IMG/VR virus record: IMGVR_UViG_3300045975_000128
Coordinates: 1-36,336 of that record
From: a virus
Strand: one strand, 5' to 3'
Length of the DNA: 36,336 bases
The first letter of the stretch is position 1; every line of letters begins with the position of its first letter. Below are positions 1 through 36,336 of this stretch, piece by piece. The position numbers were made by a program, and so were the translations under genes. The notes beneath the pieces are model-generated. The model saw nothing but the letters and a program-made list of their open reading frames with translations, did no database searches and was not told where the DNA came from.

Positions 1-779
1 CCGTTTGGCGCGCTCAGAATACCCATGACATCAAGCGCACCAGCGAACTTGGCGGAACCGTTAGAGCGGTCTATTTCGAATGGATTGCCAAGCCATGCGC
101 CATTGTCCGCATAACGGGAAACGGTCCACTTGGAACCACTGTTGCTGCCGCTTTCACCAGAGTTCAGGAACATCCGCCAGCGTGGCGTTCCACCACGCTT
201 CCATGCGAACATGGACGCATTGTCTGCACTCAATGCCTGCGTATCGTTGATGACGAATTCAGTGCCGGTGCCGCCAGCCGCATTGGTGTTCGCGATGACG
301 CTGCCCGTGACCGTCAGGTCACCAGCCAGTGACATGCCGGTGCCGCTTGTCTGAAGCTTGACGGCTCCATTGTATGGGCTGTTGAAGAATTCAGCGGTGA
401 ACCCGGCTGGCGAACCGGCCCCGTTGGTGATGTAGAGCGTCGAGCCTGCGACGGTCTGGAAGACCAGCGACTGACCGGTTCCCTGATCAATGATCTTGTA
501 GCCGCCGGTCCCATAACCGCCTGTCTTCCACGTCACCACCATCTGGCCGTTGGTGGCGTTGTAGGACAGGCCGCTGTTGGTGGTGATGTTACCGTCGCTT
601 TCGAAGGTGAAGGTGGACGTACCCTTGGTGATGGTGAAGGAAGTCGTGGTGTCGCTGAAGGTGTACTTCAGGATGTGCTTGATGTTGCGGAAGTGGTCGT
701 CGCCAAACTGTTTCTGGTCTGATCCCAGAGGCCACGCTTCGTTCAGGCTTGAGAACAGATCGCCGCTTTCGACGCCCAT
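1..779 (-). CDS. Tail fibre / appendage-like protein, C-terminus beyond the window edge
   Basis: A minus-strand frame stays open from ATG (779-777) to the left edge, about 259 codons, so the gene is 3' partial. The ATG directly abuts the TAG stop of the upstream gene. The product starts MGVESGDLFSSLNEAWP and is rich in Gly, Ser, Thr and Asn with alternating short hydrophobic strands; it contains GDLTVTGSVIAN, a phrase typical of beta-rich phage tail-fibre and baseplate repeats. Its place at the distal end of the structural block, next to neck proteins, fits a host-contact appendage. The fold and role are inferred from composition and position; no receptor-binding or intramolecular chaperone domain can be seen in the visible part. 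Confidence 0.7.
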   Translation of the reverse strand, partial: MGVESGDLFSSLNEAWPLGSDQKQFGDDHFRNIKHILKYTFSDTTTSFTITKGTSTFTFESDGNITTNSGLSYNATNGQMVVTWKTGGYGTGGYKIIDQGTGQSLVFQTVAGSTLYITNGAGSPAGFTAEFFNSPYNGAVKLQTSGTGMSLAGDLTVTGSVIANTNAAGGTGTEFVINDTQALSADNASMFAWKRGGTPRWRMFLNSGESGSNSGSKWTVSRYADNGAWLGNPFEIDRSNGSAKFAGALDVMGILSAPN

Positions 780-1208
780 CTACGCAATCCTGATGATCGC
801 CGTCGCTGCTGCCGGTGCCGGGAAGATGATGGTGAAGTCTCCCGCAGAACTGGCTTTGTCGGAGCCGAAGTCCAGAATGACCGCAGTCCTGTTGCCATTG
901 GTGGAGTTGTAGATCATCGCCCCTCTGGCAGTGATGGTGGCGGTTGTCCACGTACTGTCGTTGAAGTCCGTGTAGGCCGTGGTGCCGGAGACGACTGGCG
1001 ACACATTGGTCAGCGTGTTGCCGCCCGCCGTATAGCCGGTTCCGGAAACCTCATTGCTCGCCGTATAGGTCGTGGTCGAACTGTCCAATGTCGCCGCGCT
1101 GGTGTAGAGCGCGATCTTGAAGGAGTTGCCGCCCGCTGTGTTGAAGTTGTGCAACCCCTGCATCAGTTCCTGCTTGAAGGTTGTCGCCACTGCTTGGGTA
1201 ATCGCCAT
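780..1208 (-). CDS. Conserved phage structural protein, unknown function
   Basis: 142 residues starting MAITQAVATTFKQELMQG. The N-terminus (an amphipathic helix, then NSFKIALYTSAATLD and a Gly/Thr-rich beta region) resembles a widespread phage protein found beside tail-fibre and neck genes. No catalytic motif or membrane segment is visible. It is followed without a gap by the tail-fibre gene and preceded by a run of tightly spaced virion genes. A tail or appendage-associated structural role is likely from position only. Confidence 0.75.
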   Translation of the reverse strand: MAITQAVATTFKQELMQGLHNFNTAGGNSFKIALYTSAATLDSSTTTYTASNEVSGTGYTAGGNTLTNVSPVVSGTTAYTDFNDSTWTTATITARGAMIYNSTNGNRTAVILDFGSDKASSAGDFTIIFPAPAAATAIIRIA

Positions 1209-1209
1209 C

Positions 1210-1464
1210 TCACCTTTCCTTTCCGGTCAAGAAGTAAGCGCGGTCTGAGGCGATGGCGCGTTTGACCCCATCCAGAACAACCGCATACATGCGTTCCCTG
1301 TACTCCATAGCCTGCGCCCTGATCGGCTCCGGTGCCGTGTCCGCGATCTGGATCAGCCGCTCGACAATCCTCTGCGCGAAGAACTCCGCTGGATGCCCGC
1401 CATCCATGGTGGTGACCACGGTGACACTGCCAACGCTGGCCCCAGCTTCTTGCCCAATGCTCAT
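1210..1464 (-). CDS. Small conserved phage protein, unknown
   Basis: 84 residues, mostly helical after a short beta N-terminus. The region EFFAQRIVERLIQIADTAPEPIRAQA resembles a small protein repeatedly found in phage structural operons (recalled, not searched). Its ATG overlaps the TGA of the upstream adaptor gene in an ATGA arrangement, so translation is probably coupled. No known domain is recognised. Position between the adaptor and tail-fibre-side genes suggests a virion or assembly role. Confidence 0.75.
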   Translation of the reverse strand: MSIGQEAGASVGSVTVVTTMDGGHPAEFFAQRIVERLIQIADTAPEPIRAQAMEYRERMYAVVLDGVKRAIASDRAYFLTGKER

Positions 1465-2099
1465 GTCGGCATCCTCTGGTCAGGCATCCGGTAGGTATCC
1501 TTGCGCTGGCGTCCCTCGACAATCAGCTTGAGATCGGTGATCGCCACTTCGAACTGCTTGCCGTAGGCTTGGATCACATCCTGATCGCCCTTCTCGTAGA
1601 TGTAGCCATGCATGATGATGCCGAAGATCAGCGCGTTCTCGCCGTTCTCTGACAGCCAGTTGGTATTGTCGGGATCATTGTTGAGGCTGATCGACGGCGG
1701 CTTCTTGAAGTAGTGCATCTCGACTTCGTAGTTCTCCCCCGGTGTTGGGGCGAGCAACAGGTCCGTCTCGTTGCGGACAGCGTAGAAGCGCGGCTTTCCT
1801 ACCTGAGTGGGGTCCGGGTAGGCTTCATTGAGGAACGCTTCGTCCTTGGGCAACAGGTAATCGTAAGTCGGCGTAATAACTGCCAGCGAATACGCGGACA
1901 CGTAGTCCTCCGGCACCGACAGGAAACGGTCACCGATAACCAGCGTCGAGGTCGCTGTCTCCTTGGTCATCGGAAGCTGCACCTTGCGATAGATATCCTC
2001 TTCGGCAAGGCGGGCATGCAGCGGAATGTTGGCGAGAAAGGACGGCTCTTCGTTCTCCAGATACTGTTTGACGACAGCCTGTATCTGACCCCAGTTCAT
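1461..2099 (-). CDS. Phage head-tail adaptor / neck-like protein
   Basis: 212 residues starting MNWGQIQAVVKQYLEN. The layout (helical N-terminus, LPMTKETATSTL and beta strands around FLSVPEDYVSAY, then a helical C-terminus ending in a basic tail) matches the adaptor/neck proteins common in podovirus-like structural blocks. The ATG overlaps the stop of the upstream zinc-ribbon gene by four bases. A second adaptor-like gene lies just upstream (2398-3078). The general role is likely; the exact family is not certain. Confidence 0.65.
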   Translation of the reverse strand: MNWGQIQAVVKQYLENEEPSFLANIPLHARLAEEDIYRKVQLPMTKETATSTLVIGDRFLSVPEDYVSAYSLAVITPTYDYLLPKDEAFLNEAYPDPTQVGKPRFYAVRNETDLLLAPTPGENYEVEMHYFKKPPSISLNNDPDNTNWLSENGENALIFGIIMHGYIYEKGDQDVIQAYGKQFEVAITDLKLIVEGRQRKDTYRMPDQRMPT

Positions 2100-2401
2100 G
2101 TAATCCTCACCGTGACCCGCCCGACATCCGTGAGCAGGATGTTGGTTGTCTCGTGACCGACAGGGTTCCAGCCGTACAGCCTGCGGCTCTCTGCCAGTTC
2201 CGCTTTATCGGAACGCGAACCCTTGACGGTCTGCTTGTCGGAAGTCTTGACGCCGCGTGTGTCGAGTTGCGGATGGCTCTCGTCGTAGCAGGACTTGCAT
2301 ACCTTCAGCCCGGTCGGGCGACCGAGAAGGTACTCATCTCTCAGATGGGACAGTTTGAAACGCAGGCCGCAGCGGTCACAAATGCCGGGAACCGGCTTCA
2401 T
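2096..2401 (-). CDS. Small zinc-ribbon protein in the structural operon
   Basis: 101 residues. Two Cys pairs, CDRC near residues 8-11 and CKSC near 35-38, form a probable zinc ribbon. The C-terminal half has no recognisable fold. It sits between two adaptor-like genes with four-base overlaps on both sides, an arrangement that argues for coupled expression. Proteins of this type are often seen at this place in related phages; the role is unknown. Confidence 0.7.
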   Translation of the reverse strand: MKPVPGICDRCGLRFKLSHLRDEYLLGRPTGLKVCKSCYDESHPQLDTRGVKTSDKQTVKGSRSDKAELAESRRLYGWNPVGHETTNILLTDVGRVTVRIT

Positions 2402-3078
2402 CGGTTGTAACTCGACATGTCGGGAACCATGAAGAAGGAGGCGCGGTCGCGATCCTCCTCCGCAGCCAGCATGTACTGGCGCTCATACTCCGCTTGCAGC
2501 ATGGGGATGCGATCCGTTGCGTTCGGAGACTTCATCGCAAGGAAATAGGCCAGTCCCGAAACCAGTGCCGGGAGAAAGCGTGGCGGGATATCCACCGTGT
2601 TGGTGTAGTTCCCGGCATCCTGAATGGTGCGAATGCCCCAGCAGATGAAGGTTCCGTCCTCCGTGGGTGTCGGCCAGATGCGCAGCTTCGGCGGATAGGT
2701 GCGATGCACATAGTATTGCGACGGGGTGCCGGTTTCATTCTTGTTGGCCATTCCGGCCCACTGTGCCCCACCCAGCCGCGTCATCGTCTGGTCGTTCTGC
2801 TCAAGGCCGGTGCCGGTGCGCCATGCTGCATCCAGCAAGTCGATGGTTTCGGCGGGCAGTTCGACCGTATCGTTGCCCATGGTCATCGGCACGCTGAACT
2901 GTGTCAGCGTCCACATGTTGAGGCCGCGATTGCCCCATTCACGCATCAGCAAATCGAGTGAGCGGCGGGCAGTCTTTAGGTCATAGCCGCCGCGCACTTC
3001 GATCCCCACCATTTCATAGGCTTCTTCAATCAGGTCGATGATGTCCGGATTGAAGGTGGCAACGCCGGATGTGGTCAC
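2398..3078 (-). CDS. Phage adaptor / neck-like protein
   Basis: 226 residues from a GTG start (3078-3076) that overlaps the TGA of the 51-residue gene upstream. The sequence around [19 protein letters not shown] and [15 protein letters not shown] is typical of phage proteins that sit between portal and tail and are annotated as adaptor or neck components. Beta-rich middle ([11 protein letters not shown]) and helical C-terminus. No enzyme motif is visible. The call rests on recalled family resemblance and gene order. Confidence 0.65.
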
Positions 3079-3230
3079 TTCTTACCCTTTTTGGCCGGGA
3101 TTTTAGCGCCGCTCCTGCGGGCCTGACTGAGGGATGCGGCGACCGCCTGCTTCTGCGGATAGCCCGCCTTCCTCATTTCCTTGATGTTCTTGCCGATGGT
3201 TTCCTTCGACTTGCCCTTTTTCAGAGGCAT
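3075..3230 (-). CDS. Small basic phage protein, 51 aa
   Basis: ATG at 3230-3228, stop TGA at 3077-3075. The product [18 protein letters not shown] is very basic and continues with [19 protein letters not shown], a widespread small phage protein type. It overlaps the 3' end of the 168-residue gene by about 128 bases in a different frame, and its TGA overlaps the GTG of the adaptor gene. The strong family resemblance makes this the better supported of the two overlapping frames. Confidence 0.8.
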
Positions 3231-3609
3231 CGCTTTCTTCCTCCATGGTCATCAGGTTCAGGACCGTGACCCGAACCGCTTTGTCCTGCGGAAAGACGAC
3301 CGAGTTTCGTCCCTTGTTGACGCTGACAAACGGCACCCGGTAGACGGCGACAATGTAACCCTGTCCCTTCATCGCTTCACGACCGGCTGGCGACGGGAAC
3401 CAGTCCAAGAGTTGTGAAATGGAGAGGAAGCCGAAGATGCCGCCCTCTTCCTTGAACCGCTCATAGAAGGGGCCACCTTCGTCCTGTGGACCGGTTGGCC
3501 TCTTGTCGAGAGGATCGTGACCACTAACCGCATCATAAAGCTGGACGGTGCCGGTCAGCGACCATGGACCCTTGCCGGTGTCACGGTGTTCGATCCGATA
3601 GACCCTCAA
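3103..3609 (-). CDS. Phage protein of unknown function, 3' end overlapped by a second gene
   Basis: 168 residues starting [20 protein letters not shown]. Roughly residues 1-125 look like a compact alpha/beta protein ([24 protein letters not shown]). The last 40 or so residues are low complexity and charged; they are read through the 51-residue gene in another frame, so the ancestral C-terminus may have been shorter. The ATG overlaps the stop of the spike-base-like gene. Function unknown; it lies in the structural operon. Confidence 0.65.
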
Positions 3610-3842
3610 TACATTGCCACCAGTCCGGTTGCCGTCGAGGCGACCTTGATAGCGCGGGGAGAGATCGGCAGCAGCGTGCCAGCCGGAACAGCCGAGAAGG
3701 TGACGGTGGTGCCGTCACGGTCGATAGCCACGACTGTTCCGGTGCCGCCAACCCAGATGCCACGGCATCCACCCATGTTGGGTGTGTCGCTCTTCACGAC
3801 ATCCTTGAACGCCTTGACCGGATTAGACCAGAGATCGGCCAT
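3606..3842 (-). CDS. Head spike-base-like small virion protein
   Basis: 78 residues. The pattern CRGIWVGGTGTVVAIDRDG, TVTFSAVPAGTLLPI and the ending ATGLVAMY closely matches the small spike-base family known from the Rhodobacter capsulatus gene transfer agent and from many phages, where it attaches to the head. The usual length is about 80-90 residues, so it is complete. Flanked by virion genes. The resemblance is recalled, not searched. Confidence 0.65.
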   Translation of the reverse strand: MADLWSNPVKAFKDVVKSDTPNMGGCRGIWVGGTGTVVAIDRDGTTVTFSAVPAGTLLPISPRAIKVASTATGLVAMY

Positions 3843-3851
3843 CGCTCCCTC

Positions 3852-4091
3852 CTACGACAGGACGGCGCTGGTATCCACACGCAGCCAGTTGGTGCCGTTG
3901 GAGAAGCATGGGCAAGCGCCGGTCGCGGCGTCACTGACATAGATGAGCGCACCGGTATTGGTGGTTGCCGAAGGCACCGATGCCTTGGCATAGATCGGAA
4001 GCTTGACGGTTCCGCCAGCTTCCGCAGAAGAGATGTTGCCGATGAAGCCTGCCGTTGAAACGACGGGACCAGAAAATGTGGTGCGTCCCAT
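3852..4091 (-). CDS. Small virion-associated protein
   Basis: 79 residues from ATG 4091-4089. That start is preferred to an upstream GTG because GAAAGG lies about nine bases upstream. MGRTTFSGPVVSTAGFIGN carries the FSGPVVS-GF phrase seen in small phage head or decoration proteins; the rest is Gly/Ala/Thr rich with YVSDAATGA near the C-terminus. It follows the major capsid gene and its terminator. Head decoration is the likeliest role. Confidence 0.6.
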   Translation of the reverse strand: MGRTTFSGPVVSTAGFIGNISSAEAGGTVKLPIYAKASVPSATTNTGALIYVSDAATGACPCFSNGTNWLRVDTSAVLS

Positions 4092-4135
4092 GGGGTGGTT
4101 ACCTTTCACAAGAAGGTGGAGGGCGGGGTGAAAGA

Positions 4136-4161
4136 AAGGGCCGGGGGAGTAACCGGCCCTT
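4136..4161 (-). terminator. Probable intrinsic terminator after the major capsid gene
   Basis: A perfect 9-bp stem (AAGGGCCGG / CCGGCCCTT) with an 8-nt loop. On the minus strand the stem is followed by TTTCTTTC. It lies between the capsid stop and the next gene, as expected for reducing downstream expression after a highly expressed gene. Confidence 0.65.
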
Positions 4162-4188
4162 CCAATTAGCCGAGAGCGAGGGAGGAGA

Positions 4189-5097
4189 TTACGCTCCCGG
4201 CGAGCCGTAAATCGCCAGCGGATCGCTCCAGCCGAAGCTGTAGCGTTCGCGGCTCTTGTAACGGTAGTTCCCGGTATCGAAGTCGGTATCCATGCCGGTC
4301 TTCAGTGGCGCTCTGACGAAGTGCTTGAGGCCGTTCGGGATATCGGTGGTCAGGAACCATGCGTCCGGATCGGTCAGGTAATGCATGACGCCGTAGCCTT
4401 CGGGAATGGCCCCGTTGGACTTCAGCGCGTTGACATCATTGTCTGCCGTGCCGGGACGCTGCTCCGTCTGCAACAGACGGGTGGCGACGAACTGGTTGCC
4501 GGGAGCGATGATCAGCTTCCTTGGCCTTGCGGCGATGAGAAGCCCACGTTCATCGGTCCATGCCGCGATGTCGATCACCGCATTTTCCAGTGCCGTCTCG
4601 TTGAGGTCCGTTGCGACCGCAGCGACATTCGAGTTGACGCCACCCGCAACCAGCGGATGGTCGGGAGCCAGCAACGGCTTGCCATCACCACCCGTAAAGT
4701 TGGTGTTGAAGCCATTGTTGAGGGTAGCCGCAGCCTTGACCTGTTTGGTGTAGGCCATGGAGCGTGCCAGCGCCTTGGTGTAGCGGGCCGAAAGCTGGTC
4801 ATAGAGGTTGTCCTCAATGGCCTCCTCGGTGATCGCAAATCCCATGGCGATGGTTTCGTGGGTGTAGCGGGCGGTCCATGCTTCCTGCGCATTGTCATAC
4901 GCAATGGCGGCACCTTCCATCTTCACCGGAGCAGTTCCGAAACCGGAGAGTTTCTGCTCTTCCTCAAACGAGCGGTCACTGTTTTCGGTCGTGTAGACCA
5001 TGGTGTGCTCGTTCTCGTACTTCGCGTACTCCAGCCCAAACAGTTTGTTCAGACCGGGCAGCAACTCTTTGAAGAGTTGAGCGCGAGTGATAGCCAT
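4189..5097 (-). CDS. Major capsid protein (Mu gpT-like, HK97 fold expected)
   Basis: 302 residues starting MAITRAQLFKELLPGLNKLFG. The opening, the conserved YTHETIAMGFAITEEAIEDN helix, LLAPDHPLVAGGV and the C-terminal SRERYSFGWSDPLAIYGS are characteristic of the Mu gpT-like major head subunit group. Length is normal for the family. It is flanked by a probable decoration gene and scaffold upstream and by a terminator downstream, the standard order portal, scaffold, capsid. The HK97 fold is family knowledge. Confidence 0.85.
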   Translation of the reverse strand: MAITRAQLFKELLPGLNKLFGLEYAKYENEHTMVYTTENSDRSFEEEQKLSGFGTAPVKMEGAAIAYDNAQEAWTARYTHETIAMGFAITEEAIEDNLYDQLSARYTKALARSMAYTKQVKAAATLNNGFNTNFTGGDGKPLLAPDHPLVAGGVNSNVAAVATDLNETALENAVIDIAAWTDERGLLIAARPRKLIIAPGNQFVATRLLQTEQRPGTADNDVNALKSNGAIPEGYGVMHYLTDPDAWFLTTDIPNGLKHFVRAPLKTGMDTDFDTGNYRYKSRERYSFGWSDPLAIYGSPGA

Positions 5098-5112
5098 TTC
5101 TCAACTCCTTTC

Positions 5113-5685
5113 TTAAGCTGCCGGGTCACGGTTGAGGTGCGTGTTCAGACGGACAATGCAGTCCGTGAACGCATCACCCACCGCACTGCCGGGGCGACGG
5201 ACAAAATCCACGATCCTGACGGGGAAGGTGGCGGTGGCGGCAATACCAGCGGTCGCCAAAGCAACAGCCGATCTGCCGGTGGTCAGTGAGCCTGCGGTCT
5301 GGACAAGGTTGGCGTTCAGACCCAGTTGCGCCTGCGTCACGGGACCGTTGGCCTGTATCTCAAACAGGAGATCAGGGTCGTCATAGACGTAAGCCCATGC
5401 GGAGGAGTTGGGTTTGATGACCGTACCAGCGGTCCAGAAGTTCCGATGGAACAGACCCATCGACGTGTCTTCGTACTCGCAGCCCCAGAAGACACCGACC
5501 GGCTTGGTGCCGGTAGTGGCTGTTTCTTTTTCAATAAAGCCAGCGACCAGTTTGACGAGATCGCCACAGAAGATCGACGTGGCGTAGCCGCCGCTGATCT
5601 TCATCAGACGATCTCCGTGTGACATGTACTGACCGCCCTGCATATTGACGGGCCGCAAGCCATAGGGAGCGGCAACTGCTGCCAT
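5113..5685 (-). CDS. Capsid-associated (decoration-type) structural protein
   Basis: 190 residues starting MAAVAAPYGLRPVNMQGGQ. The N-terminal APYGLRPV motif followed by a beta-rich Gly/Ala/Thr body is common in phage proteins encoded next to the major capsid gene. There is no signal peptide, membrane segment or enzyme motif. It probably binds the capsid shell; whether as decoration or other head component cannot be decided from sequence. Confidence 0.7.
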   Translation of the reverse strand: MAAVAAPYGLRPVNMQGGQYMSHGDRLMKISGGYATSIFCGDLVKLVAGFIEKETATTGTKPVGVFWGCEYEDTSMGLFHRNFWTAGTVIKPNSSAWAYVYDDPDLLFEIQANGPVTQAQLGLNANLVQTAGSLTTGRSAVALATAGIAATATFPVRIVDFVRRPGSAVGDAFTDCIVRLNTHLNRDPAA

Positions 5686-5726
5686 CTCTTCTCTCCTATT
5701 GGTTTGTGGGGGAGGGTTAAGCGAGG

Positions 5727-6206
5727 TTACTCGCCAGAGCCGAATGTGGTGCGCGACTTGCGCTCCGGTCTAAGGAGCGGCATGCGCGGGTCATTTTCGC
5801 GGAGATAGTTGTTATCTACCGAGGACATCTGGTCTGCGGCGCGCTTCTCGTAATATTTCGTACGGGCGGTCACATTCTCGACGGCTGTCTTGCAAAGCAG
5901 CAATCCTCCAACCTCCACCCCATCGGGGAAGCGGCTGTCCCTGTCGGACATGATCTGGAGTTCAGGATGGTCCGCTGCCTTGACCGGCTCCCATCCTTCC
6001 CTGATGCGGGACGACACGTTCTTGTTGTCCGGTGTCCCGAAGCTGCTGGTTCTGATCCAGCGGAATGCGTAGCCGGGTTGCGGCAACGGTACAGGAAGCA
6101 GTGACGACGGCTTCCAAGATTGCTCTCTCTTCTCTGCCTCACGGGTTTCTTTGTCTCTAAGTGTGCGTGAAGCTTCGGCCATCTCTCTGATCCTGTTCTG
6201 CGACAA
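5727..6206 (-). CDS. Conserved phage protein between scaffold and capsid genes, unknown
   Basis: 159 residues. The N-terminus is a charged helix; the middle (YAFRWIRTSSFGTPDNKNVSS, then REGWEPVKAADHPELQ) and VEVGGLLLCKTAVENV followed by KYYEKRA recur in a family of phage proteins in capsid cassettes. The 5' end overlaps the scaffold gene by 50 bases in another frame. The function is unknown; a head-assembly role is inferred from position. Confidence 0.7.
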   Translation of the reverse strand: MSQNRIREMAEASRTLRDKETREAEKREQSWKPSSLLPVPLPQPGYAFRWIRTSSFGTPDNKNVSSRIREGWEPVKAADHPELQIMSDRDSRFPDGVEVGGLLLCKTAVENVTARTKYYEKRAADQMSSVDNNYLRENDPRMPLLRPERKSRTTFGSGE

Positions 6207-7206
6207 GCTGTTGTGCGTATTGCTCGACGGTCAATCCAAGTCTGCGAGCAAGACGGGCTTGGCTCTCCGTGATCTGTACTCTGCGCGGAGCGCCGTTTCC
6301 GGTGCGCGACACCGCTCCCACCGGGGGAGACGATCTGCGTTCCGGCAGTCCACCGTTGGAACGGTTTGAGCGGAAGCGATCCGGAAAGCGCCGCCGCATC
6401 TCCTCGTTCAGCTTGGTGTAATATTCCGGCTGATCGGGCATGATGCCGTCCCGCTCAACCAGTTGCTTGTGATAGCCAAGCGCGTAGCCGGTCATCGCAT
6501 CATCGCGACCGAACCACGTATTCTTCTCTGCCCATTTCACCGCCGCCGGGTCTGGTTGTGGCTGCTGCGGCTCCGGTGCCGGACGATTGAAGATGCTCTC
6601 GTCTTCCTTGCGAAGCTGCATCGGCTGCTGTGCCGCAGCGCGTTCCATCTTGGCGATGGCCGAAGCAATGGCTTCCTGCGCCACCACCATGCCATTGGCG
6701 TCACCGGCATCGTGGGCTTCGCGATAGGCGACCTTGGCCTGTTCCAGCATCGACTGAAGACGCCCGCGATGCTCGCCCATCAGGACTTTCTCACCCTGAT
6801 GGATGAAGTCCTTCATGGCGTTGTTTTCTTGCATCAGCCGTCTGGCAAGGTTGACGGCTTCCTGATTTTCGCGAGCGATCTCGTCGGCGCGGCGACGCTC
6901 CGCATGGATGCGGGCGGTCATCTGGGTGATACGCTTCTGGGCACCCTTGGCGTAGCCGCGAACCTCGTCCTCACCGGGAATGTCCGGTTCACCGTCGCGA
7001 CTGTCGTCGGCTACCCACTTACCCTTGTCTTCCTCCGGTGCATCGTCGCCAATCTCGACTTCGATATCCGGACCTCTGTCCCTGCCCGGTTTGTCCGGGC
7101 GAACCAGTTCAGTCGGTTCCGGTGGCGTCCACTTCTCATCGTCTTCTTCGAAGTCGCCCTCTTCGATGAAGTCGTTATCCGTCAATGAGTTCTTCGGCAT
7201 CACCAT
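6157..7206 (-). CDS. Scaffolding-like head assembly protein
   Basis: Up to 349 residues. The first 90 are very acidic, residues about 95-215 are long charged helices with coiled-coil character (RITQMTARIHAERRRADEIA), then a Pro/Gln-rich linker and a basic C-terminus with a helical LARRLGLTVEQYAQQL segment. This composition and the place between portal and capsid fit a scaffold. Two starts are possible, ATG 7206 or ATG 7200; the second overlaps the GroES stop as TGATG and may be the true one. Confidence 0.7.
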   Translation of the reverse strand: MVMPKNSLTDNDFIEEGDFEEDDEKWTPPEPTELVRPDKPGRDRGPDIEVEIGDDAPEEDKGKWVADDSRDGEPDIPGEDEVRGYAKGAQKRITQMTARIHAERRRADEIARENQEAVNLARRLMQENNAMKDFIHQGEKVLMGEHRGRLQSMLEQAKVAYREAHDAGDANGMVVAQEAIASAIAKMERAAAQQPMQLRKEDESIFNRPAPEPQQPQPDPAAVKWAEKNTWFGRDDAMTGYALGYHKQLVERDGIMPDQPEYYTKLNEEMRRRFPDRFRSNRSNGGLPERRSSPPVGAVSRTGNGAPRRVQITESQARLARRLGLTVEQYAQQLVAEQDQRDGRSFTHT

Positions 7207-7565
7207 GCCCTTTCAACCTTGCGCGGATCATCCACGACCGCTTCCACGGTATCGTCGTTGATGAGCCGGAATTCCTGATCCTCGACTTTCAGTCGGGTGC
7301 CGGAATAGGAACGGAAGATCACCCAGTCGCCAATCTTGCACCACGGGCCGTTGGGGAACTTCTTCTCGTCCTGATAGGCATCCTCTCCCATGGAGACGAC
7401 ATAGCCGAAGATCGATGCGACCTCTTCCATTCTGCGCAGTTCATCCGGTCGTATGATGCCGCCTGCGGTTTTCTCCTCGACAGAAGGGATCGCGACGAGG
7501 AGTTTGTATCCTTTCGGGTCCGGAATGACCGAACCTTCAACATCCTTGATTTGCGTGGAGTACAC
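7200..7565 (-). CDS. Phage GroES-like co-chaperonin (Cpn10 family)
   Basis: 121 residues. GYKLLVAIPSVEEKTAGGII reproduces the N-terminal beta strand and the mobile-loop start of Cpn10 proteins. It continues with GYVVSMGEDAY, CKIGDWVIFRSYSG and FRLINDDTVEAVV, the usual Cpn10 core order. Length is slightly above bacterial GroES (about 95-100 residues), with a region around YQDEKKFPNGPW that resembles a lengthened loop. T4 gp31 is a known phage precedent: it replaces GroES so that host GroEL can fold the capsid protein. Placement directly upstream of scaffold and capsid supports this role here. Confidence 0.85.
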   Translation of the reverse strand: MYSTQIKDVEGSVIPDPKGYKLLVAIPSVEEKTAGGIIRPDELRRMEEVASIFGYVVSMGEDAYQDEKKFPNGPWCKIGDWVIFRSYSGTRLKVEDQEFRLINDDTVEAVVDDPRKVERAW

Positions 7566-7583
7566 GGTTCACCTCAAAAGAAA

Positions 7584-7614
7584 CCCCGCGCCGGTCTTTC
7601 GGAACCGGGCGGGG
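7584..7614 (-). terminator. Terminator/attenuator hairpin before the GroES gene
   Basis: CCCCGC and CCGGT pair with ACCGG and GCGGGG, an 11-bp stem with one bulged G and an 8-nt loop. On the minus strand it is followed by TTTCTTTT. It lies 18 bases before the GroES start codon and downstream of a candidate promoter, so it could end portal transcription or attenuate the GroES-capsid transcript. Confidence 0.6.
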
Positions 7615-7657
7615 CGAAGAAGGAGAAACTTAAGGCACCGGGCTAAGGTGCCACTCT

Positions 7658-7687
7658 AAAATACGGCACCCCTTGTCAGAGCGTCAA
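7658..7687 (-). promoter_or_regulatory. Candidate sigma70-type promoter for GroES-scaffold-capsid
   Basis: On the minus strand TTGACG (7687-7682) and TATTTT (7663-7658) are separated by 18 bases. A short inverted repeat GGCACC/GGTGCC (7634-7652) begins right at the expected start of the transcript. It lies in a 124-bp gap before GroES. Inferred from the consensus match only. Confidence 0.45.
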
Positions 7688-7689
7688 CC

Positions 7690-7872
7690 TCACTGGTCCT
7701 CATCGTCCTCTGAGAATGCTTTCCTGACGATCTCCTTGACGATCATGAAGGTTCCCAGCATGGCGATCTGCTCCCGGTAGGTGGTGTAATCGGGGCAACT
7801 TCCATTGAGGATGTTGTGTTCGACCGTCGCCATCTCACGGTCGATCATGGCAAGTATCCGCTCCAGCATCAT
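7690..7872 (-). CDS. Small acidic phage protein, 60 aa
   Basis: 60 residues, helical (LERILAMIDREMATVEHNIL) with an acidic C-terminus SEDDEDQ. The start ATG overlaps the TGA stop of the portal gene, so translation is probably coupled. One Cys and no recognisable motif. Small genes like this often follow the portal gene in podovirus-like cassettes; the function is unknown. Confidence 0.65.
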   Translation of the reverse strand: MMLERILAMIDREMATVEHNILNGSCPDYTTYREQIAMLGTFMIVKEIVRKAFSEDDEDQ

Positions 7873-10445
7873 TTGCCGTTCGCCTTCGGTCTGGCCGCTG
7901 CCTTCATCCGGGCCTGCCGCTCCTGACTTTCGCGGTCAAGCTGCCGCTGATGATCCTCGCGGTCGCGCTCCTCCATTTTGTCGGCATGCTCCTGCCCCAT
8001 CCTCTGCGCTTCCTGCACCGTGGTCGCGATGCTTTCGGAGATTTCCTTGCCAAGCCTGATGCCCTCTTGGCGCTCCTTGCTTTCCAAGTCCTGACCGAAG
8101 GTGACAAGGCTGGCCCCGACTTCCATACCTTTCATGCGCTCTTGGCTTTGCAGCTTGGCGTAGTCGAGTTGCTCTTCCTTGGCTTCCTTGGCGGCATCGA
8201 CCACCATATCCACCGCGTCCTTCTTCTCCTTGTGTTCCTGCGCCTTCTCCTTGACCGCGACTTCCCTCTCGCGCAACTGGAACACAGGATCGGCAGCAAT
8301 CTGTTCCGCCTGCTTCTGCTTTGCCTGCTGCTCGTGAAGTTCGCGCAGCCGCACCGAAGCGTCCGCCAAGGCTCGCGAAAGCATGCCCTCCACTTCGGGC
8401 GGCTGCTGTTCCCCCAGCGGGGGAAGCTGAACGCCCATGATCTGCTGTATCTCACCGTGGTACTGGTGAGCCAGATGTTCGGACAGATGGGCTTCCATTG
8501 CACCTTGCATTTTTGCCGCAGAGGGTGACGCCTTCAGCATTTCCAGTATCTTGGGATCGGTGAGGAGGCTGAGATGGACCTGAATATGCGCGGTGTGATC
8601 CTGATCAGGGAACACCTTGGTCGGCTGACTGGTCAGCATCGCCATATTTTCCTGCACCGGGTCCATGCGTGGCGGCGGCGTATCCATGGGCAGAATGCGC
8701 TCATCGTTCTTGACGCCTATGGCCTGCAATCCCGCCCGATGAAGTTCCTTCATGTTGTAAAGTTCAGGGTTCATTGCCGCCAGTTGCTGGACAGCCTGCG
8801 CCTGCATGATGCGGTGCGCCTGCGTTGAGGCATTGGGATCGGATACCGGGACAACATCCACGGTCTTGCCGTCGAAATCCTGACGCCGGTTGAAGGCACC
8901 GCTCTCATCCCACGCATACTTTTCGTCCATGTAGTCAAAGATCGACTTGGCGATGAGGCCGAATTCTCTACGTAGGGAAGCATGAAGACGGGCATGCACG
9001 GCAGTCATCACCTTCATCGACCGTTCAAGAAGCGCCAATGTGGTGCCGACAGGGGCGCTCATGGTCTGCGCGGTGATCTCGGTGTCGGCAATCGAACCCA
9101 CCCGCCTGCCTTCCTCGACAAGCATTTGCAGGAGATTGGCCAGCACCGCTGACGGTTCCTTGTACGGCATCGGGAACAGGTTCTGTTGAATGGTCCCGGC
9201 AGGGACATCCACGTCCCGCCACTCACCGGGGGCGATAGGGGTGTCGTCGCCCTTGGTTCGTAAGCCCCTTGTCTTCAACCCACCGGGGAGGTTGGACAAG
9301 GTTCCGGCGTCAATCAATTGCCTCAAGATGGACGTGGATGCCTTGGCGATTGACCCAAGCAAATGGATCAACCCGATGCCGTAGAAACCCAGTGCAGGCA
9401 TGTACTGGTAGTGAACGAAATACTGTTCGGCCACGCGCTGGTCGTCCATTTCGTTCCAGTTGCGGTAGACCGACAGAACCTTCCGGCTCTGTTTTTCAAT
9501 TGTGATGATGTACGGGTCGGCAATCTCGTCCGGATCGGCAAGCACGCCGGGGAGATTGTAATAAGCATGGATTTCCCACAGTACATGGCGGTTATCCACC
9601 TGTGTCGCTGGTTCGATGCCGGTGATCTCGTTTTCTTTTTCCTTGCCCTCCGGCGGCGTTTCGACCGCTGGCTTCTCCAGCTTGACCTTCCGGTAGAAGC
9701 CTGCCCGCATCAGCTTCTTCACCTGATTGGGTGATCTGTGCATGACATGCGTGTAGCGTTCGGAATTCTCCAGATCGGAGCATCCGTAATCCACGATGAA
9801 GTCCTCTGCCGGAACCATGCAGGCGGAAGGCCGCTTCTTCAGCGGGTCGTAGTAGACCTTCTTGAACACCGAGCCTGCGAGAGGGAGACGAAACAGCAGT
9901 TGCTCCGTCTCGTTCCGATATTCCTTCATGTTCTCCGTTAGCTGGTAGTTCATCTCCTCCTTGACCCGCTTGGAGGTGGCGATCTTCTCCGGGCTTTCGT
10001 CGCCGTAGATTTTGGTCAGCACCGGCCCGTTGGCCGGGAAGATTTCGGTGATGGCGTTCGACTGGAACCTGACGACCGCTTCCGTCATCACCGGATGATA
10101 GACGCCACTTGATCCCTTGAAGGGTTCGTTGCGGTCCTCGCCCTTGAAGCCGAGATAGTCGAGGCCGGAGGTATAGGTGTCGATCCAGTCGGCGCGGCTC
10201 ATGTCGTCCGCCTCAACCAGTTCGAACAGATCGGAAGCGATGGTTTCGAGGTCTTCCTCCTCAAGGAAGTCAGCCAGATTGGCGCGATGCTCCGAACCCT
10301 GACCGGGCTGCGGCTCCTCCATCGGCATGTCCTGCGGACGATCCGCCACGTTGTCCGGCACCACATCGACATCAATCGGCGGTGCCGCCCCGTTCATCAG
10401 CGGCATCTCGTCATGCAAGGGGATCATGGCAGGGGCGATGGCCAT
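7869..10445 (-). CDS. Portal protein with long coiled-coil C-terminus
   Basis: 858 residues. After an acidic, Pro-rich N-terminus (about 1-60) comes a portal-like core: YPHP-type segment SSGVYHPVMTEAVVRFQSNAI (shown in part: GVYHPVMTEAVVRFQSN), FKKVYYDPLKKRP, MVPAEDFIVDYGCSDLE and GFYGIGLIHLLGSI. Residues from about 690 on are long charged helices with strong coiled-coil character (ERDREDHQRQLDRES), an unusually long tail compared with many portals. It forms the ring through which DNA enters and leaves the head. Position after terL supports the call. Confidence 0.85.
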   Translation of the reverse strand: MAIAPAMIPLHDEMPLMNGAAPPIDVDVVPDNVADRPQDMPMEEPQPGQGSEHRANLADFLEEEDLETIASDLFELVEADDMSRADWIDTYTSGLDYLGFKGEDRNEPFKGSSGVYHPVMTEAVVRFQSNAITEIFPANGPVLTKIYGDESPEKIATSKRVKEEMNYQLTENMKEYRNETEQLLFRLPLAGSVFKKVYYDPLKKRPSACMVPAEDFIVDYGCSDLENSERYTHVMHRSPNQVKKLMRAGFYRKVKLEKPAVETPPEGKEKENEITGIEPATQVDNRHVLWEIHAYYNLPGVLADPDEIADPYIITIEKQSRKVLSVYRNWNEMDDQRVAEQYFVHYQYMPALGFYGIGLIHLLGSIAKASTSILRQLIDAGTLSNLPGGLKTRGLRTKGDDTPIAPGEWRDVDVPAGTIQQNLFPMPYKEPSAVLANLLQMLVEEGRRVGSIADTEITAQTMSAPVGTTLALLERSMKVMTAVHARLHASLRREFGLIAKSIFDYMDEKYAWDESGAFNRRQDFDGKTVDVVPVSDPNASTQAHRIMQAQAVQQLAAMNPELYNMKELHRAGLQAIGVKNDERILPMDTPPPRMDPVQENMAMLTSQPTKVFPDQDHTAHIQVHLSLLTDPKILEMLKASPSAAKMQGAMEAHLSEHLAHQYHGEIQQIMGVQLPPLGEQQPPEVEGMLSRALADASVRLRELHEQQAKQKQAEQIAADPVFQLREREVAVKEKAQEHKEKKDAVDMVVDAAKEAKEEQLDYAKLQSQERMKGMEVGASLVTFGQDLESKERQEGIRLGKEISESIATTVQEAQRMGQEHADKMEERDREDHQRQLDRESQERQARMKAAARPKANGK

Positions 10446-10569
10446 TGTGTTATATCCTCATCTGAGGTGGGCTGGTTGGTTGCAGCCTGCGTGTCACTGG
10501 CTCATGACCTTGGAGACACGTCGATTAACCGGAGGGCGGACGCGCCCCAAATTGCCGCTGCAACCACCT
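10446..10569. other. Short gap between terL and portal genes
   Basis: 124 bases without a gene. It contains related copies GAGGTGG...GTTGCAGC (about 10463-10489) and the inverted GCTGCAACCACCTC (10557-10570), which overlaps the terL stop. I see no convincing promoter or terminator here. Confidence 0.3.
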
Positions 10570-12090
10570 CTAGTAATACTCCAGCTTTCTCACGTAGGTT
10601 TTTTTGAAGTCCTCATCGTCATCATTCATGGTGCCGATCCAGCCACCGAGACGGAACCGCTGCATCGCCATGGTGACGGTATCGACGTAATCGTCATGCT
10701 CTCCGGCGGGGAAGGCGGCACATTCCTCAATCACCTCCTGCGCCCACGACTTCATCTTTGGCGCATAGACCATTTCGGATGCGAAAATATCGGTGACCGA
10801 GTTGACGCGGCTGATCTTGTCGTTGGGATTGCCGGTGCCGCCCCTACCCACCACCACGTCCTGTATCGGGATGTTCATCATCCGCATCTCGTAGATCAGC
10901 GGATGTCCCGCTCCCCGCGCTTCGATCAGGCAGATGTCCGGCTCCCACTCCTCGTAGTGCTGCTTCGCTCTCCGCTTCAGTTCCGGAAACTCCCACTTGC
11001 CCCGGATCGCATCCAGCAGGATCAGCTTGCTCTTCCCGTCGTCTTCTTCGTCTGAGAAAACGCCCCAAGTAGTACAGGCTGAATAGTCGGCTCTGGTCGT
11101 GTTTGAGAAGGCGGTGTCCCAAGATTGGATAATGGTGTCGCATTTCGGTGGCTTCGGCTTGTCCCAGTTCTGCCAGTAGTCGCGCTTGATCAGCGCCCCC
11201 TCTTCCGAGATCGGGTTCTGCTGGTACTGGGCGTTCCATTTGGACAGCGGGATCGACGCCTTGGTGCGGAGCAGTTCCTCCAGCGACCAGTATTCCGGCC
11301 AGATCGGTTTGCCGGAAGGCAGGATGGCGGGTAGCTGGACGATCTCCCACTGATCGGAGTGCTCGTCGGCCATCTGTTTCTTCAGAAGCTGTCCTGTAAG
11401 ATCGCGGAGCGACCACCGTGTCATGACCACGATGATCGCTCCACCCGGCTGAAGGCGTTGGCGGGGGCCACCTTCATACCAAGACATCACCCTGTCGTAG
11501 ACTTCAGGGTTGCTCTCACCGATTACGGCATCCTGCTCCGACAGCGGATCGTCTATGATAAAAAGGTCTGAGCCCTTACCGGCTACTGCACCCCCAGTTC
11601 CGATTGCAAAGTATTCGCCACCCTTGTTGGTGGACCAGCGGCCAGCCGCCTTGTTGTCCGGTGACAGGCTGACACTGGGAAATAATGCCTGAAAATCATC
11701 CCTATCGATGAGTGCCCTCACCTTTCTGCCGAAGCCGACCGCCAACTCTGCCGTGTGGGACGACTGGATGACCCTCTTGTTGGGGAAGCGGCCAAGGAAG
11801 AAGGCCGGTAGGTAGACGGAAGCGAACTCGCTCTTGGTGTGCCGGGGCGGCATGTTGATGATGATCCGCTTCTTGCGACCGGCGATCACGTCATCGAACA
11901 GTTCAGAGATAATGCGGTGGTGTGACCCCTCAACGAAGTCAGGCCACATGGTTTTGACGAACGGCAGGAAATGGGTCCGCGCATTCAGCTTGGCGCGGGT
12001 GCGGGTCAGTTCGTCCAGTAAGTCGAGGACTTCCTTCTGCTTGTCGAGCGGAAGCCCGCTGACCCGAAGCAGCAACTCGTCATAGTTCAT
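10570..12090 (-). CDS. terL: Terminase large subunit (ATPase and nuclease)
   Basis: 506 residues. ATPase domain: Walker A PPRHTKS at residues 81-87, Walker B LFIIDDP at 176-182 and coupling motif MTRW at 223-226. RNase H-like nuclease domain: acidic residues in SWDTAF (D325), LIEARGAG (E390) and EHDDYVDTV (about D466-D470). The protein cuts concatemeric DNA and drives packaging through the portal encoded next to it. A hairpin lies just upstream of the ATG and no clear ribosome binding site is visible, so translation initiation may be weak. Confidence 0.93.
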   Translation of the reverse strand: MNYDELLLRVSGLPLDKQKEVLDLLDELTRTRAKLNARTHFLPFVKTMWPDFVEGSHHRIISELFDDVIAGRKKRIIINMPPRHTKSEFASVYLPAFFLGRFPNKRVIQSSHTAELAVGFGRKVRALIDRDDFQALFPSVSLSPDNKAAGRWSTNKGGEYFAIGTGGAVAGKGSDLFIIDDPLSEQDAVIGESNPEVYDRVMSWYEGGPRQRLQPGGAIIVVMTRWSLRDLTGQLLKKQMADEHSDQWEIVQLPAILPSGKPIWPEYWSLEELLRTKASIPLSKWNAQYQQNPISEEGALIKRDYWQNWDKPKPPKCDTIIQSWDTAFSNTTRADYSACTTWGVFSDEEDDGKSKLILLDAIRGKWEFPELKRRAKQHYEEWEPDICLIEARGAGHPLIYEMRMMNIPIQDVVVGRGGTGNPNDKISRVNSVTDIFASEMVYAPKMKSWAQEVIEECAAFPAGEHDDYVDTVTMAMQRFRLGGWIGTMNDDDEDFKKTYVRKLEYY

Positions 12091-12098
12091 GAAATGAA

Positions 12099-12120
12099 AA
12101 GGGCCGCATGAGCGGCCCTT
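12099..12120 (-). terminator. Hairpin terminator upstream of terL
   Basis: A perfect 9-bp stem AAGGGCCGC / GCGGCCCTT with loop ATGA; on the minus strand it continues TTCATTTC, a weak U-tract. It ends nine bases before the terL start codon, so it probably lowers read-through from the virion/lysis genes into terL or forms a structured leader. Confidence 0.55.
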
Positions 12121-12185
12121 CCATAGGGACGTAGGGGTTTATGGTACGCCTACAGGGTACAGCCCCTTGACGGGGATGGGAAGTG

Positions 12186-12530
12186 CTAGACGTTCTCGAC
12201 GTTGGCGTCCTCTTTTTCGATGACCTCCTTGGTCATCGGTTCGCCTTGGCTCACCTCGTCACCGGCACCGACATTCTGCTGCGGCTCGCGCTTGTCGATG
12301 AAGACATAGCCGGTGTTGGTGGGAATTTCCTCGTCGGTAAAACCAGCCTGTCTGTACTGGCGTTCGGCATTGCGCCGCTTCTGGAGTGCCGCAACATCCT
12401 CCTCGCCGTCATAGGTGCGGGAAATCTGAGCGCCTACATCGTAATATTCGGCATCTGCCGCTTCACGGGCTTCGTTCTCAGCCTGCATCTGTTCATCGAC
12501 ACTGCCGGGTCCGGCTCTGGTCGTGGCCAT
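12186..12530 (-). CDS. Hypothetical acidic phage protein
   Basis: 114 residues, highly charged and acidic, with predicted helices around ENEAREAADAEYYDVG and ALQKRRNAERQYRQAGFTDE. Its stop precedes the terL terminator. The segment containing DGEEDVAAL resembles the QTFDGEANVANI stretch of the TIG protein at 12796-13299, both preceding a helical piece. No known family recognised. A virion or assembly role is possible from position. Confidence 0.6.
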   Translation of the reverse strand: MATTRAGPGSVDEQMQAENEAREAADAEYYDVGAQISRTYDGEEDVAALQKRRNAERQYRQAGFTDEEIPTNTGYVFIDKREPQQNVGAGDEVSQGEPMTKEVIEKEDANVENV

Positions 12531-12815
12531 TTACTTTCCTTTCTTTCCAGACTTCCCTTCGGAAGCCTTATCAACTGCGGAGACGCCCTCGGCATCGGCA
12601 TCCTTCGGCTCGCCCTGATTGCCCTTACCCGGCTTGTCTTCGGGAGGGCCGCGACCCTCTTCCTCGCCGCCCTCGCCCTTCAGTGCGGCGGCGACCTTTG
12701 TCCATAAATCGGCATCGGTCAGCATGTTGCGGCTGTTGACTGTCGGGTTGGCGCTGGCATTGACGAAAAGCTGCGCGACACGCTTGCCAATCTCTTCATT
12801 CTGCGGGTTGGCCAT
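12531..12815 (-). CDS. Hypothetical protein with Gly/Lys/Glu-rich tail
   Basis: 94 residues. The first 45 form a short helical domain (EEIGKRVAQLFVNA, LWTKVAAALKG); the rest is low-complexity, rich in Gly, Glu, Pro and Lys and probably disordered, ending SGKKGK. Its stop is immediately next to the start of the following gene. It overlaps the TIG gene upstream by 20 bases. Function unknown. Confidence 0.6.
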   Translation of the reverse strand: MANPQNEEIGKRVAQLFVNASANPTVNSRNMLTDADLWTKVAAALKGEGGEEEGRGPPEDKPGKGNQGEPKDADAEGVSAVDKASEGKSGKKGK

Positions 12816-13299
12816 TGGTTGGTTCCTCTTCGTTTTCAGGCAGGAAGGTGAAGGTCTTCTGGTCCGTCTGATAGCTGCCCTGCTGCACCCAGACCGGGAA
12901 TGACCCTGCGACTTCGGCAGTCGATGGCTTGACGGTCGTCCTTAACTGGTCGCTGCTGATGAAGGTCGTTGGTTCAATACCGCCGTTGAAATAGATAATG
13001 CTCGTCTCGGTGAATTTGTTGCCATTGACGTTCATTTCCACATCGGCAGAACCAATTCTGGCGCTCGACGGATTGATACTATTAAGCACCGGCTCCTCGC
13101 CCGGTTCCGGGTCGGGCGGCAGCGGTGGCTGCGGCGTGTAACCGGGGGGCCATGGCAGGCCATTCTGGAGATAGACGCGGCGCTGGTTGTTGGCCTTGAT
13201 GATGTTGGCGACATTGGCCTCGCCATCAAAGGTCTGGGTGGTTTCGCCAAAGCGCGGGTCACCCGGCGTTATCGGCGGCATGCTCTCGTTCTCTGCCAT
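12796..13299 (-). CDS. IPT/TIG (Ig-like) domain protein
   Basis: 167 residues. Residues about 85-155 form a TIG-type Ig-like fold: PVLNSINPSSARIGSAD, then VNGNKFTETSIIYFNGG and LRTTVKPSTAEVAGSFPVWV. A Pro-rich linker (PPLPPDPEPGEEP) precedes it. Ig-like domains in phages commonly decorate virions and bind surface carbohydrate. A second, smaller TIG-like gene lies directly upstream and overlaps by 41 bases. The surface role is inferred. Confidence 0.7.
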   Translation of the reverse strand: MAENESMPPITPGDPRFGETTQTFDGEANVANIIKANNQRRVYLQNGLPWPPGYTPQPPLPPDPEPGEEPVLNSINPSSARIGSADVEMNVNGNKFTETSIIYFNGGIEPTTFISSDQLRTTVKPSTAEVAGSFPVWVQQGSYQTDQKTFTFLPENEEEPTNGQPAE

Positions 13300-13585
13300 T
13301 CTCGTCCTCCATGAGGGTGAAAGGAAGCACGGCGGTCACATGGTCGCCGGTCTTGACCTTGACTTCGATGGTCACCGGCTCGCCATGCCACCATGCCGGA
13401 TCGAAGGGTGCCGACAGCAAGTCCTGACCCAGCATGCCGCTGGCCTGCGGTTCGCCATCGAACAGCACTTGGCTCTGCATGGTGAAGCCCATGCCCCTGA
13501 CGCCGAGCACGAATGCGCCATCGGTGGTCTTGGCGGTATTCGGTTCCAGCTTGAGCAGTTCCGGTGAAGACAGGGTGGCTGTCAT
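13259..13585 (-). CDS. Second Ig/TIG-like domain protein
   Basis: 108 residues. ELLKLEPNTAKTTDGAFVL, GMGFTMQSQVLFDGEPQAS and PVTIEVKVKTGDHVTAVLPF follow the strand order of a TIG domain, more divergent than the neighbour downstream. The last 14 residues overlap that neighbour in another frame. The pair looks like tandem divergence from one ancestral gene. A virion surface role is likely but not shown. Confidence 0.6.
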   Translation of the reverse strand: MTATLSSPELLKLEPNTAKTTDGAFVLGVRGMGFTMQSQVLFDGEPQASGMLGQDLLSAPFDPAWWHGEPVTIEVKVKTGDHVTAVLPFTLMEDENGREREHAADNAG

Positions 13586-13593
13586 GGCTCCTC

Positions 13594-13806
13594 CTATTGC
13601 AGCTTCGGCATATCGACCCCGGTACTGACACCGATCAGGTCGAGCAGCAACAGCACGACGACAATCGCCACCACAACGATAAGGACGATCTTGACGATCC
13701 GTTGCGGCGGTTCAGGGATGAGATTGTCCACAACGTAGACGGCCACGTAATAAAGAATGCCGATGACCAGCAGCCAGACAATCAGGCTGACGAGAGCGCC
13801 AATCAT
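13594..13806 (-). CDS. Two-TM small membrane protein, holin candidate
   Basis: 70 residues with two hydrophobic segments, about 5-27 (VSLIVWLLVIGILYYVAVYV) and 39-60, joined by a short loop NLIPEPPQRI. Both termini are short. This matches class II holins in size and layout and also a small membrane family common beside phage lysis genes. The endolysin lies 1.8 kb upstream in the same direction. Holin is the leading guess. Confidence 0.55.
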   Translation of the reverse strand: MIGALVSLIVWLLVIGILYYVAVYVVDNLIPEPPQRIVKIVLIVVVAIVVVLLLLDLIGVSTGVDMPKLQ

Positions 13807-14006
13807 GATGCTTTCTCCTCATAGATTGCTGCCCTGACGGCGGCATCCTTGGCTTCCAGCAGCTTACGAAGAGCAACGGTGCGTTCCGGATTGCGCGGCA
13901 GGGTTTCCATGATCGTTGCAGCCAGTTTGCCAAACGGCTGCGATACCTCCTGAAGATGCTGTGGCAGATGGTGCCAAGCAAAGAACTGAAGGATCGGTTC
14001 GCTCAA
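13803..14006 (-). CDS. Small conserved phage protein, probable TTG start
   Basis: 67 residues from TTG 14006-14004. That start is chosen because GGAGGG lies four bases upstream in the context GGAGGGTTCATTG, the same arrangement as the endolysin (GGAGGGTTCAATG). The body, SEPILQFFAWHHLPQHLQEV then TLPRNPERTVALRKLLEAKD, is a widespread small phage protein type. Its stop overlaps the holin-candidate start by four bases. Function unknown; an upstream ATG at 14018 is an alternative. Confidence 0.7.
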   Translation of the reverse strand: MSEPILQFFAWHHLPQHLQEVSQPFGKLAATIMETLPRNPERTVALRKLLEAKDAAVRAAIYEEKAS

Positions 14007-14203
14007 TGAACCCTCCATAAACGAAGGGGATCGCGGAGGAGCCAACCCCGACACGATCCCCAACCTTCAACCGCCTGAAAGGAGCGGTTGCGGTGAAGCT
14101 TACCACGCTCAAGGAGAGGGAGGAAAGCCGGGGCGGACAAACCTCCCCCTCAGTGGCCTCCTGTGAAACTGCTGTTCGGGCACATCACTCAGGCTCGTCC
14201 AGT

Positions 14204-14773
14204 CTATTTATTCTTCCCTTTGGGTCCACCGCCTTTGCCGGGGTTGTCGGGGTCTTTCCCTCCACCGGGCTGGTTCCCGTGTCCCTTGTCTGCGTCTTCA
14301 GACCCTGATGGTGGGCCATTGCTTCCGCCATTGTTACCGGGCGGGCCTTGGGGTCCGGTCGGTCCTTGAGGTCCGGCTGGCCCCTGCGGGCCGGGTGGAC
14401 CCATTCCCCCGGTTCCTCCCTGTCCTCCGCTTGGCCCAGAAGGACCAGCAGGACCAGACCCACCACCACCACTATTGCCGCCAGAACCAGAATTGCCAGA
14501 ATTTCCACTGTTGCCGCTCTCCTGCGCCGTTGCCTGTTGCTGGCTGTTGTAGACCCTGCATAGCTGGATGGTGTTGACGCCCTTCTGCCTGAGATAGCGG
14601 CACTGCTCCTCGGAGAAGAACAGCCCCGGTCGGTGCATGTTGGTGCAGCCGGAAAGCAGCCACAGGATGATCAGCATCCACAGGACGATGCCAATCGGCA
14701 GCGCAATTGCTATGCCGCGCACGAAGTGGATGCTCACTCCCGGCGCTTCTTTTGGGTCTTCGTCTGCGGGCAT
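14204..14773 (-). CDS. Membrane-anchored or lipoprotein-like protein with collagen-like repeats
   Basis: 189 residues from ATG 14773, preferred over an upstream ATG because of GAGGGGG just before it. Residues about 17-41 are hydrophobic and end in LSGC (40-43), a lipobox-like site. Next comes EEQCRYLRQKGVNTIQLC, then an Asn/Gly/Ser-rich linker and about 15 Gly-X-Y triplets (GPPGPQGPAGPQGPTGPQG), then a disordered tail. Collagen-like triplets make triple helices in phage fibres, but the N-terminal anchor points to the host membrane. The 14734 gene shares the QCR-G-T-C motif. Confidence 0.6.
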   Translation of the reverse strand: MPADEDPKEAPGVSIHFVRGIAIALPIGIVLWMLIILWLLSGCTNMHRPGLFFSEEQCRYLRQKGVNTIQLCRVYNSQQQATAQESGNSGNSGNSGSGGNSGGGGSGPAGPSGPSGGQGGTGGMGPPGPQGPAGPQGPTGPQGPPGNNGGSNGPPSGSEDADKGHGNQPGGGKDPDNPGKGGGPKGKNK

Positions 14774-14880
14774 ATCCCCCTCGTATCGATACCAACCTGC
14801 TTCATGACGCGGCACTGGTCCGCCGTGAATTTCGGCGCATCGGCCTTACTGACCGACATCAGGAAGATCAGGCTTGCCAT
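14734..14880 (-). CDS. Small exported protein with Cys motif
   Basis: 48 residues from ATG 14880. The first 15 (MASLIFLMSVSKADA) look like a signal peptide cut after ADA; the mature part carries FTADQCRVMKQVGIDTRGIC, which resembles EEQCRYLRQKGVNTIQLC in the next gene. It overlaps both neighbours, 35 bases with the upstream gene. Longer starts are possible but would extend the overlap without a signal peptide. A periplasmic role in the lysis block is likely; spanin-like function is speculation. Confidence 0.5.
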   Translation of the reverse strand: MASLIFLMSVSKADAPKFTADQCRVMKQVGIDTRGICPQTKTQKKRRE

Positions 14881-15280
14881 TGCCGCTATCCAGCATGCGG
14901 TCGGCAATGAGTTTGAGGCTTTCGCAATAAGAGGCAACTTCTTCCAGTGTCGGTTCATGCTGGAGAACAACGCTGACGAACCATCTGTCCGCTCCCTGAA
15001 AAGCAAAACCCGAAGAGACGCCCCACTGATCCGGCCCTCCCCTTTGTTTGACATGGCGCATGACGCATCCCGATTGCTGATTGGAGAACTCCTCGTACTC
15101 GCTCATGAAACGGTTCATCAGTTTCTCATCGTTCAGCACCCGCCAGACGGCATAGGTCGGGATGCCGATGACAACCAAGAGCGCGATGATCAATACGTTC
15201 TGAAGGTTCAGCCCCTTGATGATATTGGCGACGTTAGCGATGCGCCCCTCTGGTGGCGGCGGTTGCGGGGGAACGGTCAT
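14846..15280 (-). CDS. Single-TM phage membrane protein, unknown
   Basis: 144 residues. A Pro-rich start is followed by RIANVANIIKGLNLQNVL and one TM segment, about residues 28-47 (NVLIIALLVVIGIPTYAVW). The C-terminal 95 residues are a mixed alpha/beta domain (WFVSVVLQHEPTLEEVASYC) with two Cys. N-in/C-out topology would place this domain in the periplasm. The start overlaps the stop of the 67-residue gene by four bases. It lies in the lysis block; function unknown. Confidence 0.65.
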   Translation of the reverse strand: MTVPPQPPPPEGRIANVANIIKGLNLQNVLIIALLVVIGIPTYAVWRVLNDEKLMNRFMSEYEEFSNQQSGCVMRHVKQRGGPDQWGVSSGFAFQGADRWFVSVVLQHEPTLEEVASYCESLKLIADRMLDSGNGKPDLPDVGQ

Positions 15281-15480
15281 TCGATCTTCTCAATCAGTCC
15301 CTCGCGCACCGCGTCATCGAAGTTCATGTGCCACTCGTAGATGGCTTCCTCACTGATCCGGACCAGCGCCTGCGCCAGCCGGTAGACCTCCTGCTTCTGG
15401 TGCGAGACGAACACCACATGGGTTCCCTTGGGAACGAGGATGTCCTTGGTGGTGCGGTACCTGTTGCGGTTGGCGCTCAT
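15277..15480 (-). CDS. Small protein in lysis block, 67 aa
   Basis: 67 residues from ATG 15480, whose bases overlap the TGA of the micro-protein gene upstream (ATGA). The chain is charged and folded-looking: ILVPKGTHVVFVSHQKQEVY then ALVRISEEAIYEWHMNF. No membrane segment or catalytic motif. An upstream in-frame ATG exists but runs through the micro-protein gene, so the shorter start is preferred. Function unknown. Confidence 0.65.
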   Translation of the reverse strand: MSANRNRYRTTKDILVPKGTHVVFVSHQKQEVYRLAQALVRISEEAIYEWHMNFDDAVREGLIEKIE

Positions 15481-15563
15481 TGCATCAGCCACCACATCAG
15501 GCCGAGGATGGCGATGATGAGTGTGATGTAGATGACGGCCCATTCGGCATCGTGGCGGTTCAC
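15477..15563 (-). CDS. 28-residue single-TM micro-protein after the endolysin
   Basis: GTG start at 15563-15561 overlaps the endolysin TGA (GTGA), and its own TGA overlaps the next ATG (ATGA). The product is MNRHDAEWAVIYITLIIAIL then GLMWWLMQ: a short polar head and one hydrophobic segment of about 20 residues. A GGGGAA sequence about eight bases upstream can serve as ribosome binding site. Double coupling to its neighbours supports expression. A lysis-related membrane role is plausible, not shown. Confidence 0.6.
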   Translation of the reverse strand: MNRHDAEWAVIYITLIIAILGLMWWLMQ

Positions 15564-16288
15564 GCGATCTGTTCCCCGTTGAGGATGACGGTGACCTTGC
15601 CGGTTGTCGTTATTGTCACCACCGGGACATCGGTTGGTGGAACCGGTTCAGGGGAAGGCTCGGTCCACGAGGTTTCGAAGGCTTCAAGGAATTTGACGTG
15701 GTAGCCCTTGATCAGATTGCCGATATTGACGCCACCCGACCAAGTGGGAACCTTGGTCTTGTCGCCGTTGACGATCTCCCGCGCCCCGAAGCTGTCGTTC
15801 TTGGTGTCGCTGAAATAGCGCGGCAAGTTCTGCACCTTGCCGTTGCCGTCCTTGCGGAACCACCCTTCGTACATGCCGCGCATCAAGACCCTTGCACTGA
15901 TGGTCGCGTCGAGTGCCCTTTCGGGATGGAGATAGAGATCGTCACCACCTGTAAGGGCAAGCTGTGATGTAGCAAACTTGTAGTTGTCCGCCCACGTAAG
16001 CTGGATATCCCCCCTGCCATAATAAAGCAGGCCGGTGGTCGGGTCCGGTTCACCGTAGGGCTGTCCCTTGCCCTTGCCGTACTCTTCGATGGGCCACATG
16101 GTGGCGCTGGTTTCGTGGTACGAGGTGGCGAAGCAGTAGGAGATATAACGGAGGTCGGTCTTCGGCGGCACACGTTCCTCGTATGCCCCCATCTTGAAGT
16201 TCATCCCGTCCACCTGTTGCTGGGTCATGTGCCCATGAAACAGGCTCTCGCGGACATGGTTAAAGAAGACAGTGCGGTCGAAAGGCAT
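15560..16288 (-). CDS. Endolysin, GH19 chitinase/muramidase-like
   Basis: 242 residues. SYHETSATMWPIEEYG (about 56-71) contains the HET catalytic-type Glu and a second acidic pair; YYGRGDIQLTWADNYK (89-104) is the GH19 signature. The catalytic domain spans about 1-195, followed by a Pro/Thr-rich linker and a small beta tail. It should cut the glycan strands of the cell wall at the end of infection. There is no signal peptide, so a holin is needed for access; a two-TM candidate lies downstream. The ribosome binding site GGAGGG is buried in a hairpin. Confidence 0.88.
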   Translation of the reverse strand: MPFDRTVFFNHVRESLFHGHMTQQQVDGMNFKMGAYEERVPPKTDLRYISYCFATSYHETSATMWPIEEYGKGKGQPYGEPDPTTGLLYYGRGDIQLTWADNYKFATSQLALTGGDDLYLHPERALDATISARVLMRGMYEGWFRKDGNGKVQNLPRYFSDTKNDSFGAREIVNGDKTKVPTWSGGVNIGNLIKGYHVKFLEAFETSWTEPSPEPVPPTDVPVVTITTTGKVTVILNGEQIA

Positions 16289-16293
16289 TGAAC

Positions 16294-16318
16294 CCTCCCC
16301 GCTCTCTCCACGGGGAGG
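16294..16318 (-). promoter_or_regulatory. Hairpin that covers the endolysin ribosome binding site
   Basis: CCTCCCCG (16294-16301) pairs perfectly with CGGGGAGG (16311-16318), 8 bp with a 9-nt loop. On the minus strand the 3' arm contains the GGAGGG ribosome binding site, which ends four bases before the endolysin ATG. The stem should limit ribosome access, a plausible way to delay lysis. Confidence 0.6.
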
Positions 16319-16326
16319 ATTATGCC

Positions 16327-16554
16327 TTACCGGCGTGAACCCTGAACAGAGGTGCCGCGCGACGTGCCGTGGGCCTTTTCGATCAGCCCCATTGAGGCAA
16401 GCGTCTCGATCATTGCCGAAATCGATCCCTTGGAAGAGATGCCCAAACCAATGGCGATCTCCCTGAAGGTCGGGTTATGCCCATGCATCTCCTCGAATTT
16501 GTTGATGAAGTCGAGAAACTCCTGTTGCCGCTCTGATGGTCTGGCTGAAGCCAT
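16327..16554 (-). CDS. LexA-type winged-helix DNA-binding protein
   Basis: 75 residues from ATG 16554, chosen because GAGGAG lies seven bases upstream. SERQQEFLDFINKFEEMHGH, NPTFREIAIGLGISSKGSIS and MIETLASMGLIEKA follow the N-terminal DNA-binding domain of LexA closely, including the recognition-helix region. The catalytic self-cleavage domain of LexA is absent, so it is a stand-alone DNA binder. It may act as a transcriptional regulator of the phage. Confidence 0.75.
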   Translation of the reverse strand: MASARPSERQQEFLDFINKFEEMHGHNPTFREIAIGLGISSKGSISAMIETLASMGLIEKAHGTSRGTSVQGSRR

Positions 16555-16565
16555 CTCCGTTCTCC

Positions 16566-16781
16566 TCACCTCCATTGTTCGCGTTTCCATTTGATGCATG
16601 CTTGCAGCACCTTGATGTTCTGCTCGTGCTGGCTCCCATAGAGAAGGCCATGGCTGCGGCCATCTCCATGGATCATAACGATCCGCGCGTCGATCTTCGG
16701 GTAGACATGGATCGCCTGCCATGGATAGAGGCAACGGATCAGCTTCCGGTATTCCTTAACCAGCGCCGGTATCTCGTCCAT
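16566..16781 (-). CDS. Small phage protein, unknown
   Basis: 71 residues starting MDEIPALVKEYRKLIRC. The middle AIHVYPKIDARIVMIHGDGR suggests a small alpha/beta fold, and the C-terminus VLQACIKWKREQW is basic. The start overlaps the upstream gene by 26 bases. It is followed after 11 bases by the LexA-like gene. No family recognised. Confidence 0.6.
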   Translation of the reverse strand: MDEIPALVKEYRKLIRCLYPWQAIHVYPKIDARIVMIHGDGRSHGLLYGSQHEQNIKVLQACIKWKREQWR

Positions 16782-17001
16782 CGTCGCTCACATTGAACTC
16801 CACGGTTTCCGGCACCCCGTCATCCAGCGTCACCAGTTGGGTGGGAGAAAAGATATGCAGAATGCCGTCGTCGTTCTCGACCACATACCTGATCTGTCCC
16901 TTCACCTTCCTGAAGACGGAGACGATGTAGCCCTGAAACACATAGTCGCCCCCGGTCTTGATGACCCGATCCCCAACAACCAACTGCTTCTTCCTACCCA
17001 T
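16756..17001 (-). CDS. Small beta-barrel-like phage protein
   Basis: 81 residues from ATG 17001, supported by GAGAGG six bases upstream; an in-frame longer start has no such site. The pattern VGDRVIKTGGDYVFQGYIVS, then GQIRYVVENDDGILHIFSPTQL looks like an SH3/KOW-type small beta barrel and recurs in phages and proteobacteria. Function unknown. It lies in a compact run of small regulators downstream of the 80-residue gene. Confidence 0.7.
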   Translation of the reverse strand: MGRKKQLVVGDRVIKTGGDYVFQGYIVSVFRKVKGQIRYVVENDDGILHIFSPTQLVTLDDGVPETVEFNVSDDGRDTGAG

Positions 17002-17018
17002 GATTGCCTCTCTGAACT

Positions 17019-17261
17019 TCACTCGGTATCCCCACGTCCGGCTGGCCACAGCTTGGCCGGAACTCCCGGCCTGTCATCTGACGAATGCGCGTATGCCTGC
17101 TCCTCCAGCATGAGGATGGCATCCTCCAGAAAGGCTTTGGTCACGGTGGTCCATCTGCCGATCTGATCCTGATACAAAATCTCTATCGTCTTGCAGCGCA
17201 TGGTCTGGTCATGCGTACCGCGCAACGCCTTCAGCTTTTCGATCTTCTCTCTTGCGTTCAT
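17019..17261 (-). CDS. Small charged phage protein, unknown
   Basis: 80 residues. Helical start MNAREKIEKLKALRG, central IEILYQDQIGRWTTVTKAFL, then a helix EDAILMLEEQAYAH and a disordered tail. The ATG overlaps the TGA of the upstream micro-protein gene. No family recognised; the compact layout suggests a small alpha/beta protein. Confidence 0.6.
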   Translation of the reverse strand: MNAREKIEKLKALRGTHDQTMRCKTIEILYQDQIGRWTTVTKAFLEDAILMLEEQAYAHSSDDRPGVPAKLWPAGRGDTE

Positions 17262-17341
17262 CTCCCTCTCCGTTTCATCCCGTCAATCACCATCCATACC
17301 CCGATCCCTTGCAGGATGAGGATTATAATCCCAAGCACCAT
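17258..17341 (-). CDS. 27-residue membrane micro-protein
   Basis: ATG at 17341-17339, TGA overlapping the next gene's ATG. The product MVLGIIIILQ-like sequence reads MVLGIIILILQGIGVWMVID followed by GMKRRGR: one hydrophobic segment and a basic tail. AGGGG lies eight bases upstream of the ATG. The ATGA overlap with the downstream gene and the clear ribosome binding site support translation. It may be the first gene of this small operon. Confidence 0.55.
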   Translation of the reverse strand: MVLGIIILILQGIGVWMVIDGMKRRGR

Positions 17342-17349
17342 TTCTTTAC

Positions 17350-17402
17350 CCCTATATAGGACGGAAATCGTCCGGCTGACAGGGTAGCCCCGGTGCCGGA
17401 AT
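17350..17402 (-). promoter_or_regulatory. Candidate promoter with CCGGACGA box
   Basis: On the minus strand TTGATC and TACCCT are separated by 17 bases (about 17402-17374), followed five bases later by CCGGACGATTTCCG. The last element is identical over 16 bases (AGCCGGACGATTTCCG) to 29335-29350. The -10 match is weak. It precedes the micro-protein and the small genes at 16.3-17.3 kb. Confidence 0.35.
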
Positions 17403-17419
17403 GGATCAACCGGAACGGT

Positions 17420-17716
17420 TTATAAATGCGCCGCTTTTCTGAGGAGAAGATTTATCTTCGCCTGCCAGCCCATGCCGCTTTTGCGGAAATGTTCGAGGAT
17501 ATCGTTATCCAGCCAGATTGTGACGCGGCTCTTGCGAGATGAGTGGAAGCGTCTGTCGGCCTTTGCAGGATTTTTCGGAATATCGACGTTTTCGACTTTA
17601 TTTTGCACAGGCTCCGGCAAATCCGTTTCCTCTTCCCATGGCTGCTTTTCGATCTGCCGAATTTCCGATTTTTTTTGCAGAAAAATTTTTGGTTGGTATT
17701 GCCTCGACAGGCTCAT
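17420..17716 (-). CDS. BrnA-like ribbon-helix-helix regulator without visible toxin
   Basis: 98 residues from ATG 17716, supported by GGAGGG a few bases upstream; a longer open frame upstream lacks such a site. The C-terminus RKSRVTIWLDNDILEHFRKS then GMGWQAKINLLLRKA is the BrnA antitoxin/ribbon-helix-helix signature. The N-terminal 55 residues are charged and probably flexible. No BrnT toxin is next to it. Directly upstream lies a TACTGTA repeat array, a likely operator for autoregulation. Confidence 0.7.
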   Translation of the reverse strand: MSLSRQYQPKIFLQKKSEIRQIEKQPWEEETDLPEPVQNKVENVDIPKNPAKADRRFHSSRKSRVTIWLDNDILEHFRKSGMGWQAKINLLLRKAAHL

Positions 17717-17737
17717 GTTATTTCCCTCCGGAATTGC

Positions 17738-17822
17738 TGTACATACGTACTGTACGTACAGGATGTATATACATACTGTATGATACAGGACGGACAGTAC
17801 GTACTGTATCAGACTGTACGGG
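17738..17822. promoter_or_regulatory. TACTGTA repeat array, likely operator
   Basis: TACTGTA starts at 17748, 17774 and 17802, with inverted TACAGT-type half-sites and GTACGTAC palindromes between them and ACTGTACGG at about 17813. The repeats are spaced 26 and 28 bases, close to 2.5 helical turns. The array lies directly upstream of the BrnA-like gene, as expected for ribbon-helix-helix operators. Confidence 0.6.
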
Positions 17823-18228
17823 ATTTGTGAAATTTTGGATCGGGTGTCCGGGTTAGTATGTATCGCGTGACGCACACGCGCCTGCACGCGCGGGGGCTAC
17901 GTATGGGTGGGGGGTAGTACCCCCCACCATGCGCACATACTACATGTGGGGTCCATGCCCTACGACCCTGTGTCCTGATTATCCAATGAAATCAATGGGT
18001 TAGTGTACATCTAAGTGATTGTAGTGATAGCGAACTGCACTCGAAGAGTGCACAGATTACAGTGTCACCCCATTGTTGTTGTCTCATTCTCTCTCTTACA
18101 TCTTGATGTAAGAGAACCAGTGCTATCCCCTTATCCCCTCCTCTCACCATGTACCCTCAGTACCCTTAAGGGACTGAGGTGTGTGTGGTGATTGGCCTTC
18201 CATTGTCTTGGTGCCGACAGTCATCTCG
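17823..18228. other. Non-coding regulatory gap with strong inverted repeats
   Basis: About 400 bases without a convincing gene. It holds CGCGTG/CACGCG (about 17866), a near-perfect GC palindrome at 17906-17928 with an 11-bp arm and one central base, TGCACTC GAA GAGTGCA near 18034-18052, and an 11-bp stem at 18092-18115 (TCTCTTACATC / GATGTAAGAGA). A CCCTTAAGGG palindrome with flanking CAGT/ACTG follows near 18158. It separates the minus-strand regulators from the small-terminase-like gene. Any promoter here is not clear. Confidence 0.5.
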
Positions 18229-18813
18229 CTACTCGACATCTTCGATGTCTCCGTTGCTCTTTCCGGGCGAAACCTCTTGGGCATCAGGAAGAACCCTTGG
18301 TTCTGGATGTGAAACATGTTCGATGGTTTCATGCCGAAAGAGTTCGCGAAGTTTGCTTCGCAATTCCAGTTCCACTTCCTCCGGCCTTCTCTCCGTCCTG
18401 TCTTCGACAGAGCGAACCTCTCGAAACATCGAAACCAGATCGATTTTGCCTAAGGCAATCAATGCGGCGATCCGTTCCGATGGCTTCGCGTCTTCTCTCC
18501 GGCTTTCTTTCATCAAGCCGGAGAACACGTGCCGACGAATGGCCACGGCATCCCGATGCATAGCCTTCTCCTGCTCCGTAAGGAGCATTTCCACCCTATG
18601 TTTGATCTTGTCCTGCTTCATCAGCTTGGATGCCGAGACATTGACCGTCGATGACTTACCGCCCGCACTGTAAGTAGCGCGGTAAGCTGCCGAGAGCGTC
18701 TCTCCCCGAGCCACCAATTGCGCGAAAGCTTCCTGCCTTGGTGTGAGATCGGAGGCCAGTCTGGTCGGCAAACCAAGGCTTTGTCGTAAACTGTTTTGCG
18801 GCATAACGGTCAC
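18229..18813 (-). CDS. Terminase small subunit-like protein
   Basis: 194 residues from GTG 18813 (or ATG 18804). LTPRQEAFAQLVARGETLSA then YRATYSAGGKSSTVNVSASK reproduce the helix-turn-helix start of many small terminases (LT-KQE-F---...AYR-AY), followed by a helical middle and acidic C-terminus. It should recognise packaging DNA and work with TerL. Odd: it lies 6 kb from terL and next to the transcription switch. The coding sequence is rich in short inverted repeats, such as GCGAAG TTTG CTTCGC and TCTCCGGCTT/AAGCCGGAGA. Confidence 0.65.
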   Translation of the reverse strand: MTVMPQNSLRQSLGLPTRLASDLTPRQEAFAQLVARGETLSAAYRATYSAGGKSSTVNVSASKLMKQDKIKHRVEMLLTEQEKAMHRDAVAIRRHVFSGLMKESRREDAKPSERIAALIALGKIDLVSMFREVRSVEDRTERRPEEVELELRSKLRELFRHETIEHVSHPEPRVLPDAQEVSPGKSNGDIEDVE

Positions 18814-18842
18814 CGTGTCCTAAACCCTATGGGGGTTTAGAA

Positions 18843-18872
18843 ATTCTAGTCAGAACCCCGATGATTTGCCAA
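18843..18872 (-). promoter_or_regulatory. Candidate promoter for the small-terminase-like gene
   Basis: On the minus strand TTGGCA (18872-18867) and TAGAAT (18848-18843) are 18 bases apart. The expected transcript starts with an 8-bp hairpin CTAAACCC/GGGTTTAG (18823-18843). Consensus match only. Confidence 0.45.
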
Positions 18873-19354
18873 GTGGTCCGGCTCCAATACCCAAGGGGAT
18901 TGGAGCGTCTGCGGGGGCGCATCATGCCCGCATCATGACGCGAGTTTTCTTCACGCCTGTTTCCCTACGCATTATGCGCAGGAGAAATCGCGCATGGAAA
19001 AAGGCTTGCCATTTGTCGTCCGGTTTGGGATTGTTTGGGGGTCGAAAGCAGGATTGCTCCGACAGCGGAAAGCCGGATGGCTCCCGCCAAAAAGCATCTC
19101 TCCGGAGAAACCGGGGGCCGCAAGCACCGCTGTGAAGCGAAGCTTGGTGAAGGCAGAACAAATCCGGACAGTTTTGCGGCGATCATGGATAACGAAGTGA
19201 TCGAAAGTCAGCGAAGCTGGTCGTGGCAAAGAGCAATCTTGTGATGCTTTGCCGCCCACACTCCTCCTCACGATTGCTGCGGGATCAAGCTGCAAACTCA
19301 GCAAAAGCTGAAAGGCGAAGCTTGGTCCTTCAACAATCCTGAAAGGATTACGTT
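18873..19354. other. Divergent intergenic region
   Basis: About 480 bases between the minus-strand terminase-like gene and the first plus-strand gene. No gene is convincing. It contains several inverted repeats (CTCCAAT.CCC AAG GGG.ATTGGAG near 18884-18907, TCTCCGGAGA near 19101, TCAGC AAAA GCTGA near 19298, AATCC TGAAA GGATT near 19336). A plus-strand promoter must lie here, but I could not identify one by consensus. Confidence 0.4.
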
Positions 19355-19960
19355 ATGACGAAAACTGCCAAAACCGTTGCCAAGTCGGAAGTCTCCTCCC
19401 GTGAGGAGCTGCTCGCCAGCGTCTCACAGTTTGAATTTCAAACTTGTGAGATCGTCGGCGGACGGAATTTCCCCATTGGGGAGAAATTCGACTGCATCAA
19501 GGTCGGGGTTTCCGGCTACGGCAAGCCCTACACGGTCATCTCCGTCAACGGAGAAGACCGGTTCTGCGATCCGAAGAACCTCAAGGTTCTTAAGCCGATG
19601 ACCGAAGCCAAGATCGCCGCCGCTAAAGCGGCGCTGGAAGAGGCAAAAGAGGCAACCCTGATCGTCGGCGGAACCATCAAGAATGAGAGTGAGAAAGCAG
19701 TTCTCATCTCTCATCATGGCTGGTTCAAGCCGAAGTGGTTTCCCAAGTCTCTGGTCACCAAGATTGGTGACCATGAAGACGGCGAGCAGAACCTCTATGA
19801 GGTTCCTCGTTGGAAAATCCATGCCGATCATGGTCCGGCTGGCGTGAAGGCTCTCGCGGCACTCCAAGATGGCTATGAAGCCATGTTGGAGCCGGAAGAA
19901 AAGCCGGAACCCAAGGTCGTCGTCCGTACCGGTAAGTATACCGGTAAGGTCAAGAAGTGA
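19355..19960 (+). CDS. Phage protein, first gene of the hairpin-rich polycistron
   Basis: 201 residues. An Ala/Lys-rich start is followed by a beta-rich middle (YGKPYTVISVNGEDRFC) and by GTIKNESEKAVLISHHGWFK with RWKIHADHGPAGVKALAALQ; basic C-terminus. No known family. Its ribosome binding site (AAAGGA) differs from the next genes. The coding sequence carries many short hairpins: CTCCTC CCGT GAGGAG (19393-19408), TCTCCG TCAA CGGAGA (19539-19554), 19683-19714 and a 9-bp stem at 19752-19773. That is far denser than in other regions. Confidence 0.65.
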   Translation: MTKTAKTVAKSEVSSREELLASVSQFEFQTCEIVGGRNFPIGEKFDCIKVGVSGYGKPYTVISVNGEDRFCDPKNLKVLKPMTEAKIAAAKAALEEAKEATLIVGGTIKNESEKAVLISHHGWFKPKWFPKSLVTKIGDHEDGEQNLYEVPRWKIHADHGPAGVKALAALQDGYEAMLEPEEKPEPKVVVRTGKYTGKVKK

Positions 19961-19967
19961 TCTCTGA

Positions 19968-20030
19968 AAAATCGCATGACCTCCCCTCCGAAAGGAGGGG
20001 AGAGCGGGCGATTTTGCCCTGAATGAGGAG
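19968..20030 (+). promoter_or_regulatory. Repeated structured leader, copy 1
   Basis: Outer stem AAAATCGC (19968-19975) / GCGATTTT (20008-20015), then an inner 9-bp stem CTCCCCTCC GAAA GGAGGGGAG (19981-20002). GGGC (20006-20009) can instead pair with GCCC (20016-20019) across the 3' arm of the outer stem. GAGGAG (20025-20030) precedes the ATG at 20039 by eight bases. The A/T to G/C changes in the outer stem keep pairing relative to copies 2, 4 and 5. Confidence 0.75.
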
Positions 20031-20038
20031 CCAACAAA

Positions 20039-20215
20039 ATGCCATTTGATCCCAATGATCTCGCTGAAATGCTCTTGGTAAAAGAGCACTTCATCGATGA
20101 GCGAAACTTCGCCATGTCGATGCGGGATTGGCCGAAAGTTTCTGTCATCCGACAGAAACTCAAGCACGTTGAAAACCGGATTGCTTCGATCCGGTTTCAG
20201 CAAAAGACCGCCTGA
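20039..20215 (+). CDS. 58-residue phage protein, unknown
   Basis: ATG 20039, TGA 20213-20215; too short to catch easily, but it has the standard GAGGAG site of this cluster. The product begins MPFDPNDLAEMLLVKEHFID and ends with IRQKLKHVENRIASIRF, probably two or three helices. The 177 bases hold four hairpins: 20070-20088, 20101-20112, a perfect 10-bp stem at 20137-20160 and a 9-bp stem at 20173-20197. No family recognised. Confidence 0.6.
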   Translation: MPFDPNDLAEMLLVKEHFIDERNFAMSMRDWPKVSVIRQKLKHVENRIASIRFQQKTA

Positions 20216-20276
20216 GAAATTGCATGGGATGGGGTCCACTGGACCCCATTACGGGCAATTTCGCCCTTTTGAGGAG
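20216..20276 (+). promoter_or_regulatory. Repeated structured leader, copy 2
   Basis: Outer stem GAAATTGC (20216-20223) / GCAATTTC (20255-20262), perfect 8 bp. Inner stem ATGGGGTCC ACT GGACCCCAT (20229-20249), unrelated in sequence to copy 1. GGGC/GCCC (20253-20256, 20263-20266) and GAGGAG (20271-20276) as in the others, then ATG at 20282. Confidence 0.8.
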
Positions 20277-20281
20277 CCAAA

Positions 20282-20536
20282 ATGCAAGTTCTCACGAAAG
20301 CACAGAAACTCGCTTTGAAGCGAGTTTTTGATCGGACGCCTCTTTTCGTCCTTTGGGACGGAAAGTGCTTCATGCCGACTTCCACCGAAGGGTGGAATGC
20401 TCACAAGAGACTGGATCAACCGACAATGACCTACCGGTCATTTCGGTACACCGCAGTCACCAGCTTTGGGACGTTAATCGTCCCATGGTGTGGAATGTGG
20501 CTGGCCATCGAAACCGATGGCTACACCCACTCTTAG
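20282..20536 (+). CDS. Conserved small phage protein, unknown
   Basis: 84 residues. MQVLTKAQKLALKRVFDRTP, the MTYRSFR segment and GTLIVPWCGMWLAIETDGYT belong to a phage protein type I recall from many siphovirus- and podovirus-like genomes, without an assigned function. The coding sequence has at least six hairpins, including a 10-bp stem at 20306-20327, TTCCACC GAAG GGTGGAA (20380-20397), AATGACC TACC GGTCATT (20425-20442) and GCCATCG AAAC CGATGGC (20504-20521). Preceded and followed by the repeated leader. Confidence 0.7.
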   Translation: MQVLTKAQKLALKRVFDRTPLFVLWDGKCFMPTSTEGWNAHKRLDQPTMTYRSFRYTAVTSFGTLIVPWCGMWLAIETDGYTHS

Positions 20537-20601
20537 AGATCGCATGATATCTCCTCCGACTTGTCGGAGGGGATAGCGGGCAATCTCGCCCTATTGAGGA
20601 G
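20536..20601 (+). promoter_or_regulatory. Repeated structured leader, copy 3
   Basis: Outer stem GAGATCGC (20536-20543) / GCAATCTC (20580-20587) with one C-A mismatch. Inner stem ATCTCCTCCGAC / GTCGGAGGGGAT (20549-20574), 12 bp with one U-G pair. GGGC/GCCC and GAGGAG (20596-20601) are kept; ATG at 20608. The element begins at the last base of the upstream stop codon. Confidence 0.75.
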
Positions 20602-20607
20602 CCAAAA

Positions 20608-20943
20608 ATGGTTGGAATGCTGAACATCGGTACAGTGTCCCATGGGACACTGCGTCCGCAAGATTTGCTCCGTAGGTTTTCCCAAACCTACGAGCAATAC
20701 TTCAGCGATGAAACGGATTACAATCCGTTTCTTTACATGGCAGCTAACTTGTTAGCTGCCACTCTGGATGATCTCGAAGGAGATCATGTTGCCGACCACA
20801 TCTATGAGCATGTCGATTATACAATCGACAAGCTTATAGAGAAGCTGGAAGGCTTGGCTTCCCGTCATAACTGTTACTTCGGAACCACCGAAGGTGACGG
20901 TTCGGATTTCGGCTTCTGGCCGAATGAAGGCGGCGAAGCTTAG
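20608..20943 (+). CDS. Conserved small phage protein, most hairpin-rich coding sequence
   Basis: 111 residues: NIGTVSHGTLRPQDLLRRF, a helical middle (MAANLLAATLDDLEGDHV) and a C-terminal CYFGTTEGDGSDFGFWPNE. The last motif recurs in a small phage family of unknown function. In 336 bases there are stems at 20633-20652 (9 bp), 20671-20692 (9), 20710-20731 (9), 20738-20761 (11), 20768-20787 (8), 20811-20830 (8) and 20831-20846 (5). Codon choice seems fitted to pairing. Role unknown. Confidence 0.65.
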   Translation: MVGMLNIGTVSHGTLRPQDLLRRFSQTYEQYFSDETDYNPFLYMAANLLAATLDDLEGDHVADHIYEHVDYTIDKLIEKLEGLASRHNCYFGTTEGDGSDFGFWPNEGGEA

Positions 20944-21010
20944 GAATTGCATGACTTCCCCACTGAGAAATCAGTGGGGAATGCGGGCAATTCCGCCCTG
21001 AATTGAGGAG
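20943..21010 (+). promoter_or_regulatory. Repeated structured leader, copy 4
   Basis: Outer stem GGAATTGC (20943-20950) / GCAATTCC (20987-20994), perfect and covarying at the second base relative to copies 2 and 5. Inner stem TTCCCCACTGA GAAA TCAGTGGGGAA (20956-20981), 11 bp with a GAAA tetraloop. GGGC/GCCC and GAGGAG (21005-21010) kept; ATG at 21016. Confidence 0.8.
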
Positions 21011-21015
21011 CCAAG

Positions 21016-21237
21016 ATGACTGAAAGAGCACAACTTTTCGCCCAGAGACTTCGTGATCTGGACGAATGCATTGCTGAAAGCAAGGCATCGGAACACTACG
21101 ATCCGAAAAACGACTACTGGACCCATCTCAAAGAGATGGAAATTCAGGCTTTCGCCAAAGGCGATGGTGTCGTTTGGCGGGTCAATGACCGGCCTTACAT
21201 CGTCTTCGATACCATCGATAGCCGATGGTATTCCTGA
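21016..21237 (+). CDS. Small phage protein, unknown
   Basis: 73 residues. A helical charged N-terminus (AQLFAQRLRDLDECIAESKA) is followed by KGDGVVWRVNDRPYIVFDTI, a small beta piece. No family recognised. Hairpins in the coding sequence include CCATCTC AAA GAGATGG (21123-21139) and a 9-bp stem ATACCATCG/CGATGGTAT (21209-21231). Preceded and followed by leader copies 4 and 5. Confidence 0.65.
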   Translation: MTERAQLFAQRLRDLDECIAESKASEHYDPKNDYWTHLKEMEIQAFAKGDGVVWRVNDRPYIVFDTIDSRWYS

Positions 21238-21299
21238 GAAATTGCATGGGATGCCCTCTCTCAGAGAGGGCATTACGGGCAATTTCGCCCTTTGAGGAG
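21238..21299 (+). promoter_or_regulatory. Repeated structured leader, copy 5
   Basis: Outer stem GAAATTGC (21238-21245) / GCAATTTC (21279-21286), perfect. Inner stem ATGCCCTCTC TCA GAGAGGGCAT (21251-21273), 10 bp. GGGC/GCCC and GAGGAG (21294-21299) kept; ATG at 21306. Same outer stem as copy 2 but a different inner stem. Confidence 0.8.
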
Positions 21300-21305
21300 C
21301 CAAAC

Positions 21306-21485
21306 ATGATCCTGCTTTGGATATCGACATATATGTCGATCTTCACGATGGGAATTCTTGCCATCATTGTGGGGACTTCCCCACAATTCGGTTGGCCGGA
21401 ATATTCCGCCACCATTCTTGCGATACTTTTCGGTATCGGCGCAGCAACGACGTTGCTGGAAATTGGTCGGAGGGAACGTCGATGA
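21306..21485 (+). CDS. 59-residue membrane protein
   Basis: ATG 21306, TGA 21483-21485. The protein has two hydrophobic segments, MILLWISTYMSIFTMGILAI and ATILAILFGIGAATTLL, with a short PQFGWPEY loop and a basic end RRERR: a two-TM inner-membrane protein. The coding sequence carries a 9-bp stem at 21366-21387, the palindrome ATCGACATATATGTCGAT (21323-21340) and CAGCAACG A CGTTGCTG (21442-21458). Next gene starts in its stop codon. Function unknown. Confidence 0.6.
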   Translation: MILLWISTYMSIFTMGILAIIVGTSPQFGWPEYSATILAILFGIGAATTLLEIGRRERR

Positions 21486-21565
21486 TCTACATTCTTGTTC
21501 CAGTGATAGCTTTGCTATCGTGGTACATCGTTTATCTCGAAACAACGAAAGGAGATCGCAAATGA
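21482..21565 (+). CDS. 27-residue membrane micro-protein
   Basis: ATG at 21482 overlaps the upstream TGA (ATGA). The product MIYILVPVIALLSWYIVYLE then TTKGDRK has one TM segment and a basic tail. Its TGA overlaps the next ATG (21562). It contains GATAGC TTT GCTATC. Coupling on both sides argues for translation. It may pair with the two-TM protein upstream. Confidence 0.55.
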   Translation: MIYILVPVIALLSWYIVYLETTKGDRK

Positions 21566-21867
21566 AATGTCTCCACTTCGTTGGTTTCACCAACGAAGAA
21601 CAAATCAGGAAGGCTTCCCGAATATTCGGGGAGCCTCATTTCATACATCCCAAATGGGATGTCAGAGCCGAGCAAGAATTGGATGTAGACGATGTAATCG
21701 TCTACGCCAATGGAACACCGAGGAGAGCGGAAGAACGTGAGTTCTTCCTGAGTGTGGGCGGCAAGCAAGGGGGTGGGCGCATGATGCGCCTGCCCCCTTT
21801 TTTTTGCTCAAAATTCAGCTACTATCGCAGACATGCGCTACATACCCGGATACGAAGAACGCTATAG
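21562..21867 (+). CDS. Small phage protein whose frame runs through a terminator
   Basis: ATG 21562 with GGAGAT upstream. The first 65 or so residues (MKCLHFVGFTNEEQIRKASR, FGEPHFIHPKWDVRA, LDVDDVIVYANG) look like a complete small domain seen in other phages. The remaining 35 residues are read through the terminator and into the HNH gene (MMRLPPFFCSKFSYYRR) and look unnatural, so the native stop may have been lost. Stems at 21576-21598 (10 bp), 21611-21636 (13 bp), 21685-21705 and 21729-21748. Confidence 0.5.
   Translation: MKCLHFVGFTNEEQIRKASRIFGEPHFIHPKWDVRAEQELDVDDVIVYANGTPRRAEEREFFLSVGGKQGGGRMMRLPPFFCSKFSYYRRHALHTRIRRTL
21768..21805 (+). terminator. Strong intrinsic terminator of the hairpin-rich polycistron
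   Basis: A 14-bp stem AGGGGGTGGGCGCA / TGCGCCTGCCCCCT with two G-U pairs and a TGA loop, followed by eight T residues. It is the best terminator in the window and ends the cluster before the HNH gene. Confidence 0.85.
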
Positions 21868-22180
21868 AATAGATCAAAACGGCAATGTTTTCTGTAATCA
21901 TAAGAATAGATTTCTGAAACCAACCCTGCACCCTTCAGGGTATCTATTTGTGTCTCTAGCAAAAGGGACAAAAAATTATCCATTGCGAAAGCAATACAAG
22001 ATCAATTACTTAGTCGCACTTACTTATATCGGACCAAGGCCAAAGGGCTTGGTCTGTTGCCACAATGATGGGAACAAACTCAACAATCACCTCTCGAATA
22101 TCAGATGGGACACCCAAAAATCGAACATCCACGATGCAATCGTGGCCGGTACGTTTACCGGGCGACCACGTAAGCACTAG
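21833..22180 (+). CDS. HNH endonuclease (homing type)
   Basis: 115 residues. Start MRYIPGYEERYRIDQNGNVF is a NUMOD4-like piece, followed by LKPTLHPSGYLFVSLAK and the HNH core VCCHNDGNKLNNHLSNIRWD (His, Asn and Asn residues) ending TQKSNIHDAI. Such genes are mobile and insert between phage genes. AT-richer than its neighbours. It lies directly after the terminator and overlaps the open end of the previous frame, consistent with insertion. It also holds stems such as CCACGAT GCA ATCGTGG (22129-22145). Confidence 0.85.
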   Translation: MRYIPGYEERYRIDQNGNVFCNHKNRFLKPTLHPSGYLFVSLAKGTKNYPLRKQYKINYLVALTYIGPRPKGLVCCHNDGNKLNNHLSNIRWDTQKSNIHDAIVAGTFTGRPRKH

Positions 22181-22308
22181 TTTTTTCGCGCACGCGCGTG
22201 GGGGGGCAGCAGACACGCGATCCCGGTACTTAATCGTCCGGTCCCAAAAAAGCGATTTTCCAAAAGACCAGCTAAATCTTTGATCTGAAAGAATGTCGTG
22301 GACACACT

Positions 22309-22349
22309 AGAGGGGTGGCAAAATTCAAGAGGTATTTTTGCCCCCCTCT
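22309..22349. repeat. Strong stem-loop, possibly bidirectional terminator
   Basis: AGAGGGG-GGCAAAA (with one bulged T) pairs with TTTTGCC-CCCCTCT, about 14 bp, loop TTCAAGAGGTA-like. A run of A on one arm and T on the other could support termination in either direction. Confidence 0.55.
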
Positions 22350-22463
22350 CAAATGTCAAATCCTACCCATACCCCCCATAGGTAGGAAAAAACTGGCGAA
22401 ATGCCTGTCAAAGCGTTGATCTTAAAGATGCGGACGCTGTGGACGGTTCAATCCGTACACATT

Positions 22464-22526
22464 CTGGCTGGCCAAAAAGCAGAAAGGCTCTCGCAACATT
22501 GGCCGAAGCCAGTCACGGAGCCTTTC
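22464..22526 (+). ncRNA. Candidate pseudoknot
   Basis: CTGGCTGGCCA (22464-22474) pairs with TGGCC-GA-AGCCAG (22500-22512), 11 bp with a bulge; GAAAGGCTC (22482-22490), inside that loop, pairs with GAGCCTTTC (22518-22526), 9 bp outside it. The two helices interlock as in an H-type pseudoknot. Transcription of the region is not shown. Confidence 0.4.
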
Positions 22527-22660
22527 GCTACTGGCGTTTCAACTCACCCCTCACAGGGTTTCGCTTACTTTGTCAGCTAAGTGGTTATAGGGCGCATGAT
22601 GCCAATTGGCAATGCCAAAATAGCAGACATGCGATCCCTTTAGCACGGTCTTGTAAAGAC

Positions 22661-22804
22661 ACATGTTTGGCTGTCCCATAACGTAAGAATGTTTGCGTTT
22701 AACCAATTACCAAAAGTGGTAGTAACTTATTGATATCATTGATGATATTAACGAAAACCTTATCACACGCAAGAATGTTTAAGTTATGGGACGAACAAAC
22801 ATGT
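22661..22804. repeat. Imperfect 40-bp inverted repeat around an AT-rich core
   Basis: Arms 22661-22700 and 22765-22804 match at 31 of 40 positions by eye, with perfect blocks ACATGTTTG and GTCCCATAAC. The 64-bp spacer is AT-rich and contains TTGATATCA TTGA TGATATTAA (22730-22751). It precedes the right-arm genes. A replication origin or a regulator-binding region is possible. Confidence 0.55.
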
Positions 22805-22914
22805 TTCCTTACGCGCCCGTACTAACGTTCATCCCTTGATATCTGAGTGAAATCCGGTGGCAAAAATCGTCCGGTGCCGGTAAGGTTTTGGTTCGATCAG
22901 GGAGACGCACATTT

Positions 22915-23871
22915 ATGTCAAACAAGCATGCACCAGACCCGTTGGTCTATCTGCCGCCAGAAGACGCAGAACGCTTCATGATCCTTATCATGACGCATCT
23001 GGTCGATTGGCCGCTCAAAACCGCTGAAAGTTTCAGAAATGCAGTTCTGGGAAACGGTGCCATTGCCGTCAATCCCCTGCTTGGCATCGAAAACGACAAC
23101 GATGTCAGCTTCCTCAAATCATCCCTTAAGAAGGTGATTGCCGAAGGCCGAATGATCGATTTCGGCTTCATTCCCAATGAACTCTACAAGACTGAAAGTC
23201 TGCGCTCCCGTCGCATGTTTGAAAGCGGCGATTTCCAGCATCCCTACGACACTTGGCTGGGCATCGCATCGTGGGAAGGCGGTTCATGCGGCTACTATTT
23301 CACACCGCATCCCGCTGACCCAAGCATGATCCTGTGCATCGAACTCTATGGGGTATCGGTGCCGCAAGTCGGTGACGCCATCCTCATCTACGATATCATT
23401 TCCATAGAAGTGAAAGGCATCGGCCAAACGCTGGTCCATCCGGCACCGATGAAGCATGTCCAAGGATACAGCACCTATTTTGGCCAGACTGAGGAAGAGG
23501 CTGGAGCGGCACGTGGCGCAAATACGCTGGACCCAATGGTCACCATGCTTCGTATCTTGGCTGATGCATCGATCCCAATTGTGGATCGACCGGCACCGGT
23601 CAAGCTGAACAAACACAGAGTGAAGAAAGGGCTGTGGGAAATCCCTGCCCATACCGCTGTTCTGACCAAAGATTACGTCACCGCTTTTAGAGCCGCACAG
23701 GCTGGCATGCATGAAAAAGGTACGCATGCATCACCCGTGGCGCATTGGCGTAGAGCACATAAGAGAACGTTGGCCGATGGACGCATTGTCCCAGTTCGCT
23801 CGTCCAAGGTGAATTGGAGGGAGACGGAGGAACTGCACCGTCTGTTCTACCGAGTACCGGAAAAGAAGTGA
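22915..23871 (+). CDS. Phage protein with C-terminal basic HWRRxH-type motif, unknown
   Basis: 318 residues from ATG 22915, chosen because AGGGAG lies ten bases upstream; an earlier TTG has no such site. N-terminus YLPPEDAERFMILIMTHLVD, a beta-rich middle, and a C-terminal ASPVAHWRRAHKRTLADGRI then PVRSSKVNW. This C-terminal pattern recurs in phage proteins of unknown function and in the gene at 32969 a different one replaces it. Codon use lacks the dense hairpins seen upstream. Function unknown. Confidence 0.7.
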   Translation: MSNKHAPDPLVYLPPEDAERFMILIMTHLVDWPLKTAESFRNAVLGNGAIAVNPLLGIENDNDVSFLKSSLKKVIAEGRMIDFGFIPNELYKTESLRSRRMFESGDFQHPYDTWLGIASWEGGSCGYYFTPHPADPSMILCIELYGVSVPQVGDAILIYDIISIEVKGIGQTLVHPAPMKHVQGYSTYFGQTEEEAGAARGANTLDPMVTMLRILADASIPIVDRPAPVKLNKHRVKKGLWEIPAHTAVLTKDYVTAFRAAQAGMHEKGTHASPVAHWRRAHKRTLADGRIVPVRSSKVNWRETEELHRLFYRVPEKK

Positions 23872-24128
23872 TGTACGGTACAGACATCGAGAAATGCATC
23901 GCTTGCGGTGACAATTCGGACGTGATCGACAGCCGTCCGGTCCCGGCAACAGGTTTCAGAAGAAGACGGCGGCAATGTCCGCATTGCAAGCGCCGCTGGA
24001 GCACCTTCGAAGTGTCGGAAGAAACCTACAGGGTAATCCTTGCAACCGAGAAGCTTGAGCAACTGGCAGACACGCTGGAGGAACAGGCCAAATCACTAAG
24101 GCAACTGACTAAAGGAGAAACCGAATGA
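23871..24128 (+). CDS. NrdR-like zinc-ribbon protein, without ATP-cone
   Basis: 85 residues from ATG 23871, overlapping the upstream TGA. CIAC (C9, C12) and CPHC (C36, C39) flank VIDSRPVPATGFRRRRRQ; with RRWSTFEVSE after it, this is the zinc-ribbon part of NrdR. The ATP-cone of host NrdR is missing and replaced by a short helical tail. In bacteria NrdR represses ribonucleotide reductase genes; here it may bind similar DNA without nucleotide sensing. That is inference. Confidence 0.75.
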   Translation: MYGTDIEKCIACGDNSDVIDSRPVPATGFRRRRRQCPHCKRRWSTFEVSEETYRVILATEKLEQLADTLEEQAKSLRQLTKGETE

Positions 24129-24427
24129 GAAAGAACGAAAAGACAGCCTTGACGCCTGATGAGGTGTTGCGTGTAGCCTATGCAGACATCATTAGAGATA
24201 TCGATCAGGACGATCTCGCCGCCCTGCTCAACGTGAATTCGGGGCGCGTGGCCGAGGCTGTCATCGCCATACGTTGGGCCATGCATAACCACAAGCTGAT
24301 CTACAGGCACATCCAGAAACAGAAGAACGGCAGAAAGAAACTGGCAGTCGCGGAGGTCGTTGAAAACGGGCAGGGCACAATGAAATTCATAGAGGATGGC
24401 GACGGTCTGAGAATAACACATGGGTAG
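24125..24427 (+). CDS. Small helix-turn-helix-like phage protein
   Basis: 100 residues starting MRKNEKTALTPDEVLRVAYA. DQDDLAALLNVNSGRVAEAV is a helix-turn-helix-like segment seen in other phage regulators (IA--YGVN-GRVSEA type). The C-terminus is beta-rich and unassigned. The ATG overlaps the NrdR-like stop by four bases. DNA-binding is likely; the target is unknown. Confidence 0.6.
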   Translation: MRKNEKTALTPDEVLRVAYADIIRDIDQDDLAALLNVNSGRVAEAVIAIRWAMHNHKLIYRHIQKQKNGRKKLAVAEVVENGQGTMKFIEDGDGLRITHG

Positions 24428-24455
24428 CAGGATTGGGCGAGGGAAAAAGGTCAAA

Positions 24456-24713
24456 ATGAAAGACCGCATCAAATGCAGGCTGATGGATGAAATCCTGAAA
24501 GGTAACAATATCTACATTGCCGAGACGGTACTTAGTGAGAAGTCCTTCCTTCTGTATGCCAACAATGACCAGCACACCGAGCCTTGTGACGATCTGTTTA
24601 TGTGGAAGGGCTATGCCATGCCATTGGTGTCGCAGCCCGTTACGCTCAAGGATGCCTTGGCGATAGTCGATACACACTGGGACAGCAGGATAAAGATAAA
24701 TGACATGGCGTGA
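24456..24713 (+). CDS. Small phage protein, unknown
   Basis: 85 residues from ATG 24456, favoured by an AAGG site six bases upstream; an ATG at 24420 is possible. MKDRIKCRLMDEILKGNNIY then SEKSFLLYANNDQHTEPCD and DLFMWKGYAMPLV suggest a small alpha/beta protein. No family recognised. Its end overlaps the next gene by 14 bases. Confidence 0.55.
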   Translation: MKDRIKCRLMDEILKGNNIYIAETVLSEKSFLLYANNDQHTEPCDDLFMWKGYAMPLVSQPVTLKDALAIVDTHWDSRIKINDMA

Positions 24714-25128
24714 TCATGGCATACACGCAAGGCTGCACAAGAACCTCACCGAACTGCTGAAGCGCGGTGAAGTGAACATCACGCTGACCTGTGTTCATAT
24801 CAACCAGCCTGTCGAGGATGAACGCTTCCACGAGGGCATCTGGCAGTATCTGGCGCATGCTGGCGCTTTCGTGACCGGTCAGACTGACAGCGATGAAGCG
24901 TCACAGTGTTTCGGGTGCGAGAAAGACTGGACATGGAAACGTGTCATCCGTGGGTTTGTGCTCATGGAGTTTATCGATGTAAATGGTCAGAGCGCGATGG
25001 GTACGGTCACCGGATTGTGCCCTATATGTTGGGGTAATGAGCAGAGACTGTTGAAGGCATTCGAGCGTGATTTCGGCATCAAGCCGGATCAGATACGACG
25101 GGTGCATCACGAAGGGGGGCACGCCTGA
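24700..25128 (+). CDS. Phage protein with CxxC pair, unknown
   Basis: 142 residues starting MTWRDHGIHARLHKNLTELL. FGCEKDW (about 70) and LCPICWGN (about 106) provide Cys residues that could bind zinc; a C-terminal helix LLKAFERDFGIKPDQIRRV ends the chain. No recognised fold. The start overlaps the upstream stop (ATGACATGG region) and its stop overlaps the AlpA-like start. Confidence 0.6.
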   Translation: MTWRDHGIHARLHKNLTELLKRGEVNITLTCVHINQPVEDERFHEGIWQYLAHAGAFVTGQTDSDEASQCFGCEKDWTWKRVIRGFVLMEFIDVNGQSAMGTVTGLCPICWGNEQRLLKAFERDFGIKPDQIRRVHHEGGHA

Positions 25129-25370
25129 TGATGAAATTCATGACGAACAGTGAAGCTAGATGCATCGTTGAGGATATGGGCGACCGTATCCTCACCACGG
25201 AACAGGTTCTGGAGATACTCCCGGTCAGCAAATCAACGCTGTGGAGACTGGAGAAACAGGGCATTTTCCCAAGGCACTTCAAGGTCGGTTCCCGCAAGAA
25301 CGGTTGGCTGGAAAGCGATGTCCAAAGCTGGATCGATAATGTCCAAGAGGGCAACATCACCGTCAAATGA
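25128..25370 (+). CDS. AlpA-type MerR-like helix-turn-helix regulator
   Basis: 80 residues. After 20 lead residues, ILTTEQVLEILPVSKSTLWR then LEKQGIFPRHFKVGSRKNGW and LESDVQSWID are the AlpA family signature (winged helix of MerR type). In P4-like elements AlpA activates integrase or excision genes; no integrase is in this window, so it probably regulates phage genes. The longer of two adjacent ATGs is listed. Confidence 0.8.
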   Translation: MMKFMTNSEARCIVEDMGDRILTTEQVLEILPVSKSTLWRLEKQGIFPRHFKVGSRKNGWLESDVQSWIDNVQEGNITVK

Positions 25371-25732
25371 GGAACCTCAATCTGCTGAACGCCTACCGCT
25401 GTATCGGACCAGATATCATCAAATATTTCGGCAGCACAGGAGATCACACATGTGGGTTCTTCGTGGTGCCGTCGCCCATCGACAAGGGCGAGATGAAGGT
25501 CATGGCATCGTCAGACTACGATTGGGACCATGTTTCGGTATCGCGTCCCAATCGATGCCCAAACTGGACAGAAATGGAACATGTCCGACATCTGTTCTTC
25601 AAGGATGACGAAACTGTCATGCAACTGCATGTGCCAGTGGTTGACCACATTTCGGTACACCCGAACTGTCTCCACATGTGGCGACCGCAAAAGCAGGAAA
25701 TACCAAGACCACCTTCGATCTTGGTGGCTTAG
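25367..25732 (+). CDS. Conserved phage protein of DUF7694 type
   Basis: 121 residues. YDWDHVSVSRPNRCPNWTEM then FKDDETVMQLHVPVVDHISV and HPNCLHMWRPQ are the hallmark of a phage domain I recall as DUF7694. No function is assigned. The start overlaps the AlpA stop by four bases. The C-terminal tail PRPPSILVA is variable. Confidence 0.75.
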   Translation: MRNLNLLNAYRCIGPDIIKYFGSTGDHTCGFFVVPSPIDKGEMKVMASSDYDWDHVSVSRPNRCPNWTEMEHVRHLFFKDDETVMQLHVPVVDHISVHPNCLHMWRPQKQEIPRPPSILVA

Positions 25733-25740
25733 GGGTAGAT

Positions 25741-26064
25741 ATGGCAAAGGGTAGGCCGCTCCGCTTCATATCGGGGAACTACATTGATCGCGTCAACGAT
25801 GCGGTGTTTGTCGAAATAGGCGAAACCACCGTCTATTTCGCTGACCGCAAGGTGATCGCGATGTACGCCCACGATGCGCTTTATCGCGTCAATGCGCTCG
25901 ACAGCGGCATCATGTACAAACGTGTGCGGAGCGCCATGCTGCGACACAAGCCACGCAAGGTGCATGAGATGAAGCGTGAAGACCTGAATGCAATGGTCGA
26001 GGCTGCGATCATGACCATGGCGTCCAAGCTGGTGGATGAAAAGCTGGGGCTGGAAACCGCATGA
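25741..26064 (+). CDS. Small phage protein, unknown
   Basis: 107 residues from ATG 25741, where AGGGGT lies upstream; a longer frame starting at 25678 runs back into the neighbour. Beta-rich start (AVFVEIGETTVYFADRKVIA) and helical C-terminus KREDLNAMVEAAIMTMASKL. No family recognised. Its stop overlaps the next ATG by four bases. Confidence 0.6.
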   Translation: MAKGRPLRFISGNYIDRVNDAVFVEIGETTVYFADRKVIAMYAHDALYRVNALDSGIMYKRVRSAMLRHKPRKVHEMKREDLNAMVEAAIMTMASKLVDEKLGLETA

Positions 26065-26771
26065 GCGAGATCACTTTTGCCTGTGAGCCGGTGGTGTTTG
26101 GGTCCATTGCCGAACCGGTCCCGGCCAAGAAGATCATCGAAGACTGGTTCCGCAAGCTGCCGATGGACCTTCCGGAATACAACATCCTTGAGAACTTCGG
26201 CAGGACGGTCAAAGCCTGCCCGCCCTTCTTGGATGCCATGACGCTGGGCTACATGTTTCTGGTGCCCGCCGACTTCAAGATAGAGATCACCGGCAACGGC
26301 ACCCACTTCAACGCCTATTGGCGCTATCCGGAACCCTATATCGACGGGCATCCACCGAGTTCCATCACCGGACATCCCAAGCATGGCAAGATCATCGTCA
26401 AGGTGTTCACCATGTGGGGCATCAAGACCAAGCCGGGATGGTCCACGCTGATCTTCCCGCCAATCAATCGTGCCGAACTGCCTCTAGAGGCAATGGCCGG
26501 AGTGCTGGACAGCGACCGGATGCACGATGTCCTGACCATTCCATGCTTCTGTAATCTTCCCGATGGTCTGCATTTCATTCGCAAGGGCACGCCGCTGGCA
26601 CAGGTGCTGCCTTTCAAGCGGGAGGAACTGAGTATGGTGGCACGGGGAGAGACACCGGAAGAAAAGCTTCTGCGGGAGAACCACAGGCGTCTGATGATGT
26701 CCGAGGTCGGCTCCTACCAGCGCAAAATCCGGCATAAAGGCTACGACGACAAAGACGTGGGGCATGATTGA
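26061..26771 (+). CDS. Conserved phage protein, unknown
   Basis: 236 residues. FGSIAEPVPAKKIIEDWFRK, then VKACPPFLDAMTLGYMFLVP and GWSTLIFPPINRAELPLEAM form the core of a phage family that I remember without function (possibly the DUF6065 group). The C-terminal helix REELSMVARGETPEEKLLRE is charged. No enzyme motif can be named. It fits the run of small coupled genes on both sides. Confidence 0.65.
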   Translation: MSEITFACEPVVFGSIAEPVPAKKIIEDWFRKLPMDLPEYNILENFGRTVKACPPFLDAMTLGYMFLVPADFKIEITGNGTHFNAYWRYPEPYIDGHPPSSITGHPKHGKIIVKVFTMWGIKTKPGWSTLIFPPINRAELPLEAMAGVLDSDRMHDVLTIPCFCNLPDGLHFIRKGTPLAQVLPFKREELSMVARGETPEEKLLRENHRRLMMSEVGSYQRKIRHKGYDDKDVGHD

Positions 26772-27117
26772 GTATTCGAGCACACCGGAATTCTTTTTCC
26801 ACGACGAGATGGGCAACGATATCACCTCCGTCTCAGTCGGAGAGGTGTGGCTGTACTTCTACAAGCAGACACTGATCGGCGTGCGTGACATGCGCAACAA
26901 CAGGGCTGTGTTCCTGCGCGTCACGAAAATCCCCAAACCGGATGGCTATTCGCACCGGCACGAAATCACCTACGACATTGTGCTACGGGCGACCAAGGAA
27001 CCCTACCACAATCAGGAAACTCCGAAATATCTGCACGCGGAGGAACTGACTGCCTTGGCTATCGCGTGGGTGGCTGAAGGCTTGACCAAACACGTCGATC
27101 TGGCGCTGCACGCTTAA
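26764..27117 (+). CDS. Phage protein, unknown
   Basis: 117 residues: a beta-rich body (VGEVWLYFYKQTLIGVRDM, then HEITYDIVLRATKEP) and a C-terminal helix EELTALAIAWVAEGLTKHV. The start overlaps the upstream gene by 8 bases. It is the last gene before a promoter-like gap. No family recognised. Confidence 0.6.
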   Translation: MIEYSSTPEFFFHDEMGNDITSVSVGEVWLYFYKQTLIGVRDMRNNRAVFLRVTKIPKPDGYSHRHEITYDIVLRATKEPYHNQETPKYLHAEELTALAIAWVAEGLTKHVDLALHA

Positions 27118-27158
27118 CCTTCTTCCTTAGATGCTTCCACAAAATCGGTTTGGTGGGA

Positions 27159-27199
27159 TTGACAGCCCAGCCGAACCGGATATGATTTGGGCCGGACGA
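27159..27199 (+). promoter_or_regulatory. Strong candidate sigma70 promoter with CCGGACGA box
   Basis: TTGACA (27159-27164) and TATGAT (27181-27186) are 16 bases apart, a near-consensus pair. Five bases later comes CCGGACGACAAAAAACCGG (27192 on). The same box follows promoter-like pairs at 29357-29385 and on the minus strand near 17.38 kb. It drives the MoxR-VWA cluster. Confidence 0.7.
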
Positions 27200-27243
27200 C
27201 AAAAAACCGGTCCGACTATAAAGAAACGTTTCAGGAGAAACAA

Positions 27244-28335
27244 ATGAAAATTTCCGACGCCAAGACCCTGCTTACCACCATTCTCAAGTACAACATCGAC
27301 CAACATCTGGCCGGTGTTTCGCATAAGCACTTCATTATTCCTTGCTTCATCGGTGATCCCGGTGTCGGCAAGACTTCCATTCCCAATCAGGTTGCCGCCG
27401 AAGAGGGCGTTCCTCTTCACACCACCATCATCGCTCAGTATGACGCTGGCGAAATGGGTGGCTTCGGCATTCCCACAGACGTGGTTTTCGAAGAGGAAGA
27501 CGACGAGGGAAAAATCCGCCGCTACACTGAGAAGCGTGTGATCCGGGCACGCCCCGATTATCTGCCTGATCCACGTACTCCGGAAGGCGTTGTCGGTATC
27601 TGGAACCTTGACGAACTGATGCAGGCGTTTCTGGCCAACCAGAACATTTGCAGCCAGATCGTCAACGAGTACCGGGTTGGCGAACATCCGATTTCTCACG
27701 GCATCACCATCTGCTGCACCGGCAACAAGCCTGAGAACAAGGCCGGTACGACCACCATGCCGATGCACTTGAGGGACCGTCTGATGTTCATCAACATCGA
27801 AGCGGACCACAAGGACTTCAATGACTACGCCAACCAGCGCGGTCTGCATCGTTGGGTCCGTGCCTTTGTCCAGAAGAACCCGGCGTTCCTTCACAAGTTC
27901 GAAGTCGGCGTCAACGCTTTCCCGTCACCACGTTCTTGGGAGCGGACTTCGGAACTCCTGAAGATGGGCCATGCGCCGCACATCCTGACCGAGTGTCTGT
28001 ATGGCCAGATTGGTGAGGGTATGGCTTCGCAGTTCCTTGCATGGGTCAAGGTCGAAGACCGGTTGCCGAGTGCCGAGGATGTTGTGAAAGACCCTGAAGG
28101 TGTGCCGGTCTTCGGGGATCGCGATGCCGACGTGAACTACATGCTGATGGCGAACCTTGTTGAGGTGGCGGACAAGAAGAACCTTGGGCAGATCATCAAG
28201 TACCTGAAGCGCATGCCCAACAAGGAATTCGTCGCCATGTGGGCCAAGGATGTCCAGCAGCGGCATCCGGAAGTCAACGACCTGAAGGAGATGACAGAGT
28301 TTAAGCTGTCCACGTTGACAAAAATCCTCATCTGA
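27244..28335 (+). CDS. MoxR-type AAA+ ATPase
   Basis: 363 residues from ATG 27244, with AGGAGA nine bases upstream. Walker A GDPGVGKTS (37-45), Walker B-like IWNLDEL (119-125) and sensor-1 region TGNKPENKAG (159-168) are intact, and RLMFINIEADHKDF then SPRSWERTSELL follow as in MoxR/RavA-like proteins. MoxR ATPases remodel partners with VWA domains; a VWA protein is encoded two genes downstream. It lies behind the strong promoter. Confidence 0.85.
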   Translation: MKISDAKTLLTTILKYNIDQHLAGVSHKHFIIPCFIGDPGVGKTSIPNQVAAEEGVPLHTTIIAQYDAGEMGGFGIPTDVVFEEEDDEGKIRRYTEKRVIRARPDYLPDPRTPEGVVGIWNLDELMQAFLANQNICSQIVNEYRVGEHPISHGITICCTGNKPENKAGTTTMPMHLRDRLMFINIEADHKDFNDYANQRGLHRWVRAFVQKNPAFLHKFEVGVNAFPSPRSWERTSELLKMGHAPHILTECLYGQIGEGMASQFLAWVKVEDRLPSAEDVVKDPEGVPVFGDRDADVNYMLMANLVEVADKKNLGQIIKYLKRMPNKEFVAMWAKDVQQRHPEVNDLKEMTEFKLSTLTKILI

Positions 28336-28346
28336 TACTGCGGTTT

Positions 28347-28370
28347 CCGGTCCTGTTTCGGCGGGACCGG
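28347..28370. repeat. Inverted repeat after the ATPase gene
   Basis: CCGGTCC / GGACCGG, 7 bp around a 10-nt loop, with no clear T-run. It lies between the ATPase and the middle protein. A weak terminator or structured spacer. Confidence 0.35.
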
Positions 28371-28415
28371 TTTCCGGAATATCAACGAAGGGTAGCAAGA
28401 AGTTAGGAGAAACAA

Positions 28416-29291
28416 ATGGCTAATCTTTCACATCGGGCCGTCATGGTGGTCCTCAATCAACGTGCATGGAAGGGCAAGGCGGTGGACCGTGAGGTTGCTG
28501 CACAAGCCGAAATAAACGCCAACGCAGAACAGGGCACGATGACTGTCATCAAACAGTTGACGCCGAAGTACCTGATCCAGCCGATTACCAACATCATGCA
28601 GGAAGGGCGGGCGGCGCATTACAAGAAGACCCTTCCCGGTCTGTTCCGTGGTCAAGCTATCCTGCCGACGAAGATGTTCGAGGATTACATGGTCGAGCAG
28701 CAGGAGTACGGCGACCAGTTCTTCAGTGCCGTCGATAAGTTCATCGGCATCTATCCGGATATCCGCGAAGCAGCGAAAGGCAAGCTGGGCACGTCCTATA
28801 AGGAAAGCGATTTCCCGACAGCCGATGCCATCCGCTCGTACTTCGACTACAAAGTGACGCCGGGACCGATCCCTGAAGCGACTGACTTCCGCCTTGAGGG
28901 GGTCAGTGCCGAGAACACCGCTGTCTTCAGCAGCGAGGTTCAGGATAGCGTCAAGCAACTCTATGCCGACGCCACCAAGACCATGTTCGACAGGGCGCGA
29001 GCCTATCTGGAGAACTTCTACCGGCAGGCTAAGAACTACAACGTCAAGGCACCGGGGGCCATGCTGCGGGACGCCACCATCGATCAGATGAATGCGTTTG
29101 CCGAGATGGTCTGCGACATGAATATCACTGGTGATCCTCTGCTGGAACAGGTTGGCAAGGAACTCCTCAAGGACTTCGTTGACCTGTCGGGCAAGGAACT
29201 CCGCAAGTCCGCCGAGATGCGCACCGAGATTGCCGACAAGGCCAAGCGCATTCTCGACAAAATGACCCCGGTCAAGCGTATCGCTGCCTAA
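28416..29291 (+). CDS. Helical middle protein of the MoxR-VWA triad (DUF3150-like)
   Basis: 291 residues. AVMVVLNQRAWKGKAVDREV and long charged helices (KTLPGLFRGQAILPTKMFED, LYADATKTMFDRARAYLENF) through the C-terminal GKELRKSAEMRTEIADKAKR resemble a DUF3150-type protein; such proteins lie between AAA+ ATPase and VWA genes in other phages. No catalytic motif. A bridging or substrate role is possible. It begins with the AGGAGAAACAAATG start found in three genes of this region. Confidence 0.65.
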   Translation: MANLSHRAVMVVLNQRAWKGKAVDREVAAQAEINANAEQGTMTVIKQLTPKYLIQPITNIMQEGRAAHYKKTLPGLFRGQAILPTKMFEDYMVEQQEYGDQFFSAVDKFIGIYPDIREAAKGKLGTSYKESDFPTADAIRSYFDYKVTPGPIPEATDFRLEGVSAENTAVFSSEVQDSVKQLYADATKTMFDRARAYLENFYRQAKNYNVKAPGAMLRDATIDQMNAFAEMVCDMNITGDPLLEQVGKELLKDFVDLSGKELRKSAEMRTEIADKAKRILDKMTPVKRIAA

Positions 29292-29299
29292 ACTCTGTG

Positions 29300-29320
29300 A
29301 GGGGGAGCGATCCTCCCCCT
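29300..29320 (+). terminator. Possible terminator before the VWA gene
   Basis: AGGGGGAG / CTCCCCCT (29300-29320) forms 8 bp with a 5-nt loop CGATC; the following TTACACCTTC is only weakly T-rich. It precedes the promoter-like element at 29357. Confidence 0.35.
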
Positions 29321-29356
29321 TACACCTTCACTCTGAGCCGGACGATTTCCGGCATA

Positions 29357-29391
29357 TTGACCGGAGCCGCTGGCGGCGGTATGGTCGGACG
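29357..29391 (+). promoter_or_regulatory. Candidate promoter with CGGACGA box before the VWA gene
   Basis: TTGACC (29357-29362) and TATGGT (29380-29385) are 17 bases apart, directly followed by CGGACGATAAAAATC. AGCCGGACGATTTCCG (29335-29350) also lies just upstream and is 16 bases identical to the minus-strand copy near 17.37 kb. Weak -10. Confidence 0.45.
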
Positions 29392-29423
29392 ATAAAAATC
29401 AAGCCCTACAGGAGAAACTCAGC

Positions 29424-30695
29424 ATGTCATTGATCACAGATGGTGAAGAGAAAATCACCAAGGCAAAGACCAAGCTGGTGCTCAAGCACCCGTTCTTCTC
29501 AATCGTCGCGCTTGGCCTTCTCTACAGGAACGCGACCGAAGACCACATGCCAGAGATCAATACGATGGCCACGGATGGCCGTCATATCTGGTGGGACGAA
29601 GAGTTCACGGACAAGCTGACTGTCGCTGAGACGGTCGGCGTGATTTGTCACGAGGTTCTGCACGTTGTCTTCATGCACTGCCTTCGGCGCGGTGCCCGTG
29701 ACCCATTGATCTGGAACATCGCTTGTGATTACGCGATCAATCACATCGTTCTGGATGCCGGTCTGACCTTGCCATCCGACGCATTGTTTGAGCCGAAGTA
29801 CAAGGATTGGTTGGTCGATGCGATCTATGATGACCTGATCAAAAACCGTCCGGATTTGCCGAAGCGTATCACTCTGGGACGCCCATGCCCCGATGGCGAT
29901 GATGGCGAAGGCAACGGCAAGCTTCCCCCGCAACCGGGTAAGGGAGACAAGGGCAAGGATGGCAAGACGCCTCTGTGGGGCACCGTCATGGAGCCGCGCA
30001 ACGATGACGGCACGCCGATGAGCGATGCCGAGAAGCGCGAACTGGAAGAGGAGATCAAGATCAAGGTGGTGCAGGCCGCTGAAGCAGCCAAGTCAATCGG
30101 CAAGCTGCCGGTCGCTCTTGAAGGTCTGGTCAAGGCTGTCGGCAAGCCGACTGTCGATTGGAAGGCGTACATCCAGCAATGGGTGAGCGGCAAGGTGCCG
30201 GACGATTACACTTGGAAGCGCCCGAACAAGAAGATGCTGGGCCTCTACGGTCTGGTCACTCCGTCCATGCAGTTGAACGGCTGCGGCACTGGCGTCATCT
30301 CCATCGACACATCCGGTTCCGTGAGCAACGAGGAACTGGTGAAGTACATCACCGAGATCGCTGGCGTCGTGGAAATCTGCAACCCGGACAAGCTGTACAT
30401 CATGCAGCATGACACTCACGTCCACCGTGTCGATGAGTGGGAACAGGGCGATACCTTCGACCACCTGAAGATCACTCACCGTGGCGGCACATGCATCCGT
30501 CCGTCATTCGAGAAGGTCAATACCTTCGATGAACAGATCGACTGGATGATCTGCTTCACTGACATGGGGATCAATGACTTCCCGTCCGTGAAAGAGGCAC
30601 CGGATTTCCCGGTTCTGTGGGCGGCGACGGGTCCGGACATTGCTCCCTTCGGTACCTATCTCTCGCTTCGTGATCCGATCAGCGCGGTGTCGTGA
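29424..30695 (+). CDS. VWA-like protein with metallopeptidase motif
   Basis: 423 residues. HEVLH (76-80) with H85 is a gluzincin-like zinc site, followed by NIACDYAIN (98-106), typical of the DUF2201-like group. A low-complexity linker (about 155-185) leads to a C-terminal VWA domain: DTSGS MIDAS (295-299), GGT (354-356) and CFTDMG (378-382). Together with the ATPase it forms a MoxR-VWA pair, which in bacteria remodels protein assemblies. The role in phage growth is unknown. Confidence 0.8.
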   Translation: MSLITDGEEKITKAKTKLVLKHPFFSIVALGLLYRNATEDHMPEINTMATDGRHIWWDEEFTDKLTVAETVGVICHEVLHVVFMHCLRRGARDPLIWNIACDYAINHIVLDAGLTLPSDALFEPKYKDWLVDAIYDDLIKNRPDLPKRITLGRPCPDGDDGEGNGKLPPQPGKGDKGKDGKTPLWGTVMEPRNDDGTPMSDAEKRELEEEIKIKVVQAAEAAKSIGKLPVALEGLVKAVGKPTVDWKAYIQQWVSGKVPDDYTWKRPNKKMLGLYGLVTPSMQLNGCGTGVISIDTSGSVSNEELVKYITEIAGVVEICNPDKLYIMQHDTHVHRVDEWEQGDTFDHLKITHRGGTCIRPSFEKVNTFDEQIDWMICFTDMGINDFPSVKEAPDFPVLWAATGPDIAPFGTYLSLRDPISAVS

Positions 30696-31366
30696 TGATG
30701 GATCGTGAGAGGGCAGTCCTGACCTTCAAGGATATCAGGACACTCAAGCGGATGATGTCGGCGTATAGCGCCGACATCAAAGACGTAAGGCGCGGCAAAT
30801 CGTGGAACGTCGAGCACGAGATCAGGGGGCTCTGTGAGCGCATGAAGCTGATGCGCAAGGGACAGCGGGACCGCTCCGCTGATCCTTTGCAAGTCAAGAA
30901 AAGCTTCGCTCTCAATGCCGAGAAGGATATCAAGAGATGCCTGACGGACATATGTAGCAAGCGCAAGTTCAACGAAACAATTATCGTAGGAGGAAAAGAC
31001 ACAGGAACATGTGAATACAAGGAGGGGATTAACCGATACTCCAAGCCTACAGTAACGCTGTGCGTAGGGCATATGTGGTATCGCAATGTCTTCAAGAACA
31101 TCTACGACCACAATCGGCTGGTCCAGAATGATTACATCATCCTGTCAGCCGTCGAGTACCGGACCAATGTGCCGCATGTCAGGCTCTACGAGGCTGTCGC
31201 TTACGGCATCAGCGAGAAGGGACAAGTGAACGGCTGGATCGGCCAGTCGAAACTGGGTGAGCAACTCTGTTCCTTCAGGACAGACAAGCAAGCCGCAATC
31301 CAAGCAGCGCAAAGGCTGACAGTCAGGTCAGTCAATGAACAAATATCAGGAGAAACAAATGGCTAG
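30695..31366 (+). CDS. Phage protein, unknown
   Basis: About 223 residues from ATG 30695 or 30698, overlapping the VWA stop. A basic helical N-terminus (TLKRMMSAYSADIKDVRRGK), then CSKRKFNETIIVGGKDTGTC and a beta-rich body (YIILSAVEYRTNVPHVRLY), with a Gln/Ala helix AAIQAAQRLT near the end. No family recognised. AT-richer and different in codon use from its neighbours. It overlaps the ParB-like gene by 8 bases. Confidence 0.6.
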   Translation: MMDRERAVLTFKDIRTLKRMMSAYSADIKDVRRGKSWNVEHEIRGLCERMKLMRKGQRDRSADPLQVKKSFALNAEKDIKRCLTDICSKRKFNETIIVGGKDTGTCEYKEGINRYSKPTVTLCVGHMWYRNVFKNIYDHNRLVQNDYIILSAVEYRTNVPHVRLYEAVAYGISEKGQVNGWIGQSKLGEQLCSFRTDKQAAIQAAQRLTVRSVNEQISGETNG

Positions 31367-32492
31367 CATCATCGAAAGCATCAAGGCAGCGGAAGCAGAG
31401 GCTATGGAACCCAAGATCAATCCCGAATTCAGAGACTTGCTCGACATCCAGTCGGAGGTTTCCTACGAGGAACTGAAGAAGATGATCGAAGCGGAGGGTA
31501 TTCGCGATCCCATCGTCGTATGGGCAGAGCAGAACGTGATTGCGGACGGTCATAACCGTTTCAAGATCGCCAAGGAACTGGGCATCGAATGCCCACGAGT
31601 GGACAAGTCCTTTGCCGACGAGGCCGAGGTCAAGACGTGGATCATTCGCAACCAGTTGGGGCGGCGCAACCTCACTCCGGCACGCTTCGAATACTACATC
31701 GGCAAACTCTACAACGAGCAGAAGGCTGAGACTGCACAGGAAAAGCAGGAAGGCGGCGGCAACGTTGCCGAGAAGCTGGCGGCTGAATTCGAAGTGTCGG
31801 AGAAGACCGTTCGTCGCTACGGCACCAATGCCAAGGGCATCGACGCCATCGAACGCATCCGTGGCAAGCTTGAGAAGAACAAGCAGTTGTCGAACAAGCC
31901 GACCTACACCAGTGAGGAAGTCGCCGTCATCGGACAGGCTCCCAACACCACGGTTGCGGCGAAGACCCTGAAGAACATCGATGACTATAAGAAGCAGAAG
32001 GCAGAGAAGAAGCAGGAAGACAAGGCTATCAAGGCTGCTGTGGTGGACAAGCAGACCTACTACGGTGTCGCCCTGTGTGAGCCAGACTTCTCCGCTTCCG
32101 GTTTCTCCATCTCGACAGAGCCGAAGCCGACGCTCGACAAGAACGCCGCCTGCTATGTGATCGTGCCGGATGAGTGGCTGGCCGAGGGCATCAAGCTTCT
32201 CGACAAGTGGGGTCTGCGCTACGAGGCCAGCTTCATCTACTGGTCATCGGCCAAGATCGATGACGGTCAGTTCTCCAAGATCGTCCATCGCAACGTGTTG
32301 CTGGCGACCAAGGGCCAGATCACCGGACCCAAGGCAGGGCAGGAAGCATCCTCCTGTGTCCTGCTCAACGGTGATATCGGTCCTGCCGTGGTCAAGCTGA
32401 TCGACAGCTACCACAACGGCAACACCAAGAAGCTGGACATGCGCCGTGGTGCCAAGGCCAACGGCAATTGGGAGATCGTCTCCGTCAAGTGA
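31359..32492 (+). CDS. ParB-like N-terminus fused to a degenerate MT-A70-like domain
   Basis: 377 residues from ATG 31359, with AGGAGA upstream. N-terminal ParB/sulfiredoxin fold with GIRDP (47-51) and DGHNR (63-67), helix-turn-helix NVAEKLAAEFEVSEKTVRRY (135-154), charged linker, then an MT-A70-like adenine methyltransferase fold (CYVIVPDEWLAEGIKLLDKW and RYEASFIYW). The catalytic DPPW motif is replaced by CEPDF (240-244), so methylation is unlikely. It may bind DNA or protect sites without methylating. The fold call is from remembered patterns. Confidence 0.65.
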   Translation: MASIIESIKAAEAEAMEPKINPEFRDLLDIQSEVSYEELKKMIEAEGIRDPIVVWAEQNVIADGHNRFKIAKELGIECPRVDKSFADEAEVKTWIIRNQLGRRNLTPARFEYYIGKLYNEQKAETAQEKQEGGGNVAEKLAAEFEVSEKTVRRYGTNAKGIDAIERIRGKLEKNKQLSNKPTYTSEEVAVIGQAPNTTVAAKTLKNIDDYKKQKAEKKQEDKAIKAAVVDKQTYYGVALCEPDFSASGFSISTEPKPTLDKNAACYVIVPDEWLAEGIKLLDKWGLRYEASFIYWSSAKIDDGQFSKIVHRNVLLATKGQITGPKAGQEASSCVLLNGDIGPAVVKLIDSYHNGNTKKLDMRRGAKANGNWEIVSVK

Positions 32493-32503
32493 TTGGGTAG
32501 CGA

Positions 32504-32524
32504 GGGGCCGGTTCGTCCGGCCCC
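32504..32524 (+). terminator. Hairpin after the ParB-like gene
   Basis: GGGGCCGG TTCGT CCGGCCCC, a perfect 8-bp stem, starts 12 bases after the stop. No T-run follows, so termination would be weak; it may protect the 3' end. Confidence 0.4.
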
Positions 32525-32555
32525 TGTCTGAGCAATCACGCTCAAGGGGTAGACC

Positions 32556-32738
32556 ATGACCAAGAAAGAACAAGCCGCCGCTCTGCGCAAGCAGATCGAA
32601 TACCTCAAGCTGACCGAGGGCGCGAAGCTGTTCAATCTCACCGAACGCTATCGCGAGAACTCCAAGCGGGCCATCGCCTTCAGGAAGAAGATCGACCGAC
32701 TGGAGACTGAAATCGAGAAACTAGAGGGGGGCAAATGA
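32556..32738 (+). CDS. Small coiled-coil protein
   Basis: 60 residues, almost fully helical and charged (MTKKEQAAALRKQIEYLKLT, then FRKKIDRLETEIEKLEGGK) with heptad-like Leu/Ile spacing, so a short coiled coil. An AGGGGT-type site lies upstream. It overlaps the next ATG by four bases. No specific function. Confidence 0.65.
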   Translation: MTKKEQAAALRKQIEYLKLTEGAKLFNLTERYRENSKRAIAFRKKIDRLETEIEKLEGGK

Positions 32739-32911
32739 AGAAGTTCAAGTGGACCGAGGAGGAAGACCAACTGCTGCGGCAGTTGGCGCAGCAGAAGGTG
32801 GCGCTTGGCTTGATCGCACACAAGCTGCGGCGCTCACGACCAGCCGTCATAGCACGGGCAACCAAACTGAAGGTGCCACTCATCCACACTGGGAATGGCT
32901 CTCTGCCGTAA
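32735..32911 (+). CDS. Small Myb/GcrA-like DNA-binding protein
   Basis: 58 residues; ATG 32735, TAA 32909-32911. FKWTEEEDQLLRQLAQQKVA then LGLIAHKLRRSRPAVIARAT is the Myb/SANT-like helix-turn-helix also found in alphaproteobacterial GcrA. It is only the DNA-binding part; the sigma-binding GcrA tail is missing. It may redirect host GcrA or act alone. AGAGGGG upstream. Confidence 0.65.
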   Translation: MKKFKWTEEEDQLLRQLAQQKVALGLIAHKLRRSRPAVIARATKLKVPLIHTGNGSLP

Positions 32912-32968
32912 CCGATTTGTAGGGAGAATTTGAAAATTTTGCGCAAAATTTAGAGCAGGGGTAGCAAC

Positions 32969-34081
32969 ATGATGGTTCTCGACACAGCTTTGGCGCATGG
33001 CGTGATGCTGACCAACGGCATCAAGCAAAAGCTTAAGTATCTCAAACCGTTCACGAGGCGTTTCGTTTTCAACGCCGACGCATCACACAAGCAGGGACGC
33101 TTCGCGATGGAAGCGGCAGACACCATCTGCCGCAACGCCAACTACATCGTGAAGCCGTATCCCAACACGTACATTGAGATCGACAATCACGCCTGTATCA
33201 GGGGCGCGAAGAACGATGTGATGTTCGGTGCCGATGAGAGGATCGGCTACCTGTGGACGGAGTACGGGCAGTGCTTCGTCTGCTACGGCAGCGGACACAA
33301 GGCAGAGTGGTCGCCCTTCGTCTATGCACAGCACGGCACGGGCGGTGATGGCGACCGGCTGTGGGAAATCTACGACAAGCAGATCGTCCAGCTTGATGAC
33401 AGCATGGACGATGAACGGATGACCTACGCCCGGTTCAAGCAGTACCTCATGATCGGACAGGTCGCTCCTGATCTGAGGCCGGACGTAAACAAGTTCTCCC
33501 ACAATCTCACCGATCTCTATGAGATTGGTCTGGCCAGATCAGATATCCCAATGGAGGTTCTTGAGGCGGCATTCAACGAGAACATCGGCACCTACAAATA
33601 TGCACTGGCATGCCTGATGCTGCTGGATGAGAGGATCAAGCGGCAGCTTGTCCACGTCCCGGCCACACGCAAAGTGATACAGGGCAAGCTGACTGCCGTC
33701 GCCAAGCATGACGTGGTGACCATCGATCTTGATGTGCCGACGATCCGCAAGGTCTATGCCAAAACCGCTCATCAGGGAGGGCACCAAATCGAACATGATG
33801 TGTCCGAACACTGGGTCTATTACGACTGCTCGACGCAGTGCCAGCATGACTGGCAACCCTTCACCTCAGAGGAAGCGACCGAACGTGACCTGAAGTACGG
33901 GCACAAGGAACCACTGCGCCGTGAAGTCTGCTCCGACTGCGGCGGACGGCGCACCCGCAAGCCATCCTATGTGGCGGGCGATCCCAAGAAGGGATCGACG
34001 GTCGGCAAGAAGCGATACCGGGTGATCGCAAGCCAAGAGAAGAACGTTATCAACGTGGACTTCAAGAAGAGGAAGGGATGA
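32969..34081 (+). CDS. Phage protein with Cys-containing C-terminus, unknown
   Basis: 370 residues. N-terminus LKPFTRRFVFNADASHKQGR, beta-rich middle, and a C-terminal IEHDVSEHWVYYDCSTQCQH with CSDCGGRRTRK, likely a zinc-binding end. SEHWVYYD matches the HWxxxx region of a phage family of unknown function seen before. AGGGGT lies before the ATG. The stop TGA overlaps the next start. Function unknown. Confidence 0.65.
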   Translation: MMVLDTALAHGVMLTNGIKQKLKYLKPFTRRFVFNADASHKQGRFAMEAADTICRNANYIVKPYPNTYIEIDNHACIRGAKNDVMFGADERIGYLWTEYGQCFVCYGSGHKAEWSPFVYAQHGTGGDGDRLWEIYDKQIVQLDDSMDDERMTYARFKQYLMIGQVAPDLRPDVNKFSHNLTDLYEIGLARSDIPMEVLEAAFNENIGTYKYALACLMLLDERIKRQLVHVPATRKVIQGKLTAVAKHDVVTIDLDVPTIRKVYAKTAHQGGHQIEHDVSEHWVYYDCSTQCQHDWQPFTSEEATERDLKYGHKEPLRREVCSDCGGRRTRKPSYVAGDPKKGSTVGKKRYRVIASQEKNVINVDFKKRKG

Positions 34082-34461
34082 TGTTGCGGATCGCACTCGC
34101 TCTCCTCTATATGTCTACTCCCGCATGGGGGCAGACATGTACCATCGTCACCGATGGCACCATCGCAATCTACGAACACGAGATCGCACACTGCAATGGC
34201 TGGTGGCACGAACCCTTCGCGCCCAATCTCGTGCCGCCACGAGAGTACGTGCATCCCTACGATGGGTTGCTCACCGTCTATCTCACCGGACATAATTACG
34301 GGGAGCACATGGCAATCATGTCGCTGGCCCCGATGGACACCAAGTACATCTTCAGGTGGGACGAGACGGTCGAGACTATCTGCCGACAGCTTTGGCAGGA
34401 GCGGGGGATTGCGGCGTCAAAGAAATTTGAGGGACGCTTGTCTGGCTGCGCGGTTCCGTGA
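34081..34461 (+). CDS. Exported HEIAH protein, probable zinc hydrolase type
   Basis: 126 residues from ATG 34081. MLRIALALLYMSTPAWGQTC is a signal peptide, probably cut near GQ|TC, so a periplasmic protein. HEIAHCNGWWHEPF contains an HExxH zinc site of a family with the HEIAHCNGW motif found in conjugation and phage genes. Cys residues could form disulfides. It may act on the cell wall or envelope. Its last 86 bases overlap an opposing gene. Confidence 0.7.
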   Translation: MLRIALALLYMSTPAWGQTCTIVTDGTIAIYEHEIAHCNGWWHEPFAPNLVPPREYVHPYDGLLTVYLTGHNYGEHMAIMSLAPMDTKYIFRWDETVETICRQLWQERGIAASKKFEGRLSGCAVP

Positions 34462-34924
34462 GCACGCCGTCCAGTGCCCGCACGCATGTGCGCAGACACG
34501 TTACATCGAAGGGCCACGGAATATCCAAGAGAACCAGATCGATAAGAGCGATGCGGTACTGCTTGCCCATCGCCTTATCCATTCCCTTAACGATGTAACA
34601 GACAGACATCACTGCATTGGCTTTTCGTGCAGCTATCCGTGACGGATCGCTGTGTGCCACGCCGTTGAAGTCGGGCGACTTCAGCCCGACGAACGTCGCC
34701 CGATGCAACTTATGTAGCAAAGCGACGAGCAGACTGTACTCAACCGCACTGATGGTATCATTCAGCAGCAGCCGGTCGATCTCGCTGTCGTCCAAGACCT
34801 TGCCTTGGTATCCATTCGAAGCCGTGAGTTTGGGTACGACAGTGAACCGTTTCGCCAGTTCAGGCGAACCGTAATCAGTAGCGACGATTGAAGAGGTTTT
34901 CTGTTTCGATGAACTCTTCCCCAT
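34376..34924 (-). CDS. Phage protein, unknown, overlapping neighbours at both ends
   Basis: 182 residues from ATG 34924. The middle EIDRLLLNDTISAVEYSLLV and AARKANAVMSVCYIVKGMDK is helical; the C-terminus is Pro/Ser-rich. The 3' 86 bases are antisense to the HEIAH gene and the 5' 50 bases overlap the primase-helicase. A longer start at 34978 is possible. No family recognised. Lying behind the helicase, it may be replication-linked. Confidence 0.5.
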   Translation of the reverse strand: MGKSSSKQKTSSIVATDYGSPELAKRFTVVPKLTASNGYQGKVLDDSEIDRLLLNDTISAVEYSLLVALLHKLHRATFVGLKSPDFNGVAHSDPSRIAARKANAVMSVCYIVKGMDKAMGKQYRIALIDLVLLDIPWPFDVTCLRTCVRALDGVLTEPRSQTSVPQISLTPQSPAPAKAVGR

Positions 34925-36336
34925 CACGCGCTTCCCGATAACTGGTTGGCCCATTGGGGGAGTATGGATGAAGGTCATCCATGATGTCTGTCAAGTAGGT
35001 ATTGGTGGCGGTGTCGTAGAGGATTTCACACTCACCCTCTTTACCCATCCAGTCGTAGCGGGTCTTCCAGTTGATGAACTTCACCACTCCCGGCTTGTCG
35101 GGCACACGATAGACGGTCAGTCCGAAGTCCGCCTTGGAATACCAAGCTGCCGATCCCGACACATGATAGCCGCGCGGCGGCGGATAGTTGCCGTCCCTGT
35201 CCGGCATCAGCTTGGTCGGATGGGCGATCAGCCACAGATGAATGCCGTGGTACTGCGCCGTCAGGCGCAGCGTCGTCAGCATGTCATCGATCCACTGGGT
35301 TTCGTTCACATCCTTGGTCGGGCGGGCAATGTAATTGTAGGGATCGATCACCGCACCGGAGATGCCCCACCGGAACACTGCTGTCTTGATGCGCTCGACA
35401 ATGGAAGCCAGTGAAGCCTTCTGCCCATCGTCCTGCGACAGGAACTTGAAGTGCTCGTTGATGAACGGCAGGCAGTCTTCCAGTTCCCGCTTGCTCATCC
35501 GCTCACCCGCCCTATCCGTCTCAAAGAAATGCTTTTGGGTCAGCATCTCCGCAAGCTTGGCGATATGAACGTGGATGGGGTTCTCAAATGAACAGATGGC
35601 GAACGACTGTCCGTGCCGACGCGCGAGATTGAGCATGAACTGGTCCACCATCGTGGACTTGCCGTGACCGGGGATGCCGGTGAGGATCGTCAACAGGCCG
35701 GGACCACACGAGTAAAGGTCATCGATGGGTGGCATGCCCGTGAGAATGCGTTCCCCAAGTCCGTCGTCGTATAGCTTGGTCACGTTGCCCGCAAACGCAG
35801 AGGCTTCGTACAACCCTTCAATGGGCCACGGCTCTGCCAGTTCCACACATGTCCTAAGTCTTTCCCCACCATGCTTTAACAGGACATCGTTAGCATCCTT
35901 GCAATCGTCCGGAAATGCAACCCTCCAGCAACGGTGCTTGCCGATGCGGCGGGCCAGTTCCTCTGCAAGTTTGGTGCCGGGTTCGTCTGCGTCACTGGCA
36001 ATGACGATGCGCTTGGCTGCATCCATCTTTTCTTTGGCTGACCACAGGAACGCCATCGTCGTCTTGATGTCGGTGCCTTCGTCTCTGGTAAAACTGGATG
36101 AGCCATTAGGCACGGAGGTGGCGTTGGCTACGCCAGCCTCACCGAAGGAGAGCATGTCCATCTCACCTTCGCAGATGATGAAGTCGCTGTTCTTCTCCAT
36201 GTCCACCAGTTGCAGCCCGCACAATGAACCCAGCGTGGTGTCACAAGTGTTCGCCTTCTCAGCCATGCAGCGGACCTTGTGCCCCTGCACTCTGCCATTA
36301 ACGATATACGGGAATGCGACAGCCCAATCCTCACGC
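34875..36336 (-). CDS. DNA primase-helicase (T7 gp4-like), 5' end beyond the window
   Basis: The frame stays open to the right edge and codes there for REDWAVAFPYIVNGRV, so the N-terminus (zinc-binding primase part) lies outside. Visible: TOPRIM motifs IICEGEMDMLSFGEAG and IASDADEPG, then a RecA-type helicase domain with Walker A GIPGHGKST (about residue 205 counting from the GTG at 36290), and AVIDPYNY and HLWLIAHPTKL as later motifs. Joins primase and helicase at the replication fork. Minus strand, opposite to the neighbours. Confidence 0.88.
   Translation of the reverse strand, partial: REDWAVAFPYIVNGRVQGHKVRCMAEKANTCDTTLGSLCGLQLVDMEKNSDFIICEGEMDMLSFGEAGVANATSVPNGSSSFTRDEGTDIKTTMAFLWSAKEKMDAAKRIVIASDADEPGTKLAEELARRIGKHRCWRVAFPDDCKDANDVLLKHGGERLRTCVELAEPWPIEGLYEASAFAGNVTKLYDDGLGERILTGMPPIDDLYSCGPGLLTILTGIPGHGKSTMVDQFMLNLARRHGQSFAICSFENPIHVHIAKLAEMLTQKHFFETDRAGERMSKRELEDCLPFINEHFKFLSQDDGQKASLASIVERIKTAVFRWGISGAVIDPYNYIARPTKDVNETQWIDDMLTTLRLTAQYHGIHLWLIAHPTKLMPDRDGNYPPPRGYHVSGSAAWYSKADFGLTVYRVPDKPGVVKFINWKTRYDWMGKEGECEILYDTATNTYLTDIMDDLHPYSPNGPTSYREARDGEEFIETENLFNRRY

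Follow-up and report, generated by a model that had tools for sequence, protein, structure and literature searches.

Why should a tailed phage place one and the same structured element before each of five small genes, and is it the sequence of the element or its fold that has been kept? The window analysed here, which is the whole 36,336-base record of a tailed double-stranded DNA phage, carries genes for the major head protein, the portal and the large terminase on the minus strand to the left of these genes, and plus-strand genes including those for an HNH endonuclease and a ParB-like protein to the right. Its large terminase shares 50-53% identity with those of the Pelagibacter phages HTVC027P and HTVC023P and of phage DSL-LC04 (listed under Gammaproteobacteria). 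Relatives hint at an alphaproteobacterial host.

The small genes belong to a short, non-structural plus-strand operon that spans 19355 to an intrinsic-terminator-like site at 21767-21799 (Table 1). A terminator scan of 18700-22400 returned five sites where 4.6 were expected, of which this one is the strongest and has by far the longest stem. None of the operon proteins matches a Pfam family above cut-off, and their PHROG matches are weak and of unknown function; the 201-aa protein has just such matches, the 58-aa protein has no family match and the 59-aa protein looks membrane-like by eye. Relatives of the 111-aa protein occur in 61 viral loci, the present virus included.

Table 1. Genes, leaders and hairpins of the operon, in window positions. 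SD, Shine-Dalgarno region.
Feature	Position	Strand	Details or basis
Hairpin-tiled zone	19355..21765	+	33 perfect hairpins; median spacing 54.5 nt; 23% of bases in arms
201-aa gene, first of the operon	19355..19960	+	coding hairpins at 19428, 19574, 19752, 19789, 19927
Leader E1, before 58-aa gene	19968..20034	+	sequence reading, stem comparison
E1 outer stem	19968-19975/20008-20015	+	
E1 inner hairpin	19981-20002	+	GAAA loop
E1 alternative hairpin	20006-20019	+	
E1 SD	20025-20034	+	
58-aa gene	20039..20215	+	coding hairpins at 20070, 20137, 20173
Leader E2, before 84-aa gene	20216..20280	+	sequence reading, stem comparison
E2 inner hairpin	20229-20249	+	
E2 alternative hairpin	20253-20266	+	
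E2 SD	20271-20280	+	
84-aa gene	20282..20536	+	coding hairpins at 20306, 20380, 20425, 20467, 20504
Leader E3, before 111-aa gene	20536..20605	+	
E3 alternative hairpin	20578-20591	+	
111-aa gene	20608..20943	+	coding hairpins at 20633, 20671, 20710, 20738, 20768, 20811
Leader E4, before 73-aa gene	20943..21014	+	
E4 inner hairpin	20956-20981	+	GAAA loop
E4 alternative hairpin	20985-20998	+	
73-aa gene	21016..21237	+	coding hairpins at 21123, 21209
Leader E5, before 59-aa gene	21238..21303	+	ATG of the gene at 21306
E5 inner hairpin	21251-21273	+	
E5 alternative hairpin	21277-21290	+	
59-aa gene	21306..21485	+	coding hairpins at 21323, 21366, 21442
Intrinsic-terminator-like hairpin	21767..21799	+	15 pairs, T run; terminator scan

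Read directly, the five intergenic gaps within 19968-21303 hold one shared element, at the positions and with the common architecture that an earlier note on this DNA had given: an 8-bp outer stem, GCATG, an inner hairpin, a CGGGC-n6-GCCC block and GAGGAGCCAA. More closely, each gap is laid out as X6-GC, ATG, a variable hairpin, CGG, GC-X6', GCCC, a short linker, GAGGAGCCAA and the start codon. The terminal motif is exact in all five leaders; with at most one mismatch it has eight matches in the window (2.68 expected), those outside the leaders being exact at 14036 and one letter off at 12819 and 13584. Other parts of the original description need adjustment. The outer stem is perfect in four of the five copies, but E3 (20536) has a single C-A mismatch there, along with a single U-G in its inner stem. 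The inner hairpins, taken to be unrelated in sequence, are indeed variable for the most part, but E2 and E5 share flanks, and E1, E3 and E4 are C-rich. Likewise, the element was said to begin at or just after the preceding stop codon; the two adjoin in E2 and E5, but in E3 and E4 the 5' arm overlaps the stop codon by one base and in E1 it stands seven bases away. The leader is absent from two further frames of the window (from 21482 and 21562), and a consensus scan found no promoter-like plus-strand match within the five copies.

No Rfam family had been recognised for the element at first reading, and Rfam 15 gives no match at gathering score in the window, L322, L323 or L008; at lax thresholds seven sub-gathering matches fall in 19300-22200, the best with an E-value of 0.021. 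A known ribozyme or riboswitch was rejected, as there is no Rfam match at gathering score. A leader peptide was also rejected: the ATG of GCATG opens frames of variable length with no common product, and that of E5 runs into the gene (by eye).

A pattern scan of viral contigs for further copies returned 10 stretches. Two further copies lie in L008, a syntenic phage contig of 12.5 kb that shares four genes with the window (40-77% identical as proteins), where the leader precedes two of five downstream genes and the first gap holds a lone GAAA hairpin. Both L008 copies overlap the stop codon by its last one or two bases, so that, window and L008 combined, six of seven copies have a 5' arm that adjoins the stop codon or overlaps it. 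Three of the small proteins also have relatives (30, 49 and 70% identity) encoded in L323, from a 48.6-kb record. L323 has two tandem hairpins in each of four gaps, one of 8-10 bp with a GAAA loop and then one of 11 bp, together with a linker and a GAGGAG start site; the linker is CTCTTGCGA in two of the gaps, and the others have part of that sequence. Structured leaders ahead of individual genes are therefore a recurrent feature, of a design that differs from phage to phage. GAAA loops cap seven of 12 leader hairpins, as counted by eye over the five inner hairpins of the window, the two of L008, the first in each of the four L323 gaps and the lone hairpin of the first L008 gap. Two independent genomes carry the exact leader and three the coding-sequence hairpins described below; the contigs behind L002 and L007 are at least 99.99% identical to the window over shared stretches and are not counted as independent.

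A four-mark structural filter applied to 317 sequences passed six distinct ones, the five window copies and one from L008; it required GG before the 3' arm and so misses GAGC-type copies, including the second one in L008. The 289 other filtered sequences have fewer marks (L169 has three) and are read as chance on the basis of the first 40. None of the 68 stretches from a pattern scan of genome contigs has all four marks. Over 63 and 88 sources, model R1 returned the known copies, antisense images and six weak matches, all taken as chance: L010, L001, L003 and L009 (E-values 0.0003 to 0.57), which had been pre-picked by the GGGC...GAGGAGCCAA pattern, and L346 and L403 (0.8 and 0.3). Among 397 genomes of the order of G005 there was no match with the 84-aa alignment and none with R1, an empty answer that is uninformative. 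The earlier note had allowed that the elements might prove to be REP-type repeats with no role in expression; as mobile or gene-converted intergenic sequences, they would have spread within each phage. Copies in the same genome are indeed closer to each other than orthologous gaps are, as the shared inner hairpin in L008, the flanks common to E2 and E5 and the separate family in L323 all illustrate. Such an origin is nonetheless very unlikely, given that the copies have one orientation and a nearly fixed geometry to the stop codon and Shine-Dalgarno region, that their stems differ by compensated changes, that R1 finds no other copy in the window and none turned up in the sources searched, and that no GTAG-type tag is visible by eye.

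Is it then structure that is conserved? Changes on both sides of the outer stem had been taken at first sight as covariation, and this conclusion holds over seven copies, five from the window and two from L008. Of 119 stem cells 98.3% are paired, compared with 82.3% in column shuffles, which ignore relatedness, and 44-59% in slid controls, over which the structure is favoured through having been read from the same seven sequences. Both sides have changed at 12 of 17 pairs, and there are 17 double-changed cells against 4.2 in shuffles; neither the paired nor the double-changed value was reached in any of 500 shuffles. These data support the view that structure, not sequence, is conserved in the leader, with compensatory changes. 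The pairing is nearly all Watson-Crick, with G-U in only one of 117 standard leader cells, and each of the two outer-stem departures is C-A rather than U-G.

One feature escaped the first reading: the n6 block is shared by two helices that exclude each other. GC-X6' either pairs with the 5' arm or sits in or beside a hairpin, GRGC-X6'-GCYC, and this second hairpin pairs in all seven copies. In one L008 copy GGGC/GCCC is replaced by GAGC/GCTC, which may point to a second hairpin that excludes the outer stem; the evidence is suggestive only, because this is the sole double change in the alternative hairpin and is equalled by 80 of 500 shuffles. A pseudoknot with both helices formed together was discarded since the same GC bases are contested and the connecting loops would be empty.

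The position of the 5' arm at the stop codon suggests how the two helices might alternate. The footprint of the ribosome is well established, and a ribosome at the stop codon would cover the arm. If the upstream gene were untranslated, the arm would pair with GC-n6, leaving GCCC free and the Shine-Dalgarno region partly paired; with a ribosome at the upstream stop codon covering the arm, GGGC-n6-GCCC would form and the next start site would open. Folding calculations with the arm covered predict the GRGC hairpin in five of seven copies (not in E1, nor in the GAGC copy of L008). The predicted opening of the Shine-Dalgarno region is clear in E3 only and slight in E1, E4 and E5; the two L008 copies give mixed values, and the region becomes less open in E2, whose unconstrained fold is calculated to be the alternative state already. 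The switch is a geometrically attractive hypothesis for which the energetic support is mixed, and coupling of translation by the leader appears to us rather doubtful.

The first reading also passed over the wider setting of the leaders: the coding sequences of their transcription unit are likewise packed with hairpins. Perfect hairpins (arm at least 7, loop 3-8) number 22 in 19501-21000 and 11 in 21001-22500, compared with 0.53 and 0.6 in dinucleotide shuffles; in the rest of the window the highest counts per 1.5 kb are six (31501-33000, 0.47 expected) and four (18001-19500 and 34501-36000). The majority of those in the tiled zone lie inside genes. When compared with synonymous shuffles in which protein and codon usage are unchanged (100 for the minus-strand set, otherwise 300), the coding sequences of the operon have 27 hairpins vs 1.95 (seven stretches, the last cut at 21738), those of L008 24 vs 2.1 (six stretches) and those of L323 12 vs 1.45 (five stretches), whereas nine plus-strand open reading frames to the right have 3 vs 3.0 and four minus-strand window genes 3 vs 2.1. 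There is an excess of structure, measured as hairpin counts rather than folding energies, in the coding sequence of one operon and not genome-wide.

This density is rare. Hairpins with arms of at least 8 reach 14-15 per 1.5 kb only in the window phage, L008 and L323 among 3.45 Mb compared (duplicates included), where the mean is 0.46 and the runner-up locus reaches 7 per 1.5 kb. In all three phages the median spacing is 55-67 nt and 22-23% of bases lie in arms. The dense run halts at a strong terminator-like site in the window and in L323, the two records that the terminator scan covered; beyond it there are lone hairpins, at 22129, 22976 and 23569 of the window and at 7361 of L323, the last of which is terminator-like too, and the HNH gene just past the window terminator has one. 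In L008 a 145-aa gene, not necessarily a homologue of the HNH gene, lies within the dense run and has six hairpins (11844-12189). The L323 homologue of the 84-aa protein matches 11 phage records (rhizobial, Agrobacterium, Rhodobacter and Roseobacter), and no comparable tiling was seen in the five of these loci compared or in three plasmid loci. Long hairpins peak at 2, 4 and 3 per 1.5 kb in HTVC027P, HTVC023P and DSL-LC04 (49-50 kb of their 58-62 kb), and the stretches examined of the longer records G001 and G004 contain no second zone of such density. Smaller clusters do occur: L386, one of the 84-aa-homologue and plasmid loci, has 5 hairpins in one kilobase, L460 has 6 that derive from TA/CT simple repeats, L180 has 7 per 1.5 kb and L364 has 6.

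The make-up of the stems bears on how they arose. Perfect stems number 63 (null 5.5), and 51 of these have loops of 3-4 nt (47% in the null). One-mismatch stems are far scarcer, with 5 that contain a single G-T (null 2.4), 2 a single A-C (null 2.9) and 13 some other mismatch (null 6.4). Tolerance of G-U should have yielded more G-T stems, so either Watson-Crick perfection is selected or stems are perfected by a DNA process such as template switching, which has been described for RNA genes (PMC8794818). The hairpins also turn over fast between phages. Between window and L008, compensated double changes in coding hairpins are not above chance (5 vs 5.2; 11 vs 5.7), and synonymous identity is 0.53 in arms vs 0.52 outside. 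Centres coincide within three bases for 6 of 19 window hairpins in L008 (null 1.14), some through plain inheritance of unchanged sequence, for none of 19 in L323, and for 2 of 15 between L008 and L323 (null 0.57).

One account of these patterns is that short, perfect inverted repeats with little function are produced again and again by local template switching as the DNA replicates. Perfect stems, short loops and rapid turnover would all follow, and in L323 against the window one arm has changed far more than the other (mean asymmetry 0.40 vs null 0.24, sd 0.06, 8 hairpins; for example 10 vs 4 and 1 vs 6 changes). The asymmetry is not seen in four window-and-L008 hairpin comparisons, however, and is weak in L323 vs L008 (0.31 vs 0.22), and the hairpins kept at the same codon place in L008 fit this account poorly, even if none is kept in L323. 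Three further features argue against pure mutation: in each of three diverged phages the tiling keeps to a single transcription unit, and it stops at the terminator; start regions (-20 to +3) are clear of such hairpins in 13 of 18 cases, a raw count without chance comparison; and 53 of 63 stems, vs 70% in the null, have a phase that lets wobble bases build them. A by-product of mutation is on balance improbable. So too are DNA-level elements, namely protein-binding sites, cruciforms or single-strand hairpins acting as operators or promoters (as proposed for ESAS, discussed below), to which any RNA fold would be incidental. They would account for near-perfect Watson-Crick pairing, for outer-stem departures that are C-A and for one-mismatch stems with little strand signal (5 GT vs 3 AC). 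They sit badly with leaders in which the consensus scan finds no promoter-like match, with stems whose sequence varies freely, which a sequence-reading protein would forbid, and with a zone that halts at the terminator. RNA is probably the acting form.

Collectively, structure, covariation, stop-codon geometry, tiling and the end of the tiling at the terminator are established here. On the best reading, the five leaders form the intergenic portion of an mRNA along which short perfect hairpins are strung from the first gene as far as the terminator. We give an even chance to the proposal that each is a repeated cis-acting RNA leader at a cistron boundary of this message, with an effect on decay or on access to the start site; a role as cis-acting RNA is the reading we favour, and the step controlled may be translation, processing or decay. 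Protection from decay is a reasonable possibility, if somewhat short of an even one: the stable inner hairpin and the coding hairpins would keep untranslated mRNA folded and shielded from endonucleases. More speculatively, codon choice might have turned the coding part of a single transcription unit into a succession of perfect hairpins, with a bistable leader flipped by the terminating ribosome, in which case this armoured mRNA would be folded whenever unread. Against the best reading stand the scarcity of G-U pairs, which RNA-level selection does not predict and which leaves open a DNA-level or template-switch origin, as well as the mixed Shine-Dalgarno energetics, the lack of coding-sequence compensation above chance and the presence of the exact leader in two phages only.

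How, finally, does the locus compare with known systems? The early genes of phage T7 are reportedly separated by intercistronic RNase III sites, stems with internal loops. If the present gaps were processing sites of this kind, RNase III would cut the stem, or RNase E the linker, to give separate mRNAs with a hairpin at each end. The two-segment stems in the five gaps (8 outer and 9-12 inner pairs around an internal loop, 17-20 pairs in all, the T7 type being about two helical turns) may be compatible with this, and the two hairpins and linker in four L323 gaps could serve as a 3' guard and a 5' guard. Processing is nevertheless unlikely, since it leaves the GRGC-n6-GCYC block, the stop-codon position and the coding hairpins unexplained; to our knowledge, the T7 sites have no alternative helix, are not tied to stop codons and come without tiled coding sequences. 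As to the tiling, positive-strand RNA viruses have genome-scale ordered RNA structure, with pervasive base pairing of coding sequence beyond what sequence order would predict. The pervasive coding pairing is similar, but here it belongs to a double-stranded DNA phage, is restricted to one operon and consists of perfect short hairpins. The tiled operon suggests that structure is selected, or continually produced, all along the coding part of a single transcription unit in a DNA phage, a matter relevant to mRNA decay, translation coupling and the origin of perfect hairpins. In the literature searched, mostly outside subscription journals, we found no published description of such a hairpin-tiled unit.

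The leaders most resemble the SAS/ESAS repeats of cluster K mycobacteriophages and similar motifs in Microbacterium cluster EF phages (PMC3203893, PMC11373665, PMC12699233, PMC7302621). They are repeats just before a subset of non-structural genes that end in a conserved Shine-Dalgarno motif (PMC3203893, PMC11373665), and have an upstream inverted repeat with a variable spacer (PMC3203893, PMC11373665, PMC7302621). By comparison, all five window leaders lie just upstream of the starts of small genes, and their conserved end is likewise Shine-Dalgarno-bearing, AGGAGCC in SAS and GAGGAGCC in the window. The 13-bp SAS consensus GGGATAGGAGCCC is not reproduced, however; the leader ends in GAGGAGCCAA, and the common part is AGGAGCC. 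The ESAS authors saw little evidence of mRNA hairpins and preferred DNA-binding sites, and putative promoters were later seen in the repeats (PMC11373665). ESAS arms have a sequence consensus, whereas the window stems vary with compensation; the consensus scan of the leaders found nothing resembling a sigma-70-like promoter; and the leaders have a likely second, exclusive hairpin and precede hairpin-tiled genes. The leaders are not filed as SAS/ESAS, because of their compensated stems and lack of a promoter-like match. Cluster EG phages (and, as cited, Cluster O) also have intergenic inverted repeats, typically 14-22 bp before starts (PMC7302621), but there one 18-bp sequence is conserved, whereas stem sequence is free in the leader. 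Start-associated phage repeats were described in 2011, and their role was still called unclear in papers from 2024 and 2025 (PMC3203893, PMC11373665, PMC12699233). For the present leaders, the compensatory changes speak for structure and not for a sequence bound by protein, and the leader geometry makes a ribosome-coupled mechanism testable.

A second cluster of perfect hairpins adjoins the small terminase gene in the window and in the syntenic phage contig L008, and in these clusters GGTGGGGGGTAGTACCCCCCACC of the window and GGTGGGGGCTAGTAGCCCCCACC of L008 look like a swapped pair. L008 also carries the palindrome TGTAGCTACA three times within 44 bases. Immediately past the operon terminator lies an HNH/NUMOD4 endonuclease gene with a single hairpin only. 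Further along the window are a perfect 11-bp hairpin and a stretch with 6 hairpins against 0.47 expected, an excess milder than that in the operon; two further viral loci are moderately dense in perfect hairpins.

In both relatives, L008 and L323, the 84-aa and 111-aa genes stand in the opposite order to that of the window. The homologous operon of L323 repeats a leader in all four gaps, the design of which, a tandem pair of hairpins with a linker resembling CTCTTGCGA, is unlike that of the window.

Coordinates of the features described
Feature	Locus	Position
Small terminase hairpin cluster	window	17906-18115
Small terminase hairpin cluster	L008	8574-8868
Palindrome	L008	8406-8449
84-aa gene	window	20282-20536
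111-aa gene	window	20608-20943
HNH/NUMOD4 gene	window	21833-22180
11-bp hairpin	window	30753-30779
Milder excess	window	31501-33000
Repeated leader in the four gaps	L323	5243-6337
Moderate density	L180	3292-4349
Moderate density	L364	5422-6893
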